Assembly: GCF_016632335.1 (NCBI RefSeq)
Contig: NZ_JAEPBG010000002.1
Coordinates: forward strand, 186,001 to 250,000
Reading direction: 5' to 3'
DNA length: 64,000 nucleotides
Origin: Noviherbaspirillum pedocola
GTDB taxonomy: Bacteria > Pseudomonadota > Gammaproteobacteria > Burkholderiales > Burkholderiaceae_D
Shown here: one piece after another, positions 1 through 64,000 of the stretch
How the letters are laid out: every line of letters begins with the position of its first letter
How positions within the stretch are numbered: position 1 is the first letter of the stretch
Program-made: the position numbers and the translations under genes
Notes under the pieces: model-generated
The model's input: only the letters and a program-made list of their open reading frames with translations
Database searches by the model: none
Told to the model about the DNA's origin: nothing

Positions 1-120
1 ATGTCGCTGTCCTCCCGGTGTAATGGACAGCCTTGCCACGGCAGTTCAGGGCAGGAACTTCTCCCGGCGGTGTGATACCAAGGTGGCTTCCCATTCACTG
101 ATTGCGACAAGCGAGTCACC
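1..120. other. left-edge intergenic stretch
   Basis: No gene can be supported here. The stretch precedes the first LRR gene, and the only in-frame reading from base 1 stops after about 25 codons. No convincing promoter or Shine-Dalgarno was picked out. Confidence 0.4.
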
Positions 121-1176
121 ATGAGACCAACTTCGTCCCCTACCTCGTCCCCTCGTCCATCCAGCCCGGCTACCCTGAGTAACGCACCGGATGCTCTAGC
201 AGCCAAGGCATCCACGCCCGAGTGGCAGCAGTTTTCCCAGGCTGTTGTCAACGATGGCTTGCGGCTTCGATCACCGCTCAGCGATGCGTCGCTGCAGCAT
301 CTTGCAGACTGGCTCGCAAGCTCGTCTGCCGAATTGAAAGCACTGTACGTGGACCAGGAAGCCCAGGTATCCGTCGGCGGCATGCAGGTCCTGTTCAAGG
401 CATTGAAGGCCAATACGACATTGCAAACCCTTGAGGTCCTCTCTAACCCCATGGATCAGGCCAGCGCCGAAGCCCTGGCAGAGACGCTGAAAGGAAATGG
501 AACACTCGATGAGCTGACGTTGCGCAGCTGCGGCATCGACGAGCCCATGTTGGCGCCGCTGTGCGAGGCGCTGAAAAGTAATTCCAGGCTGACCAGGCTA
601 AACCTGCGCGAGAACGCTTTCGGCGATAAAGGACTCAGCGCATTGTCCGAAGCGCTGCTCGTCAACAAGATGCTCCTCAGCCTCGACGTCAACAAGTCCT
701 TTCCCGGTGAGTGCGATCCCTGTTTTTTTGATGCCGGCATGGTTGCAGTGGTCAAGGCGCTCAGGAGCAACACAACACTTACTGAAATCAGGCTCGGCAG
801 TGTCGAGATGGAAGTCGCTACCCGCTCCGGGTTGCTCTCTGCCGTGCGGGACAACAAGGTCGTGCAGGTGATCGGTTTTCACGACATGCATTTCCCGCAG
901 CAGGATCTGCAGCTGTTGAAAAGCCTTCTGGCTGACAACGCAGCTTGCGCAGAGCTGGAAAAACGCAGGCCGGCGGCAATGAAAGGCTTGCGGGCAATGG
1001 CGCCCCAAGGCTACCCGGACGAACTGATGACTCGTATGCTCGATGCCCTCATCAGGATGCCTTCCATTCCCGAAGTCGACCGAATGACAGCGCTGCGCAG
1101 CCTGGACGATATCAATCAATCGCAAGCGGCGGTTGTGACGCACGACCATACGCGAGGTGTCGCGCCCGGCAGCTGA
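121..1176 (+). CDS. leucine-rich repeat protein (ribonuclease-inhibitor type)
   Basis: 351 aa. A Ser/Pro/Thr-rich N-terminus (residues 1-25) is followed by a segment starting PEWQQF and then about six 28-residue leucine-rich repeats with phasing such as LxxLxLRxxxxGDxGLxxLxxAL (roughly residues 75-265). This is the RNase-inhibitor (RI/NLRC-like) LRR class, a protein-protein interaction scaffold. The C-terminal 80 residues are not repeated and match nothing I recognise. There is no signal peptide or membrane segment. The gene downstream is a paralogue in the same orientation with the same PEWQ(Q/N)F entry motif. LRR-RI proteins in plant- or host-associated Burkholderiales are often secreted effectors; that role is inference here. 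The start is the first ATG in frame and has a poor ribosome site. Confidence 0.75.
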   Translation: MRPTSSPTSSPRPSSPATLSNAPDALAAKASTPEWQQFSQAVVNDGLRLRSPLSDASLQHLADWLASSSAELKALYVDQEAQVSVGGMQVLFKALKANTTLQTLEVLSNPMDQASAEALAETLKGNGTLDELTLRSCGIDEPMLAPLCEALKSNSRLTRLNLRENAFGDKGLSALSEALLVNKMLLSLDVNKSFPGECDPCFFDAGMVAVVKALRSNTTLTEIRLGSVEMEVATRSGLLSAVRDNKVVQVIGFHDMHFPQQDLQLLKSLLADNAACAELEKRRPAAMKGLRAMAPQGYPDELMTRMLDALIRMPSIPEVDRMTALRSLDDINQSQAAVVTHDHTRGVAPGS

Positions 1177-1334
1177 TGCGATGGAGCGCGATGTCGATTC
1201 GGACGATATCGCGAACAAAGGCGCTCAGCCCCTGGGCAAAGGCGGCCCGTTTGCCTGCGCTTGGAACTCCGAGTGATTGTTTCCCACAAAAGCGGGTTCC
1301 TTTAACCTTGTCCACAGCCTATAGGGAGGCAAGC

Positions 1335-2930
1335 ATGTTGCGCGATTCCAAGCATTCTTCGTACTCATCGTTCTCTACAACGTATCGCCCAAGGGAAACG
1401 CCATCCTCAACTGACAATCTTCACGATGGGCAGCACAAGCCCGAATGGCAAAACTTTGCCGGCTGGGTCAACAACAACGCAATCACGCTCGACACCTATC
1501 TGAAGCCAGAGGTATTCCTCGAGTTTTGTAAGTGGCTGGAGACTGCTCCGGCAGAGGTGCATGAACTGAACCTGTTGTCCGTTGCGCTCAATGATGACGC
1601 CGCCGCCGCGTTGGCGGCGATGCTGACACAGAATGCACGTCTCACGAGACTGCATTTGACGAATACCACCCTGAGTCAACGCGGCGTCGAGCTTCTAGCA
1701 GATGCCCTGGAGAAGAACACCGGACTGCGTGCACTCAATCTTTCGTGTAACGAGATCGGTGATGTCGGGGTGACCAAGCTGGTGCATGCCCTCGTATCGA
1801 ACACCACGCTCGTCTCACTGACTCTCAACAAATGCTCCATCTCCAGTGCTGGCGCGAAGGACTTGGCCTTCCGGCTGATCGGGCACCCGACTCTGCGCAT
1901 ACTGGAGCTGTTCGGCAACAACATCGGGGACAGCGGCGCCCGCGCGATGGCCGATGCATTGAAGCGCAACGCGTCGTTTCGCGTTCTGGGTATGGGGAAC
2001 AACGGCATCAGCGCGGAAGGAGCGGCTTTCCTTGCCGAGTCACTCGTTGCGGCTGCGAACTCCAACACGACGTTGCGTGTGCTCGATCTGGAAGCCAACC
2101 CCATCGGCGATGATGGTGCGGAATCTCTGTCCGTTGCGCTGAGAAACAACGCGACCCTCCTCGCGCTCAATATTTCTGGTATTGGGATGGGCGACAAAGG
2201 CATGGCCGCCATCTTCGCGGCACTTGGCAACAACGCTGCCCTGGTCGCGCTGCTGATCCGTGACAATCAGGTAGGCGCCGCTGGCGCTCGCGCGCTGGGC
2301 AGCATGCTGGCAAAGAACCAGCACCTCGCTGCGCTCGAGCTCCCGGCATGCAACATCAACGCGGAAGGGGTCGCCTTGCTGTGCGAAGGGATGGCAGCCA
2401 ATACGCAGCTACGCTCGCTGAACCTCTGCGGGAACCGTTTTGGCGATGCCGGCATGGCGTCGCTATCGAAGGTCCTGATGCGCAAAGTCGGTCTTGGCGC
2501 TCTTGCTATCCAGGGCTGTGATATCGGCAGCGACGGCGCGCGAGCCCTTTCGCAGGTTCTGATGTCCAGCACGAGTCTGCGCAGCCTGGCGCTTTCCGGC
2601 AACCGGATTGGCGAAAGCGAGGCGAACGCCCTTGCCGTGGCACTGGGTGCGAGCTCGTGCGTCGCGGAAGACTATTTCTACTTGGGTGGGTTGGGGCGGG
2701 CCGCGGCGCAAGGCCTTGATATGGCAATGCAGCGCAAGTCCAATGCTGTGCATGCCTACGCCACCGGCGAAAACGCGCCGCCGCTATCCGTGCCGCTGCA
2801 CGCGCACAAATGGATAGATTCCCTTACCAAACAATATCTGGCCGATCCAATGGCAGATACCTGCGCCGGCGATCTGCATGAACAGCGAAACATGCCGATT
2901 AGCAGTTCCACCGCGGCAAAGGACCTATAA
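1335..2930 (+). CDS. leucine-rich repeat protein, paralogue of the upstream gene
   Basis: 531 aa from the ATG at 1335, chosen because GGGAGG lies 6-7 bases upstream; the frame stays open further upstream but without a good site. After a Ser/Thr-rich leader and the PEWQNF motif come about 13 RI-type leucine-rich repeats (about residues 80-465), very regular (xxLxxLxLxxNxIGDxGAxALAxAL). A non-repeat C-terminus of about 70 residues includes a Gly/Ala-rich stretch and ends in a Ser/Thr-rich tail. No signal peptide or transmembrane segment is seen. The tandem arrangement and shared N-terminal motif indicate duplication followed by repeat expansion. Function is unknown; a scaffold or secreted effector role is possible. 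Confidence 0.8.
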   Translation: MLRDSKHSSYSSFSTTYRPRETPSSTDNLHDGQHKPEWQNFAGWVNNNAITLDTYLKPEVFLEFCKWLETAPAEVHELNLLSVALNDDAAAALAAMLTQNARLTRLHLTNTTLSQRGVELLADALEKNTGLRALNLSCNEIGDVGVTKLVHALVSNTTLVSLTLNKCSISSAGAKDLAFRLIGHPTLRILELFGNNIGDSGARAMADALKRNASFRVLGMGNNGISAEGAAFLAESLVAAANSNTTLRVLDLEANPIGDDGAESLSVALRNNATLLALNISGIGMGDKGMAAIFAALGNNAALVALLIRDNQVGAAGARALGSMLAKNQHLAALELPACNINAEGVALLCEGMAANTQLRSLNLCGNRFGDAGMASLSKVLMRKVGLGALAIQGCDIGSDGARALSQVLMSSTSLRSLALSGNRIGESEANALAVALGASSCVAEDYFYLGGLGRAAAQGLDMAMQRKSNAVHAYATGENAPPLSVPLHAHKWIDSLTKQYLADPMADTCAGDLHEQRNMPISSSTAAKDL

Positions 2931-3103
2931 GCCCGCGCTATCCCGCCTGAAGGTTGATGCGCACCTGCCCTGGCATCAGCCTTCATCCGCAAGGCCTCGT
3001 CAGGCCATGACAAGTTTCGCGCGCTGCATGCAAGGAGCGTCCATGCATGGGCATTGCGCATCCCAACGAGGATTTTTGATCGTTGATCGCTCGTACGACA
3101 GGC

Positions 3104-3132
3104 TTTACGCACTTGCACCGCGCTGCTACCAT
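3104..3132 (+). promoter_or_regulatory. possible sigma-70 promoter for the SDR operon
   Basis: TTTACG and TACCAT are separated by 17 bases, each matching four of six consensus positions. The predicted start near 3139 is just upstream of the palindrome at 3150. This is weak evidence from spacing and position only. Confidence 0.3.
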
Positions 3133-3149
3133 AGCAAAAACGAAACGAA

Positions 3150-3166
3150 GTTCTGCATTGCAGAAC
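3150..3166. promoter_or_regulatory. 17-bp perfect palindrome, candidate operator
   Basis: GTTCTGCATTGCAGAAC is a perfect inverted repeat with one central base, lying between the putative promoter and the first gene of the lipid operon. Its length and symmetry fit an operator of a dimeric repressor (IclR or similar type). No regulator gene lies next to it. Confidence 0.5.
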
Positions 3167-3273
3167 GTCAATGTATCCTCGAATAGCCAGCCGCTCTGCC
3201 TGATACCTCAGCCGCATCAAGGGTAAGCGCAACGAGGCCGGCGGCATGCGACAGGACGACAAGGAGACATGGC

Positions 3274-4047
3274 ATGGGCGTCAAACAACTGTTCCAGCTC
3301 GACGGCAAGATCGCGCTGGTTACCGGAGGCTCGCGCGGCCTCGGCCTGCAGATGGCCGAAGCGCTGGGCGAGATGGGCTGCAAGCTGGCCATCACGGCGC
3401 GCAAGGCCGATGAATTGCAGGAAGCGAAGGCGCATCTCGAAGGCATGGGCTTTGAAGTGCTGACCGTCGTCAACGATCTGTCCAGGCCCGAAGGCATACC
3501 GGGCATGGTCGACGCCGTCGTGCAGCGCTTCGGCACCATCGATATCCTGGTCAACAATGCCGGCGCGACCTGGAATGCACCGGCCGAGGAATATCCGGAC
3601 GAAGCTTGGCACAAGGTGCTGAATCTCAACGTCGACTCGGTGTTCTTCGTCGCGCGGGAAGTCGCCAAGCGCTGCATGATTCCGCAGCGCTCGGGCAAGA
3701 TCATCAACATCGCCTCAGTCGCCGGCCTGCGCGGTAGCGCAACCAATGTCACGACCATCGCCTATCACACCTCCAAGGGCGCGGCGGTCAACTTCACCCG
3801 CGCGCTGGCCTCGGAATGGGGCAAGTACAACATCAACGTGAACGCGATCTGCCCGGGCTTCTTTCCATCGAAGATGTCGGCCGGCCTGCTCGAGAAGGTC
3901 GCCGACGCGGTGATTGCGCGTGCGCCGCTGCATCGCATCGGCGGCGAGGAAGACCTGAAGGGCGCCGTAGTTTTCCTGGCCAGCGAAGCTTCGCGCCATA
4001 TCACTGGCCAGGCGCTGGCGGTTGATGGCGGCGTGTCGGCGGTGTAA
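3274..4047 (+). CDS. SDR family NAD(P)-dependent oxidoreductase
   Basis: 257 aa classical short-chain dehydrogenase. The cofactor motif TGGSRGLG is at residues 17-24, NNAG near residue 90, and the catalytic YxxxK appears as YHTSK; the C-terminus ends in a typical GQALAVDGG segment. AAGGAG is spaced 7 bases from the ATG, which fixes the start; an out-of-frame ATG lies inside the spacer. It is the first gene of a four-gene operon with a phosphotransferase, an acyl-CoA ligase and a second SDR, so it probably reduces or oxidises a hydroxyacyl-CoA or related lipid intermediate. Substrate is not determinable. Confidence 0.9.
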   Translation: MGVKQLFQLDGKIALVTGGSRGLGLQMAEALGEMGCKLAITARKADELQEAKAHLEGMGFEVLTVVNDLSRPEGIPGMVDAVVQRFGTIDILVNNAGATWNAPAEEYPDEAWHKVLNLNVDSVFFVAREVAKRCMIPQRSGKIINIASVAGLRGSATNVTTIAYHTSKGAAVNFTRALASEWGKYNINVNAICPGFFPSKMSAGLLEKVADAVIARAPLHRIGGEEDLKGAVVFLASEASRHITGQALAVDGGVSAV

Positions 4048-4077
4048 GCCGCATTCCCAATTTTCCTTGCAAACGAT

Positions 4078-5148
4078 ATGAGTGCAGATCCGCAAGAACG
4101 CTTCAGCGGCACCCGGCCGGTCGCGCCGCAGCATGCCTTCGATGTCGAACGCCTGGCCGCCTGGATGCGCCAGCATGTCGATGATTTCCGTGGCGAGCTG
4201 ACGGTCGAACAATTCAAGGGCGGCCAGTCCAATCCCACTTTCCTGCTCGAAGCCGGCGGCAAGCGCTACGTGATGCGGCGCAAGCCGCCCGGCAAGTTGC
4301 TGCCGTCGGCGCACGCGGTGGACCGCGAGTACCGCATCATCCGCGCGCTGGCAGACACCGATGTGCCGGTAGCGAAAGCCCATGCGCTGTGCGAAGACCT
4401 CGACGTGATCGGCACGGCTTTCTATGTAATGGACCATGTCGATGGCCGCATCCTGTGGAATTCGGCCTTGCCCGATTACGCGCCGCATGAGCGCACCGCG
4501 ATGTTCGACGAGATGAACCGCGTCATCGCCGCGCTGCACAGTGTGGATTACGCAACGATCGGCCTGGCCGATTACGGCAAGCCGGGCAATTACTTCGAGC
4601 GCCAGGTCGGGCGCTGGACCAAGCAGTATCGGGCTTCGGAAACCGAGCGCATCGAAGCGATGGACAGTCTCATCGACTGGCTGCCGCAGCATATCCCGAG
4701 TGGCGATGAAACCAGCATCGTTCATGGCGACTACCGCATCGACAACGTCATCTTCCATCCGACCGAGCCGCGCATCCTGGCCGTGCTGGATTGGGAGCTA
4801 TCGACGCTCGGCCATCCGCTGGCCGACTTCGCGTATCACTGCATGACCTGGCGCATGGCTCCCGGCGCTTCGCGCGGCCTGGCCGGCCTGGACCTGAAGG
4901 CGCTCGGCATACCGAGCGAAGAGGAGTACGTGGCCGCCTATTGCCGCCGCACCGGCCGAAGCAGGATACCGCGCGAGCAGTGGGAATACGCGATCGTATT
5001 CAACATGTTCCGCCTGGCCGGCATCCTGCAGGGCGTGATGGCGCGCGCGCTGCAGGGCAATGCCTCCAGCGCCGAGGCGCTCGCCGCGGGCAAGCGCACG
5101 CGGCCGCTGGCCGAGCTGGCCTGGCAACTGGTGGAGCGCCTGGACTGA
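4078..5148 (+). CDS. phosphotransferase family protein (APH/ACAD10-like)
   Basis: 356 aa with an aminoglycoside-phosphotransferase-like kinase fold. An N-terminal nucleotide-binding part carries GGQSNPTF and a conserved Lys (YVMRRKPPG). The catalytic HGDYRIDN is followed by a metal-binding LDWELSTLGHPLAD. This subgroup is the one fused to or clustered with acyl-CoA dehydrogenases (ACAD10/11 type), proposed to phosphorylate hydroxyacyl-CoAs rather than antibiotics. It starts 30 bases after the SDR and precedes an acyl-CoA ligase, which supports a lipid role. It should not be read as a resistance gene. Confidence 0.88.
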   Translation: MSADPQERFSGTRPVAPQHAFDVERLAAWMRQHVDDFRGELTVEQFKGGQSNPTFLLEAGGKRYVMRRKPPGKLLPSAHAVDREYRIIRALADTDVPVAKAHALCEDLDVIGTAFYVMDHVDGRILWNSALPDYAPHERTAMFDEMNRVIAALHSVDYATIGLADYGKPGNYFERQVGRWTKQYRASETERIEAMDSLIDWLPQHIPSGDETSIVHGDYRIDNVIFHPTEPRILAVLDWELSTLGHPLADFAYHCMTWRMAPGASRGLAGLDLKALGIPSEEEYVAAYCRRTGRSRIPREQWEYAIVFNMFRLAGILQGVMARALQGNASSAEALAAGKRTRPLAELAWQLVERLD

Positions 5149-5186
5149 GGCGCTCCCGTAACGTCAACGAAAATTCAACGACATCG

Positions 5187-6869
5187 ATGTCCGACCTGCA
5201 CCTTGCCTTCTGGCCCAAGAATCAGCCGCGCCATCTGACGCTGCCGCGCACCCACCTGTTCTTCAATGCGCAGGTGTCTGCCACGCGCTATCCTGACAAG
5301 CCATACATCCTGTTCTACGACACGCCGATCAGCTTCGCGCGCTTTCATGACGAAGCCGAGCGCATCGCCGGCTTCCTGCAGCGCGAATGCGGCGTGGCGC
5401 GCGGCGACCGGGTGCTGCTCTACATGCAGAACAGCCCGCAGTTCGTGCTTGCGTATTACGGCATCCTGCGCGCGGACGCGGTGGTGGTGCCGGTCAATCC
5501 GATGAACATGACCGACGAGCTGCGCCATTACGTGAAGGACACCGGCGCGAAGGTCGCCTTCGCCGCGCAGGACCTGCATGCGCAGATCGCGCCGCTGATG
5601 GGCGCGGGCAGCGAAGAGGGCGGGGGACTGGAGCACCTGATCGTCGCGACCTATTCCGACTACCTCGAGCGCGAGCATGACTATGCCGCGCCGCCATTCG
5701 TGACCGCGCCGCGCATGGCCATCGAAGGACCGGGCGTCACGCCCTGGCACGGGATGCTCGCGCGTGCGCTGCGCCCGGGGACTATGGAAAATGGCCCCGA
5801 CGATCTCGCGGTCATGCCCTATACCTCGGGCACCACCGGCTTTCCGAAAGGCTGCATGCATACGCATCGCAGCGTGATGTACAACGCTGTTGCCGGCGTC
5901 AACTGGGTCGGCACCCAGGCCGACACGGTGCTGCTGTCGGTGCTGCCCTTCTTCCACGTGACCGGCATGCAGGGCAGCATGAACAGCCCGCTGCTTGCCG
6001 GCGCGACCATGGTGCTGCTGCCGCGCTGGGACCGCGACGTGGCCGCGCGCATGATCGAGCGCCATCGCGTCAACGGCGTGCAACTGATCTCGACCATGGT
6101 GGTCGATCTGCTGTCGAATCCGCGGATCGCCGATTACGACCTTTCCAGCCTGAGCCGCATCAGCGGCGGCGGCGCAGCCATGCCCGAGGCGATCGCGCAG
6201 AAGATGAAGGACATGCTCGGCATCCCGTACCTCGAAGGCTATGGCATGTCCGAGACCATGGCCGCCACGCACATCAATCCCGCCGACCGGCCGAAGAAGC
6301 AATGCCTGGGCATGCCGCTGTACGACGTCGATTCGCGCATCCTCGACACCGAAACGATGAGCCTGCTGCCGCAGGGCGGCGTGGGCGAGATTATCGTGTC
6401 GGCGCCGCAGGTGATGCAGGGCTACTGGAACAATCCGGCTGCGAGCGCGGATGCCTTCATCGAGTTCGACGGCAAGCGTTTCCTGCGCACCGGCGACATT
6501 GCGATGGTGGACGAGGATGGCTACTTCTTCATGGTCGATCGCTTGAAGCGCATGATCAATGCCTCCGGCTTCAAGGTCTGGCCGGCCGAGGTCGAGGCGC
6601 TGCTCTACCATCATCCGGCGATACAGGAAGCCTGCATCATCGCCGCGCCCGACGCCAAGCGCGGCGAAACGGTGAAGGCGGTGGTGGTATTGAAGGAAGC
6701 CTTCCGGGACAAGGTCAGCGCGGAAGACATCATCGCCTGGTCGCATGAGCACATGGCGGCATACAAGATTCCGCGCATCGTCGAGTTCCGCGAAACGCTG
6801 CCGAAATCGGCCTCTGGCAAGCTGCTGTGGCGCGAGATGCAGCAGCAGGCGATGGCACAGAAGGCTTGA
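5187..6869 (+). CDS. long-chain fatty acid--CoA ligase (AMP-binding)
   Basis: 560 aa ANL-superfamily ligase that activates a carboxylic acid to its acyl-CoA through an acyl-adenylate. Visible motifs are the P-loop YTSGTTGFPKG, GYGMSET (A5), the hinge motif VDRLKRMI, and the catalytic Lys in SASGKLLWRE near the C-terminus. The start at 5187 (MSDLHLAF) is chosen by conserved-domain onset; the frame extends far upstream into the phosphotransferase gene without meaning. A strong ribosome site is lacking. It is the third gene of the lipid operon; chain length or aromatic specificity cannot be told. Confidence 0.9.
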   Translation: MSDLHLAFWPKNQPRHLTLPRTHLFFNAQVSATRYPDKPYILFYDTPISFARFHDEAERIAGFLQRECGVARGDRVLLYMQNSPQFVLAYYGILRADAVVVPVNPMNMTDELRHYVKDTGAKVAFAAQDLHAQIAPLMGAGSEEGGGLEHLIVATYSDYLEREHDYAAPPFVTAPRMAIEGPGVTPWHGMLARALRPGTMENGPDDLAVMPYTSGTTGFPKGCMHTHRSVMYNAVAGVNWVGTQADTVLLSVLPFFHVTGMQGSMNSPLLAGATMVLLPRWDRDVAARMIERHRVNGVQLISTMVVDLLSNPRIADYDLSSLSRISGGGAAMPEAIAQKMKDMLGIPYLEGYGMSETMAATHINPADRPKKQCLGMPLYDVDSRILDTETMSLLPQGGVGEIIVSAPQVMQGYWNNPAASADAFIEFDGKRFLRTGDIAMVDEDGYFFMVDRLKRMINASGFKVWPAEVEALLYHHPAIQEACIIAAPDAKRGETVKAVVVLKEAFRDKVSAEDIIAWSHEHMAAYKIPRIVEFRETLPKSASGKLLWREMQQQAMAQKA

Positions 6870-6875
6870 GCAGGA

Positions 6876-6905
6876 ATCGATAACGATCGATAACGATCGA
6901 TAACG
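6876..6905. repeat. 10-bp tandem repeat, three copies
   Basis: ATCGATAACG occurs three times head to tail between the ligase stop codon and the Shine-Dalgarno of the next gene. It occupies most of the 51-base intergenic gap, so copy number would change spacing within the operon. Confidence 0.85.
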
Positions 6906-6920
6906 CAAGGAGGAGACGAA

Positions 6921-7706
6921 ATGCGATTTGCGGACAAGGTGGCCATCGTCACCGGCGCGGCCAGCGGCATCGGCCGCGCGACAGCACAGCGGCTGTACCA
7001 GGAGGGCGCCGCGCTGGCGCTGGTCGACAGCAACGAAGCGGCATTGCGGGAAATGGCTGAAGCGCTGGGCGACGCGTCGCGGGTGATGTTCCGCGCGCTC
7101 GACATCAGCGTCGAAGACGAGGTGGCGGGTTTCGTCGCCGATGTGGCGGGCCGCTACGGCCGCGTCGATGCGCTGTGCAACAACGCCGGCATTTCCGGCG
7201 GCGATTATTCCGCCATCAGCGAAACCGACACCGCCATCTGGCAGCGCGTCATTGCGGTGAACCTGATGGGCGCGGTGCACTTCACCAAATATGTGTCGCG
7301 CATCATGCGCGAGCAGCGTTACGGCGCCATCGTCAACACCGCGTCGGTGGCGGGCATACGCTCCGGCGCCGGTGGTAATGCGTACAGCGCGTCGAAGGCG
7401 GCGGTGATCAACCTGACGATGACCTCATGCTGCGATCTCGGCGAATTCGGTGTGCGTGTCAACGCGGTATGCCCGGGCCTGATCGAGACCGGCATGACCG
7501 CGCCCGTGTTCGAGCGCGCCCGCGCCGCGGACAAGGAGCACAAGCTCGGCTCGCGCTGCGAACTGCGCCGCTATGGCCGGCCGCAGGAAGTCGCGGCCGC
7601 GATCGCCTTTCTCGCCAGCGATGACGCCAGCTATGTGACCGGACAGGCGCTGCCCGTGGATGGCGGCAATACCGCTTCGCTGAATCTGCCGGGGATGAAG
7701 GTGTAG
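6921..7706 (+). CDS. SDR family oxidoreductase
   Basis: 261 aa classical short-chain dehydrogenase with TGAASGIG at about residues 12-19, NNAG near 90, catalytic YSASK and a C-terminal GQALPVDGG. AAGGAGG lies 7-13 bases upstream of the ATG. It is the last gene of the four-gene operon and converges on the DUF4239 gene. It is clearly a different subfamily from the first SDR, so the two probably act on different steps or stereochemistry. Substrate unknown. Confidence 0.9.
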   Translation: MRFADKVAIVTGAASGIGRATAQRLYQEGAALALVDSNEAALREMAEALGDASRVMFRALDISVEDEVAGFVADVAGRYGRVDALCNNAGISGGDYSAISETDTAIWQRVIAVNLMGAVHFTKYVSRIMREQRYGAIVNTASVAGIRSGAGGNAYSASKAAVINLTMTSCCDLGEFGVRVNAVCPGLIETGMTAPVFERARAADKEHKLGSRCELRRYGRPQEVAAAIAFLASDDASYVTGQALPVDGGNTASLNLPGMKV

Positions 7707-7790
7707 CAATGGCCGGTGTCCTATTTCAAGCGCATCGACAGCGTTGCAGGTCATGATCCCGGGCAAACGCCAAGCGGCAGGAATTTTCAT

Positions 7791-8552
7791 CTAGAGGTTG
7801 ATGTGGGCAAGGGCATAAAGCATCGGCTCTGCCGAAACCTTGAGCAGGCCGTCAAACGGCTCATTCAGCTCCAGTACGAGAAACAAGGCGCTGCTGATAG
7901 AGAGCGCGCAAACGAATTGGACCGCGACGACCGTCGTGTTTTTCGGGGCAAACAATCCAATGCTCGTGAACGTGATCGTAAGCCAGAACAGGAGAATCAC
8001 GAGAAACGGCAGCGGTATCGATTGATTCGCTTGCGCCACAACCATCCACCTAACCTTCAGCAGCGTTTCGCAGAGTTCCAGCGCACGCGACTGAATCGCC
8101 TGTTGGGAAGCGTTATACGGCGTCAGAGCGCGGATCTGCTCCAGCAGCGCCTCAGGGGCAGACAATGACGCGCTTGGGTCCACTTGGGCGCGAGGGGAGG
8201 ACGCTTGTGGCCAGATCGCGTCGACCCGCTGCTCGATGGAGCGTTTCAGGGTCACGCGAATTGCGCCGGTTTCAGGCCCATATCGGGCAAGCAGGCGGTC
8301 GAGAGTGAGAATTTCGGTGGCCGTGGTGCGCACCTCCGTTTCTACCGTATCGTAAGAACTCTTGGCAGAGGCGGTGATGAGCCCGAGAACGAGTGCTGTC
8401 ATCGTGGCGATCAGACCAATGCCAACCCTGATCGAGTCTTTCGACTGATCGTCGAGATGGTGTTTCGGCAGAGCGGCGCTCAGCCACATTCCGAACTGCG
8501 CACCAAGGAACGTGCAGACGAATACGATCGCTCCAACGAAAAGAGGCTTCAT
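7791..8552 (-). CDS. DUF4239 (bestrophin-like) membrane protein
   Basis: 253 aa. Two hydrophobic segments lie near the N-terminus (about residues 4-27 and 45-65), a polar central region is rich in charged residues (VETEVRTTATEILTLDRLL), and two or more hydrophobic segments follow (about 185-225). This layout is the DUF4239 family of inner-membrane proteins, distantly likened to bestrophin channels, without established function. It is the last of three minus-strand genes after the DUF2092 and repeat proteins, 67 bases from its neighbour. Confidence 0.75.
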   Translation of the reverse strand: MKPLFVGAIVFVCTFLGAQFGMWLSAALPKHHLDDQSKDSIRVGIGLIATMTALVLGLITASAKSSYDTVETEVRTTATEILTLDRLLARYGPETGAIRVTLKRSIEQRVDAIWPQASSPRAQVDPSASLSAPEALLEQIRALTPYNASQQAIQSRALELCETLLKVRWMVVAQANQSIPLPFLVILLFWLTITFTSIGLFAPKNTTVVAVQFVCALSISSALFLVLELNEPFDGLLKVSAEPMLYALAHINL

Positions 8553-8619
8553 GGCGCTGTCTCAGGCTCTTCCCCGGCGCGCAACCAAGCGGTGGTGCGG
8601 CCAGGCCGCAATGACGCCA

Positions 8620-9318
8620 TCATGGTTTGGGGACGACCTTGTAGTAGACGCCGTTCGCGCCATAGGCAGGCTGGAACCAGACGTTGTTGCTGGCATAGTA
8701 GGTCATGCCATTCTTGGTGACCGCAGTCACGCCGCTTGGCAGCGCGGCATAGCTCATGCCGATGACATACGATCCCGACGCCGGTGCCTTGGCCATCGCG
8801 GCTCCGGTCGCAACTCCGGCGCTGTAGGCCGACGACGTCGCTGCTGCGGTGTTGGCCGACGCCACGGCCGCACCAGCTGCCACGCCGACGACCGCGCCGG
8901 CTGCGGCGGCGCAACCGGAACAGCTTGAGGACGTGGACGATACGACCACCGGCGGATGGTAAGCCGTGTAGGTTGGATATGCCGGGGAGCCGGCGGGGTG
9001 ATACGCGGTGGCGCCCGACGGATACGTGTGATACGCGCCCTCGCCGTAGCGGCCATAGGTGCTGCCACCGTAGGCGTTGGTATGCTCCGTGCCGCCACCA
9101 TAGGCGTGCGCGGTCTGGCCGCCGTAAACGTTGGTGTGGCTCGCCCCCTGGCCCGCCACATAGGTCGAACTGCCGCCCCACCTGTTCTCGTGAGCGGTCG
9201 CGCCGGCGGTGTGGGCTGTTTCTCCGCCGACGCGATTCGCGCTTGCCCATGCGAGCGCATCCCCGGCCCACATGCCCGCAGTGAGCAGCGTGAGGAATCT
9301 CGGCACAATCGGTTTCAT
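8620..9318 (-). CDS. exported Gly/Thr/His/Tyr-rich repeat protein
   Basis: 232 aa with an N-terminal signal peptide (hydrophobic segment to about residue 23, ending GDALAWA). Residues 30-110 are imperfect repeats of the form GGxTxHTNxYGG / GxGxxHTY. They are followed by a Cys-containing SSCSGCAAAAG segment and an Ala/Gly-rich hydrophobic stretch. The C-terminal 60 residues (YVIGMSYAALPSGV...YYKVVPKP) look like a compact domain. Homologues are found as hypothetical proteins. It lies 23 bases after the DUF2092 gene in the same operon. AAGGAG precedes the ATG. The localisation is envelope or extracellular; no function known. Confidence 0.75.
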   Translation of the reverse strand: MKPIVPRFLTLLTAGMWAGDALAWASANRVGGETAHTAGATAHENRWGGSSTYVAGQGASHTNVYGGQTAHAYGGGTEHTNAYGGSTYGRYGEGAYHTYPSGATAYHPAGSPAYPTYTAYHPPVVVSSTSSSCSGCAAAAGAVVGVAAGAAVASANTAAATSSAYSAGVATGAAMAKAPASGSYVIGMSYAALPSGVTAVTKNGMTYYASNNVWFQPAYGANGVYYKVVPKP

Positions 9319-9341
9319 CGCATCTCCTTTGCTTCATCCGG

Positions 9342-10244
9342 CTATTGACCGGATTTCGGCTGCGGCAGGTTTGGCGCCATGCCACTGACGATAGGTTTGA
9401 CGCCATGCGGCGGCGGCGCCGGCGAGACGAACGGCATTCGGCCAGCCGCCTGTGCCTTCTGCGAGACGAAGATGCCGGGCGGTACCGAGGGATCGAGCTT
9501 CCAATCCGAAAGCTGCATGTCGTGCCGCAGCCGCAGTGGATCCGCCTGGAACACTGCCCGTATCCGGCGCGGCAGCCTGTCTTCAGTACCGATCCACGCC
9601 TGCAGGAACACATCGTTGTTGGCCCATGCCACCATGTCCGTCTTTGTTCCGCCGACTTCGGCGGAAGAGCCGATGCGGAAAGCGAGAATGGCACCGCCAG
9701 ATAGCGCGGCATAGGGATCGGCGACAAGCAGATCGGTGAACGGGTAGTAGATCGCGGCATCCCGGTACGCAGCCTTCAACGCTGCTTCAATCGTTGGCGG
9801 CGCATCGGAGACCGCAGCCAGATTCTCGGCTGGCGCGTATGCGGTCATCGCCTTGCCATCGTAGTAGAACTCCGAGGCCGGGCCATCTCCGGGAACGACG
9901 ATCCGCAACTTGTCTGGCCGCTGCATGGTCACGTCATATCGCATCGTATAAACAATCGGCGGACCGAGCTTGCTCGGATATTCATAGCTGACGGTGGCGG
10001 TGAACGACATCGTCTTCGCACTCGCAAGTTTGTCGCTGGCCGCTTTCAGCAAGTCCATTGCCTGTGGTTCGACGACAAATTTGAAATCCGGCTCAGGCGA
10101 CTTCCTTGTCGACTTGCCGCCATTTGCCGGAGGTTTTTTCTGCGTGATTGGAGCGTCTGGCGCCGGTTGGGCATCGACCGATGCGGTGATCGCAGATGCC
10201 GTGAACAGCGCCAGAACTCGTGCCAGTCGGATCAACAGCGCCAT
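9342..10244 (-). CDS. DUF2092 domain-containing periplasmic protein
   Basis: 300 aa. The start is placed at 10244 (MALLIRLARVLALF) because AGGAG is spaced 8 bases upstream and a signal peptide follows directly (cleavage about SVDAQPA); the open frame upstream adds 43 residues without these features. After a Lys/Pro-rich linker comes a LolA/LppX-like beta domain (DLLKAASDKLASAKTMSF, then YYDGKAMTAYAP), typical of DUF2092. This fold carries lipid or lipoprotein cargo in relatives; that role is inference here. It is first in the operon with the repeat protein and the DUF4239 protein. Confidence 0.85.
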   Translation of the reverse strand: MALLIRLARVLALFTASAITASVDAQPAPDAPITQKKPPANGGKSTRKSPEPDFKFVVEPQAMDLLKAASDKLASAKTMSFTATVSYEYPSKLGPPIVYTMRYDVTMQRPDKLRIVVPGDGPASEFYYDGKAMTAYAPAENLAAVSDAPPTIEAALKAAYRDAAIYYPFTDLLVADPYAALSGGAILAFRIGSSAEVGGTKTDMVAWANNDVFLQAWIGTEDRLPRRIRAVFQADPLRLRHDMQLSDWKLDPSVPPGIFVSQKAQAAGRMPFVSPAPPPHGVKPIVSGMAPNLPQPKSGQ

Positions 10245-10590
10245 TGCATTTTCTCCTGTGAGTAAATGATCAAGAGTCATCAGCATTGCAGCCAGGCTTG
10301 TCGGTGCCTGATTCGGTTTTTCATCTCGCTTGTCAGGGCAAACCCCGCAGGAGAAACCGCCCTCGTGGCACAAGGAGGATTCTCCAAAATTGGCGCAGCT
10401 TCACAATTAGGCCAAGGCCCAACTCATCTCCATGGCGGGGCCAAGGCCGAATCCTGCCGGATAGCATGCAGACGCCGAGATTTCCACATTCCGTGCTGGT
10501 CTTTGGTCCAATCGACTGGCTGCGGACGACACCAGAAGATGCCAGCGGACCTGCGGTCTTCAAAACATCCCTGATGACGTGGAGAACAAC
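10245..10590. other. divergent intergenic region, DUF2092 operon / DUF1254 gene
   Basis: About 345 bases separating divergent genes, so both promoters must lie here. I found no strong -35/-10 pair, operator or small gene. Confidence 0.4.
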
Positions 10591-12018
10591 ATGGATGATT
10601 CCCGGCGCATGGCGCTCAAGTCGGGCTTCGGATCGGCCCTTTATCTGCTCGGCCGCTTCGCGTTCGCGGAGGAGGGTTATCTCTCGAAGCAGGTCGAAGG
10701 CTTCGAGGACTTCCGGGTGGCGTCCGATGCCTACATCTATGGCTACCCGCTCGTCACCAGTGAGATGACCCGCCGCGTGATGACTAATGTGGATGCGCCG
10801 CAGGGTAGCCATGCACCGATGGGGCAGATCATCAGGTTGCGCCAGTATCCCGATGCTTCCTTCACCGATGTGACGGCGCCCAACGCGGATACGCTCTACA
10901 CGACGGCATGGTTCGACGTCGGCGATGAGCCCTGGGTGTTAAGCCTGCCTGATCTCGACGGCCGCTATGCGCTCTTTCCCTTGCTCGACGGATGGACGAA
11001 TGTTTTCGAGGTCCCAGGCAAGCGGACCACCGGAACCGGCGCCCAGGCTTATGTGATCACCGGCCCCGGATGGCGCGGTACGCTGCCGCCGGGCGTAAAG
11101 GAGTACAAGTCGCCGACGAGCATTGTCTGGCTGCTCGGCAGGATCTATTGCACCGGAACGCCGGAAGACTATGCCGCCGTCCACGCGCTACAGGATCAAT
11201 GCAAGCTCGTTCCGCTGAGTGCGTATGGCAAGCCCTATACTCCTCCTCGCGTGAGGCCCGAACCCGGCGTCGATATGAAAACGGCGGTGCGCGATCAGGT
11301 GATCCGGATGGACGCCGTAAGCTACTTCACGCTTCTCGCCGAACTGATGAAGCGCAATCCTCCCGCTGCAGAGGACGCCGCCGCAGTTGCCCATTTCGCC
11401 AGAATCGGCCTGGTCCCGGGCAGGAGCTTCGACGAGAGCAAATTCCATCCGGAACTCGCCAGACGTGTCCCGCAGCTCAGCTTCGACCGCATCCTGTTCC
11501 AGATCAGGGAAAACAGCGCCGTCAGGAACGTGAATGGCTGGATGTTCGACACGCAGACCGGCATATACGGCACCAATTATTTGAACCGGGCACTGGTGAC
11601 CGCCATCGGACTCGGCGCGAATCGAATCGAGGATGCGGTCTATCCTACCTCGCTGAAGGACGCGCATGGAGACGCGTACAGTGGGAGGCACCGGTATGTC
11701 ATGCGCTTCCCCGAGGGACAGCTGCCGCCGGCAAACGGGTTCTGGTCGGTCACGATGTACAGCGCAGACTATTTCTTCGTCCGCAACCCGATCAATCGCT
11801 ACTCGATCAGCGCTCGACAGAACCTCAAAGCCAATGCAGATGGATCGGTGGATCTGTACATCCAGCACGACAGCCCGGGCAAGGACAAGGAATCGAACTG
11901 GCTGCCTGCCCCCGAAGGGAAGTTCGTGCTCATGATGCGGATGTATTGGCCGAGCGAGCGCACGCCATCGATCATCAACGGCACCTGGGCGCCGCCGGCC
12001 GTGGCACGAGTGGGCTGA
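10591..12018 (+). CDS. DUF1254/DUF1214 domain-containing protein, Tat-like signal
   Basis: 475 aa from the ATG at 10591, which has GGAG six bases upstream; a GTG four codons earlier overlaps that site and is less likely. The N-terminus DDSRRMALKSG followed by a hydrophobic stretch ending FAFAEE resembles a twin-arginine signal. The N-terminal half is DUF1254 (DAYIYGYPLVTSEMTRRVM; ANADTLYTTAWFDVGDEPW-type residues) and the C-terminal part is DUF1214 (MRFPEGQLPPANGFWSVTMY and YSISARQNL). The family is common in Proteobacteria and lacks a settled biochemical role. It is divergent from the DUF2092 operon. Confidence 0.88.
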   Translation: MDDSRRMALKSGFGSALYLLGRFAFAEEGYLSKQVEGFEDFRVASDAYIYGYPLVTSEMTRRVMTNVDAPQGSHAPMGQIIRLRQYPDASFTDVTAPNADTLYTTAWFDVGDEPWVLSLPDLDGRYALFPLLDGWTNVFEVPGKRTTGTGAQAYVITGPGWRGTLPPGVKEYKSPTSIVWLLGRIYCTGTPEDYAAVHALQDQCKLVPLSAYGKPYTPPRVRPEPGVDMKTAVRDQVIRMDAVSYFTLLAELMKRNPPAAEDAAAVAHFARIGLVPGRSFDESKFHPELARRVPQLSFDRILFQIRENSAVRNVNGWMFDTQTGIYGTNYLNRALVTAIGLGANRIEDAVYPTSLKDAHGDAYSGRHRYVMRFPEGQLPPANGFWSVTMYSADYFFVRNPINRYSISARQNLKANADGSVDLYIQHDSPGKDKESNWLPAPEGKFVLMMRMYWPSERTPSIINGTWAPPAVARVG

Positions 12019-12033
12019 CGCTGTTGCGTCTCC

Positions 12034-12066
12034 GATAGCCTGGGTGGACAAATTTTGCAGGCTATC
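12034..12066. terminator. hairpin downstream of the DUF1254 gene
   Basis: GATAGCCTG and CAGGCTATC form a perfect 9-bp inverted repeat with a 15-base loop, 16 bases past the stop codon. No T-run follows, so it is a transcript-end or stabilising hairpin at best. Confidence 0.4.
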
Positions 12067-12165
12067 CAACGACTGCCCATGGCCGATTGTGTTGAAAAAG
12101 TCGGCTTGAAATGCCGTTTGACTGGTTGCAGGGTGCGCAGAACGAGAGTCCGGGCCAGGCGCCGA

Positions 12166-13272
12166 TCATGAGGGGACGTCAGGTTGCAGAGCGAGACCGG
12201 TATGGGCTGATTCATTTGGAAGAGTCCGTGCCGCAGGACCAGCAGTTGCGCGCCTTGGCCCGCGGTCGCCCAGAAACACAGCTGCGACTTCCGGCGCCGC
12301 GCGCCAGAACGCCCGGTGCGTATAGGCGCATAACAGCACTACGGCTGGCGGGATCACCGCCCAGAACATTTCATAGGGCAGCGATGCGCCATAGCGCTGA
12401 AAGGTAATCCATGCCGCCAGCAGCAACGGGCCGTGCGCGAGAAAGGTGAAGAAGCTTGCGCTGGAATGACGATGCAGCAGTTCACCGAGACGCGTCGGAG
12501 CAATGAGCGACATGCACGGCCACACCACGAAGGGCGATACCAGCGCAAACCATTCGCGGTTCTGGATATGGAACAGCACGATGGCGACCGCCATGGCCAG
12601 CAGCGCCGCGAGCAATAGCGGCGCATACCGATCCAGCGCACGCAAGTCCCATTTGCGTACCGCGGCCAGGCCGCCGACATAGAAACTGAGCAGCATGGAG
12701 TTGCGCAGCAGCAGATCACCGTCGAGGTCATACCAGTACACGACGAAGACGATGACCAGGCCGATATATGGCGCGCGCCGCAGCAGCATGCCCAGCAGCG
12801 GCGCGATCAGGGCCAGTGCAAAGAGATTGCGCAGGAAGTGCGTCGGATAATTCAGCGGCGTATGAAACAGCCCGGTCGCCGCATCCATCCAGTTCTGCCA
12901 GTGCGCCGGATACAGATCCACTTCGAACTGATGCGCGATAAGACCATTCTTCTGTATCCAGTAAAGCAGGGGCAGCATCGGCAGATTCCACAACACCAGC
13001 GGCACCAGCAGCGTGCGGGTCTTCTTTTGCATCAGCCTGAGATATTGCCGATCGAGATCGGCGGAAAACAGCAGGAATGCGGAGACGGCGGTCAGCAAGG
13101 GCACCGTGGCACGGAATACACCGAAGGTCAGCATGCCGCGAAACAAATCGAAAGGATCGAGATGGTAGGCAGATAGCGGCTTGAAGGGCGGCATGTGCAG
13201 CACGACGATGCCCAGGATCATGAAGTACCTGGTGATGGCAATGCGTCTTGCGATGTCTCCGGCGATTTTCAT
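12166..13272 (-). CDS. acyltransferase family (Acyl_transf_3) membrane protein
   Basis: 368 aa and very hydrophobic, with about ten predicted membrane helices. The N-terminal segment ITRYFMILGIVVLHM carries the Arg and His typical of membrane acyltransferase-3 proteins (OafB/OpgC relatives). These transfer acyl or succinyl groups onto cell-surface polysaccharides, LPS or periplasmic glucans. It is transcribed alone and divergently from the GNAT gene. Acceptor unknown. Confidence 0.8.
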   Translation of the reverse strand: MKIAGDIARRIAITRYFMILGIVVLHMPPFKPLSAYHLDPFDLFRGMLTFGVFRATVPLLTAVSAFLLFSADLDRQYLRLMQKKTRTLLVPLVLWNLPMLPLLYWIQKNGLIAHQFEVDLYPAHWQNWMDAATGLFHTPLNYPTHFLRNLFALALIAPLLGMLLRRAPYIGLVIVFVVYWYDLDGDLLLRNSMLLSFYVGGLAAVRKWDLRALDRYAPLLLAALLAMAVAIVLFHIQNREWFALVSPFVVWPCMSLIAPTRLGELLHRHSSASFFTFLAHGPLLLAAWITFQRYGASLPYEMFWAVIPPAVVLLCAYTHRAFWRAAPEVAAVFLGDRGPRRATAGPAARTLPNESAHTGLALQPDVPS

Positions 13273-13658
13273 GATCTCAGCTTCTTCGTATGTGAGCGGT
13301 CAGCAAGGTCAACCTCGATGGCGCGCGGCCACATGGTTGGATGCGCGCCAACTTTGTTCTGTTTTCTGTATCAATCTCGACGCACTCCGAGCTCAGTGCC
13401 AAGGGCAGGTGCGCAAACAATGCATCAGTTGGTTCAATTGCAAGAGTTATGCCTATTGCAAAACCTCAATAAAAACAGTGCTATGCAGAAATTTCGATTT
13501 CCATTTGTAAAGATTTCCGACATGCATGGAACGGGAACGCGATGTTGAGCGCGCCGCGTGCGATGCCTGGGCAGAGAAACAAGAGGGCAAAAAGGTGGCT
13601 TGTGCCGGGCGAAGACGATGCGGTATCGTCGTGACCCGCTTTCGTCGTGAAGACAACC
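13273..13658. other. divergent intergenic region, acyltransferase / GNAT
   Basis: About 385 bases, AT-rich in the middle (around 13430-13510). I see no credible gene. Two TTGCAA hexamers 12 bases apart (about 13437-13460) are the only symmetrical element noticed, and promoters for both flanking genes are expected here. Confidence 0.4.
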
Positions 13659-14153
13659 ATGCCCGCTCACATTCGTCCTTACCGCGATGCCGACCGCGAT
13701 GCCGTGATCGCTGCGTTCCGCTCCAACGTACCCGAGCACTTCCCGGCTTCCGAGGAACCCTGGCTGGTCTCGGCGCTGGAAGAGCCTGATGGTCCTTTTT
13801 TCGTGATCGAAGATGAGGGCGAGATCGTTGGCTGCGGCGGCTATGAGCTGTCCGACTTTTACAACCTCGGCACCCTGGTGTTCGGCCTGCTGCGCGCCGA
13901 CCGGCACCGCACCGGACTCGGACGCATGCTGCTGCTGCACCGGCTGTTGGCGATGGCGGAAGACCCGATGCGTCCGCGTTATGTGACCATCGACACCCAT
14001 CCGCATGTGGCCGGCTTCTATCTGCGCCACGGCTTTCATGAAATGGCGCGCTGGAGCGGCGGCTATCGTTCCGGGCGTGACCGCGTCGATTTGCGCATAG
14101 AGCTCACCGATGCTGAAGTAGAGCGCTTGAAGGCCATGCGTGATGCCGGATAA
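13659..14153 (+). CDS. GNAT family N-acetyltransferase
   Basis: 164 aa. A GCN5-related acetyltransferase with the fold order beta1 (HIRPYRDADRDAVIAAF), the beta4 strand EIVGCGGYEL, and the acetyl-CoA-binding motif A in the form HRTGLGRMLLLHRLL (R-x-x-G-x-G/L). The C-terminal strand VAGFYLRHGFHEM is also typical. The start at 13659 is chosen over a GTG four codons upstream because the domain begins at once; neither has a strong ribosome site. Substrate unknown. It is followed 45 bases later by a MAPEG gene, probably co-transcribed. Confidence 0.85.
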   Translation: MPAHIRPYRDADRDAVIAAFRSNVPEHFPASEEPWLVSALEEPDGPFFVIEDEGEIVGCGGYELSDFYNLGTLVFGLLRADRHRTGLGRMLLLHRLLAMAEDPMRPRYVTIDTHPHVAGFYLRHGFHEMARWSGGYRSGRDRVDLRIELTDAEVERLKAMRDAG

Positions 14154-14198
14154 TCGGCATGCCTGCGCAAGCGCGCAGTCATTTTCGGGGAGACAAGA

Positions 14199-14585
14199 AT
14201 GAACTGGATCAGCCTGGTGAGCCTGCTCGCCATTGCGCAATACCTCTGCTTTGCCTTCTGCGTTGCCATGGCCCGTGGGCGCTATGGCGTGAAGGCGCCG
14301 GCCACCGTTGGCGATGAGCGCTTCGAGCGCTATTACCGGGTGCAGATGAATACGCTGGAATTGCTGGCTGCCTTCTTGCCCACGCTGTGGATCGCAGCGC
14401 AGTACTGGAACGCCGTCGCGATCGCCGCCATCGGCGCGGTCTATCTGGTCGGCCGGCTGCTGTACTTCCGCGCTTATGTGCGCGACCCCGGCAGCCGTGA
14501 GATCGGGTTCGTGCTGAGCCTGACGCCGATCGCGCTGCTGCTGGTGGCAGGCCTTATCGGTATCGCGATGGTATGGATGCGGTAG
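14199..14585 (+). CDS. MAPEG family membrane protein
   Basis: 128 aa with four hydrophobic helices. The motif FERYYRVQMNTLELLAAFLPTLWIA matches the conserved E-R-x-x-R-x-x-x-N-x-x-E signature of membrane-associated eicosanoid/glutathione metabolism proteins. Bacterial members may be glutathione transferases; the actual activity is not known. GGGGAGA is located upstream of the ATG. It follows the GNAT gene. Confidence 0.87.
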   Translation: MNWISLVSLLAIAQYLCFAFCVAMARGRYGVKAPATVGDERFERYYRVQMNTLELLAAFLPTLWIAAQYWNAVAIAAIGAVYLVGRLLYFRAYVRDPGSREIGFVLSLTPIALLLVAGLIGIAMVWMR

Positions 14586-14645
14586 CGCAATGGTTAGGGC
14601 CTGCACCGCGATGCGGGTTGGTGCAGGCCCTGCGGGACCATGCGC

Positions 14646-15692
14646 TTACACCGTCGCCACTGGCGTCACCGGCGATCCAACCGCTCCGGGCAGGCGCAGC
14701 GGCGGCGCAGTGAGCATGAAGCGGTTGCGGCCATGTTCATGCAGCCAGGCGGCAAGATCCTTCAGATACCAGAGTTCGCCCAGCGGTATGCCGAGCTTGA
14801 ACAGGCAGTGATGATGCAAGGGCAGCACCGATTTGCGCCCGGCCACATCCGGCGCCGGATAGGCTTCGACAGCATAGTTGTCGGCGCACAGCGCGGCGAT
14901 GCCGCTGTCGGTGATCCATTGCAGCAGCCGCTGGTCTCGACCGTTGAGCACCGAGCAGCTGTGGTGCAGCACCTGCGGATCCGGCTTGCCGCCCATTTCC
15001 ACCACGGCTTCGGCGAAACCGGTGCGCAGCACCAGGAAGTCGCCGCGCTCCACCGTGACGCCGTCGCTTTCCATGATGCGAGCGAGATCGTCATAACCAA
15101 TCAGCCGACGCTCGCGGCCGAAATGGCGGCACAGGTCAACGAGCACGCCGCGACCCTGCATGCCGTGTTCGGCCATGTGCTCGATGCCCAGCGCATCCGC
15201 ATGCGACAGGTGGCCGCCATCGCAGCCGCAGCCGCTTTCGGCCATTTCCTGCGGTCCGCGCACATGCTCGGCGGCGCGGAAGCCGTTGTAATACACCATT
15301 TCCTCGGCGCCATCGCCATCGGCATCGAAGCGGGCGCCGACGTGCGCCAAGGAATCCCACTGTGTCGAATACTGCAGGCAGATCAGCACCTGGTCGTCTG
15401 ACACGACGTCGATGCTGTCCGGCACCAGGCCATCCATGCCGTAATTCAGCACCGGCGTGTCGCCGCGCCACGTCGGCTGCAACCGTGGTGGATTGCGACG
15501 CGCATTGAGCGCATTGCCACCCGGCAGGTCGAGCGGCAGGGCCAGGCAGAAGCTGCGTCCGGCATGAACTTCGGCAGCGCCTTTTCTGACCTGCTCGGGG
15601 CCGATCAGGTTGACTCTGCCAAGCTGATCGTCGCTGCCGAATTCTCCCCAGTTTGACCCCTCGGGTCGCTGCTTCCAGCGTTGCTGTTCCAT
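14646..15692 (-). CDS. cyclase family protein (kynurenine formamidase-like)
   Basis: 348 aa from the ATG at 15692, which has GGAG five bases upstream. It belongs to the Cyclase/PF04199 metal-dependent hydrolase family. The conserved region reads STQWDSLAHVG, where smaller family members have HxGTHxDxPxH, followed by ERGDFLVLRTGF and a C-terminal ADNYAVEAYP segment. Members open amide or lactone rings in catabolic routes. The gene is divergent from the liv-type transporter operon, which hints at uptake and breakdown of a common substrate, but that is inference. Confidence 0.82.
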   Translation of the reverse strand: MEQQRWKQRPEGSNWGEFGSDDQLGRVNLIGPEQVRKGAAEVHAGRSFCLALPLDLPGGNALNARRNPPRLQPTWRGDTPVLNYGMDGLVPDSIDVVSDDQVLICLQYSTQWDSLAHVGARFDADGDGAEEMVYYNGFRAAEHVRGPQEMAESGCGCDGGHLSHADALGIEHMAEHGMQGRGVLVDLCRHFGRERRLIGYDDLARIMESDGVTVERGDFLVLRTGFAEAVVEMGGKPDPQVLHHSCSVLNGRDQRLLQWITDSGIAALCADNYAVEAYPAPDVAGRKSVLPLHHHCLFKLGIPLGELWYLKDLAAWLHEHGRNRFMLTAPPLRLPGAVGSPVTPVATV

Positions 15693-16169
15693 GCTGTCTC
15701 CATGTTTTCTGCGCGAGGACATTAAGCTTGCCGATTATCGGTTCACTTTGCCCGGCGCTTGTGATTTTGCTAGCATCCAGCACAACCTATCACTGGGTGC
15801 TGTTGTAGTCAATTTTGCGGAACGATGGACCGCTATGCAAAACACCCTCGTCTTATTTCCTTTCTTCGCCCGCTCCGAATTCCGCCTGCTTCCTCCCTCT
15901 TGTCAGACGTCTGAGAATCGTTTTCCGAGAAAGCAGATGTTGGAGCCATCACGGTCACACGGTCTCGCATCATGGCGAAAAGCAATAGCAAGGGATTTTT
16001 TTGTTCTGCACTGCAAAATATTGGCTCATTTTTATTGACCCCTGTTTGCGGGTGATGATACGGTTCCACTGCGCCTGAAAAAAATCGGACGTTCGTATTT
16101 TTTTAATACGTAAACGGACCAAGGGAAGCCCGAAGCGGGCGGGCGCAGGTGGATATCAAGGAGACGACA
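15693..16169. other. divergent regulatory region, cyclase gene / liv operon
   Basis: About 475 bases, AT-rich compared with the surroundings, without a supportable gene. It must hold promoters for both directions and contains the inverted repeat at 16091-16115. Confidence 0.5.
16091..16115. promoter_or_regulatory. inverted repeat upstream of the liv operon
   Basis: CGTATT-TTTTT-AATACG (16094-16110) is flanked by GTT and AAC, forming a near-palindrome about 55 bases before the first transporter gene. It fits an operator for a dimeric regulator; on the plus strand the T5 loop is inside the hairpin, so it is not a terminator. Confidence 0.4.
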
Positions 16170-17033
16170 TTGGAGTTGATACTGCAGCAAGTCCTCAATG
16201 GACTGACGCTGGGAGGGGTGTACAGCCTCGTGGCCCTGGGCCTAACCCTGGTGTACGGCATCATGCATGTGCCGAATTTCGCGCACGGCGCGTTCTACAT
16301 GGCGGGCGCCTATGCCGCCTTCTTCCTGATGAGCAGCCTCGGGCTGAATTACTGGATCGCGATGATCGGCGCTGGCGCCGCGGTGGCAATCCTGGCCGTG
16401 ATCGCCGAGCGCCTCGTGTTCCATCCGCTGCGCAAGTCCGAGGGCCTGCACCAGATGATCGCCGCCATCGGCATCCTGTTGTTCCTCGAAGCCGGTGCGC
16501 AGGCTATTTGGGGCGCTGATTTCCGTCGCATGGCAACGCCGTATAACGGCATGGTGGCGCTGGGCTCGATTGCCATGCCGTCGCAGCGCCTGTTGATCAT
16601 CGTCGGCGCCTTCGCCCTGATGATGGCGCTGCATCTGTTCCTGAGAAAGACCGTCACTGGCGCGACCATCATCGCGATGGCGCAGAACCGCGATGGCGCG
16701 GCGCTGGTGGGCATCGATGCCAATCGCGTGGCGATGATGACCTTCGCGATCTCCGGCGTGCTGGCCGCAGTGGCCGCCGCGTTGTATGCGCCGATCAACC
16801 TGGTGTATCCGTCGATGGGCAACCTGGTCATCACCAAGGCTTTCGTGATCATCGTGCTGGGCGGCATGGGCAGCGTGCCCGGCGCCATCCTCGGCGGCCT
16901 GATCATCGGCTTCGCCGAAGCGCTCGGCGGCTTCTATATATCGACCGACTACAAGGACATCATCGCCTTCGTGCTCCTGGTCGTGATCCTGTCCATCCGC
17001 CCTCAGGGCCTGTTCGCCACCGGAGCGCGCTGA
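16170..17033 (+). CDS. livH: branched-chain amino acid ABC transporter permease LivH-type
   Basis: 287 aa starting at a TTG codon. AAGGAG sits exactly six bases upstream of TTG16170, and the protein then begins (M)ELILQQVLNGLTLGG as in the family; a GTG seven codons earlier lies ahead of that ribosome site. Eight or so hydrophobic helices are present, with the typical GLTLVYGIMHVPNFAHG and the permease EAA-like loop GMGSVPGAILGG. It forms the membrane channel of a HAAT-type importer with LivM. The stop codon is one base before the livM ATG. Confidence 0.92.
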   Translation: MELILQQVLNGLTLGGVYSLVALGLTLVYGIMHVPNFAHGAFYMAGAYAAFFLMSSLGLNYWIAMIGAGAAVAILAVIAERLVFHPLRKSEGLHQMIAAIGILLFLEAGAQAIWGADFRRMATPYNGMVALGSIAMPSQRLLIIVGAFALMMALHLFLRKTVTGATIIAMAQNRDGAALVGIDANRVAMMTFAISGVLAAVAAALYAPINLVYPSMGNLVITKAFVIIVLGGMGSVPGAILGGLIIGFAEALGGFYISTDYKDIIAFVLLVVILSIRPQGLFATGAR

Positions 17034-17034
17034 C

Positions 17035-18049
17035 ATGACATCCACATCCAACAAGGCGAGCACGATCGGCTGGCTGCTGCTGCTGGTTGCGGCGATTGCC
17101 TTCCCATTCGTCTCCGACAACGATTACTACCTCACCGTGATGGCAACCGCCTATGTGTTCGCCATCGCCACGCTGGGCCTGAACCTGATCACCGGCTACA
17201 CCGGGCAGTTCAACCTGGCGCACAGCGGCTTCATGGCCGTGGGCGCCTATACCGTCGGCATACTCACGGTGGACCATGCGGTGCCGTTCTGGATTGCCTT
17301 CGTGCTGTCCGGCTGCATCGCCGCGCTGCTCGGCTTCTTCGTCGGCATCCTGTCGCTGCGCCTGAAGGGCCATTTCTTCTCGATCTTCACGCTGTGCGTG
17401 GGCTACATCATGTACCTGATCATCGAGAAGTGGGACGACCTGACCCACGGCACGGTCGGCATCATGGGCATCCCGGCGCCGACGCCGATCGCCGGCGTCG
17501 AATTCGAGACGCCGCGCGCGCAGTATTTCCTGGTGCTGTTCTTCCTGGTGCTGGCGGTCTTCGTGATGCGCCGGATCGCGCATTCGCTGCTGGGCCGCAC
17601 TTTCATGGCGATCCGCAATGGCGACGACCTGGCCGAAGCGCTGGGCATCAACCTGATGAGGAACAAGGTGCTGGCCTTCATGCTGTCGGTGTTCTACGCC
17701 GGTCTTGCGGGCGGCCTGTATGCGGGCTTCGTGCGCTTCCTCGGCCCCGGCATCGCCAGCGTCGAACATACCTTCGACATGACGATGTACATGCTCATCG
17801 GCGGCCTCGGCACCCTGTTCGGTCCGCTGCTCGGCGCCATCGCCGTGCCCTGGCTCACGCAGTCGCTGCAATTCCTGCAGGACTATCGTTTCATCGTCTT
17901 CGGCCCATTGCTGATCGCGCTGGTGATCTTCCTGCCCAATGGCGTGGTCGGCACCTGGCTGGGATGGCGCGCGCGCAGTGCTTCGCGGCTGGCCGAAAAA
18001 CAAGCCAAGGATGGCGTATCGGTGGCGGGTCGCCGCGAGGAGAAGTCTC

Positions 18050-18057
<8 letters not shown>
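17035..18057 (+). CDS. livM: branched-chain amino acid ABC transporter permease LivM-type
   Basis: 340 aa with about ten hydrophobic helices, LNLITGYTGQFNLAHSGFMAVGAY near residue 55 and the EAA-type loop GGLGTLFGPLLGA near residue 255. It is the second permease subunit of the same HAAT importer. The C-terminal tail is charged and cytoplasmic. Its end overlaps the start of livG by eight bases, indicating translational coupling. Confidence 0.93.
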
Positions 18058-18806
<749 letters not shown>

Positions 18807-18820
<14 letters not shown>

Positions 18821-19514
18821 AAACATATCGCTGAACTATGGCAGCTTCCGCGCGCTCAATGGCATCAACATCCATGCCGAAGAGGGCGAACTCGTGGTGC
18901 TGCTCGGCGCCAACGGCGCCGGCAAGAGCTCGATCTTTCTGACCACCAGCGGCCTGCATCGCGCCGCTACGGGCAGCATCCGCTTCGGCAGCCGCGAGCT
19001 GGTCGGCATGAAGCCTTCGCATATCGTGGAGCAGGGCGTGGTGCAATGTCCGGAAGGGCGCAAGCTGTTTCCGGCAATGTCGGTGGCCAAGAACCTGATG
19101 CTGGGCGGCTATGTGCACCGGCGCGACCGCAAGGGCGTGAACAAGACGCTGGATGAAGTCTACGAGATGTTCCCGATCCTGCACGAAAAGCGCGAAGCGA
19201 TGGCGGGCTCGCTGTCGGGCGGCCAGCAGCAGATGGTGGCGATCGGCCGCGCGTTGATGTCGCGCCCGAAGGCGCTGCTGCTGGATGAGCCTTCGCTGGG
19301 CCTGGCGCCGCTGGTGGTCAAGCAGATGTTCGAGACCATCGCCAAGATCAACAAGGCCGGCACCACGGTGCTGCTGGCCGAGCAGAATGCCTATGCGGCC
19401 CTGCGCATTGCGAACCGCGCTTACGTGATCGAAGGCGGGCGCATCGTGATGGAAGGCAGCCGCGATGAACTGCTCAACAACGAAGCGGTGCGCAAGGCTT
19501 ATATCGGCGCATAG
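18807..19514 (+). CDS. livF: branched-chain amino acid ABC transporter ATP-binding protein LivF-type
   Basis: 235 aa starting [12 protein letters not shown]. Walker A is GANGAGKSS, the signature LSGGQQQM, Walker [11 protein letters not shown], and an EQN replaces the usual switch His as in LivF proteins ([11 protein letters not shown]). The start overlaps the end of livG by 14 bases. Unlike LivG here, this subunit has a canonical signature, so the ATPase pair is asymmetric. Confidence 0.92.
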
Positions 19515-19577
19515 CTTCATGAGAGCAACACGCAGTCAACGCCATTAGCAACACCCATTAACCAGAGGAGACGAGAA

Positions 19578-20750
19578 ATGCGTATCAAAATGAAGCCGGC
19601 AGGCTTGTCGATGGCAGTCGCACTGGCCCTGGCTTTCGGCGGCAGCGCCTATGCCCAGGAAGTGGTGAAGATTGGTTATTCCGGACCGCTGTCCGGCGGC
19701 GCAGCGCTGTACGGCAAGAACTGCCTGATGGGCATGGAGATGGCCGTCAATGAAATCAACGCCAAGGGCCTGGAAGTCGGCGGCAAGAAGTACAAGCTGG
19801 AAATCGTGTCGCTGGACGACAAGTACAACCCGAGCGAAACCGCGATCAACACCCAGCGCCTGATCCAGCAGTACAAGACGCCGGCAGTGCTGGTGCCGCA
19901 TTCGGGCGGCATCTCGGCGGTGCAGGCCTTCAACGAGCGCACCAACACGCTGCTGCTTGGTTACACCAGCCTGCCGCAGATTACCGAGCGCGGCAACAAG
20001 ATGACGATCCGCATTCCGCCGGACTTCAGCATCTACGTGAAGCCGTTCACCAAGATCGAGATGGACAAGTTCGGCAAGAACGGCGCGGTTGCCGGCGGCG
20101 ATCACGACTATGCCAAGGCATGGACCGCGCTGTTCAAGCAGACCTGGGAAGCCTCGGGCGGCAAGGTGGTCGCGGACAATCCGATGTCCTATAACAAGTC
20201 CACCGACTTCTACAGCGGCGTGTCCAAGGTGCTGCAGGCCAAGCCGGACGTGATGTTCATCGGCGGCGCTTCCGAGCCGACCGCGCTCGTTGCCAAGCAG
20301 GCGCGCGATCTCGGCTTCAAGGGCGGCTTCATGATCATGGACCAGGCCAAGATGGATGAGATGGCCAAGGTGCTCGGCGGCCTGGCGCCGCTGGAAGGCT
20401 CGGTCGGCGTGCTGCCGCTGGTGGCCGATCCGCGTCCGAATGCGAAGCTGTTCGTCACCAACTTCCACAAGGCCAACCCGGACCGCGATCCGAGCTCGGA
20501 AATCGCGCTGAACTACACCGCGGTGCATGCGACCGCGATCGCGATGAAGCTGGCCGGCAGCGTCACTGACGGCAAGGCGATCCGCGCGCAGATGGACAAG
20601 GCCTTCAAGACCCTGCCGCCGGAAAACAATCCGCAGGAAATCGAGGGCCTCGATGCCAAGGGCGGCACCGAAGCCAACGTGCTCATGGGCGTGGTCGAGA
20701 ACGGCAAGATCAAGGACGTCAGCCTGCGCGACACCAACGCCGGCAAGTAA
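19578..20750 (+). CDS. ABC transporter substrate-binding protein (LivK-like)
   Basis: 390 aa periplasmic type-1 binding protein. The signal peptide (MRIKMKPAGLSMAVALALAF..) ends at SAYAQ. The mature part begins with a Leu/Ile/Val-binding-protein opening, VVKIGYSGPLSGGAALYG. AGAGGAGA precedes the ATG. It lies 63 bases after livF and the operon ends just beyond at a strong terminator. The ligand could be a branched-chain amino acid, an amide or an aromatic acid; the divergent cyclase gene makes a non-amino-acid ligand possible. Confidence 0.9.
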   Translation: MRIKMKPAGLSMAVALALAFGGSAYAQEVVKIGYSGPLSGGAALYGKNCLMGMEMAVNEINAKGLEVGGKKYKLEIVSLDDKYNPSETAINTQRLIQQYKTPAVLVPHSGGISAVQAFNERTNTLLLGYTSLPQITERGNKMTIRIPPDFSIYVKPFTKIEMDKFGKNGAVAGGDHDYAKAWTALFKQTWEASGGKVVADNPMSYNKSTDFYSGVSKVLQAKPDVMFIGGASEPTALVAKQARDLGFKGGFMIMDQAKMDEMAKVLGGLAPLEGSVGVLPLVADPRPNAKLFVTNFHKANPDRDPSSEIALNYTAVHATAIAMKLAGSVTDGKAIRAQMDKAFKTLPPENNPQEIEGLDAKGGTEANVLMGVVENGKIKDVSLRDTNAGK

Positions 20751-20775
20751 TCCTCCGGTTTTGTTCGTTGCTGAG

Positions 20776-20807
20776 AAGCCGCCGCGCGCAAGCAGGCGGC
20801 TTTTTTC
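20776..20807 (+). terminator. rho-independent terminator of the liv operon
   Basis: AAGCCGCC pairs with GGCGGCTT around an 11-base loop and is followed by TTTTTT, 25 bases after the binding-protein stop codon. Confidence 0.85.
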
Positions 20808-21149
20808 TTGCTGTCCAGCGCGCACACGCGGGGGTGGCCAATCAGCCGGTTGCAATTGCACCGCTGCAGCTCAGGCTTCATGTTCGCGTTTCATGATTGC
20901 CTTCGCAGCGCATGCCGTTTTCCATGCCCGGAATGGAAAACAGGGCAGGCGGCGTTGTGCGTTGAGCGGTCGAAAAACAAGTGATGCGGTTGGCGTGTCA
21001 CGCTAGAATCCCGGCAGCCGATCATGGAAGCGGAGGCTCGCGCAGTCGTCCGCATCCGGCGTCGGCACGGCCGGCACCGGAAGGTTGCCGTTTTCCTCTT
21101 TCCGGACAGCGGCCCGGAGCAGGACCACATCGCAAGCGATCCGCACACC
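20808..21149. other. intergenic region upstream of the hybrid sensor kinase
   Basis: About 340 bases with no supportable gene apart from a possible N-terminal extension of the kinase from 21024. It contains the inverted repeat at 20917-20941. Confidence 0.4.
20917..20941. promoter_or_regulatory. 9-bp perfect inverted repeat, possible operator
   Basis: GTTTTCCAT and ATGGAAAAC flank a 7-base centre, about 210 bases upstream of the chosen kinase start. There is no T-run, so an operator is more likely than a terminator. Confidence 0.35.
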
Positions 21150-23825
21150 ATGCGTAAACTGATTTCCTCCCGGTTCGCTCCCTATCTGATCGCGCTCGCC
21201 GCGGTCCTGCTGGCCACATCCTTGCGCGCGTTGCTGGATCCGATTCTCGGCAATCGTCTTCCGTATATTCCGTACACCATTCTTTCCATCGCGGTCTGCT
21301 GGCGCTTCGGGCTGGGGCCGGGCGCGCTGACCCTGGCGCTGGGCAGCGTGCTGGGACGGTATCTGTTCGTGCCACCGCGCTTGACCCTGATGGTCTCCTC
21401 GGGGGCGGAACTCGCGGCGCTCGGGGTGTACCTGCTTGTCGGCGCGCTGGTGCTGGGCATTATCGAAGCGATGCGCCGCGGCCAGCAAAGCATCGCCTTG
21501 CGCGAGAACCTGTTGCAAACCACGCTGGCCAGTATCGGCGATGCGGTGATCAGCACCGATCTGCGCGGGAATGTGGCCTTTTTCAACCGCTCAGCCGAGG
21601 CGCTTACTGGCTGGCGCGCCGCCGAAGCATTGGGACGTCCGCTTGCCGAAGTGTTCCAGATCCAGTCTGAGGATGTCGCATTCCCATCCGGTGAGGCGGC
21701 GCCCGGTCTGGCCAGGCAACCGCATGCGGCCGTGCTGATTTCGCGCGATGGCATCCGGCGCGACATCGACGAAAGTGCCGCCAGCATCACCGATGCGCTT
21801 GGCAAGGTATCCGGCATGGTGATCGTGTTTCGCGACATATCCGGCCCGCGTCTGGCCGAGCGCGAGCGACGCGAAGCGCAGGAGCAGGTCATCGCCATAC
21901 TCGAAAGTATCCCGGATGCATTCATGCGCATCGATGCTGCGGGTCGCATCGCTCAGGTCAACAGCATGTTCGAGCAATGCTTCGGCCTGCCGCAGGCGAC
22001 GCTGCTGGGCAGGCATTTCCGCGAATTCAATGCCGACCTGTGTCGTGGCGGACTGGAAGCGCGCATTCTGGAAGCGCTTGCCAGGCGCGAGGCCGGCGAA
22101 CTGGAATGCCATGACGCCGTGCGCGGCCGCTGGCTTGCCTTCAAGCTCTGCCCGACCCGCACCTCGCAACTCAGCGTCTTCATCCAGGACATTACCGCCC
22201 GCAAGCATGCCGAAAGCGAACTGCTCGACAGCCAGCGCCGGGAGAGGGAAAGGGCGGGCGAGCTGGAAGCGGTGCTGCGTGCCACGCCTGCCGCGATATT
22301 CATTGCGGACGATCCGTATTGCCACAGCATCACCGGCAACCCGGCTTCCTACCGCATACTCGGCATGCCGGAAAAGGCGAACGTGTCGGCAAGCGCTCCC
22401 GAGCGCCTGCCGGAAGCGCGCGGTTTTCGCGAGTTCCGCGACGGCGTGCCGTTGCAGCCCGAGGAGCTGCCCTTGCAGGTGGCCGCGGCTACCGGCCGCG
22501 ACGTCGAAAGTGCCGAGCTGACGATGGCTTTCACGGATGGCAGGGTTTGCACAATCTATGGCAATGCCGCGCCATTATTCGGTCCGGAAGGCGAAAGACG
22601 CGGCGCGATTGCCGCCTTCGTCGATATCACCGCCCTCAAGCAGGCGCAGCAGCAATTGCAGGAAGCGGACCGTCGCAAGGATGAATTCCTGGCCACGCTG
22701 GCGCATGAGTTGCGCAATCCGCTCGCGCCGATCAGCAATGCCGCGCAGTTCCTGAAGCTGCGCGGGCCTGCCGATGCTTCGCTGGGCTGGGGCATCGATG
22801 TCATCAGCCGCCAAGTGCAGACCATGGCCAGGCTGCTCGACGACTTGCTCGATGTGTCACGCATCTCGCGCAACAAGCTGATCCTGCAGCGCCAGCGTAT
22901 CGACCTGGCCTCGGTCGTGGCCAGGTCGGTGGAAACCAGCCGTCCCCTTATCGATGCCGCGGGACATGAATTCACCGTGAGCCTGCCCGCCGAGCCGGTG
23001 CTGCTCGACGCCGATCCGATGCGTCTTGCCCAGGTGCTGTCGAACCTGCTCAACAATGCGGCGAAATACACCGATAGCAGCGGCCACATCCGGCTCATGG
23101 CAGGAAGAGAAGGCGAGGAAGTCGAGATCTCGGTGGAAGACGATGGCGTAGGCATCGCGCCGGACATGCTGCCGCGGCTGTTTCAGATCTTCTCCCAGGC
23201 GGAACCGGCGCTGGAGCGTGCGCGCGGCGGACTGGGCATCGGCCTGTCGCTGGTTCGCGGGCTGGTGGAAATGCATGGCGGGACGATCACGGCCCACAGC
23301 GCCGGCCTGGGCCGTGGCAGTCGTTTCACGCTGCGCCTGCCGGTGCAAAAGCCACAGGCCGAACGTCTGCCGACCGCGCCAGTGCGCGATGCGGTGCCGA
23401 CGCCAGCCTACATCGGCGTTCTGGTCGCAGACGACAACCACGATAGCGCCGACACCATGGCGCTGATGCTGGAGGCAGTCGGCTACCAGGTTTTTGTCGC
23501 CTACGACGGGGCGCAGGCGATCAGGCTGGCGGAGGAACATCGGCCTGCGGCAGCGGTGCTGGACATCGGCATGCCACGCCGCAATGGCTATGAAGTCTGC
23601 CAGCATCTGCGCGCCCAGTCCTGGGGAGCGGACATGTACCTGATTGCGCAGACCGGCTGGGGCCAGGAAGTCGACCGCCGCCGCGCCACCGCCGCAGGCT
23701 TTGACCAGCATCTGGTCAAGCCGGTGGAGCCGGGCGCCATCCTCAGTTTGCTGGCGAGCCTGCATGGCGGTGACAGGGGCGCTGGCGGCGAGGAGGGCAC
23801 GCTGCAGGAGACGGGTCTGGAATAA
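21150..23825 (+). CDS. hybrid sensor histidine kinase/response regulator
   Basis: 891 aa from the ATG at 21150; a start at 21024 would add 42 basic residues with no domain. Domains in order: DUF4118-type membrane sensor of four helices (about 1-115, similar to the KdpD membrane part); PAS domains at about 120-240, 250-375 and 380-500; HisKA with phospho-acceptor His519 in LAHELRNPL; HATPase_c (about 625-740, with NLLNNAAKYT and GLGIGLSLV); REC with Asp805 in LDIGMPRRNG. The single REC at the C-terminus implies an intramolecular or phosphorelay output. No partner regulator lies next to it. Signal unknown. Confidence 0.9.
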   Translation: MRKLISSRFAPYLIALAAVLLATSLRALLDPILGNRLPYIPYTILSIAVCWRFGLGPGALTLALGSVLGRYLFVPPRLTLMVSSGAELAALGVYLLVGALVLGIIEAMRRGQQSIALRENLLQTTLASIGDAVISTDLRGNVAFFNRSAEALTGWRAAEALGRPLAEVFQIQSEDVAFPSGEAAPGLARQPHAAVLISRDGIRRDIDESAASITDALGKVSGMVIVFRDISGPRLAERERREAQEQVIAILESIPDAFMRIDAAGRIAQVNSMFEQCFGLPQATLLGRHFREFNADLCRGGLEARILEALARREAGELECHDAVRGRWLAFKLCPTRTSQLSVFIQDITARKHAESELLDSQRRERERAGELEAVLRATPAAIFIADDPYCHSITGNPASYRILGMPEKANVSASAPERLPEARGFREFRDGVPLQPEELPLQVAAATGRDVESAELTMAFTDGRVCTIYGNAAPLFGPEGERRGAIAAFVDITALKQAQQQLQEADRRKDEFLATLAHELRNPLAPISNAAQFLKLRGPADASLGWGIDVISRQVQTMARLLDDLLDVSRISRNKLILQRQRIDLASVVARSVETSRPLIDAAGHEFTVSLPAEPVLLDADPMRLAQVLSNLLNNAAKYTDSSGHIRLMAGREGEEVEISVEDDGVGIAPDMLPRLFQIFSQAEPALERARGGLGIGLSLVRGLVEMHGGTITAHSAGLGRGSRFTLRLPVQKPQAERLPTAPVRDAVPTPAYIGVLVADDNHDSADTMALMLEAVGYQVFVAYDGAQAIRLAEEHRPAAAVLDIGMPRRNGYEVCQHLRAQSWGADMYLIAQTGWGQEVDRRRATAAGFDQHLVKPVEPGAILSLLASLHGGDRGAGGEEGTLQETGLE

Positions 23826-23844
23826 GCCTGGTCCGACTGCTACC

Positions 23845-24759
23845 TCAGGCAGTTGACCGCATCTCCCTGCTCCAGCTGCGACAGAATCCGAGCAGGCTTT
23901 CCAGCGCCGGCGACAGGGTTTTCTTGCGGCTGGTGATCAGATACATGTCGCGCGACAGCGGCGGTAGCGTCGTGGCGACTTCAACCAATTTACCCAGGGC
24001 GATCAGGTCAGCCACCACGGCACGCGACAGACAGGCCAGGCCAAGCCCTGCGGCGCAGGCATGCTTGATCGCTTCCGAGCTGCTGAACTGGCCGCCTTCC
24101 TCGAGGTAATGCAGGTACGGAATCAGCGCGCTTTCCGCGGCTTCGCGCGTGCCCGATCCGGGTTCGCGCAGCAGCCAGCGCGCCTCGGCCAGTTGCTCGG
24201 GCGTTGCCGGAGCGGCGCGCGAGCGCAGCGCCTCTTCATTGCCGGGCGCGGCCACGATCACCAGTTCATCGCGGATCCAGGGCTCCACCCGCAGGCCGGG
24301 CACATGGCAGGGGCCTTCGATGAAGCCGATCTCGACGTCGAAGTTCGCCACCGCGGCGGCGACATCGGCGGTATTGGCAATCGACACGCGGGCGATGCGG
24401 TCGCCATGCAGCGCGTTGTAGGCTGCCAGCAATTCGGGCAGCAGGTAAGCGCCGATCGTGGTGGAGGCGCCGATGCGGAACTGCCTTTGTCCGTCGCGCT
24501 TGCCGCTGAAGGCGTTTTCGATGTCTTCAACGATATCGAGCGCCTGGCGCGCATGTTCCAGCAGCATGCGGCCGCTGTCATTGAGCAGCAACGCCTTGCC
24601 GACCCGGTCGAACAGTTGCGCGGCAAGCAAGTCTTCCAGTTCGTTGAGCGCGGAACTGGTAGCCGACTGCGACAGCGCCAGGCTTTCGGCTGCGGCCGTG
24701 GTGCTGCCGTGCTCGGCGACGGCGGAGAAGATCTGCAGTTGTCTTAAAGTAATTCGCAA
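23845..24759 (-). CDS. LysR family transcriptional regulator (FinR-like)
   Basis: 304 aa. A winged HTH is at residues 1-60 (LRQLQIFSAVAEHGSTTAAA and LSQSATSSALNELEDLL), followed by a substrate-binding domain. It is divergent from the ferredoxin-NADP reductase gene 140 bases away, the arrangement of finR-fpr in Pseudomonas, where the LysR protein activates fpr under oxidative stress. Orthology is inferred from position and the N-terminal sequence, so the symbol is left empty. Confidence 0.85.
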   Translation of the reverse strand: MRITLRQLQIFSAVAEHGSTTAAAESLALSQSATSSALNELEDLLAAQLFDRVGKALLLNDSGRMLLEHARQALDIVEDIENAFSGKRDGQRQFRIGASTTIGAYLLPELLAAYNALHGDRIARVSIANTADVAAAVANFDVEIGFIEGPCHVPGLRVEPWIRDELVIVAAPGNEEALRSRAAPATPEQLAEARWLLREPGSGTREAAESALIPYLHYLEEGGQFSSSEAIKHACAAGLGLACLSRAVVADLIALGKLVEVATTLPPLSRDMYLITSRKKTLSPALESLLGFCRSWSREMRSTA

Positions 24760-24781
24760 GGTCTTTATTCATTTTTCCGTT

Positions 24782-24801
24782 AGGTTTTATAAGAATAACC
24801 T
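24782..24801. promoter_or_regulatory. candidate LysR operator in the fpr upstream region
   Basis: AGGTT and AACCT flank ten A/T-rich bases, directly upstream of the fpr promoter -35. LysR-type activators bind such interrupted dyads just upstream of the -35. Confidence 0.45.
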
Positions 24802-24803
24802 GT

Positions 24804-24832
24804 TTGTTCGATATAAGCGGTACCGGTATACT
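24804..24832 (+). promoter_or_regulatory. sigma-70-type promoter of fpr
   Basis: TTGTTC and TATACT are separated by exactly 17 bases. The -10 matches five of six and the -35 four of six positions. The start codon is about 66 bases downstream of the -10. Confidence 0.6.
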
Positions 24833-24898
24833 CAGCCCTTTTTGGACAACGCCCGCCCACCGCCGTGGTTTGCAGCGGGTCATCGTAAAAGGGTAAAG

Positions 24899-25672
24899 AT
24901 GAGCAACATCATGGAAGCCAAGGTCCTGTCGGTGCACCACTGGACGGACAAACTGTTTTCCTTCACCACCACCAGGGATCCTTCCTTCCGTTATCAAAGC
25001 GGTCAATTTGCGATGATCGGCCTGATGGTCGACGGCAAACCGCTGATGCGTGCGTACAGTATGGTCAGCCCGCACTACGAGGAATTCCTCGAATTTCTCA
25101 GCATTAAGGTGCAGGAAGGTCCTCTTACCTCGCGCCTTCAGCACATCCAGGTTGGCGACACCATCCTGGTCGGCCGCAAGGCTTCCGGCACGCTGCTCAC
25201 GCAGAACCTGCTGCCCGGCCGGCGCCTGTACCTGATGGGCACCGGCACCGGTCTCGCGCCGTTCATGAGCATCGTCCAGGATCCCGAAGTCTATGAGCAG
25301 TATGAAAAGATCATCCTGGTGCACGGCTGCCGCGAAGTGAAGGAACTGGCTTACCAGCAGCGCATCGGCGTGGAGCTGCCGGCCAATGAATTCTTCGGCG
25401 ACGTCGTCACCGACAAGCTGGTGTACTACCCGACCGTCACTCGCGAGGATTTCCGCAACCAGGGCCGAATTACCGACCTGATCCGTTCCAATGAATTGTT
25501 CGAGCGGCTGCACCTGCCGCCGCTGAACATGGAGGAAGACCGGGTGATGCTGTGCGGCAGCCCGGCGATGCTGAAGGAAACCCAGGGCTTGCTGGAAGAG
25601 CGTGGCCTGACTGAAGGCAACATGAGCCGTCCGGGTCATTATGTGATCGAGCGCGCCTTCGTCGAAAAATAG
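24899..25672 (+). CDS. fpr: ferredoxin--NADP reductase
   Basis: 257 aa, the usual length of bacterial subclass Fpr. An FAD-binding beta barrel carries RAYSMVSPHYEE (RxYS motif), and an NADP-binding domain begins at GTGTGLAPF and includes VHGCREVKELAY. The C-terminus ends in the FVEK type typical of the family. It exchanges electrons between NADPH and ferredoxin or flavodoxin, supplying Fe-S assembly and oxidative-stress repair. It is divergent from a LysR regulator. The start is at ATG24899; a Met four codons later is an alternative. Confidence 0.93.
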   Translation: MSNIMEAKVLSVHHWTDKLFSFTTTRDPSFRYQSGQFAMIGLMVDGKPLMRAYSMVSPHYEEFLEFLSIKVQEGPLTSRLQHIQVGDTILVGRKASGTLLTQNLLPGRRLYLMGTGTGLAPFMSIVQDPEVYEQYEKIILVHGCREVKELAYQQRIGVELPANEFFGDVVTDKLVYYPTVTREDFRNQGRITDLIRSNELFERLHLPPLNMEEDRVMLCGSPAMLKETQGLLEERGLTEGNMSRPGHYVIERAFVEK

Positions 25673-25885
25673 GACGGCGCCACGCCATGCGCCGGCGCTC
25701 CTGTCGCCGGCGTTTGTTTTTCCGCCTTTCTGCCGGCGGCGCAGTCCTTGCGCCATCCCAAGTCGGTCCGAACGCGTCAACGCTTCTGCAGAAAACGCCG
25801 TGCATTCGCGCGGGCACAGTTTGTGGATGGAAACCAAGCGCGCCTGTCCACATCGAACTGCCATTGGTTCCAATCATCCACTGGC

Positions 25886-28084
25886 ATGCACACCGATTCC
25901 CGATTTACTCAGCCCAGCCATCAAGAAGCCGGCCTGCTGCAACCCGGCCGCAATTGCTGGCGGATCGAACGCGCGCGCCGCTTCAGTCTGCTCATCGATG
26001 CCGATGCCTATTTCCGCGCGTTGCGCGCGGCGATCCGCGCAGCCAGGCGCAGCGTCTACATCCTGGGCTGGGATATCGACAGCCGCATCCGCCTGGTGCC
26101 GGGCGGCGCGCAGGACGGCTATCCGGAACCGCTGGCGGATTTTCTGCACGCTGTCGTGCGCGACCGGCCGGAGCTGCGCATCCATGTGCTGAACTGGGAC
26201 TTTGCGATGCTCTATGCGCTCGAACGCGAGTTGCTGCCGTCCTACCAGCCGGGCTGGCGCCGGCATCGTCGGCTGGCCTTCTGCATGGACGGGCGGCATC
26301 CGGTCGGCGCATCGCATCACCAGAAAATCGTGGTCGTCGACGACAGGCTCGCGTTCGTCGGCGGGCTCGATCTGACCCGCTCGCGCTGGGACACGCCCGA
26401 ACATGCGCCGCAGCAGCCGTTGCGGCGCGACCCGGACGGCAAACCGTATGCGCCGTTTCATGACGTGCAGGCAATGGTCGACGGCGACGTCGCTGCGACG
26501 CTGGGCGCGCTGGCCCGGGAACGGTGGCGCCGTGCCACCGGTAAACCCGCCCGGGAGCCGCGCGCTGACAGGCAAGCCAGACGGCAGAAAGCCGCCTCCG
26601 CGCAGCCCGTGGATCCATGGCCAGCGCACATCGAGCCGGACCTGACCGATGTCGATGTCGCGATTTCCCGCACCGCGCCGGCGTACGATGGCGAGAGCGG
26701 CATTTACGAAGTGCGCCAGCTTTATCTCGACGCCATCGATGCTGCGCGCGAGACCCTGTTTTTCGAGAACCAGTACTTCACCTCGGACGCGCTGTGCAAT
26801 GCGCTGTCGGCGCGCCTGGCCCGGCCGGACGCGCCGGAAACCCTGGTGGTGTCGCCGCACAGCCAGAGCGGCTGGCTCGAACAGGAAACCATGGGGGCGC
26901 TGCGTGCGCGCATCCATCAGCGGCTGCGCAATGCCGACCATGGCGCCCGCTACCGCATGGTGTGCCCACATCTGCCCGGCTTGTCGGAGGGCTGCCTGAA
27001 TGTGCACAGCAAGGTGTTCAGCGTGGACGATCGCCTGTTCAGCGTCGGCTCGGCCAACATGAGCAACCGTTCAATGGCCTATGACACCGAGTGCAATCTC
27101 AGCATCGAAGCCCGTGGCGAGCGCTCGGAAGACTTGCGCGGCGCGATTGCGCGCATGCGTAACCGCCTGCTGGCCGAGCATCTCGATGTCACGCCCGAGC
27201 AGGTGGCCGCCTCGATGACCGCATGCGGCAGCCTGCACCGTACGCTCGATGCGCTGCGCCGTGAGCGCACGCTGGCGCCGCTGGAGCCGGCATTCACGCC
27301 GGAAATGGAAAGCATGATGCTCGACAGCGCGGTGTTCGACCCCGAGCAACCGATCAAGCCGGATGAGCTGATCGCGCAGATGGTGCCCGAGGATGCGCAC
27401 AAGCCGGTGCCGCGACGTCTGGTCGGACTTGGCGGCCTGGCGATTGCGCTGGCGCTTCTGGCAGTGGTCTGGCGTTTCACGCCGCTGCGGGAATGGGTGA
27501 ATCTCGCGTCGCTGATCACCTTCGCGCGCAGCCTGCAGGACATGCCGTTCACGCCGCTGGCCGCCATCGGATGCTATGCACTGGCCGGAGTGCTGATGGT
27601 GCCTGTGACGCTGCTCATCGCGGTGACCGGCATCGTTTTCGGGCCCTTCGAGGGCGCGGCCTACGCAGTGTGCGGTTCGATGCTCAGCGCGTTCCTGACC
27701 TACTGGATCGGGCGCTGGTGCGGCAGGGATGCCCTGCGCGGGCTGCTCGGTGCGCGCATCAACCGGCTGTCGCATCGCCTGGCGCAGCGCGGCATCCTGG
27801 CCATGGTGGTCATCCGCATCCTGCCGGTGGCGCCATTCAGCGTGATCAATGTCGTCGCCGGCGCATTTCATATCCGACTGCGCGATTACCTGGTGGGCAC
27901 GCTCTTGGGCATGACGCCCGGCATCGTGCTGACCGTGACCTTCGTGCACAACCTGGCCGAAGCCATCCGCCATCCCAGCTTCGGCACGGTGCTGATGCTG
28001 AGCCTGGTAGCGGTGCTGCTGATCGCCTCGGCGGTCGGGTTGCAGCGGCTCTTTGGCATGAGGGAGCGCGCATGGAAGAGCTGA
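25886..28084 (+). CDS. phospholipase D-family protein fused to a VTT (DedA/SNARE-associated) domain
   Basis: 732 aa. The N-terminal half is a bilobal phospholipase D/cardiolipin synthase domain with two HKD motifs: HQKIVVVD (His145) and HSKVFSVD (His374). A linker follows. From about residue 505 the protein is a membrane module: a hydrophobic helix (LVGLGGLAIALALLAVVW) and a VTT/DedA domain with a GPFEGAAYAVCGSMLSAF re-entrant segment and RILPVAPFSVINVVAG. The PLD half probably acts on phospholipids; the VTT half resembles lipid scramblases/flippases. The start at 25886 is chosen at the domain onset. The 3' end overlaps the next gene by 13 bases. Confidence 0.88.
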   Translation: MHTDSRFTQPSHQEAGLLQPGRNCWRIERARRFSLLIDADAYFRALRAAIRAARRSVYILGWDIDSRIRLVPGGAQDGYPEPLADFLHAVVRDRPELRIHVLNWDFAMLYALERELLPSYQPGWRRHRRLAFCMDGRHPVGASHHQKIVVVDDRLAFVGGLDLTRSRWDTPEHAPQQPLRRDPDGKPYAPFHDVQAMVDGDVAATLGALARERWRRATGKPAREPRADRQARRQKAASAQPVDPWPAHIEPDLTDVDVAISRTAPAYDGESGIYEVRQLYLDAIDAARETLFFENQYFTSDALCNALSARLARPDAPETLVVSPHSQSGWLEQETMGALRARIHQRLRNADHGARYRMVCPHLPGLSEGCLNVHSKVFSVDDRLFSVGSANMSNRSMAYDTECNLSIEARGERSEDLRGAIARMRNRLLAEHLDVTPEQVAASMTACGSLHRTLDALRRERTLAPLEPAFTPEMESMMLDSAVFDPEQPIKPDELIAQMVPEDAHKPVPRRLVGLGGLAIALALLAVVWRFTPLREWVNLASLITFARSLQDMPFTPLAAIGCYALAGVLMVPVTLLIAVTGIVFGPFEGAAYAVCGSMLSAFLTYWIGRWCGRDALRGLLGARINRLSHRLAQRGILAMVVIRILPVAPFSVINVVAGAFHIRLRDYLVGTLLGMTPGIVLTVTFVHNLAEAIRHPSFGTVLMLSLVAVLLIASAVGLQRLFGMRERAWKS

Positions 28085-28821
28085 GCCTGGCGGGCGCCGA
28101 CAACGGCGTGGCGGTAGGCGAAGCTGGCGCCTGCCCGTGGCCGTTGACCGCCGTCACCTACAACATCCATGACGCCATCGGCACCGACGGCCGCTATGCG
28201 CCGGAGCGCATCGCCGGAGTGCTGGCCGAGATCGGCGCCGATGTGATCGCGCTGCAGGAAGTGCCGCTGGGCGGCGGCGGCAGAGCCAGCGTGCTCGACC
28301 TGCTGCGCGAGGCGACCGGCTTTCATGCCGCCGAAGGCCCGACCCTGGATACGCCGACACGGCGCTTCGGCAATGCGGTGCTGTCGCGTTATCCGGTGGT
28401 GGGCATACGCAGCATCGATCTTTCCTTCGGCTCGCGCGAGCCGCGCGGCGCGCTGGATGCGGATATCAGCTGCCATGGTCATCCGCTGCGGGTGATCGCC
28501 ACGCATCTCGGTCTGCGGCCGGCCGAGCGCCGGCATCAGATCCGACTGCTGCTGCAGGAATTCGATACCGATCGCATGCCGGTGATCCTGATGGGCGATC
28601 TGAATGAATGGTTCGTCTGGGGGCGGCCGCTGCGCTGGCTGCGCGCGCATTTCGACGCCGTGCCGGCGCCGCGGACCTTTCCTTCACGCCTGCCGGTGTT
28701 TGCCCTGGATCGGCTCTGGATCAGTCCACGCCATCATCTGGTGCAGGTGCGCGTGCATGCGACGCCGCTGGCGCGGATCGCTTCGGACCATCTGCCGCTG
28801 GTTGCGCATATCTCCCGCTGA
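28072..28821 (+). CDS. endonuclease/exonuclease/phosphatase (EEP) family protein
   Basis: 249 aa. EEP fold motifs: TYNIHDAIG with DGRY, ALQEVPLG (catalytic Glu), ATHLGLRPAERRHQ, LMGDLNEW (catalytic Asp/Asn), and SDHLPLVAHI (terminal Asp-His). Members cleave phosphodiesters in nucleic acids, lipids or inositol phosphates. The overlap with the PLD-VTT gene and the AGGGAG inside that gene mean translational coupling, so a phospholipid head-group or sphingomyelinase-like substrate is more likely than DNA. That is inference. Confidence 0.87.
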   Translation: MEELSLAGADNGVAVGEAGACPWPLTAVTYNIHDAIGTDGRYAPERIAGVLAEIGADVIALQEVPLGGGGRASVLDLLREATGFHAAEGPTLDTPTRRFGNAVLSRYPVVGIRSIDLSFGSREPRGALDADISCHGHPLRVIATHLGLRPAERRHQIRLLLQEFDTDRMPVILMGDLNEWFVWGRPLRWLRAHFDAVPAPRTFPSRLPVFALDRLWISPRHHLVQVRVHATPLARIASDHLPLVAHISR

Positions 28822-28842
28822 GACCACGATCGGGGAGTCGTG

Positions 28843-29169
28843 TCAGTGGTCGATCTGGGCAAAGGCTTGCGCGATTGCTTCGGCACTCGTCGGCCGCACC
28901 AGTCGTGCTACCTCCTTGCCGTTGTCCAGGAAGATCAGGCTGGGCCAGAGCTTGATGCCGAAACTGCGGCCGAGTCGCCGTCCGCGGCCATCTTCGACCT
29001 TGATATGGCGTACGCCTTCATGGCTGGCAAAGGCGGAAGACAGTAGGGGCTGCGCAGCCATGCAGTAGCCGCACCACGGCGCGCCGAACTCCAGCAGTGT
29101 TGGGCCGGACAGGTCATCGATTTCCTCGCGCGCGGGTTCGGTGCTGGCATAGTCGGAAGTCATGGTCAT
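28843..29169 (-). CDS. thioredoxin-like protein
   Basis: 108 aa from ATG29169 (MTMTSDYAS), with AAGGA ten bases upstream; the frame continues 44 codons upstream without domain content. The active site is WCGYC in FGAPWCGYCMAAQP, followed by the cis-Pro strand GIKLWPSLIFLDNGKEV. It probably acts as a cytoplasmic disulfide reductase with a divergent CGYC centre. It converges on the EEP gene. Confidence 0.85.
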   Translation of the reverse strand: MTMTSDYASTEPAREEIDDLSGPTLLEFGAPWCGYCMAAQPLLSSAFASHEGVRHIKVEDGRGRRLGRSFGIKLWPSLIFLDNGKEVARLVRPTSAEAIAQAFAQIDH

Positions 29170-29334
29170 GATGTCGAGTTCCTTGTCATGGTGCGCACGG
29201 TCCATCGCCGGCGCCTTCAGCATAGACAGGCGCCGGCGGGCGAGGTTGCCCGCGGTTTCCCGACTGATACTGCTGCGGGTGAAACTGCGTGCTGCAACCA
29301 ACGCGGGAACGCAGCGTTCGACTATGCGGGAACC

Positions 29335-29592
29335 TCAGCAGTAGACCGGGCGGCGATCGCCCATCATTGCGCGCAAGTCGCGGATACTGAGATTGGTGAT
29401 TTCATGCATGCGGATCAGCAAAGCTGGTCCGACGACCATTTTTCGATGGCGTATCTTGCTGATGATCGGCGGGGCGACCGCAAGCGCACGCGACAATGCC
29501 GCATCATTCTTGACATTCAGGTACTCGATCATTCCATCGAGCAATTGATTGGGGTCGTAAGTCGACAGTGAAGCCAATTCCGGTTGTTTCAT
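29335..29592 (-). CDS. small HTH-like protein, paralogue of the gene at 32921
   Basis: 85 aa. Residues 28-75 (KNDAALSRALAVAPPIIS.. then SIRDLRAMMGD) look like a minimal Xre/Cro-type helix-turn-helix: a helix with ALSRAL, a turn with APP, and a recognition-like helix IISKIRHRK. It is about 60 percent identical by eye to the protein encoded at 32921-33205. There is no partner toxin gene next to it. The most likely role is a small DNA-binding regulator. Confidence 0.65.
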   Translation of the reverse strand: MKQPELASLSTYDPNQLLDGMIEYLNVKNDAALSRALAVAPPIISKIRHRKMVVGPALLIRMHEITNLSIRDLRAMMGDRRPVYC

Positions 29593-29800
29593 GGTTTTAC
29601 GTAAGTTGACGAAGCGGGCATGGTGAAGCGCGCCGCGAATTGCACCATACGTTATTTATAAACAAAATGTTCCCGTGCAGCAACTATTTCCGAAAATAAA
29701 TTGTTTCGAAAAGAACAAATCTAGGTCGAGTTTGTGTCAAATCAATGCTTGGTCGGGGAGGGACAGCGGCGGACATCGCCTGCAGGCGAAGAAAACATGG
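29593..29800. other. AT-rich upstream region of the small HTH-like gene
   Basis: The stretch around 29640-29730 is clearly AT-rich relative to the window, with an imperfect dyad around TTTCCGAAAATAAATTG. It probably contains the promoter of the HTH-like gene. Confidence 0.35.
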
Positions 29801-30739
29801 TCAGACGGCGTCGTCACGCAGCCTTGTATCGGGCCAGGAACCGTTCGCCACCAGATCGCGGACTTCCTGCCGCACGGCATTGACGACCGGCCAGAGGTCG
29901 GCATTGAAGGTGCGATTTCTTGGCGTGGCGAGCGCAACGTCACGCCATACCTCGGGTCCGACGAGCGCGGCGGTACCCAATCTTCCCAGCGCGGCTTCCT
30001 CCGCCACGGCGGCGAGCGGCAGCAGGCTATAGCCGCAGCCGGTTTCCACGAGCCGCTTGATGACGCTGATCGACGCATCGCATTCCATGACGACGTGGAG
30101 CGCGATACCAGCGCGACTGGCCAGAGATTCGGCGAGCAGGCGCATGCCATGCGGAGCGCTGGGAAGAATGAGCGGAATATTGCCGAGCTCGCGTACGGCG
30201 AATTCCGGCCCAATGCCGGTTTCTCCCGCGGGAGTGATCAGGCGTACGCGCTCCTGAAGCAGAATGTCAGCCTTCAGACCACCGGCATGCGCCGGCAGAT
30301 ACAGCAGGGCGAGGTCGACCGTTCCAGATGTCAGCCAAGGCAAGACTTGGCCGGCGAGACCCTCGACGAAACGCAAGCGGGTATGTGGAAAACGTTCATG
30401 CAGGACTGTGGCGAGCGGGCCGAATAGCGTGCGTGCGATGGTTGGCTGGGCGCCGATCGACAATTCCGCTGGCCCGGCCTCGGAAAGTGCATGGATCGCA
30501 TGGCGCGCTTCTTCAATCGTGCGGGTAACGCGCTTGGCATGCTCCAGCAGCGTTCTTCCTGCATCGGTCAGAACCACGCCGCGGCCATTGCGGTGGAAGA
30601 GGCGGGATTTCACCGTGGCTTCCAGCCGCAAAAGTTGACGGCTGACCTTCGACTGATCGCTACCGAGTTCCATCGCCGCACGGGAAATGCTGCCGCAGTG
30701 GGCAACACGCGCAAAGCATTCCAAGTCGTCAGAGTTCAT
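29801..30739 (-). CDS. LysR family transcriptional regulator
   Basis: 312 aa. The N-terminal winged HTH (LECFARVAHCGSISRAAMEL with SDQSKVSRQLLRLE) is followed by a type-2 periplasmic-binding-like effector domain (LSIGAQPTIARTLFGPLA, then GTVDLALLY). The general sequence style resembles the Nac/CatR group, but the target is not identifiable: the divergent neighbour is a 74-residue protein of unknown role. Confidence 0.85.
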   Translation of the reverse strand: MNSDDLECFARVAHCGSISRAAMELGSDQSKVSRQLLRLEATVKSRLFHRNGRGVVLTDAGRTLLEHAKRVTRTIEEARHAIHALSEAGPAELSIGAQPTIARTLFGPLATVLHERFPHTRLRFVEGLAGQVLPWLTSGTVDLALLYLPAHAGGLKADILLQERVRLITPAGETGIGPEFAVRELGNIPLILPSAPHGMRLLAESLASRAGIALHVVMECDASISVIKRLVETGCGYSLLPLAAVAEEAALGRLGTAALVGPEVWRDVALATPRNRTFNADLWPVVNAVRQEVRDLVANGSWPDTRLRDDAV

Positions 30740-31042
30740 GGTTTGTCATTCCCGCCAGGCTCGTGGTCTTCGAAACGAGCGGGCCGGGCTCGTCAGTGCA
30801 TGCAGCAAATCTATGGACTTCCTCGGACACGACCTTGATATCGCATTAGTTCAGTGCCGATAGCGCTTTGATATTTCTTAGTGCGCTACTAAAATTTTCG
30901 TTCGCTAGTTGCTCACAGGATGCTGCGTATTGATGGTTTTCGGTGTTTGTGCGTCTGCACATCGATTTGGCGGCTCCGTTGCATTATTATCATTTTTGCT
31001 TTTGTGGCAAGGCCAAAAACTCTTGTTTAGGGAAGAACAAGC
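30740..31042. other. divergent intergenic region, LysR / small hypothetical gene
   Basis: About 300 bases, AT-rich after 30835, with no further gene. It presumably contains the LysR and small-gene promoters; no clear LysR dyad was identified. Confidence 0.35.
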
Positions 31043-31267
31043 ATGATGTCTACCAAGCAAAATGAAGAAGCGTGGGATTTTCCTGCAGCCAGCCCGACGC
31101 GTCCGGACTGGCATACCGCGCGATTCGTCAGGCAAGGCATCAGAATGCAGCAGACACACGGCACTGGTTATGCCGCTGCGTTCCTGAAAAACCGACGCAT
31201 CGATATTGATATCGCGTTACGCGTTCTGCTCCAACCATCCCGCCGACGCAACTACGACTCACGCTGA
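31043..31267 (+). CDS. small hypothetical protein
   Basis: 74 aa, basic, with no signal peptide. GGGAAGAA is 7-14 bases upstream of the ATG, and a second Met codon follows directly. The core (RPDWHTARFVRQGIRMQQ and GYAAAFLKNRRID) looks conserved rather than random, with composition like a real protein. No family is recognised. Confidence 0.55.
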   Translation: MMSTKQNEEAWDFPAASPTRPDWHTARFVRQGIRMQQTHGTGYAAAFLKNRRIDIDIALRVLLQPSRRRNYDSR

Positions 31268-31277
31268 GCCTTGCGGT

Positions 31278-31649
31278 TCAGATGACATCGGGTTCCAGCG
31301 CAAATTTCTTCAGTGTGTCGAGATCAAGTATCGTCAGTGCATGCAGACTGGTGCTTTCGAGCACAACCCGCGGCGCGCAGCCTGCCAACATGGCTTCCTG
31401 CCAGCGCATTGCGCACAGACACCATTGGTCTTTGGGCATCAGGCCTGGAAATCCCCATTCCGGTCGCGGCGTGGAAAGATCGTTGCCGCGACTCCTGCTG
31501 AACTCCAGGAATTCCGCGCTCATTACTGCGCATACCAGATGGCGCCCCGGATCCTCATCGCTGGACCGGCAGCAACCGTCGCGAAAAAACCCGGTGCGTG
31601 GCTGAAACGAGCAGGGGACAAGCGGCTCGTTGAAAACATTCCTTTCCAT
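31278..31649 (-). CDS. DUF2237 family protein
   Basis: 123 aa, the full family length. Conserved DUF2237 features are seen: PRTGFFRDGCC near the N-terminus, HLVCAVMSAEFLEFSRSRGNDL in the centre, and WCLCAMRWQEA. The paired Cys and His residues suggest metal binding. AAGGAG lies seven bases before the ATG. It is convergent with the small gene at 31043. Biochemical role not established for the family. Confidence 0.88.
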   Translation of the reverse strand: MERNVFNEPLVPCSFQPRTGFFRDGCCRSSDEDPGRHLVCAVMSAEFLEFSRSRGNDLSTPRPEWGFPGLMPKDQWCLCAMRWQEAMLAGCAPRVVLESTSLHALTILDLDTLKKFALEPDVI

Positions 31650-31818
31650 GAGGTCTCCTTTGGTAATGATGGCGTGAACGCATGCGCGTACGGGTATGCG
31701 TTTATCGCCGTGCGTCGCCGGGCTAGTTGCCCAATTTTTATCAGTGAGTTAAGTTAGCAGCGCATGTCGGTGAATGACATTTGTTTCATGGACCGCACTG
31801 TACCCGAGGGGGAAGCGC

Positions 31819-32295
31819 ATGTATCGAAAAATCCTTGTTGCCTACAATGGATCGCCTGAAAGCCGGTACGCCTTGCATGAATGCATCCGTCTTGCTCCCG
31901 GGGGCTCCGCCGAAGTCCATCTCGTCGTCGTTGTGACTCCACCCCCTTATCTGCTGGTAGGCGAATATGCCGCAGCCGCAGTGTTGAGCGTCGAAGAAGG
32001 CCTGGTGGCGGAAAAGGAAAAGATGCAAGCCGAAATCGCTGCCGGTCACGCACTGCTGGCCGAAGCGGGTTTAACGGTAATCGACCATCTGGAAGTCGGC
32101 GAACCGGCGGACATCATCGAAGAATTGTCAGATCGACTGGGCGTGGAACTGGTCATCGTCGGCCATGCGCGGCAAAAGCCCTTTGCATTGCGCTGGTGGC
32201 GTGGATCGATGGATGCGGTGCTGCTCGAGCGCATTCGTTGCAGCCTGCTTGTCGCCGCTGGACCGCGCGCGGGAGCGGTATCCGCTGCCCCTTAG
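31819..32295 (+). CDS. universal stress protein (UspA family)
   Basis: 158 aa from ATG31819, with GAGGGGG seven bases upstream. It has the UspA Rossmann-like fold: MYRKILVAYNGSPES at the N-terminus and ELVIVGHARQKPF...RGSMDAVLLERIRCSLLVA at the C-terminus. The usual G-x2-G-x9-G(S/T) ATP motif is altered (GHARQ at the first two glycines), so it may not bind ATP in the standard way. It follows the divergent DUF2237 gene. Confidence 0.87.
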   Translation: MYRKILVAYNGSPESRYALHECIRLAPGGSAEVHLVVVVTPPPYLLVGEYAAAAVLSVEEGLVAEKEKMQAEIAAGHALLAEAGLTVIDHLEVGEPADIIEELSDRLGVELVIVGHARQKPFALRWWRGSMDAVLLERIRCSLLVAAGPRAGAVSAAP

Positions 32296-32593
32296 GACCG
32301 CGATAGTAGACGCATGAATTGCCAGTGAGCGAGGTCATGACATGCCCATCAGGCTCAAGCGCATAGACGCTAATAAACATTCTCATTAATCCAATGCAGT
32401 GGCTGGAGCACGAATCGAGCCATCATTAATTCCGCAAGCGTACCGGCATCCTTGCCGCTTCCAACACTTAGCCTCGTAGATCAGAGAAATCTCAAGCCAT
32501 TTGACTGCGCGCATGACAAACGTTATCAAACAGGTAAGACATGAACTCATGCGCGATACTTCACGCATCCAACTGCAGAACCAGGAGGAAGAC
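32296..32593. other. intergenic region between the Usp and zinc-ribbon genes
   Basis: About 300 bases without a convincing gene. The frame of the next gene is open upstream, but the good ribosome site lies just before 32594. Confidence 0.35.
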
Positions 32594-32803
32594 ATGATCG
32601 AAGGACGTTCTACAAGTGATCTCCAAGCGCCGCCCAGCGCGGCAAAAGCCGTCGGTTGCCAAATGGAGCGCTTGAATCGGCTGCAGCCCAAGGGAAGCTG
32701 CTGGTATTGCGATCAACCTGTAGACAGCGTACGGCGCTTTTGCAGTAGCGCATGTCGTGCCGATTATCTCGAAGAAGAAGAAGAGTTCGGTGGAGATGCT
32801 TGA
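32594..32803 (+). CDS. small zinc-ribbon protein
   Basis: 69 aa starting at MIEGRSTS, with AGGAGG six bases upstream. The C-terminal half holds CWYCDQPV and RRFCSSACRADYLEEEE, a four-Cys treble-clef/zinc-ribbon pattern C-x2-C-x9-C-x3-C typical of small DUF2116-like proteins, ending in an acidic tail. The N-terminal half is Ser/Ala-rich and probably flexible. Role unknown. Confidence 0.65.
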   Translation: MIEGRSTSDLQAPPSAAKAVGCQMERLNRLQPKGSCWYCDQPVDSVRRFCSSACRADYLEEEEEFGGDA

Positions 32804-32920
32804 TTTTCGTGCGTATAAGTGACGTCGGTGATTGCTGATCAGATGCTTGTGATACATCAATATCGCATGCGGTAACGTAGACAAAATGCAATCACCTACA
32901 ACTCTACTAGCGAGACGGAA

Positions 32921-33205
32921 ATGAGCACGCAACACGAAGCTGCAACAGTCGCCTACAACCCTGACAATTTGCTGGCCTCGATTATCGGCAAGCTCAACCT
33001 GAAGAATGATGCTGCGTTATCGCGCGCTCTTGAGGTGGCTCCTCCGGTAATCAGCAAAATCAGACATCGTCGTTTGCCGGTAGGCGCTTCTCTGCTGATC
33101 CGCATGCATGAGGTGACCGACCTGAGCATTGCCGAGCTGCGCAGTCTGATGGGCGACCGGCGCAACAAATTCCGCATCAGCGACAAGCAATTCAAACCGC
33201 GCTGA
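32921..33205 (+). CDS. small HTH-like protein, paralogue of the gene at 29335
   Basis: 94 aa. It aligns along its length with the 85-residue protein encoded on the other strand at 29335-29592: shared KNDAALSRAL, ISKIRHR, LLIRMHE and MGDRR. It has a basic C-terminal extension (FRISDKQFKPR). It is predicted to be a minimal helix-turn-helix protein. The ATG follows AGACGGAA. Confidence 0.68.
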   Translation: MSTQHEAATVAYNPDNLLASIIGKLNLKNDAALSRALEVAPPVISKIRHRRLPVGASLLIRMHEVTDLSIAELRSLMGDRRNKFRISDKQFKPR

Positions 33206-33640
33206 TGCGATTTGCATCGCAGTTCAACGAGGCTTGCTCGGATGGAGAAACACCGAGCAGCCTGTTCTGATCTCCTCCCCTGTTCCAGGCTATCCATCTC
33301 CTGTTCAGCCATGCTGGCAACTTTGCATTGGCGTGACGACACACTGTAATCGCTCAACTCAGCAAGCCACCCCACTGCATGTGAAAACCGCTGTAATGGC
33401 ATCTTCCTTTCTCCGCAGGCGGGTCAAAAATGCGATGGATTTCATCTGAATTCGTCAGCGATTGTCGCCGCGCAAAGCAGCAGTACGACGACAGCGTAAC
33501 CTGAACACGTGATCTTCCTGTGATGTTTTGCAGGCAGCGATTTGCCCGCGGCTCTTCCAGTCGCGGGCTTTTTTATTGTGCGTTGGTTGGATACATAAAG
33601 CGATTTGTTGCAACAAAGGCATATTTCCCAGGAGATTGCC
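33206..33640. other. 435-base gap with a terminator and possible small RNA
   Basis: No supportable protein gene. The end of the gap carries a strong terminator (33544-33574) located 340 bases after the nearest upstream stop codon, so a non-coding transcript could precede it. Confidence 0.45.
33544..33574 (+). terminator. rho-independent terminator with no adjacent gene
   Basis: GCCCGCG pairs with CGCGGGC around an 11-base loop, followed by TTTTTT. It is far from the HTH-like gene and directly upstream of the lipoprotein gene. Confidence 0.8.
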
Positions 33641-34258
33641 ATGTCGCAAAGAATCGCAGCAATGGTGTTCGCGCTTGCCTGTGGCGCGTGTTCAACCATG
33701 AGTCCAGAGCAATGCCGCAATGCCGATTGGCGCCAAGTCGGCTATGCGGACGGTGTCGAAGGCTATCCAGGAAGCCGCATTCAGGACCATGCAAGCGCAT
33801 GCGCGGCCAGTAATGTAACGCCGGACCTGACTGCTTACCTCGCCGGGCGCGCGGATGGATTGCGCATCTACTGCCAGCCTGAAAAGGGTTTCGATGTCGG
33901 GCGAAAAGGGCGCCCGGACAATGCCGGCGACTGTCCGGAACCGATGCGCTCTGCCTTTCTTGAGCAATATCAGCGCGGCAGACAGATCAACGCTATCGAA
34001 TCCGAGATCAGCAGTTTGAGCAGCAGCCTCGAAAACGAGCGACGCATGCAAAGACGCAACGATGATCGCATCGATGAGATTCGCAAAGAACTTGGCAGGC
34101 AAAACCTGGATCCGGCCCGGCGTAATACCTTGCTCGAGGAAATGAATCGCATCGTGGAACGCAAGGAAGACAACGGGCGCCGCAGGCTGCGCCTGCAACG
34201 CGACATCGATGATGCGCAGCGACGTCTCGATGATCGCTTGCGCGGGTTTGGACGATGA
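33641..34258 (+). CDS. DUF2799 domain-containing lipoprotein
   Basis: 205 aa from ATG33641, with AGGAG six to seven bases upstream. A short hydrophobic leader ends in ALACGACSTM, a lipobox-like site. The DUF2799 core is C-x3-DWRQVGYADGVEGYPGSRIQDH and later YLAGRADGLRIYCQPEKGFDVGR. The C-terminal third (about residues 120-205) is a highly charged coiled coil (RRMQRRNDDRIDEIRKEL). It is probably anchored in the outer or inner membrane with the coiled coil in the periplasm. Function unknown. Confidence 0.83.
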   Translation: MSQRIAAMVFALACGACSTMSPEQCRNADWRQVGYADGVEGYPGSRIQDHASACAASNVTPDLTAYLAGRADGLRIYCQPEKGFDVGRKGRPDNAGDCPEPMRSAFLEQYQRGRQINAIESEISSLSSSLENERRMQRRNDDRIDEIRKELGRQNLDPARRNTLLEEMNRIVERKEDNGRRRLRLQRDIDDAQRRLDDRLRGFGR

Positions 34259-34339
34259 AGCGAGATCGATCAGCGAACCGTCATTAGACTTCACTCGGAA
34301 GAGCCGGTAGACTCACCGGTTTTTCGCAATTCCGAGATC

Positions 34340-36001
34340 ATGTCCTCCATACCCGATGATCTGCCCGCCGGTGAAGCCGGCGCGGCGCCGCGCGCGGCGA
34401 ATGCCGAACTGATCGCCAGTGAAGTCGCCCGGCGCCGGACTTTCGGCATCATTTCCCACCCCGACGCCGGTAAAACTACGCTGACCGAAAAGCTGCTGCT
34501 ATTCTCCGGCGCGATCCAGCTTGCCGGCACCGTGAAGGCGCGCAAGAGCGGCCGCCATGCGACTTCCGACTGGATGGAAATCGAGAAGCAGCGTGGCATT
34601 TCGGTAGCCAGCTCGGTCATGCAGTTCGAATACCGTGATCATGTGATCAACCTGCTCGATACACCGGGTCACCAGGACTTTTCCGAAGATACCTACCGGG
34701 TATTGACGGCAGTCGACTCGGCGCTGATGGTCATCGATGCCGCCAAGGGCGTGGAAGCGCAGACGATCAAGCTGCTCAATGTCTGCCGCATGCGCAACAC
34801 GCCCATCGTCACCTTCATGAACAAGATGGATCGCGAAACCCGCGATCCGCTGGAATTGCTCGACGAAGTCGAGTCGGTGCTCGACATCCAGTGTGCGCCT
34901 ATCACCTGGCCGATCGGCATGGGCAAGAGCTTCCGCGGCGTGTACCACCTGCTGCGCGATGAAATCATGCTGTTCACCCCGGGCAGTGAGCGCGCGGACC
35001 AGACCTTTGAAGTCATCCAGGGGCTGGACAATCCCCGGCTGGTAGAAATGTTCCCGCAGGAAATCGACCAATTGAAAATGGAAGTCGAGCTGGTACACGG
35101 CGCTTCCCATCCTTTCGATCTGGATGCCTTCCTCGCTGGCAGGCAGACTCCGGTGTTTTTTGGCTCGGCCATTAATAACTTCGGTGTGCGAGAAATCCTG
35201 AACGCCTTGCTCGACTGGGCGCAGCCGCCGCGCGAACGCGATGCGACCGTACGCTCGGTGCAGCCCACCGAACTGCCGTTCTCCGGCTTCGTGTTCAAGA
35301 TCCAGGCAAACATGGACCCGGCGCACCGGGACCGTATCGCGTTTCTGCGCGTGTGCTCGGGTCGTTTTGAGCGCGGCATGAAAATCAAGCACTTGCGCCT
35401 GAACCGCGATATCAAGGTATCGAGCGTGGTGACCTTCATGGCCTCGTCGCGCGAGCAGGTCGAACAAGCGTACGCCGGGGACATCATCGGCTTGCCCAAC
35501 CACGGCAACATGCAGATCGGCGACAGCTTTTCCGAGGGCGAAATGCTGCAGTTCACCGGCATCCCGTACTTCGCGCCGGATTTCTTCCGCTCGGTGCGTA
35601 TCAAGAACCCGCTGAAGATCAAGCAATTGCACAAGGGCTTGCAGCAGTTGGGCGAAGAGGGCGCGGTGCAGGTGTTCAAGCCGGTCAACAGCAGTGACCT
35701 GATCCTGGGGGCGGTTGGCGTGCTGCAGTTTGAAGTCGTGGCGAGCCGCCTGATGAATGAATACGGCGTGGATGCCGTCTTCGAAGGCACCAGCATTTCC
35801 AGCGCGCGCTGGGTGTCATGCGAGGACAAGAAGATGCTGGCGGATTTCGAAAAGTCCTCGGCCGGGCATCATCTGGCGCACGATGCGGCCGGCAACCTGG
35901 CCTATCTGGCGACTTCAGGTGTGAACTTGAAGCTGACGCAGGAAAGGTGGCCGAAGATTACCTTCCATGCGACGCGCGAACATTCAGTCAAGGTTGGCTG
36001 A
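34340..36001 (+). CDS. prfC: peptide chain release factor 3
   Basis: 553 aa translational GTPase that recycles RF1/RF2 from the ribosome after peptide release. G1 is [13 protein letters not shown]3 DTPGHQDF, and G4 NKMDRE; the switch-I segment includes [12 protein letters not shown]. Length is slightly above the usual 525-535 because of an Ala/Gly-rich N-terminus of about 25 residues. A strong terminator follows directly. Confidence 0.95.
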
Positions 36002-36008
36002 CATCGCC

Positions 36009-36036
36009 ATCGCCGCCCACGGGGCGGCGATTTTTC
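36009..36036. terminator. bidirectional terminator between prfC and the rhodanese gene
   Basis: ATCGCCGCCC pairs with GGGCGGCGAT around ACG and is followed by TTTTT on the plus strand, directly after the prfC stop codon. The convergent rhodanese gene ends two bases beyond it and may share it, although the T-run on the minus strand is poor. Confidence 0.85.
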
Positions 36037-36037
36037 T

Positions 36038-36502
36038 TCAGGCGCCCTGCCACGGCAGGCCGGCCTTGCACCAGCCGCCGACATTCTTGCGATGACCTTC
36101 GGCATCCTTGTCGCCCTCGAAACCTTCCAGGATGTCAAAGGCATGGCCATAGCCATGCTCGGTCGCCATTTTCGCCGCGTGGCGCGAACGCACGCCGGAT
36201 CGGCACAGGAATAGCACTACATCGTTCTTCTGTGCCTGTTGCGCCAGTTCGTCGAGAAAATGCGGATTCGGCGTGCCGCCGGGGTAAACATTCCATTGCA
36301 CCGCACCGTGCTGCGGTTCGGGAATCGCTACACGACCAACCCAGTCTCTTTCAGCGTTCGTCCGAACATCAATCAGCTTTACCGAGGGGTCGGATTGCAA
36401 CAGCGCATAAGCCTCTTGTGGAGTGACCGCGCCGGCATAAGGAAACTGGGCTTCGACAGCGCGCTGGCGAGCAGTAGCCAGGATTTCGTTGGCAGGCTTC
36501 AT
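36038..36502 (-). CDS. rhodanese-like domain-containing protein
   Basis: 154 aa single-domain rhodanese. The active-site loop is LFLCRSGVRS, with the catalytic Cys of LCRSG, and the N-terminal signature is VKLIDVRTNAE with GRVAIPEPQH. It transfers sulfane sulfur or binds thiols; the acceptor is unknown. It is transcribed toward prfC and divergent from glnA. Confidence 0.88.
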   Translation of the reverse strand: MKPANEILATARQRAVEAQFPYAGAVTPQEAYALLQSDPSVKLIDVRTNAERDWVGRVAIPEPQHGAVQWNVYPGGTPNPHFLDELAQQAQKNDVVLFLCRSGVRSRHAAKMATEHGYGHAFDILEGFEGDKDAEGHRKNVGGWCKAGLPWQGA

Positions 36503-36569
36503 GATGTCCTCAGAATGTTCGAACGCTGGATTATAGTGCCGCTAAACGTCCAAGCGTTCAGCTCAAAAA

Positions 36570-36650
36570 TGGTGCATTGGTTGGGATCGTGTAGATGAAT
36601 GTGTTTTATTTTGGTGCATACAACCGCGGAATTTCGCACCAACATAGTGC
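36570..36650. promoter_or_regulatory. NtrC enhancer sites upstream of glnA
   Basis: GCACCAACATAGTGC at 36636-36650 has the GCAC-N7-GTGC form of NtrC boxes. Additional half sites TGGTGCA at 36570 and TTGGTGCA at 36611 lie upstream. The full site is about 105 bases before the -24 element, the usual enhancer distance. Confidence 0.75.
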
Positions 36651-36755
36651 GTTATGTTTGCGTGCCAAAATCCACGACATGTTGATTCGAAGTTCTTTCT
36701 TGGAAACGCGGGCAGAATGAGTAACCAAAATGCCGGCCTCAGTTCGTCAAGTTGG

Positions 36756-36771
36756 TGGCATGGAATCTGCT
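36756..36771 (+). promoter_or_regulatory. sigma-54 promoter of glnA
   Basis: TGGCATGGAATCTGCT has the invariant GG and GC with the required 10-base spacing (TGGCAC-N5-TTGC consensus, two mismatches). Transcription would begin near 36783, giving a leader of about 93 bases. Confidence 0.8.
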
Positions 36772-36875
36772 ATCATTCCGGCCTAGTTTGGCGGCGAGAG
36801 TACGATCGTCGATGCGACGGATGCGTTTCATTGCTTTGCCAGGCATCAACCCTTTTTCAAATCTAGGAGATTCGC

Positions 36876-38291
36876 ATGGCAATGACGGCCGCAGACGTCT
36901 TGAAGATGGTGAAAGAAAACGAAGTTAAATTCGTCGACTTCCGCTTCGCCGACACCCGGGGCAAGGAGCAGCACGTTACCGTTCCCGTTTCGCATTTCGA
37001 CATGGACAAGTTCGAATCTGGCCATGCATTCGACGGTTCCTCCATCGCCGGCTGGAAAGGCATCGAAGCTTCGGACATGATCCTGATGCCGGACCCGTCC
37101 ACCGCCAACATCGACCCGTTCATGGAAGAGACGACGCTGTTCATGCAGTGCGACGTCATCGAACCGTCCGACGGCAAGGGCTACGAGCGCGATCCGCGTT
37201 CCATCGCCAAGCGCGCTGAAGCCTACCTGAAGTCCTCCGGCCTGGGCGACACCGCTTACTTCGGTCCGGAACCCGAATTCTTCATCTTCGACAGCGTGCG
37301 CTGGAAAGTCGACATGTCCGGCTGCTTCGTGAAGGTCGATTCCGAAGAAGCGTCCTGGTCCACCGACGAGAAGTACGAAGGCGGCAACACCGGCCATCGT
37401 CCGGCAGTCAAGGGCGGCTACTTCCCGGTTCCTCCGGTTGACAGCTTCCAGGACATGCGCTCGGAAATGTGCCAGATCCTCGAAGCGATGGGCATTCCCG
37501 TTGAAGTGCATCACCACGAAGTCGCCGGCGCCGGCCAGAACGAAATCGGCACCCGCTTCTCGACCCTGGTCGAGCGCGCCGACTGGACCCAGAACCTGAA
37601 ATATGTGGTCTGGAACGTCGCCCACACCTACGGCAAGACCGCGACCTTCATGCCCAAGCCCATCGTTGGCGACAACGGTTCCGGCATGCACGTGCACCAG
37701 TCGGTCTGGAAAGATGGCAAGAACCTGTTTGCAGGCGACGGCTATGCCGGCCTGTCCGAGTTCGCGCTGTACTACATCGGCGGCATCATCAAGCATGCCA
37801 AGGCGCTGAATGCGATCACCAACCCGGGCACCAACTCGTACAAGCGCCTGGTGCCGGGCTTCGAAGCACCGGTGAAACTGGCTTACTCGGCCCGCAACCG
37901 TTCCGCGTCGATCCGCATTCCGCACGTGTCGAACCCGAAAGCGCGCCGCATCGAGACCCGCTTCCCGGATCCTTCGGCCAATCCGTACCTGTGCTTCGCC
38001 GCGCTGCTGATGGCCGGCCTGGACGGCGTGCAGAACAAGATCCACCCGGGCGAAGCCGCGACCAAGGACCTGTACCACCTGCCGCCGGAAGAAGATCGCG
38101 AGATCCCGACCGTGTGCTCCTCGCTCGACCAGGCGCTGGAAGCTCTCGACAAGGATCGCGAATTCCTGACCCGCGGCGGCGTGTTCAGCGACACCATGAT
38201 CGATGCCTACATCGAACTGAAGATGCAGGAAGTCCAGCGCTTCCGCATGACCACGCATCCGGTCGAGTTCGACATGTACTACTCGCTGTAA
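36876..38291 (+). CDS. glnA: glutamine synthetase, type I
   Basis: 471 aa, the standard GSI-beta length. It makes glutamine from glutamate, ammonia and ATP as a cytoplasmic dodecamer. Motifs: DGSSIAGW near residue 50, [10 protein letters not shown], the ATP loop [25 protein letters not shown], and the adenylylation site Tyr400 in [15 protein letters not shown] is ten bases before the ATG. Nitrogen regulation is supported by the sigma-54 promoter and NtrC boxes upstream, and by ntrBC downstream. Confidence 0.97.
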
Positions 38292-38319
38292 TCGGGAAGT
38301 AAACTCCTGAGCAGTCATC

Positions 38320-38347
38320 ACGGGGAAGGCCGCAAGGCTTTCCCCGT
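38320..38347 (+). terminator. hairpin after glnA
   Basis: A 12-bp stem (ACGGGGAAGGCC / GGCTTTCCCCGT, one G-U pair) closes on a GCAA tetraloop, about 30 bases after the stop codon. The following T-run is weak, so it may be leaky and let some transcription into the downstream genes. Confidence 0.65.
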
Positions 38348-38404
38348 ATTCAATTAAAGGATCGACAAGCTGTTGTTCGAACGTCGGCGCTGACCTAACA
38401 AAGT

Positions 38405-38434
38405 TTGTCTCGCGAAGTCGTCCTGTTTTACACT
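38405..38434 (+). promoter_or_regulatory. possible sigma-70 promoter of the DUF4124 gene
   Basis: TTGTCT and TACACT are separated by 18 bases, about 33 bases upstream of the ATG. This suggests the DUF4124 gene can be expressed independently of glnA. Confidence 0.45.
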
Positions 38435-38466
38435 AGCTTCTTTTCTTTATTTCCTGGAAGAAAGTT

Positions 38467-38988
38467 ATGAAAAAGCAACTTTCCTCGCTGGTCCCGCTGC
38501 TTCTTTTCGCGGCTGTCTGCGGGTATGCGCATGCGGAGGGCGATGTGTGGGTATGCACCAATGCTGACGGCACCAGGGAGTACAAGAACACGGGCGAGAC
38601 CAAGGGCTGCAAGCGCGTCGATCTGCAAGGTATCTCCATGATTCCTTCGCCTTACAAGAAGGCCACGGCTTCAGGCAGCGCGAGCAAGCCGGCGACCACC
38701 GCGGCGAATACCGTGTCTGCAGGTCCGGCGGATTTCCCAAAGGTGGACGGCACCACGCAAAAGGCGCGCGACAATGACCGCATGCAAATCCTCAGCGAAG
38801 AGCTGAAGACGGAAGAAAAGAAGCTGGCATCGCTGAAGACGGACTACAACAATGGCGAGCCCGAGCGTCGTGGCGACGAACGCAACTACGCGAAATACCA
38901 GGAGCGTGTCGCGGCAATGAAGGATGACATCAGCCGCACCGAGAAAAACATCGAAGCATTGAAGCGCGAAATCGGCAACCTCAAATAA
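38467..38988 (+). CDS. DUF4124 domain-containing exported protein
   Basis: 173 aa with a signal peptide (MKKQLSSLVPLLLFAAVCGYAHAEG). The DUF4124 core is VWVCTNADGTREYKNTGETKGCKRVDL with two Cys. A Ser/Ala/Thr-rich linker follows, then a charged coiled coil (about residues 105-172, LSEELKTEEKKLASL). Its position between glnA and ntrBC recurs in related Burkholderiales; its function is unknown and probably periplasmic. A terminator follows. Confidence 0.85.
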   Translation: MKKQLSSLVPLLLFAAVCGYAHAEGDVWVCTNADGTREYKNTGETKGCKRVDLQGISMIPSPYKKATASGSASKPATTAANTVSAGPADFPKVDGTTQKARDNDRMQILSEELKTEEKKLASLKTDYNNGEPERRGDERNYAKYQERVAAMKDDISRTEKNIEALKREIGNLK

Positions 38989-39012
38989 GACGTGGCCGTT
39001 CGCATGAACACC

Positions 39013-39036
39013 GGGCCGCATATGCGGCCCTTTTTA
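39013..39036 (+). terminator. rho-independent terminator after the DUF4124 gene
   Basis: GGGCCGC-ATAT-GCGGCCC is an 18-base perfect palindrome followed by TTTTT, just upstream of ntrB. Confidence 0.85.
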
Positions 39037-39053
39037 TTGGAGTTGAATCGAGC

Positions 39054-40139
39054 ATGACTCCCGCCTCATCAATGACTCCTGCCTCATTGGCCGGCCTTGA
39101 CCTGCTGGCCTCGGCTGTTCTGGTGCTGGATGCGGACGGCTGCATCATTTACGCCAATCCGGCCGCAGAGAACCTGCTGGAAAGTTCGGCGAAGCTGTTG
39201 CAGCACCAGCGCCTGACCTCGCTGTTTCTGAATGGCGAAAAGCTGCAGCAGATGTTCGACCAGGCCGCCGCCCATCTCTTCGACGACAAGCGCCAGGACC
39301 TGGCGCTGGAGCGTATGGGGCGCGAGCCGCTGCAGGTGAATGTGATCGTCACCGCTTTGGATCAACCGGAAACGCCGGTGCTGATCGAGCTGCGGGAAAA
39401 CGTCCAGCTGCTCAAGCTGCATCGCGAAGAACGCCTGCTCGACCAGAGCGAAGCGAACAAGGAATTGATCCGCAACCTCGCGCATGAAATCAAGAATCCG
39501 CTCGGCGGCATCCGCGGTGCGGCGCAACTGCTGGAAATGGAGTTGCCGGAACGGGCGCTGGCGCCGCTGCGCGAGTACACCCAGGTCATCATCAAGGAAG
39601 CCGATCGGTTGCAGACTCTGGTCGATCGCCTGCTCGCGCCGCACCGCCGGCCGCATATCGTTGGTGATGTGAACATCCATGAAGTGTTCGAACGGGTGCG
39701 CAGCCTGATCCTGGCGGAATTCCCGAATGGCCTGACGATCAAGCGCGACTACGATTTGTCGGTTCCTGAATTCCGCGGCGACAAGGAGCAGCTGATCCAG
39801 GCTGTGCTGAATATCGCCCACAACGCCGCGCAAGCGCTGGCCGAACGCATTGCGAATGGCGATGCCATGATCACTTTCCAGACCCGGGTTGCGCGCCAGG
39901 TGACTCTGGCCAAGGTACGTTATCGCCTGGCATTGGACTTGCATATCGTCGACAACGGGCCAGGTATCCCACCTGACATCCAGCACCGGATTTTTTATCC
40001 GCTGGTCTCGGGCCGCGAGGGAGGAAGCGGTTTGGGACTGACGCTGACGCAGACTTTCATCCAGCAGCACATGGGCGTGATCGAATGCGAAAGCCGGCCG
40101 GGATGCACGGATTTCAGAATACTGATACCTCTGCCCTGA
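39054..40139 (+). CDS. ntrB: nitrogen regulation sensor histidine kinase NtrB (GlnL)
   Basis: 361 aa cytoplasmic kinase. An N-terminal PAS domain (about 10-120) is followed by HisKA with His144 in NLAHEIKNPLGGIRGAAQLLE and a HATPase with GPGIPPDIQHRIFYPLVSGREGGSGLGL. It phosphorylates or dephosphorylates NtrC in response to PII. GGAG is about 10-15 bases upstream of the start. The next gene, ntrC, starts 62 bases later. Confidence 0.95.
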   Translation: MTPASSMTPASLAGLDLLASAVLVLDADGCIIYANPAAENLLESSAKLLQHQRLTSLFLNGEKLQQMFDQAAAHLFDDKRQDLALERMGREPLQVNVIVTALDQPETPVLIELRENVQLLKLHREERLLDQSEANKELIRNLAHEIKNPLGGIRGAAQLLEMELPERALAPLREYTQVIIKEADRLQTLVDRLLAPHRRPHIVGDVNIHEVFERVRSLILAEFPNGLTIKRDYDLSVPEFRGDKEQLIQAVLNIAHNAAQALAERIANGDAMITFQTRVARQVTLAKVRYRLALDLHIVDNGPGIPPDIQHRIFYPLVSGREGGSGLGLTLTQTFIQQHMGVIECESRPGCTDFRILIPLP

Positions 40140-40200
40140 TGCGGGACGTCGCCAACGCCGGGACGGACCTGATGAACATGCAACGCGGGATGGCAAAACT

Positions 40201-41859
40201 ATGAAACCGATCTGGATTGTTGACGACGACGAATCGATACGCTGGGTGCTGGAAAAGGCACTGGCGCGCGAGAACCTTCCCACCCGCAGTTTTTCGAATG
40301 CCCGCGAGGCGATGGATGCCTTGCAAACCACGGCGCCCCAGGTGCTGGTTTCCGATATCCGCATGCCGGGCGAGTCCGGCCTGGCCTTGCTGCAGGCGGC
40401 AAAGGAGCGCTATCCGGGCATGCCGGTCATCATCATGACCGCGTTCTCCGATCTCGATTCCGCCGTCGCCGCTTTCCAGGGCGGCGCTTTCGAATATCTG
40501 GCCAAGCCCTTCGACCTGGACAAGGCAGTCGAACTGATCCGTCGCGCGCTGGAAGAAAGCCTGCGCGAAACCAACCAGGAGCAGGTGTCCTCGGAAACGC
40601 CGGAAATACTCGGCCAGGCGCCGGCGATGCAGGATGTATTCCGCGCGATCGGGCGGCTGTCGCAATCGAACGTGACGGTGCTGATCACCGGCGAATCCGG
40701 CACCGGCAAGGAACTGGTCGCGCGCGCCTTGCACAAGCACAGTCCGCGCTCGTCGCAGCCGTTCATCGCGCTCAACACCGCGGCGATACCGAAAGACCTG
40801 CTGGAATCCGAGCTGTTTGGCCACGAGCGCGGCGCCTTCACCGGCGCGCAGGCGATGCGACGCGGTCGCTTCGAGCAAGCCGAAGGCGGCACGCTGTTCC
40901 TGGATGAAATCGGCGACATGCCATTCGATCTGCAGACGCGCCTGTTGCGGGTGCTGTCGGACGGCCATTTCTACCGCGTCGGCGGCCATCAGCCGCTGAA
41001 GGCGAATGTGCGTGTAATCGCCGCGACTCATCAGAACCTGGAAGCTCGGGTCAAGGAAGGCCTGTTCCGCGAAGACTTGTATCACCGCCTGAACGTGATC
41101 CGACTGCGCCTGCCGAGCCTGCGTGAGCGGCGCGAAGACATTCCAATCCTGACGCGCCACTTCCTGGCGCAGAGCGCGCGCGAACTCGGCGTGGAAGCCA
41201 AGCGCATGTCCGACGGCGCGATGCGATTCCTCGCCAGCCTGGAATTGCCCGGCAATGTGCGCCAACTGGAAAACCTGTGCAACTGGATCACGGTGATGGC
41301 GCCGGGTCAGACGGTGGAGATCAAGGACCTGCCGCCGGAAATGATCGAAAGCCGGCCATCCGGCGTGGCGCCGATCACGATGCCGTCCGTGGCGCCGGCC
41401 TTTATGTCCTCCGGTGCGCCAGCGCCGTCCAATGGTGTGGAGGCCGCGCCGGCATCGTATGGCGACGATGGCTACGCCGGCGGCAGCGCGGCGACGGGCA
41501 CCGCCACAGGCGCAAACGGTATGTCGACCGCTGGCGCGACTCCCGTCTTTGGTGCGAATGGCGCAAGCGGCCCGCTCGGCGCTTACGGCGCGGGCAGCGA
41601 CATGGCGACACGCGCGCCGGTTGCACCGAAGCCGAGCTGGATTGCGCTGCTGGAAAGCGAAGCGGCGCAGATGCTCGCGTCCGGTCGTCCCGAAGTGATG
41701 GACGCGCTCGGCCGGCAGTTCGAATCGGCGCTGATCAAGACCGCGTTGCGCCATACCCATGGTCGCAAGAATGACGCCGCGGTCCGGCTGGGTATCGGAC
41801 GCAATACGATCACCCGGAAGATCCAGGAACTGGGGATCGACGGCGCCAAGGAAGAATAG
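40201..41859 (+). CDS. ntrC: nitrogen regulation response regulator NtrC (GlnG)
   Basis: 552 aa, longer than the usual 470-480. REC domain with Asp52 in SDIRMPG; sigma-54 AAA+ domain with Walker A GESGTGKE, the sigma-54 contact GAFTGA, and Walker B LFLDEIGDM; C-terminal Fis-type HTH (ALRHTHGRKNDAAVRLGIGRNTITRKI). The extra length is an Ala/Gly/Ser/Pro-rich linker (about residues 383-478) between the AAA+ and HTH domains. It activates sigma-54 promoters such as the one before glnA. Confidence 0.95.
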   Translation: MKPIWIVDDDESIRWVLEKALARENLPTRSFSNAREAMDALQTTAPQVLVSDIRMPGESGLALLQAAKERYPGMPVIIMTAFSDLDSAVAAFQGGAFEYLAKPFDLDKAVELIRRALEESLRETNQEQVSSETPEILGQAPAMQDVFRAIGRLSQSNVTVLITGESGTGKELVARALHKHSPRSSQPFIALNTAAIPKDLLESELFGHERGAFTGAQAMRRGRFEQAEGGTLFLDEIGDMPFDLQTRLLRVLSDGHFYRVGGHQPLKANVRVIAATHQNLEARVKEGLFREDLYHRLNVIRLRLPSLRERREDIPILTRHFLAQSARELGVEAKRMSDGAMRFLASLELPGNVRQLENLCNWITVMAPGQTVEIKDLPPEMIESRPSGVAPITMPSVAPAFMSSGAPAPSNGVEAAPASYGDDGYAGGSAATGTATGANGMSTAGATPVFGANGASGPLGAYGAGSDMATRAPVAPKPSWIALLESEAAQMLASGRPEVMDALGRQFESALIKTALRHTHGRKNDAAVRLGIGRNTITRKIQELGIDGAKEE

Positions 41860-41952
41860 CGGAACCGCCTCCGTCATAGCCGCGCCAAGCGAGCTTTTGA
41901 CGGGGGAGGCGCCATGCAGGCGTCCAATGTGCATCCAAGGTCTCGTGGAAGG

Positions 41953-43584
41953 CTACCCGCCGCCTTCCTCGCGCAAGCGCCGCCACAGCGTGGTGCGGGA
42001 AATGCCCAGTCGTTTCGCCGCCTCGGCACGGTTGCCGCCGCAGTGGCGCAAGATCTCTGCAAGGCTTTCCGGGGCGGCTCGTGGCATTTCGGGCGCTATC
42101 GTCACGTCGGCGTCGTTAGCGCCGGCAACACCGACCAGTTCCGGCGCATGTCGCAGCAGAAATCCCGGCGTCAGCGCCTGCAAGGGCTCAGCCGACAGGA
42201 ACAGCGCCAGACGCTGCATCAGGTTGCGCAACTCGCGCACATTGCCGGGCCAAGCATGACCGCACAGCAGCGGTGCGCAACCAGTCACTTCGGCATGCAG
42301 ATTCGCATGCGGCCGCACGTTCATCGCTGCCAGCGCATGTTTCAGCAACCACTCGGCCAGCGCCGGCACATCATCCAGCCGTTCGCGCAGCGCCGGCAGC
42401 CGCAGCCGCAGCACCGACAGCCGGTAATACAGGTCGGCGCGGAAACGTCCCTGCGCCACCAGCGCGGCGAGGTCACAGTGCGTGGCGCTGATGATGCGCA
42501 CATCGACAGGAATAGGCCGCGTGCCGCCAACGCGCGTGACTTCCCGTTCTTCCAGCACCCGCAGCAATCGCGTCTGCAGCGCCAGCGGCATCTCACCGAT
42601 TTCATCCAGGAACAGCGTGCCGCGATGTGCCGCTTCGAACAGCCCGGCACGTCCGCCGCGGCGCGAGCCGGTGAAGGCGCCTTCGTCGTAGCCGAACAAT
42701 TCAGACTCCAGCAAGGACTCGGCAATGGCGCCGCAATTGACCGCAATGAAAGGTTTGCGCGCCGGATGCGCCAGCGCGCCTTCATGGTGGATCGCCTGCG
42801 CCGCCAGTTCCTTGCCGGTGCCGGTTTCACCTTCGATCAGCACTGTCGCCGGCGAGCGGGCATACAGCATCACCGTCTGCCGCACTTGCGCCATTGCAGC
42901 CGAGTCGCCGCGCAAATCCTTCAGGCCATGCCGCGCGCGCAAGGCGCCGGCTTCGGGCAGTGGCCTGCCGCGGCCGGCTTCCAGGCGCGTCTGGCGAGCC
43001 AGCTCGAGCGCATCCTCGAAAGCCTGGCGTATCGATGCCGCCGAGTACACGAATACCCCGGACAAGCCGGCTTCCTCGGTAAGGTCGGTAATCAGCCCGG
43101 CGCCGACGATGGCCTGCACGCCGGCCGCCTTCAATTCGCTGATCTGCACGCGCGCCTCCTCGGCGGTCGCATACGAGCGCTGGGCGATGTTCAGGCCGAA
43201 TGTGGACGCGAAATCGGCAAGCTGCGCCGGCGTTTCCTGGTAGGTGACGATGCCGAGCCGTTGCGAGATGCGCCGGGCCTTGGCCAGCGCCTGCATCATG
43301 TCGTAGCCGCTGGCGCGCGCGGTTACCACCGGCACCGGCAGCCGGCTGCGCAGATAGGCGGCATTCGAGCCGGCGGCGATCACCGCATCACAGCGCTCCA
43401 TTTCCAGGCGCTCGCGGATATGCTGCACCGCTTCCTCGAAGCCAAGCGAAATCGGCACGATGACGGCACGGTCGTCGTATTCGGGCGTGATGTCGCGGAA
43501 GAGATGGAACAGTCGGGAAATCGATACGGTCCAGAAAACCGGCTTATCTGGTGCATCGTTGGTCGGCGGGCTTGCAACACTCAT
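41953..43584 (-). CDS. prpR: propionate catabolism operon regulator PrpR
   Basis: 543 aa. The N-terminal PrpR_N effector domain (about 20-190, with [16 protein letters not shown]) binds 2-methylcitrate in known members. The sigma-54 AAA+ domain carries Walker A GETGTGKE, a GAFTGS in place of GAFTGA, and Walker [11 protein letters not shown] Fis-type HTH ([23 protein letters not shown]) ends it. GAFTGS still fits sigma-54 contact. It is divergent from prpB with a shared 217-base control region. Confidence 0.95.
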
Positions 43585-43629
43585 GTTTCAGATCTGTTTC
43601 AATGTTTCAGTCAAGGGTGCATTGAAACA
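43584..43629. promoter_or_regulatory. PrpR binding region (TGTTTCA boxes)
   Basis: TGTTTCA occurs at 43584, 43595 and 43603, and its complement TGAAACA at 43623. TGTTTCAATG (43595-43604) and CATTGAAACA (43620-43629) form a perfect 10-bp dyad. They lie about 115-160 bases upstream of the sigma-54 promoter and abut the prpR start codon. Confidence 0.65.
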
Positions 43630-43741
43630 CACTTCACCGCTTTTCAAAACAACGTTCGATGATTGGCTAATCGCTTCCGAAAGAGATAAGTCATTGAATA
43701 GATGAGAAGTCGGGGCGCAATCTCGCGCGAGCATCGTTTTC

Positions 43742-43757
43742 TGGCACGGCGATTGCC
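43742..43757 (+). promoter_or_regulatory. sigma-54 promoter of the prp operon
   Basis: TGGCACGGCGATTGCC matches TGGCAC-N5-TTGC perfectly, with GG-N10-GC spacing. The expected start site is about 43769, some 30 bases upstream of prpB. Confidence 0.9.
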
Positions 43758-43801
43758 ATATCACTCACATCGTCAAACCGCTGAAACGCAAAGGAAGACC
43801 C

Positions 43802-44692
43802 ATGCCCATCCAATCCGCCGGCGCCGCATTCCGCCAGGCCGTCAAGGAAGAAAGCCCGCTGCAAGTCATCGGCGCCATCAATGCCAACCATGCACTCTTG
43901 GCCAAGCGTGCCGGTTTCCGTGCGATCTACCTGTCCGGCGGCGGTGTCGCGGCCGGCTCGCTCGGATTGCCTGATCTCGGCATTTCCAACCTTGACGATG
44001 TGCTGACCGATGTGCGCCGCATCACCGATGTCTGCGACCTGCCGCTGCTGGTCGACGTGGACACCGGCTTCGGTTCATCGGCCTTCAATGTCGCGCGCAC
44101 CGTGAAGTCGATGATCAAGTTCGGCGCCGCCGCCATGCATATCGAAGACCAGGTCGGCGCCAAGCGCTGCGGTCATCGTCCGAACAAGGAAATCGTCAGC
44201 AAGACCGAGATGGTGGACCGCATCAAGGCCGCCGTCGACGCCCGCACCGATGAGAACTTCGTCATCATGGCGCGCACCGACGCACTCGCCGTCGAAGGCC
44301 TGGAGGCAGCGATCGAGCGCGCGCAAGCCTGCGTCGAAGCCGGCGCCGACATGATCTTCCCGGAAGCCATCACCGAACTCTCGATGTACAAGCAGTTTGC
44401 GAATGCGGTGAAGGTGCCGATCCTGGCCAACATCACCGAGTTTGGCGCAACGCCCTTGTACACCGTGGATGAGCTGCGCGGCGCCGATGTCGGCATCGTG
44501 CTGTATCCGCTGTCGGCTTTCCGCGCAATGAACAAGGCCGCGGAAAACGTCTACAACACCATCCGCCGCGAAGGCACGCAGAAGAACGTGGTCGACACGA
44601 TGCAGACCCGCGCCGAGCTGTACGACCGCATCAACTATCACGACTTCGAGCAGAAGCTGGATGCGCTGTTTGCGCAGCAGAAGGCGCGCTGA
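43802..44692 (+). CDS. prpB: methylisocitrate lyase
   Basis: 296 aa of the PEP mutase/isocitrate lyase family. It splits 2-methylisocitrate into pyruvate and succinate. The active-site motif appears as [13 protein letters not shown], with Mg-binding DVDTGFG and [19 protein letters not shown] precedes the ATG. It is the first gene of the 2-methylcitrate cycle operon. Confidence 0.95.
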
Positions 44693-44755
44693 ACCGATAC
44701 AACGACAGGGCAGCGCATCAGTGCTGCCGAACAGACAGACGAAGAGGAGAACACC

Positions 44756-45904
44756 ATGAGCGAGCAGGCAACTTTCAAACCGAAGAAATCCGTGGCGCTG
44801 TCCGGCGTAGCCGCCGGCAATACCGCGCTGTGCACCGTGGGCAAGACCGGCAACGATCTGCACTACCGCGGCTATGACATTCTCGATATCGCCAATACGT
44901 CCGAGTTTGAAGAAATCGCTTACCTGCTGGTGCACGGCAAGCTGCCGACCGAAGCCGAGCTGCGCGGCTACAAGGCCAAGCTGAAATCGCTGCGCGGCAT
45001 CCCGGCGCAATTGAAGACTGTGCTGGAAGCCTTGCCGGCGTCCTCGCATCCGATGGACGTGATGCGCACCGCGGTCTCGGTGCTGGGCTGCGTGCTGCCG
45101 GAAAAGGATGACCACAACACGCCGGGCGCGCGCGACATCGCCGATCGCCTGATGGCGTCGCTGGGCTCGGCGCTGCTGTACTGGTATCACTACAGCCACA
45201 ATGGCCGCCGCATCGAAGTCGAAACCGATGACGAATCCATCGGCGGCCACTTCCTGCATCTGCTGCATGGCGTCACGCCGCGCGAATCCTGGGTCAAGGC
45301 CATGCATGTGTCGCTGATCCTGTATGCCGAGCATGAGTTCAATGCGTCCACCTTCGCCAGCCGCGTCGTCGCCGGCACCGGCTCGGACATGTATTCCGCA
45401 GTTGCCGGCGCGATCGGCGCGCTGCGCGGGCCCAAGCATGGCGGCGCCAACGAAGTCGCCTTCGAAGTGCAGAAACGCTACGACAATCCGGACGAAGCCG
45501 AGGCCGACATCCGCCGCCGCGTCGAGAACAAGGAAGTCGTGATCGGCTTCGGCCACCCGGTCTACACCATCGCCGATCCGCGCAATGTGGTGATCAAGGA
45601 AGTGGCGCGCAAGCTGTCCGAGGAAGTCGGCTCGATGAAGATGTTCGACATCGCCGACCGCCTGGAAACCGTGATGTGGGACATCAAGAAAATGTTCCCG
45701 AACCTTGACTGGTTCTCGGCCGTGTCCTATCACATGATGGGCGTGCCGACCGCGATGTTCACCCCGCTGTTTGTCATTGCCCGCACCTCCGGCTGGGCCG
45801 CGCACATCATCGAGCAGCGCATCGACAACAAGATCATCCGCCCGAGCGCGAACTATGTCGGCCCGGAAGATCTGCAATTCGTCCCGATCCGGGACCGGAA
45901 ATAA
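44756..45904 (+). CDS. prpC: 2-methylcitrate synthase
   Basis: 382 aa, citrate-synthase fold. It condenses propionyl-CoA with oxaloacetate. Conserved catalytic regions are [21 protein letters not shown], and [23 protein letters not shown] precedes the ATG. It lies 63 bases after prpB and 5 bases before acnD. Confidence 0.95.
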
Positions 45905-45909
45905 TCGCC

Positions 45910-48519
45910 ATGAGCAACATGAACATAGCCAGCCGCAAGCGGCTGCCCGGAACCCAGGTGGATTACTTCGATGCGCGCAGTGCGGTCGATGCGATCCAGC
46001 CCGGCGCCTGGGATCGCCTGCCCTATACCTCGCGCGTGCTCGCCGAAAACCTGGTGCGCCGCTGCGATCCGACCATCCTCACCGATTCGCTGAAGCAGCT
46101 CATCGAGCGCAAGCGCGAGCGCGACTTCCCGTGGTTCCCGGCGCGGGTGGTCTGCCACGACATCCTGGGCCAGACCGCGCTGGTGGACCTCGCCGGCCTG
46201 CGCGACGCGATCGCGCAGCAGGGCGGCGATCCGGCGCTGGTGAACCCGGTGGTGCCCACGCAACTCGTGGTCGACCATTCGCTGGCGGTGGAATGCGGCG
46301 GTTTCGATCCGGATGCCTTCACCAAAAACCGCGCCATCGAAGACCGTCGCAATGAAGACCGCTTCGACTTCATCAACTGGACCAAGAAGGCCTTCCGCAA
46401 TGTCGACGTGATCCCGCCGGGCAACGGCATCCTGCACCAGATCAACCTGGAGCGCATGTCGCCGGTGATCCAGGTGCAGGACGGCGTGGCCTATCCGGAT
46501 ACGCTGGTGGGCACCGACAGCCATACGCCGATGGTGGATGCGCTGGGCGTGATCGCCGTTGGCGTCGGCGGCCTTGAAGCTGAAAGCGTGATGCTGGGCC
46601 GCGCCTCGTGGATGCGTCTGCCGGACATCGTCGGCGTGGAGCTGTCGGGCAGGCCGCAGCCGGGCATCACCGCCACCGATATCGTGCTGGCGCTGACCGA
46701 GTTCCTGCGCAAGGAAAAGGTGGTGTCGACCTATCTCGAGTTCTACGGCGAGGGCGCGGCCAACCTGACGCTGGGCGACCGTGCGACGATTTCCAACATG
46801 GCGCCCGAGTTCGGTGCGACCGCGGCGATGTTCTACATCGACGAGCAGACCATCAAGTACCTGAAGCTCACCGGCCGCGAGGATGCGCTGGTGGCGCTGG
46901 TGGAGACGTATGCGAAAGAGGCGGGACTCTGGGCCGATACGTTGAAGCATGCCGAATACGAGCGCGTGCTGCGCTTTGATCTGTCGACCGTGGTGCGCAA
47001 CATCGCCGGCCCATCGAATCCGCACAAGCGCGTGCCGACCTCCGAGCTGGCCGCGCGCGGTATTGCCGGTCATGTCGAGAACGAACCGGGCCTGATGCCG
47101 GATGGCGCAGTCATCATCGCCGCCATCACCAGCTGCACCAACACCAACAACCCGCGCAACATGATCGCGGCGGGCCTGCTGGCGCGCAATGCGAACCGGC
47201 GCGGCCTGCTGCGCAAGCCCTGGGTGAAGAGTTCGCTGGCGCCGGGATCGAAGGCAGTGGCGCTGTATCTCGAGGAAGCCAACCTGATGCCGGAGCTGGA
47301 GAAGCTCGGTTTCGGCGTCGTGGCCTTTGCCTGCACTACCTGCAACGGCATGTCCGGCGCGCTCGATCCGGCGATACAAAAGGAAATCATCGATCGCGAC
47401 CTGTATGCCACCGCGGTGCTGTCGGGCAACCGCAATTTCGACGGCCGCATCCATCCGTATGCGAAGCAGGCCTTCCTGGCTTCGCCGCCGCTGGTCGTGG
47501 CGTATGCGATCGCCGGCACGATTCGGTTCGACATCGAGAAGGATGTGCTCGGTACAGACGCCGACGGCAAGCCGGTGACCTTGAAGGACATCTGGCCTTC
47601 GGACGAAGAGATCGATGCCGTCGTCGCCTCCAGCGTGAAGCCGGATCATTTCCGCAAGGTCTATGTGCCGATGTTTGCCCGCACCGAAAGCGCAGCGGAA
47701 GCAGTGGATCCGCTGTACGACTGGCGGCCGATGAGCACCTATATCCGGCGTCCACCGTACTGGGAAGGCGCGCTCGCCGGCGAACGGAGCTTACGCGGCA
47801 TGCGGCCTTTGGCTCTGCTCGGCGACAACATCACCACCGACCACCTGTCGCCGTCGAACGCCATCATGGCGGACAGCGCCGCCGGCGAATACCTGGCGAA
47901 GATGGGCTTGCCGGAAGAGGACTTCAATTCCTATGCAACCCATCGCGGCGACCACCTCACCGCACAGCGCGCCACCTTCGCCAATCCAACGCTGAAGAAC
48001 GAGATGGTGCGCGATGGCGACGGCAAGGTGCGCGCCGGCTCGCTGGCGCGGGTCGAGCCGGAAGGCGAAGTCAAGCGCATGTGGGAAGCCATCGAGACCT
48101 ACATGGCGCGCAAGCAGCCGCTGATCGTGATCGCTGGCGCGGACTATGGCCAGGGATCGTCGCGCGACTGGGCGGCGAAGGGCGTGCGCCTGGCCGGTGT
48201 CGAAGCGATCGTGGCCGAAGGCTTCGAGCGCATCCACCGCACCAACCTGGTCGGCATGGGCGTGCTGCCGCTGGAGTTCGAGCCGGGCACGAACCGCCTG
48301 ACGCTAAACCTCGACGGCACCGAGACCTATGACGTGATCGGCGAGCGCAAGCCGCGCGCGATGCTCACGCTCGTCATCCATCGCCAGACCGGCGAAACGC
48401 AGGAAGTGCCGGTGCTGTGCCGGCTCGACACCGCAGAGGAAGTCTCGATCTATGAAGCGGGCGGCGTGCTGCAGCGTTTCGCACAGGACTTCCTGGAGCA
48501 GACGGCGAAGGCGGCGTAG
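45910..48519 (+). CDS. acnD: Fe/S-dependent 2-methylisocitrate dehydratase
   Basis: 869 aa aconitase-family enzyme of the AcnD type, replacing PrpD in this pathway and acting with PrpF. Cluster-ligand Cys residues are in ITSCTNTNNPRNM and FACTTCNGMSG. The C-terminal swivel domain carries GADYGQGSSRDWAAKGVRLAG. Its TAG stop codon lies inside the first copy of a palindromic repeat (48516 onward), so the repeat supplies the end of the gene. Confidence 0.95.
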   Translation: MSNMNIASRKRLPGTQVDYFDARSAVDAIQPGAWDRLPYTSRVLAENLVRRCDPTILTDSLKQLIERKRERDFPWFPARVVCHDILGQTALVDLAGLRDAIAQQGGDPALVNPVVPTQLVVDHSLAVECGGFDPDAFTKNRAIEDRRNEDRFDFINWTKKAFRNVDVIPPGNGILHQINLERMSPVIQVQDGVAYPDTLVGTDSHTPMVDALGVIAVGVGGLEAESVMLGRASWMRLPDIVGVELSGRPQPGITATDIVLALTEFLRKEKVVSTYLEFYGEGAANLTLGDRATISNMAPEFGATAAMFYIDEQTIKYLKLTGREDALVALVETYAKEAGLWADTLKHAEYERVLRFDLSTVVRNIAGPSNPHKRVPTSELAARGIAGHVENEPGLMPDGAVIIAAITSCTNTNNPRNMIAAGLLARNANRRGLLRKPWVKSSLAPGSKAVALYLEEANLMPELEKLGFGVVAFACTTCNGMSGALDPAIQKEIIDRDLYATAVLSGNRNFDGRIHPYAKQAFLASPPLVVAYAIAGTIRFDIEKDVLGTDADGKPVTLKDIWPSDEEIDAVVASSVKPDHFRKVYVPMFARTESAAEAVDPLYDWRPMSTYIRRPPYWEGALAGERSLRGMRPLALLGDNITTDHLSPSNAIMADSAAGEYLAKMGLPEEDFNSYATHRGDHLTAQRATFANPTLKNEMVRDGDGKVRAGSLARVEPEGEVKRMWEAIETYMARKQPLIVIAGADYGQGSSRDWAAKGVRLAGVEAIVAEGFERIHRTNLVGMGVLPLEFEPGTNRLTLNLDGTETYDVIGERKPRAMLTLVIHRQTGETQEVPVLCRLDTAEEVSIYEAGGVLQRFAQDFLEQTAKAA

Positions 48520-48654
48520 GTTGGGCTGCAAAGCCCAACGAAACGTCGAACACCCGCGGGCCTCATCAAGGGCGTAGGTTGGGCTGCAAAGCCCAACAAA
48601 ACTCTGTATCCCGCGGGCCTCATCGTTGGGCTTCCTTCGTCAGCCCAACCTACG
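48516..48654. repeat. palindromic repeat cluster at the acnD-prpF junction
   Basis: Two 58-base direct repeats (48516-48573 and 48574-48631) each open with GTAGGTTGGGCTGCAAAGCC, itself able to fold (GTTGGGCT/AGCCCAAC), and share a CCCGCGGGCCTCATC segment. A third, inverted copy ends at 48654 with CAGCCCAACCTAC. This is typical of REP-like intergenic elements. It could attenuate transcription or stabilise the acnD message. Confidence 0.85.
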
Positions 48655-48731
48655 GATATCGAACGAAAGCCGGACAGAAAAGGTTCAAAACAAAGGTGGA
48701 GCAATCCGCCCACGCATCACAGGAAACCACC

Positions 48732-49922
48732 ATGCCCCACGTACCCCAGATCAAGATCCCCGCAACCTACATGCGCGGCGGCACCAGCAAGGGCGTGTTC
48801 TTCCGCCTGCAGGACTTGCCCGAGCGCGCGCAGACACCTAGCGCAGCGCGCGATGCCTTGCTCATGCGCGTCATCGGCAGTCCCGACCCCTATGCCAAGC
48901 AGATCGACGGCATGGGCGGCGCGACTTCGAGCACCAGCAAGACCGTGATCGTGGCGAAGAGCAGCCGGCCCGATCACGATGTCGATTACCTGTTCGGCCA
49001 AGTGTCGATCGACAAGCCTTTCGTCGACTGGAGCGGCAACTGCGGCAACCTGTCGGCCGCGGTCGGCCCGTTCGCGATAGCCAGCGGCTTCATCGATGCC
49101 GCGCGCATCCCCGAGAACGGCACGGTGACGATACGCATTTGGCAAGCCAACATCGGCAAGACCATCATCGCCCATGTGCCGATCACGAACGGCCAGGTGC
49201 AGGAAACCGGCGACTTCGAGCTTGACGGCGTGACCTTCCCGGCCGCCGAAGTGCAGCTCGAATTCCTTGACCCGGCCGCCGAGGAAGAAGGCGCGGGCGG
49301 CGCGATGTTCCCGACCGGGAAGCTCGTCGACGACCTGGAGGTGCCCGGCATCGGCACGTTGAAAGCGACGATGATCAATGCCGGCATCCCGACCATCTTC
49401 GTCAATGCCGAAGACATCGGCTATACCGGCACCGAACTGCAGGAAGCGATCAACAGCGATGCCGAAGCGCTGGCGAAATTCGAGACCATCCGCGCTTTTG
49501 GCGCGCTGCGCATGGGGCTGATCAAGAATGTCGATGAAGCGGCGCGGCGTCAACACACGCCGAAGGTCGCTTATGTCGCCAAGCCCGCCGGCTATGTCGC
49601 GTCCAGCGGCAAGGAAGTCAATGCGCAGGATGTGGACTTGCTGGTGCGGGCAATGTCGATGGGCAAGCTGCATCACGCGATGATGGGCACCGCTGCAGTG
49701 GCCATCGGCACCGCGGCCGCGATTCCCGGCACGCTGGTCAACACGGCTGCCGGCGGCAGCGAACGCAGCGCGGTGCGCTTCGGTCATCCTTCCGGCACGC
49801 TGCGCGTTGGTGCCGAAGCAAAGCAGGTCGATGGCGAATGGGTGGTAACCAAGGCCATCATGAGCCGCAGCGCGCGCATCCTGATGGAAGGCTGGGTGCG
49901 CGTGCCCGGCGACGCTTTCTAA
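48732..49922 (+). CDS. prpF: 2-methylaconitate cis-trans isomerase PrpF
   Basis: 396 aa. A PrpF-family isomerase that pairs with AcnD in place of PrpD. Key region: PATYMRGGTSKGVFF near the N-terminus, with GNCGNLSAAVGPFAI as the family signature around residue 100. The start at 48732 has AGGAAACCACC before it; the upstream open frame runs through the repeats and is not coding. Confidence 0.93.
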   Translation: MPHVPQIKIPATYMRGGTSKGVFFRLQDLPERAQTPSAARDALLMRVIGSPDPYAKQIDGMGGATSSTSKTVIVAKSSRPDHDVDYLFGQVSIDKPFVDWSGNCGNLSAAVGPFAIASGFIDAARIPENGTVTIRIWQANIGKTIIAHVPITNGQVQETGDFELDGVTFPAAEVQLEFLDPAAEEEGAGGAMFPTGKLVDDLEVPGIGTLKATMINAGIPTIFVNAEDIGYTGTELQEAINSDAEALAKFETIRAFGALRMGLIKNVDEAARRQHTPKVAYVAKPAGYVASSGKEVNAQDVDLLVRAMSMGKLHHAMMGTAAVAIGTAAAIPGTLVNTAAGGSERSAVRFGHPSGTLRVGAEAKQVDGEWVVTKAIMSRSARILMEGWVRVPGDAF

Positions 49923-50078
49923 GGTCAGGGCGGGCATAGCGGCAGTCCAATAAAAACGACAAATACGAGAGAACCGGGGCCCGGCCATACACGGGCTCGC
50001 AGCAGCTGAGCTGGATTGGGATCGCGTTCGCAGCGCGTGAGCGCCGCAAACGCCTTGTGCAACGTGGAGGAGGCAGCG

Positions 50079-51980
50079 ATGAGTTACACCGAGTTCTATC
50101 AGCAGTCCGTGAATGATCCGCAGGCGTTCTGGGGACGCGAAGCCGAGCGCATAGATTGGCAGACGCCGTTTTCCCAGGTGCTGGACGACAGCCGCTCGCC
50201 GTTCAACCGCTGGTTCGTCGGCGGCACCACCAACCTGTGTCACAACGCAGTGGACCGCTGGGCCGCGGTGCAGGGCGATGCGGCGGCGTTGATCGCGGTG
50301 ACCACCGAGACGCCGGATGCCGAGCCGCGCGAGCGCGTCTACAGCTATCGCGAGCTGCTGCGCGAAGTCGAAACCACGGCCGCGATACTGCAGTCCCTGG
50401 GCGTAAGCAGGGGCGACCGGGTGTTGCTGTACATGCCGATGATCCCTGAGGCGGTGTTCGCGATGCTGGCCTGCGCGCGCATCGGCGCGATTCACTCGGT
50501 GGTGTTCGGCGGCTTCGCCTCCAACAGCCTGGCCAGCCGCATTGATGACGCCAAGCCGAAGCTGATTGTCTCCACCGATGCCGGCTCGCGCGGCGGTAAG
50601 GCAGTGCCCTACAAGCCGCTGCTCGATGAAGCGATACGCATCGCCGAGCACAAGCCCGAGCATGTGCTGCTGGTGAACCGCGGCCTGGCTGCGATGGACA
50701 CCGTCGGTGGGCGCGATGTCGATTACGCGCAGCTGCGCGAGCAGCATCGCGAGGCCAGCGTGCCGGTGACACCGCTCGAATCGAACGAGATCTCCTACAT
50801 CCTCTATACCTCGGGCACCACCGGCAAGCCCAAGGGCGTGCAGCGCGACGTCGGCGGCTATGCGGTGGCGCTGGCCTCGTCGATGGAAACCATCTTCTGC
50901 GGCAAGCGCGGCGAGACCTTCTTCTGCACTTCCGATATCGGCTGGGTGGTCGGGCATTCCTACATCGTCTATGGCCCGCTGATCGCCGGTATGGCAACCA
51001 TCCTGTATGAAGGCATGCCGACGCGCCCGGATGGCGGCATCTGGTGGCGGCTGGTGGAAAAGTACCGCGTCACGCGCATGTTCTCGTCGCCGACCGCCAT
51101 CCGCGTGCTGAAGAAGCAACCGTCGGAGTTGATGCGCCAATACGACCTGTCCTCGCTGAAGAGTTTGTTCCTGGCCGGCGAGCCGCTGGACGAGCCAACC
51201 TCGGCATGGATCGCGGGCGAACTGAATGTGCCCATCATCGACAACTACTGGCAGACCGAAACCGGCTGGCCGATCCTGTCAATTGCCCGCGGCCTGGATG
51301 ACCGTCCGACGCGCCTGGGCAGCCCTGGCGTGCCGATGCCTGGCTATCGGGTGAAGGTGATCAGCGAAGCCACCGGTGAGGAATGCGCGCCGAACGAGAA
51401 GGGCGTGCTGGCAATCGAAGCGCCGCTGCCGCCGGGCTGCATGCAGACGGTGTATGGCGATGATGAGCGCTTCGTGAAGACTTACTGGTCAACCTTCAAG
51501 CGGCCGCTGTATTCCACCTTCGACTGGGGCATACGCGATGCCGATGGCTATCACTTCATCCTTGGCCGCACCGATGACGTCATCAACGTCGCGGGACACC
51601 GGCTCGGCACGCGCGAGATCGAGGAAAGCATCTGCAGCCATCCGAATGTATCCGAGGTCGCAGTGGTCGGCGTGGAAGACAAGCTGAAAGGGCAGGTGGC
51701 CGTGGCCTTCGTGGTGCCCAAGCGCGCCGATGCATTGACCACGGCGGAGTCGCGCGCGGCGCTGCAGGCCGAGATCATGGGCACCGTGGACAAGCAGCTC
51801 GGCGCCGTGGCGCGCCCGGCGCAGGTGCACCTGGTGAACCTGCTGCCGAAGACGCGCTCGGGCAAGCTGCTGCGACGCGCGATACAGGCGGTATGCGAAG
51901 GCCGGGATCCGGGCGATCTGACGACGATCGAAGATCCGGCGTCGCTGGAGCAGATACGGGGAGCGGTGCAGGGCGCATGA
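50079..51980 (+). CDS. prpE: propionate--CoA ligase
   Basis: 633 aa acyl-CoA synthetase of the PrpE/ACS type. It activates propionate to propionyl-CoA, feeding PrpC. Motifs: YILYTSGTTGKPKGVQRD, NYWQTETGWP, and the C-terminal RSGKLLRRAI with the catalytic Lys, which in this family can be acetylated. GGAGGAGG lies upstream of the ATG. It sits 156 bases after prpF. Confidence 0.94.
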   Translation: MSYTEFYQQSVNDPQAFWGREAERIDWQTPFSQVLDDSRSPFNRWFVGGTTNLCHNAVDRWAAVQGDAAALIAVTTETPDAEPRERVYSYRELLREVETTAAILQSLGVSRGDRVLLYMPMIPEAVFAMLACARIGAIHSVVFGGFASNSLASRIDDAKPKLIVSTDAGSRGGKAVPYKPLLDEAIRIAEHKPEHVLLVNRGLAAMDTVGGRDVDYAQLREQHREASVPVTPLESNEISYILYTSGTTGKPKGVQRDVGGYAVALASSMETIFCGKRGETFFCTSDIGWVVGHSYIVYGPLIAGMATILYEGMPTRPDGGIWWRLVEKYRVTRMFSSPTAIRVLKKQPSELMRQYDLSSLKSLFLAGEPLDEPTSAWIAGELNVPIIDNYWQTETGWPILSIARGLDDRPTRLGSPGVPMPGYRVKVISEATGEECAPNEKGVLAIEAPLPPGCMQTVYGDDERFVKTYWSTFKRPLYSTFDWGIRDADGYHFILGRTDDVINVAGHRLGTREIEESICSHPNVSEVAVVGVEDKLKGQVAVAFVVPKRADALTTAESRAALQAEIMGTVDKQLGAVARPAQVHLVNLLPKTRSGKLLRRAIQAVCEGRDPGDLTTIEDPASLEQIRGAVQGA

Positions 51981-52002
51981 CGCATGACGCATCACGCTTT
52001 GC

Positions 52003-52095
52003 GTAGGGTGGGCGCAGCCCACGCGGTGATTGAACATCCGCGGTGATCGAACATCCGCGGTGATCGAATATCCGCGTGGGCTGCGCCCACCCTAC
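52003..52095. repeat. 24-bp perfect inverted repeat enclosing a 17-bp tandem repeat
   Basis: A perfect 24-bp dyad (52003-52026 and 52072-52095, starting GTAGGGTGGGCGCAGCCC) flanks three 17-base units (TGATYGAACATCCGCGG-type at 52027, 52044 and 52061). The outer arms resemble the GTAGGTTGGGC repeats at 48516. It lies 22 bases after the prpE stop and may act as a strong hairpin. Confidence 0.9.
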
Positions 52096-52248
52096 AAAAG
52101 CTGCAAGCAATACCGACCATCCATCGCCCGCAATTCCTGTTCGATACGCCGGCACAGCATGCAATCCGCTGACGCACTGATCCGCTTCATCCCCTTCCTC
52201 AGTGAATCGACTTATCATCCAGACTTCCCCAGCTCCGGAGTCACCAGC

Positions 52249-52518
52249 ATGCGATCCACCAAGGCCAGCGCGGCGCTCGAGCGTCTGAAGCGCCGCAGCG
52301 GCAACCAGGATTATTCGATGGCGCGCAGCGCCGATGGCTTGTTCTATCTGATCGAGTATGCCGACGATGGCGAAGCGAAACGCTTGTCGCCATCGATGGA
52401 GCAGGAGGATTTCGTTGTCTACATCAACGGTCTCGGCCCGCAGCCCGAGCCGAAGAAACTCGGCAAGAACGACGCGGCATTCGAGAAGCAGCTCGACAGG
52501 ATGAAGGGCAAGGGCTGA
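52249..52518 (+). CDS. conserved hypothetical protein
   Basis: 89 aa from ATG52249, with CCGGAG eight bases upstream; upstream frame extension runs into the repeat. It is basic at the N-terminus (STKASAALERLKRRSG) with a central segment ADGLFYLIEYADDGEAKRLSPSMEQEDFVVYI. No cleavage signal or membrane helix. No function recognised. Confidence 0.65.
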   Translation: MRSTKASAALERLKRRSGNQDYSMARSADGLFYLIEYADDGEAKRLSPSMEQEDFVVYINGLGPQPEPKKLGKNDAAFEKQLDRMKGKG

Positions 52519-52548
52519 GCCTTAGTGCTGCCACCAAGGCTCCCGGAC

Positions 52549-53313
52549 TCAGGACAGCGTTGCCACCACCGGCGTATGGTCCGACGGCTGTTCCCACTTG
52601 CGCGGCACCCGGTCGATGACGCAGGCGGTGCAGCGCGCGGCCAAGGGCGGGGACAGCAGGATGTGATCGATGCGCAAGCCCATGTTGCGGCGGAAAGCCA
52701 TCTGCCGGTAATCCCACCAGCTGTAGGTCTTCTCGGGCTGCTCGAACAGGCGGAATGCATCTTTCAATTCCAGTGCGCACAGCTGGCGGAAGGCTTCGCG
52801 CTCGGGCTCGGATACCAGCACCGAACCGGCCCATGCCGCCGGGTCGTGCACATCGGCGTCGGCAGGCGCAATGTTGTAGTCGCCGAGCAGTGCCAGGCCC
52901 GGATGTTGCGCCAGTTCCTGCGCCAGCCATTCGCGCAGCGCGGCCAGCCACTTCAGCTTGTACTCGTACTTGTCCGACCCCACCGATTGCCCGTTCGGCA
53001 CATAGGCGCAGACCACGCGCACATCCTGGATGGTGGCGGCAATGATGCGCTGCTGCTCATCCGGGAACAGAGGATTGTTGCGCACGACCTCCGTCATCGG
53101 ATGGCGCGACAGGATGGCCACGCCGTTGTAGGTCTTCTGTCCGGTATAGGCGACCTGGTATCCCGCGGCTTCAATCTCGGCCACGGGAAACTTGTCGTCA
53201 GTGAGTTTGGTTTCCTGCAGGCAGAGCACATCGATGGGATTGTCGGCCAGCCATTGCAGCACATGCGGCAGCCTGACCTTCAGCGAGTTGACGTTCCAGG
53301 TCGCGAGTTTCAT
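52549..53313 (-). CDS. xth: exodeoxyribonuclease III
   Basis: 254 aa. EEP-fold AP endonuclease: MKLATWNVNSLKVRLP at the start, CLQETKL (catalytic Glu), GDYNIAPADADVHDP, and the final PSDHTPVVATL. It repairs abasic sites in DNA. The start at 53313 is set by the canonical N-terminus; the frame extends 18 codons upstream across a terminator hairpin. Confidence 0.95.
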   Translation of the reverse strand: MKLATWNVNSLKVRLPHVLQWLADNPIDVLCLQETKLTDDKFPVAEIEAAGYQVAYTGQKTYNGVAILSRHPMTEVVRNNPLFPDEQQRIIAATIQDVRVVCAYVPNGQSVGSDKYEYKLKWLAALREWLAQELAQHPGLALLGDYNIAPADADVHDPAAWAGSVLVSEPEREAFRQLCALELKDAFRLFEQPEKTYSWWDYRQMAFRRNMGLRIDHILLSPPLAARCTACVIDRVPRKWEQPSDHTPVVATLS

Positions 53314-53330
53314 GGGGCATTCTCGGATAA

Positions 53331-53356
53331 GAAAAGCGCCGGCACGGGCCGGCGCA
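53331..53356 (-). terminator. terminator of pepA, minus strand
   Basis: GCGCCGGC pairs with GCCGGCGC around a 4-base loop and on the minus strand runs into CTTTT. It lies between the pepA stop and the xth start, separating the two genes. Confidence 0.8.
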
Positions 53357-53380
53357 TCAAGCATCAATGGGGAAGTCGAC

Positions 53381-54898
53381 TTAGCTTGCCGGACCGTTCT
53401 TGGCGCGGCGGATCAGATACGTCGTCAGCAAAGGCACCGGCCTGCCGGTCGCGCCCTTGGCCGCGCCGCTCTTCCACGCGGTGCCGGCGATGTCCATGTG
53501 CGCCCAGGTGTAGTTGCGGGTGTAGCGTTCGAGGAAGCAGGCGGCGGTGATGCTGCCGGCCGGCGGTCCGCCGATGTTGGCCATATCGGCAAAGTTCGAC
53601 TTGAGCTGCTCCTGGTAGCTGTCTTCGATCGGCATGCGCCAGGCAGTGTCGTCGCTCGCCTTGCCTGCAGCCATCAGCGCATCGGCCAGCGCATCGTGCG
53701 CGGCGTCATGGCGGGTGAACAGGCCGGAGTTGTGATGACCGAGCGCGGTGATGCAGGCGCCGGTCAGCGTGGCGATGTCGATCACGGCTTCGGGCTTGAA
53801 GCGCTCGGCATAGGTCAGCGCGTCGCACAGGATCAGGCGACCCTCGGCATCGGTGTTGAGGATCTCGATGGTCTGACCCGACATCGAGGTCACGATGTCG
53901 CCAGGGCGGGTGGCGCTGCCGGAAGGCATGTTCTCGGTGGACGGGATGATGCCGATCACGTTGAGCTTCAGGTTCATCTCGCCGATGGCGCGGAAGGTGC
54001 CGAGCACCGAGGCCGCGCCGCACATGTCGTACTTCATTTCATCCATCGCCGCGCCCGGCTTGATCGAAATGCCGCCGGAGTCGAAGGTGATGCCCTTGCC
54101 GACCAGCACCGTCGGCGCTTCCTTGGCGCGGCCGCCCATGTGCTTGATGACGATGAACTTCGGTGGCTCGATAGTGCCGTTGGTGACCGACAGGAAGCTG
54201 CCCATCTTCAGCGCTTCCATCTGCTTGCGGTCCAGCACTTCGACGCCGAAGCCGAAGTCCTTGCCCAGCTTCTTGGCAGTGTTGGCGAGGTAGGTCGGGG
54301 TGCAGATGTTGGGCGGCAGGTTGCCGAGGTCCTTGGTGAGATCCATGCCGTTGGCCAGCGCCACCGACTGGGCCAGCGTTTCGCGTGCGGCCGATGAAGC
54401 AGCGCTGTCGACCACGATGGCTACCTTCTTTACACCGTTCGGCGCCGGATCCTTCTTGCTCTTCATCGCATCGAAGCGATAGGCCACATCGCGCATGGCC
54501 AGCACCAGGGTGCGCAGCGCCCATTCGCTGTCACGGTCGCGCACGCTCTCCAGCGGCAGCGCGATGAAGCAATCGTTCGCGCCGAGACTGGGCAGCATGC
54601 GCGCAAGGGTTTGCGCGGCAGTGGTGAAATCCTTGGGGACGATGGGCTGTTCCTTGCCCAGGCCCAGCAGCAGCACGCGCTCGGCATTGATCCCGTCAGC
54701 GCGCCGCAGCAGCAGGCTGGAGCCAGCCTTGCCGCTGATGTCGCCGGACTTCAGCGCCGCGCTGATCGCGCCCTGGGCGTCCAGTTCGGTTGCGGCAGGC
54801 GACATGCCGCGGTTCTCAAATACGCCGACAATCATCAAGCCCGTCTTGGCTTGCGTCGGGGTGGTCCTGGCATCGAAAGTTTTTATGCTAAAGTCCAT
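53381..54898 (-). CDS. pepA: leucyl aminopeptidase
   Basis: 505 aa M17 peptidase. It removes N-terminal residues from peptides as a hexamer with two metal ions. The catalytic signature [14 protein letters not shown] is present, with [16 protein letters not shown] binding the metals. AAGGAG is six bases before the ATG. It is divergent from lptF with only 39 bases between start codons. Confidence 0.95.
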
Positions 54899-54923
54899 GG
54901 ATGCTCCTTTTTTGGTCCACGCA

Positions 54924-54931
54924 ATTATAGT
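54924..54931. promoter_or_regulatory. overlapping divergent -10 elements, pepA / lptF
   Basis: TATAAT (minus strand, 54929-54924) and TATAGT (plus strand, 54926-54931) overlap in the 39-base gap. Plus-strand initiation would fall at about the lptF ATG at 54938. No good -35 is visible on either side. Confidence 0.5.
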
Positions 54932-54937
54932 CTTCGA

Positions 54938-56071
54938 ATGATCTTCCAGCGCGCTCTACGACGCGAACTCCTCAACTCCGCCGGCGCAGTCTTCACCGTC
55001 CTGTTCTCGATCACCATCACCGTCATGCTCATACGCATCCTGGGTCAGGCTGCAGGCGGTCAGATCGCGTCACAGGACGTCGTTGCGCTGCTCGGCTTCA
55101 CGGCATTGAACTACATGCCGGTGCTGCTCATTCTTACCGGCTTCATCTCGGTGCTGCTCGTCGTCACGCGCATGTACCAGGACTCCGAGATGGTGGTCTG
55201 GTTCGCGTCAGGCCTCTCGCTCACCGCATGGATACGGCCGGTGCTCGCCTTCGGATTGCCGCTGGTGGGACTGATCACCATCCTCAGCATGGCCGTCACG
55301 CCCTGGGCCAACCGCCAGAGCTCGGAATTCCGCCAGCGTTTCGCGCAGCGTGAAGACGTAGCCCGCGTATCGCCGGGACGCTTCCAGGAGTCGTCGGCAT
55401 CCAATCGCGTGTTTTTCGTTGAAGGCGTTTCCAACGATGCGTCGAATGTGCGCAATGTGTTTATCCGCAGCACCGGCAGCAATGGCAGGCCGAGCGTGAT
55501 CGTGGCGCGCGAGGGCAGGGTCGAGGTTGACCATAACGGCGACAAGTTCGCAGTGCTTCTCAATGGCAGGCGCTACGATGGCGAGCCTTCCCAAAAGGAC
55601 TTCCAGTTGATGGAGTTCGAGCGCTATGGCTTGCTGGTGGCGAGCCAGGCGGAAGGCAACGCCGGTGAAACCGCGGCGCGCGCCTTGCCGCTCGGCGCGC
55701 TGCTGGCAGCGCCGACCAATCAGAACCTCGGCGAACTGCTGTGGCGCATTGCGCTGCCGTTCATGGGCCTGCTGCTGATCCTGCTTGCGATACCGCTGGG
55801 CTTTGTCAATCCGCGCGGCGGGCGCTCGGCCAATCTGCTGCTGGCCCTGTTCCTGTTCGTTGCCTACAGCAACCTGGTCAGCGTGCTGCAGGCGATGGTG
55901 GTGCAGGGTCGACTGGCCGTGTCGGTCGGCTGGTGGCCATTGCATGTGCTGGCCGCACTGCTCGTGGCTTTCCTGTTTTCGTGGCGCATCCTGATGAACA
56001 ACCCGCATCATCCGCTGGTCTACTGGAGCGCATTGAAGCGCGCGCTGTTTCACCGGCGGCCCAAGGCATGA
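54938..56071 (+). CDS. lptF: LPS export permease LptF
   Basis: 377 aa. An inner-membrane subunit of the LptB2FGC transporter that extracts LPS. Membrane helices fall near residues 15-35, 50-75, 95-120 and three near the C-terminus (280-360); a periplasmic beta-jellyroll lies between. It starts [19 protein letters not shown]. Possibly leaderless, see the -10 element. Its TGA overlaps the lptG ATG by four bases. Confidence 0.94.
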
Positions 56072-57216
56072 GAATACTGACCCGCTACTTCGCATCCGAG
56101 ATCATCCGCGCCACGCTCTTTGTGCTGCTGGCTTTTCTCGCGCTGTTCGCCTTCTTCGATCTGATCGGCGAGCTGCAGGCAGTCGGCACGCGCGGCTACC
56201 GTCTCGAGCATGCGTTCATCTATGTGCTGTTCAACGTGCCCGGCTATGCGTATGAGCTGATGCCGACGGCCACGCTGATCGGCACCATTTATGTGCTGGC
56301 GATGTTTGCCGCGCGCTCCGAGTTCACGATCATGCGCGCCTCGGGCCTGTCGAACCGGCAGGCTGCCGGGCTGCTGCTGCGCATCGGCGTGCTGTTCGCA
56401 CTGCTGACCTTCGTCATCGGCGAGTACCTGTCGCCGGCAGCGAGCGAATTTGCCGAGAAGCTCAAGCTCTCGGCCAAGGGCGCCTCGCTGTCGCAGGAAT
56501 TTCGCTCCGGGCTATGGGCCAAGGATGTGATCCGGGCCAATGGCGTGACTGGCGATATCGTTGGCAGTCGCTTTCTGAACGCGCGTGAAATCAAGCCGAA
56601 CGGCGAGCTCATCGGCTTGCGCATCTATGAATTCGACCGCGCCTTCCACATGACCGCCGACATCGTTGCCGAGCGCGCCACATGGGGCGGCGACCATGCG
56701 TGGAAGCTGCAGAACGTCACCGAGAGCCGTTTCCCGCCAGATGCCAAGCGCGGCAATACCGGGCTGCTCGATATCACCGCGGCGGTAGTGACGACGAAGA
56801 TGGCCGAGCGGCCGCTGGTGTCGGAAATCACGCCAGGCATACTGGCGGTGCTGTTTGCCGACCCGGACCGCATGTCGGCCTCGGGACTGGCGGCTTACAC
56901 TCGCCATCTCGCGGAAAACAATCAAAGCACCGAGCGCTATGAGATCGCTTACTGGCGCAAGCTGATTTATCCCTTCGCGGTTTTCGTGATGATGGCGGTG
57001 GCGCTGCCTTTCGCCTATCTGCATGTGCGTTCGGGTGGCATCAGCGCGAAGATCTTTGTCGGCATCATGATCGGCGTGAGCTTTCAGCTGGTGAACAGCC
57101 TGTTTGCGCATATCGGTCTGCTGAAGTCCTGGCCGCCGTTCGCTACCGCTGTGGCGCCGAGCGTGCTGTTCCTGCTTGCCGCGGTATTCGCATTGCAATG
57201 GGTGGAGAAGCGATAG
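56068..57216 (+). CDS. lptG: LPS export permease LptG
   Basis: 382 aa partner permease with the same layout: [20 protein letters not shown], three N-terminal helices, periplasmic domain, and three C-terminal helices with FAYLHVRSGGISAKIFVGI. The ATG overlaps the lptF stop codon, so the two are translationally coupled, matching their one-to-one stoichiometry. Confidence 0.94.
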   Translation: MRILTRYFASEIIRATLFVLLAFLALFAFFDLIGELQAVGTRGYRLEHAFIYVLFNVPGYAYELMPTATLIGTIYVLAMFAARSEFTIMRASGLSNRQAAGLLLRIGVLFALLTFVIGEYLSPAASEFAEKLKLSAKGASLSQEFRSGLWAKDVIRANGVTGDIVGSRFLNAREIKPNGELIGLRIYEFDRAFHMTADIVAERATWGGDHAWKLQNVTESRFPPDAKRGNTGLLDITAAVVTTKMAERPLVSEITPGILAVLFADPDRMSASGLAAYTRHLAENNQSTERYEIAYWRKLIYPFAVFVMMAVALPFAYLHVRSGGISAKIFVGIMIGVSFQLVNSLFAHIGLLKSWPPFATAVAPSVLFLLAAVFALQWVEKR

Positions 57217-57588
57217 ATGAAAGCATTGATCCTGTTTGCTCACGGCGCGCGCGATCCGCGCTGGGCTGCGCCGTTCGAGCGGTTGCGCGAGCTGTTGCGT
57301 GCGCAGATGCCGGAGAGCCCGGTCGAGCTCGCTTTTCTTGAATTGATGTCGCCGCGCTTGCCCGAGACCGTGGCGCGTCTGGCCGAGGGGGCTTGCGAGC
57401 GCATCGATGTGGTGCCGGTGTTCTTTGGCCAGGGCGGCCATGTGCTGCGTGATCTTCCGCCGATGGTCGACGAACTGCGCGCCACGTATCCCGGCATCGA
57501 TATCAGGGTGGCCCAGGCCGTCGGAGAAAGCCCGGAAGTGCTCGCCGCAATCGCTCGCTATTGCATCGCCAACAGCGAAGCGCCATAA
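57217..57588 (+). CDS. CbiX/SirB-type sirohydrochlorin chelatase-like protein
   Basis: 123 aa short-form CbiX. Conserved features are LILFAHGARDPRWAAPFE with the metal-binding His, and VVPVFFGQGGHVLRDLP with a second His. Short forms insert Co or Fe into sirohydrochlorin. It starts directly after the lptG stop codon. Confidence 0.88.
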   Translation: MKALILFAHGARDPRWAAPFERLRELLRAQMPESPVELAFLELMSPRLPETVARLAEGACERIDVVPVFFGQGGHVLRDLPPMVDELRATYPGIDIRVAQAVGESPEVLAAIARYCIANSEAP

Positions 57589-57590
57589 AA

Positions 57591-57612
57591 AACGCCACCC
57601 GTTGGGTGGCGT
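57591..57612. terminator. bidirectional terminator, cbiX-like / DUF4148 gene
   Basis: AACGCCACCC pairs with GGGTGGCGTT around GTT; on the minus strand the stem runs into TTTTT, so it best serves the DUF4148 gene, but it also lies just past the plus-strand gene's stop. Confidence 0.75.
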
Positions 57613-57688
57613 TGCATTGGTCCGGCGCGGCGTCGGCAGGCGATGAACTTATGGTCCAGGGACGCCGAGCCCGCCGGTTTGAAGGCAA

Positions 57689-57958
57689 TTAGCGGCTGGC
57701 TTGAGCCGGCTTGACGACCGGTGCGGCGGCCTGGCGGGTCTGGATGGCGCGGCCGGCATACAGCTGCTCTTCCTGGCCGTCATGCTGACGCTGCACGATG
57801 TCGCCGCTGTTGTAGGCGGCAACCAGTTCCTGGCGCACTTCAGCGCGCGTCTTTGCCGAATGGAAGTTGGCGTCCGGAGCGACGAATTCGGTTTGCTGGG
57901 CAAAGGCGGAAGCGGAGGCGAGGACAGCGAAAGCGGCGATCAGGTTCTTGGTTTTCAT
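57689..57958 (-). CDS. DUF4148 domain-containing exported protein
   Basis: 89 aa with signal peptide (MKTKNLIAAFAVLASASAFAQ). The DUF4148 core TRAEVRQELVAAYNSGDIV follows. GGAGAAAC precedes the ATG. This family of small secreted or periplasmic proteins is abundant in Burkholderiales with no known role. A strong minus-strand terminator follows. Confidence 0.85.
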   Translation of the reverse strand: MKTKNLIAAFAVLASASAFAQQTEFVAPDANFHSAKTRAEVRQELVAAYNSGDIVQRQHDGQEEQLYAGRAIQTRQAAAPVVKPAQASR

Positions 57959-58167
57959 GGTGTTTCTCCGGTGTGAAGGACAGGTGCAGGCGACGGTGTC
58001 GCGTTGCTTGTCGAAGCGGCTTGCTGCTGCTCGATCAATGTGGGGCAGTGTACCGATCAACTCTTTCCGGAAAAACAGGGATTGCCGCAATACATCATTT
58101 CGGTTTTGGCAATGATGCGCTGCAGCGTCGCACCGAAGTCGATGCGACGCGCATGCCATCGTTACGC

Positions 58168-59781
58168 TTACCAGCCCGCTGCCGCGCCGTCGCTGCGCGG
58201 ATCGTTCCCGCCTTCGAGCGTGCCGTCGTTATAGCGCACGATGGCGCCGGCATGGCCCATGGTTTCGTCCCATGCGCCAAGCAGCTCGACTTCATGTCCG
58301 AGCGCTTGCAGCGCCGCGACGGTTTCCGGCGCAAAGCGCGACTCCAGCTTCAAGGAGTCGCTGACCTGGCCCCAGGTGCGGCCGAGGAGCCAGCGCGGCG
58401 CGCTGATCGCCGCCTGCGGATTCATGCCGAAACTCGCGATGCGCGAGAACACCGCGCTTTGCGACTGCGGTTGTCCATCGCCGCCCATATTGCCGTAGAC
58501 CATGGTGCGACCGTCGTCGAAGCGGGCCAGCGCCGGGTTCAGCGTATGGAAGGGCTTGCGACCCGGCGTGAGCGGATTGCGCGACTGCGGATCGAGGCTG
58601 AAGCTGCAGCCGCGGTTCTGCCAGTTGATGCCCGATTCCGGCAGCACGATGCCGCTGCCGAACTCGTGATAGATGCTCTGGATGAAGCTGACCGCCACGC
58701 CATCCTTGTCGATGACGCCCATCCAGATGGTATCCGCCGGGCCGAGGCCCTTGCCCCAGGGCGCAGCGCGCTTCGGATCGAACTTGCTCGCCATCTCATC
58801 GAGTTGCGCAGCGTCGAGCAACGACTGCGGATCGATGCTCATGTAAGCGGGGTCGGTAATTTCACGGTCGCGGATGGCGAAGGCGCGCTTGGTGGCTTCC
58901 ACCGCCGCATGCACGAATTCCGCGCCCATCGGGTCCATGCCTGCGCGCACCAGGCGGTCGAGCTGGCCCAGGATCAGCAGCGACACGACACCTTGCGTCG
59001 GCGGCGGCATGTTGTACACGGTGCCCAGGCTGTGACGCAGCGCCAGTGGCGTCTTCCACACCGCGCGGTGGGACTGCAGGTCCGATAGCGCGACCGGACT
59101 GCCGGCTTGCGCCAGATCGCGGGCGATGCCTTCGGCCAGTTTGCCGCGGTAGAAATCGTCAAGGCCGGCCTGCGTCAGCCATTCCAGCGTATTTGCCAGA
59201 CGCGGTTGACGGAACACGCTGCCGACCGTCGGTGCCGTGCCATTTGGGAGGAAGGTTTCTGCGAAGCCCGGGATCGGCGTCAGTTCAGCAAGCTTGCCGG
59301 CGCTGCATGCGGCCTGGCTCTTCGTGACCGGGATGCCGTTGCGTGCATAGTCGATCGCATCGCCCAGCAACCGTGACAGCGGCAGCTTGCCGCCCAGTGC
59401 TTCACGCGAATAGGAGTAGGCGAGATCCCAGCCGGAAATCGTGCCGGCCACGGTATTGGCCGCGATGCCGCCGCGAAAGGGCAGGCTGGACAGTCCCATT
59501 GCGCGGCAGGCGTCGATGCTGACCGACGCAGCCGCGGCGCCGCAACCCTCGATGCCGCGCGGCGCCTCGCCGGGCTTGGCGATCAGCCAGAAACCGTCGC
59601 CGCCGATGCTGTTCATGTGCGGATAGACGACGGCAATCGCAGCGGCTGCCGAAATCATCGCCTCGACCGCGTTGCCGCCTTCGCGCAGCACGGCCAGCGC
59701 GCTCTGCGCCGCCAGCGCATTCGGCGCGGTAGCCATGCCATGGCGGCCGCGGGCGGGATTCGGTTGTTCGGGGAAACTCAT
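58168..59781 (-). CDS. gamma-glutamyltransferase family protein
   Basis: 537 aa Ntn-hydrolase. Start MSFPEQPNPARGRHG, with AAGGAG nine bases upstream. The expected self-processing nucleophile is the Thr in PADTIWMGVIDKDG; the Gly-Ser-Gly oxyanion region is FGSGIVLPESGINW, and HTLNPALARFDDGRTMVYGNMGGDGQPQ is typical of this subgroup. There is no clear signal peptide, unlike the periplasmic E. coli Ggt, so a cytoplasmic relative acting on other amides is possible. Confidence 0.88.
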   Translation of the reverse strand: MSFPEQPNPARGRHGMATAPNALAAQSALAVLREGGNAVEAMISAAAAIAVVYPHMNSIGGDGFWLIAKPGEAPRGIEGCGAAAASVSIDACRAMGLSSLPFRGGIAANTVAGTISGWDLAYSYSREALGGKLPLSRLLGDAIDYARNGIPVTKSQAACSAGKLAELTPIPGFAETFLPNGTAPTVGSVFRQPRLANTLEWLTQAGLDDFYRGKLAEGIARDLAQAGSPVALSDLQSHRAVWKTPLALRHSLGTVYNMPPPTQGVVSLLILGQLDRLVRAGMDPMGAEFVHAAVEATKRAFAIRDREITDPAYMSIDPQSLLDAAQLDEMASKFDPKRAAPWGKGLGPADTIWMGVIDKDGVAVSFIQSIYHEFGSGIVLPESGINWQNRGCSFSLDPQSRNPLTPGRKPFHTLNPALARFDDGRTMVYGNMGGDGQPQSQSAVFSRIASFGMNPQAAISAPRWLLGRTWGQVSDSLKLESRFAPETVAALQALGHEVELLGAWDETMGHAGAIVRYNDGTLEGGNDPRSDGAAAGW

Positions 59782-60273
59782 CTGGGGACTCCTTGCTGTG
59801 TTGACGGGTTTGACGACGCCTTCATCGTGGCGCGCATGGCGCCATGTCGGTGCCACGTCTGCCATTCGGTTGAATTTTCGGAATGTGCATCAGTTGGAAA
59901 GCGGTCGCACCCGAGGTGCTGCACGCGAATGGCAGCCCGGCCTTCGAAATTTCACCGCTCGGCTCATGTCCGGATGGGAGATGGACGACGCAATCTCGTA
60001 CTTCTCGCGCAAGCACCCTACGCCCGATAAGGAGAAAGGCGCTGGCGAATTGTCGAGGAATGGAATGGAAGCCGAGGCATGTCATGTTCGACCGGGACAA
60101 ACATTGCTTCTGATGCAAAACTGAAAACGCCGAATGATACCTGAGGGCTGAAAATGGCGATGCCCTCGCATCTTTCAGAAATCGCACCGGCATTTGATTC
60201 AACACAACAATAGCGGTTTGTCAACGATATTAAAATGCCAATAAAACTGCTGAGGTCGTAAGGGGAGAGCAAC
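59782..60273. other. divergent intergenic region, ggt-like / small exported gene
   Basis: About 490 bases. Several short open frames exist on both strands, but none has a ribosome site with protein-like composition. TTGTCA around 60218 could be the -35 of the next gene, with a weak -10. No repeat or RNA gene is seen. Confidence 0.4.
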
Positions 60274-60603
60274 ATGCGCATTGCCAGCCTTGCCACTGCC
60301 GTCATCCTGGCCTTTTCCGCGAATGTCTATGCAAGTTACATGGATAGCATACGCGCCCGCTGTGAAGCCTATGGAAGCACGCCGGGCACGCGCGATTTCT
60401 ATCAATGTCTCCATGATTTGACGGCGCAGGAAGGACAGTTAAAAGCCCATCGAAAGCTCGAGCCGTTGCTCGCAGGCTGCAATTCTCTCCAAGCAGGGGT
60501 AATGATCGGTCACAGCGCCGATGAAGAGCGTTGGGATTCGAATTCCATGGTCACGCAGCTTTCACCAGTTTCATTTCCCGGGTGTTCGCCCCACATCCAA
60601 TAG
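60274..60603 (+). CDS. small exported Cys-containing protein
   Basis: 109 aa. AGGGGAGAG precedes the ATG. The signal peptide (MRIASLATAVILAFSANVYA) is followed by a conserved-looking module RARCEAYGSTPGTRDFYQCLHDL with two Cys. That motif (C-x4-xTPGTxxFxxC) is shared with small envelope proteins of unknown role. The C-terminal half has a third Cys pair, possibly one disulfide. Confidence 0.6.
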   Translation: MRIASLATAVILAFSANVYASYMDSIRARCEAYGSTPGTRDFYQCLHDLTAQEGQLKAHRKLEPLLAGCNSLQAGVMIGHSADEERWDSNSMVTQLSPVSFPGCSPHIQ

Positions 60604-60773
60604 CCTTTGGCGCTTGGCTCACTTATGCCAAAACTCTTTCGCTTGCCATGATTGTTCTGTGTTGTTCTATCGCATCCGCATAAAGTTATTTTGCTGTCGG
60701 CAAACTTTACAGTGGTTGTAACAAGGAAAAATTTACGTCGTGCAAGTGTCTGATTCGCAACTAATTATTATTT

Positions 60774-60789
60774 TGGCATGTTTATTGCT
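60774..60789 (+). promoter_or_regulatory. sigma-54 promoter of the PEP-CTERM gene
   Basis: TGGCATGTTTATTGCT matches TGGCAC-N5-TTGC with one mismatch and the exact GG-N10-GC spacing, about 42 bases upstream of the start codon. Confidence 0.78.
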
Positions 60790-60831
60790 CTGTACACTGG
60801 TGCTACATCACACAACCAGGGGGCTAACATC

Positions 60832-61605
60832 ATGTTCAAAAAAATATTGGTTTCGACAATTGCAGCAAGCGCAATGGCTTTGGGCTTTTCCACGGCTCAA
60901 GCTACGCCCTTAATGGACTTTGAGGTTTCGGATGGGGGAACGCCTTTCACGGCCGACAAGATTGTTGGTGGTTACCAGGAAATAATTACCCTGAACACCA
61001 ATGGAACTTTCAACGTTGCGCTCAAGTGGACTGCCGATGGTTTTTACGCTAATGACGGCGCTACGCCGGTAACGAGCAATCTGAAGCAGACCTATAACCT
61101 CTACGCTCTGTACACGGCGAGCGGTGTCTATTCCAACAACGGCTTTGGATACAGCTTCGATTTCTCGCCGAATACCGGTAGCCTGGTCATTTATAAAGAT
61201 CCGACCAAGGACACAGGTTTCACGGCTCCTGCCACGGGAAGCGGAAGTTTCACTACATCCAATTCCAGCGACGATGTGAAACTCGCCGACGGCGTGCCCG
61301 TCAGCGGTAGTGGCCTGTTGATCAACCTGGGTAACTCCAATGCGGGTAGCTTCGGCGCCACTCAGGAATTGTCCTTGACGCCTGACGGTGCAAGCTACTT
61401 CACGAAGCCAGTTCCGTTCTACGGCCTGACCTTGCAATCCGGACAGTTCAACAGCAACTTCGCTCCTGGTCAAACTGTAGCGGTCAATGGATCGCTCGAC
61501 GTCACTTTCGATGTGCCTGAACCCGGCATGGTCGGCTTGCTCGGCCTCGGCATGCTGGCCGCCGCAGTCAGCCGTCGCAAGGGCGTCAAGCGCACGTTCG
61601 CCTGA
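60832..61605 (+). CDS. PEP-CTERM sorting domain-containing protein, PepA-like
   Basis: 257 aa from ATG60832. The N-terminal signal peptide (MFKKILVSTIAASAMALG.. ending QATP) leads to a beta-rich extracellular domain with TPLMDFEVSDGG and ADKIVGGYQEIITL. The C-terminus has the full sorting signal: VPEPG, a hydrophobic helix (LLGLGMLAAAV) and the basic end SRRKGVKR. Exosortase and archaeosortase-like enzymes process such proteins. The core and the sigma-54 promoter resemble the flocculation-associated PepA group. No exosortase gene lies in this window. Confidence 0.85.
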   Translation: MFKKILVSTIAASAMALGFSTAQATPLMDFEVSDGGTPFTADKIVGGYQEIITLNTNGTFNVALKWTADGFYANDGATPVTSNLKQTYNLYALYTASGVYSNNGFGYSFDFSPNTGSLVIYKDPTKDTGFTAPATGSGSFTTSNSSDDVKLADGVPVSGSGLLINLGNSNAGSFGATQELSLTPDGASYFTKPVPFYGLTLQSGQFNSNFAPGQTVAVNGSLDVTFDVPEPGMVGLLGLGMLAAAVSRRKGVKRTFA

Positions 61606-61623
61606 TCTATCCCATGCTCCAAC

Positions 61624-61650
61624 AAAGCCCGCGATGCCGCGGGCTTTTTT
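61624..61650 (+). terminator. terminator of the PEP-CTERM gene
   Basis: AAAGCCCGCG pairs with CGCGGGCTTT around ATGC and runs into TTTT, 19 bases after the stop. Confidence 0.9.
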
Positions 61651-61804
61651 ATTGCCTGCGTCTTGCGAGGTCTTTGCTTGCATCGGTTTTGCTTGAGCAG
61701 TGTCGCGAAAGACGTGCCCGCCCATCGGCATAATCCTGGAAGTCCAGGCGCGGTTGGATGACGTGACCTTCGAAGAACGTAATCACGGATTCAGGAGCAA
61801 GAGC

Positions 61805-62137
61805 ATGCACATCCCTTTCGCATCGCACGAGGAATTCAACAACAAGGCGCAGCGGCTCGCCAAAGGCTTGGGCGTCGATACCGAAAGCGCTGCGGCGCTG
61901 ATGGCAAAGCTGGCGGGTTATGAATCGGCGGACGAGATACCTGCCAGCGGCAACACTCCCGATGGCCGCCACATCTTCTCCCGCGAGGAGCTCATGGCGC
62001 GCCTGCAATCCGAGCGGCCCGACGTGGACAACGAGCGCGCCGGGCGCATCATCGACAGCCTGGCGCTGCCGACACGCGATACCAATCTCGAAGACATACC
62101 CGCATCCCCGGACGCCGCGCCGAACATGGGCGGCTGA
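61805..62137 (+). CDS. conserved hypothetical protein
   Basis: 110 aa from ATG61805, with AGGAG seven bases upstream. It is soluble and acidic: FASHEEFNNKAQRLAKGLG followed by TESAAALMAKLAGYESADEI and FSREELMARLQSERPDVD, mostly helical. No family recognised. A strong terminator follows. Confidence 0.65.
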   Translation: MHIPFASHEEFNNKAQRLAKGLGVDTESAAALMAKLAGYESADEIPASGNTPDGRHIFSREELMARLQSERPDVDNERAGRIIDSLALPTRDTNLEDIPASPDAAPNMGG

Positions 62138-62143
62138 AATGGG

Positions 62144-62170
62144 ACAGCCCGGGCTTGCCGGGCTGTTTTT
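62144..62170 (+). terminator. terminator after the hypothetical gene
   Basis: ACAGCCCGG pairs with CCGGGCTGT around GCTTG and continues into TTTTT, just past the stop codon at 62137. Confidence 0.87.
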
Positions 62171-62206
62171 GCTGAAACCGATCGGGTTCACCCCGGTCGG
62201 GCATTT

Positions 62207-63520
62207 TCAGTACGCGAAGTAGGGCCCGGTGCCGCCCGACGTGCTTGCTCCCTCGATCGCCGTGAACACATTGCGTCCGAAGAAGAAGGGCAGGCCCCAG
62301 TCAAACATGGTGCTTGCCAGTCCCGAGCCGCCGAGTGAGTCGAACGCGGTATTGTTGGTCGAGAACAGGCTTTGCGCATTTGCTACGGTGAAATTGACCG
62401 TGCCGCTGGCATTGTTCAAGCCGGTGTTCGTGGCAGTCAGCGTCTGTGACGAAGGCGGACAGTAGAAACCGGAACTGCAGGCCGGAATCGTCGTGTCATT
62501 GAAGAAATAACCATTCGACCCGCTGTCGATGAAGGCGCTCCGGAATGTCCGTCCCTTGTAGACAGTGGTAAAGGTGCCGGTGCTTGCGCTGATGGTATAG
62601 ACGGTGGCATTGCCCAAGCCATTGTTGCCCGCCGTGCCGATGCCGAATACCAGCGTGCCGATTGCCGTGCCGACGGTGCCGCCAGGCAGGCTCGGCATCT
62701 TCAGCAGCACGCCGTTGTTGTTGACCGCGAATTTCGCTACCGGGTTGCTGACCTGCTGCGCCGCAGGCACGGCGACACCCTGGCAGGTACTGGAACTGCA
62801 GGCATAGTAGACGCCGATGTTCGCGCTCTGCGCGCAGGAACTACCGCAATCCTCGCGCTGCGGGCCGATGCCGATAATGCCGTTGCCGCCGAAGGATTGG
62901 ACGGTTGCGGCCACAACGCCGGTGCTGGAGCATGCCGACGGAATGTTGGCAAAGTTCGGGTCGGACATGGTTTGCACCGGGAGTGAAGCTGCGGTCTCGC
63001 CACCGATGCGAACATCGGCCAGACGCACAGGTCCCCACACCGAGCTGTCAGCGAACTGGGTGCATTCGCCCAAGGCGCCCGCGCTTGTCGATTGCTGTGG
63101 CAGCCCAAGCGAAGGGTCGAGCAGCGAGGAGAACACACGGATGCCTGACGAACCCGTGTCGACAATCATGTGATCGATGGTTTGACAGCGGTTCGTGCCC
63201 GGCGCGCAAATCGTCACGCTGGTGTACGGCACATTGACCGTATTGCCTGCAGGTCCGGCATCCACGACAACGGACACCGCATTCGCAGCCAAGGCTGTGC
63301 CATCTTGCGCGGTGCTGCCACTCGTACCCGAGCCGCTGGTCGGCGTGGTACTGCGCGGGGCCGAGTTCTGAGCAGCGTCGGAGCTGCCGCCGGAACTGCT
63401 GCCGGAGTCATTGCCGCCGCCGCCGCAGGCAGCAAGTACGAAAAGCAAGCCAAGACTGGCCGCGGCCAGAGAACGGCGCAAGGCGTTGCCGCCACAGGAA
63501 ACGCTATTCGAGGTCTTCAA
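62207..63520 (-). CDS. DUF3443 family lipoprotein
   Basis: 437 aa. The signal sequence ends in a lipobox (LFVLAAC, Cys32), followed by a Gly/Ser/Thr-rich linker to about residue 75. The DUF3443 domain has MIVDTGSSGIRVF at Asp121 and FIDSGSNGYFF at Asp332, two aspartic-protease-like D-(T/S)-G-S motifs, plus NGIIGIGP between them. Several Cys pairs are present. It overlaps the end of the DUF2844 gene by 17 bases and is co-transcribed. Confidence 0.85.
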   Translation of the reverse strand: MKTSNSVSCGGNALRRSLAAASLGLLFVLAACGGGGNDSGSSSGGSSDAAQNSAPRSTTPTSGSGTSGSTAQDGTALAANAVSVVVDAGPAGNTVNVPYTSVTICAPGTNRCQTIDHMIVDTGSSGIRVFSSLLDPSLGLPQQSTSAGALGECTQFADSSVWGPVRLADVRIGGETAASLPVQTMSDPNFANIPSACSSTGVVAATVQSFGGNGIIGIGPQREDCGSSCAQSANIGVYYACSSSTCQGVAVPAAQQVSNPVAKFAVNNNGVLLKMPSLPGGTVGTAIGTLVFGIGTAGNNGLGNATVYTISASTGTFTTVYKGRTFRSAFIDSGSNGYFFNDTTIPACSSGFYCPPSSQTLTATNTGLNNASGTVNFTVANAQSLFSTNNTAFDSLGGSGLASTMFDWGLPFFFGRNVFTAIEGASTSGGTGPYFAY

Positions 63521-63947
63521 TGTTCACTCCTGCTGGTACTGCCTGCGGCAAATAGGCCTTGCCTGCCAGCGCACGCATCCGCCCTTCGGAAAGAATCACA
63601 ACATTGGGCTTGTTCACTTTCAGCTGACGGCGGCCGATGCGTCCGGAAGCCGCTTCCTGTTGAAAATCACTGAAGTATTGCCCGAGAAGCTGACCGAGGT
63701 CAGGCTTGACCGGTCCTTGCCAGGTAACGGCGAAAACCTTGCCGGCATTGTCTGCATATTCGCGCACCGTCGTTCCGGCTTCGGTTTGCATTTCATGGAC
63801 GGTATAGCTGCCCATACTGCTGCTGCCGCTGGCCTTGGCGCGCATCTGCGTTCGGTCGCTCTGTACGCTGCTGACATCGCCGCCAAGCGCCGCGAAGGAC
63901 AGGGCCGGTATGCCGAAGAGGAGTAAGGCGAAATATTTGGAGTTCAT
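63504..63947 (-). CDS. DUF2844 domain-containing exported protein
   Basis: 147 aa from ATG63947, with AAGGGAAACAGG upstream. Signal peptide MNSKYFALLLFGIPALSFAA. The DUF2844 core includes LGGDVSSVQSDRTQM, VHEMQTEAGTTVREYADNAGKVFAVTWQGP and LGQLLGQYFSDFQ. DUF2844 and DUF3443 genes are regular neighbours in Burkholderiales, suggesting a two-component periplasmic or surface system. Confidence 0.87.
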   Translation of the reverse strand: MNSKYFALLLFGIPALSFAALGGDVSSVQSDRTQMRAKASGSSSMGSYTVHEMQTEAGTTVREYADNAGKVFAVTWQGPVKPDLGQLLGQYFSDFQQEAASGRIGRRQLKVNKPNVVILSEGRMRALAGKAYLPQAVPAGVNIEDLE

Positions 63948-64000
63948 CCTGTTTCCCTTGAAGCTATGCCTGCCCAAAGAACGTTTTGTCCGTCGAGCAA
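63948..64000. other. right-edge upstream region of the DUF2844 gene
   Basis: Only 53 bases; it holds the ribosome site for the DUF2844 gene. The promoter probably lies beyond the window. Confidence 0.4.

Follow-up and report, generated by a model that had tools for sequence, protein, structure and literature searches.

A 2009 report on bacterial homologues of pepsin, drawn from seven species, predicted that they carry no signal peptide and stay inside the cell (PMC2761423). These homologues and the shewasins (PMC2761423, PMC4814920) resemble the family studied here, DUF3443, in being bacterial and two-lobed; the intracellular location predicted for the former (PMC2761423) contrasts with the signal peptide and lipobox of DUF3443. 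A mycobacterial aspartic protease, PecA (PE_PGRS35), acts at the cell surface, where it cleaves itself and PE proteins (PMC6819658). PecA shares with DUF3443 its bacterial origin and its DTG/DSG motifs, but it is a PE protein secreted by the type VII route, unlike the predicted lipoprotein DUF3443. The profile PF20729 describes the PE-PGRS C-terminal aspartyl peptidase domain; at E up to 0.1 it matched a single one of 54 DUF3443 members (L024, E 0.0019), whose 18 bits against a cut-off of 33 place it outside that family. We know of no lipobox or DUF2844 partner in PecA. RloA of Pseudomonas aeruginosa is a further aspartic protease that a bacterium exports and encodes in an operon with partners, but it is retropepsin-like rather than a two-lobed pepsin, and its partners, an inactive transglutaminase-like membrane protein and an ATP-grasp protein, differ from DUF2844 (PMC12239564). 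Relative to pepsin family A1 (Irpex lacteus aspartic proteinase, 1wkr; rhizopuspepsin, 2apr), DUF3443 is a predicted lipoprotein paired with DUF2844, has no basic prosegment in cis, carries Phe at the presumed flap Tyr and does not match PF00026.

DUF3443, DUF2844 and their arrangement were absent from the searchable literature, a scope that stops short of subscription journals and annotation databases. The string PF11005 appeared, among the matches listed, in malaria parasite papers, where it belongs to look-alike gene codes and not to DUF2844. Here we describe a real, conserved two-gene module in which DUF3443 is predicted to be a pepsin-like, lipid-anchored protease. We put a probability of roughly 0.7 on the overall reading, an active pepsin-fold DUF3443 anchored in the envelope with DUF2844 as its folding helper or inhibitor in trans. 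If this is true, a lipid-anchored two-lobed family of Acidobacteria, Oligoflexia and Burkholderiales would form an additional class of extracytoplasmic aspartic proteases, two DUF families would gain a testable function, and the pair would serve to study how an aspartic protease that has no built-in prosegment can be controlled.

Two adjoining genes and their pairing

Within the window, the whole stretch of 64,000 nucleotides that was analysed, the two genes occupy positions 62207-63947 of the minus strand, DUF2844 first and DUF3443 second. Their products belong to these families by profile score (PF11925, 460 bits against a curated cut-off of 25; PF11005, 147 bits against 22.4), and the source genome holds one DUF3443 match. 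The features are as follows.

62207..63520, minus strand: DUF3443 gene, predicted lipid-anchored pepsin-like aspartic protease (437 aa; PF11925, E 7e-138)
63504..63947, minus strand: DUF2844 gene, exported partner (147 aa; PF11005, E 2.9e-43)
63504..63520, minus strand: stretch shared by the end of DUF2844 and the beginning of DUF3443, 17 nt if TTG 63520 is used
63879..63890, minus strand: ALGG, family-conserved DUF2844 residues 20-23 at the predicted N terminus of the mature protein
63425..63436, minus strand: lipobox LAAC with predicted lipidated Cys32 and Gly at +2, from sequence
63290..63424, minus strand: linker rich in Gly/Ser/Thr/Pro, 45 residues, from Cys32 to the catalytic domain
63143..63160, minus strand: N-lobe catalytic motif DTGSSG with Asp121 (Asp121 and Ser124 in 52/52)
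63032..63055, minus strand: putative flap, Phe156 to Trp162-Gly163, from hhalign to L126
62861..62884, minus strand: NGIIGIGP (residues 213-220), hydrophobic-hydrophobic-Gly element of the N lobe (Gly214 and Gly217 in 52/52)
62510..62527, minus strand: C-lobe catalytic motif DSGSNG with Asp332 (Asp332 and Gly334 in 52/52)
62273..62299, minus strand: WGLPFFFGR near the C terminus, likely the hydrophobic-Gly element of the C lobe (Gly409 and Gly415 in 52/52)

The genes overlap by 17 nt or are separated by 22 nt, since DUF3443 may start either at TTG 63520, which has AGGAG six bases upstream (located by eye), or at TTG 63481, the heuristic's choice. Among homologous pairs, 16 of 47 show in-frame 4-nt NTGA overlaps; from these and the spacing in the window we infer that the two genes are co-transcribed. 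Near the pair, an exported protein (60778-61605 of the window, plus strand) ends in a sorting tail (VPEPGMVGLLGLGMLAAAVSRRK) that resembles the PEP-CTERM motif.

DUF2844 adjoins DUF3443 at 63 of 68 loci, a pairing close to obligate; the preliminary description had noted the pair at this one locus. We consider it highly improbable that the two are neighbours merely through a common need for export or expression, or through joint travel, without interacting directly: adjacency is kept in Acidobacteria, Oligoflexia and Burkholderiales while the surrounding neighbourhoods change, the genes stay side by side at three loci where their order is swapped and DUF2844 lies downstream (L051, L054, L056), and one 7.8 Mb genome (G284; L031, L137, L139-L141) has six matches of each family, which suggests specialised paralogous pairs. 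What speaks for mere neighbourhood is that two plasmid DUF3443 genes (L124 8034-9104; L125 7974-9050) have no DUF2844, and that the mirror-tree correlation between the families (r 0.73 over 50 pairs, tested against label shuffles only) could reflect shared species history; we do not claim coevolution from it. A Pfam scan of 110 of the 136 heuristic ORFs of at least 100 aa around the pairs, the other 26 lying at the pair itself, found no third operon member, a result that applies to genes with a Pfam family.

Some individual loci deserve mention. Both plasmid genes without a partner lie just downstream of a gene for a TAXI-family TRAP solute-binding protein, and on a Burkholderia glumae plasmid (L122 7250-9062) the pair is flanked on one side by chemotaxis genes (cheA to cheZ) and on the other by flagellar genes (flhB to fliA). 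In two of the three genomes with swapped order, the PF11005 search gave no DUF2844.

Conserved motifs and predicted fold of DUF3443

DUF3443 loci were drawn from four sources: 60 relatives, 300 genomes of the order, a named genome collection, and the phylum to which an Acidobacteriaceae genome belongs (199 genomes). They gave 56 loci, mostly best-scoring matches, since the number of loci is capped (in one search, 16 of 46 places supplied none). Fifty-two of these were aligned, with a highest pairwise identity of about 90-91%, after removal of L025 and L027 (5' side cut, second motif kept), L026 (frameshifted) and L119 (the same locus as L013). L028-L030 were set aside, their matches covering the signal-peptide and linker region only, and viral contigs and phage records yielded no relative.

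Nine residues are invariant in all 52 rows (Asp121, Ser124, Gly126, Gly214, Gly217, Asp332, Gly334, Gly409 and Gly415), so the motifs are not a product of chance. Residue 335 is Ser in 48 and Thr in 4 rows; Gly occupies residue 123 in 50 rows, and the other two (L020, L035) have Ala there, reading DTA for DTG while keeping the Asp. Both Asp are found in 54 of 54 sequences once two divergent plasmid copies are added, and both motifs recur in eight further loci outside the alignment, for which motifs and neighbours alone were checked; L121-L123 were set aside in the motif checks. Two loci show one broken partner: in a Caballeronia symbiont (L026) the DUF3443 copy is frame-broken and the adjacent DUF2844 still open, and at L007/L059 (G057) a TAG interrupts the DUF2844 frame next to an intact DUF3443.

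The AF2 model of DUF3443, compared with the PDB, has the fold of pepsin across both lobes, with one D[TS]G motif in each; the block containing Asp332 has a mean pLDDT of 66. The preliminary description had placed DTGSSG at Asp121 and DSGSNG at Asp332, with NGIIGIGP between them, and had read this as the arrangement of a two-lobed aspartic protease. The residue numbers are correct, and the two points on which that reading could have failed, the predicted fold and the strict conservation of both Asp across the sampled family, came out in its favour, and thus support DUF3443 as a protease. We regard proteolytic activity, as predicted from fold and sequence, as likely.

The link to known pepsins is remote at the level of sequence. 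PF00026 is absent among the matches of the window protein at E up to 1 and among the ten families matching the 54 DUF3443 members at E up to 0.1, and we therefore set DUF3443 as a pepsin-fold aspartic protease outside PF00026; across 349 genomes that profile exceeds its cut-off in 5, and these do not overlap with the ten that carry DUF3443. Searches of the PDB by phmmer with the window protein and with a 14-row profile returned no aspartic protease; only a 54-row profile made such a match, and weakly. By hhalign, the family profile scored Prob 4.6, 5.0 and 0.1 against three single bacterial pepsin homologues (L126, L130 and L127), the first two matches covering one motif each. The best value among 110 neighbour proteins was 1.0 and that among 60 shuffles 1.5, so that the comparison is suggestive of a relationship but short of proof. 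The PF00026 loci L128 and L129 were left out, as the strand examined held no motif-bearing frame. In the alignment with L126, Phe156 (Phe in 47 rows, Tyr in 5) falls on a Tyr that we read, from this one homologue, as that of the flap, presumably Tyr75 of pepsin. Arg128, conserved in 51 of 52 rows, stands at what we take to be the place of pepsin Trp39.

Predicted lipid anchor and linker

A signal peptide ending in the lipobox LAAC precedes the domain, so that DUF3443 is predicted to be lipidated at Cys32; the lipobox noted earlier in the window protein proves general: a simple rule finds a lipobox-like Cys ahead of the domain in 48 of 51 members, and inspection by eye adds one more (L023). In E. 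coli the residue at +2 decides the membrane to which a lipoprotein is sorted. Under this rule the +2 residues of DUF3443, Gly in 40 of 48 and Asp in none, point to the outer membrane as the most likely site of anchoring. The stretch between Cys and domain has a median length of 25 aa (range 3-125, n=48); by median, 87% of its residues are Gly/Ser/Thr/Pro/Asn/Ala/Gln and its K+R fraction is 0. Pepsinogen and many secreted members of family A1 typically carry a basic prosegment in cis; a linker like that of DUF3443 is no prosegment of the pepsinogen type.

The role of DUF2844

The AF2 model of DUF2844 is a compact domain (pLDDT 87.6), and the core of the family contains a Trp, a Gly and a Pro, each invariant in 50 of 50 members. 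Small, exported and predicted to pack helices against antiparallel strands, it may resemble PepSY-like and BLIP-like periplasmic proteins (4dsd, 3db7, 4fr9, 3d4e); no PepSY-like or BLIP-like Pfam profile matched 14 members at E up to 1. Matches of the DUF2844 profile to designed repeat proteins and STING in the PDB were judged to be chance. Small aspartic-protease inhibitors with helix-plus-sheet folds exist in Ascaris (PI-3) and squash (SQAPI); their absence from the best 50 rows of the PDB comparison says nothing either way.

We propose that DUF3443 would be exported, lipidated and held by its flexible linker, most likely on the outer membrane, where Asp121 and Asp332 would form the catalytic dyad beneath a flap with Phe156 at the usual place of Tyr. 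At the envelope it would then cut proteins or peptides. DUF3443 would be made without a pepsinogen-like prosegment, and DUF2844, exported from the adjoining gene, would most likely bind it in the periplasm, serving in trans as folding helper or inhibitor. This is the likeliest single role for DUF2844, though not an established one, and we hold it tentatively, at a little below even odds. A more specific version, which we regard as rather doubtful, is a split zymogen: an outer-membrane pepsin of diderms that has no prosegment of its own and receives folding and latency in trans from DUF2844, which, possibly PepSY/BLIP-like, might reach into the active-site cleft with the conserved xLGG of its mature N terminus, so that loss of DUF2844 would turn the protease on.

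The main rival makes DUF2844 the dedicated substrate of an active DUF3443, with processing, for example, near its conserved mature N terminus releasing a signal or structural protein. The one-to-one pairing would fit, as would the [AG]xLG pattern shared by 46 of 51 DUF2844 members; in 45 its xLG lies where the mature protein is predicted to begin, and in L031 it lies inside the signal peptide. PecA, which at the cell surface cuts the N-terminal PE domain off proteins that are secreted (PMC6819658), offers a precedent. A compact domain with invariant core residues is more than a cleavage site requires, however, and because DUF2844 is conserved and confidently folded we weakly favour helper or inhibitor and think the substrate role unlikely.

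Less probable still is a DUF3443 that binds DUF2844 as its ligand and has no catalysis. Plant TAXI-type xylanase inhibitors use the pepsin fold in just this way, and Phe at the presumed flap Tyr, Arg128 for Trp39 and DTA in two members would be in keeping with it; yet both Asp and a Ser or Thr at 124 and 335 are retained in all 52 rows, the Asp even in the DTA members and in the copies without DUF2844.

One further sequence has pepsin-like motifs. The reverse strand of L136 (G675) holds an open frame of 4118 residues with a pepsin-like stretch (LVDTGSDSLLL ... DGIIGF ... LLDSGAVSKL), whose DUF3443 match lies below the cut-off, followed by repeats that resemble TolB-type propellers.
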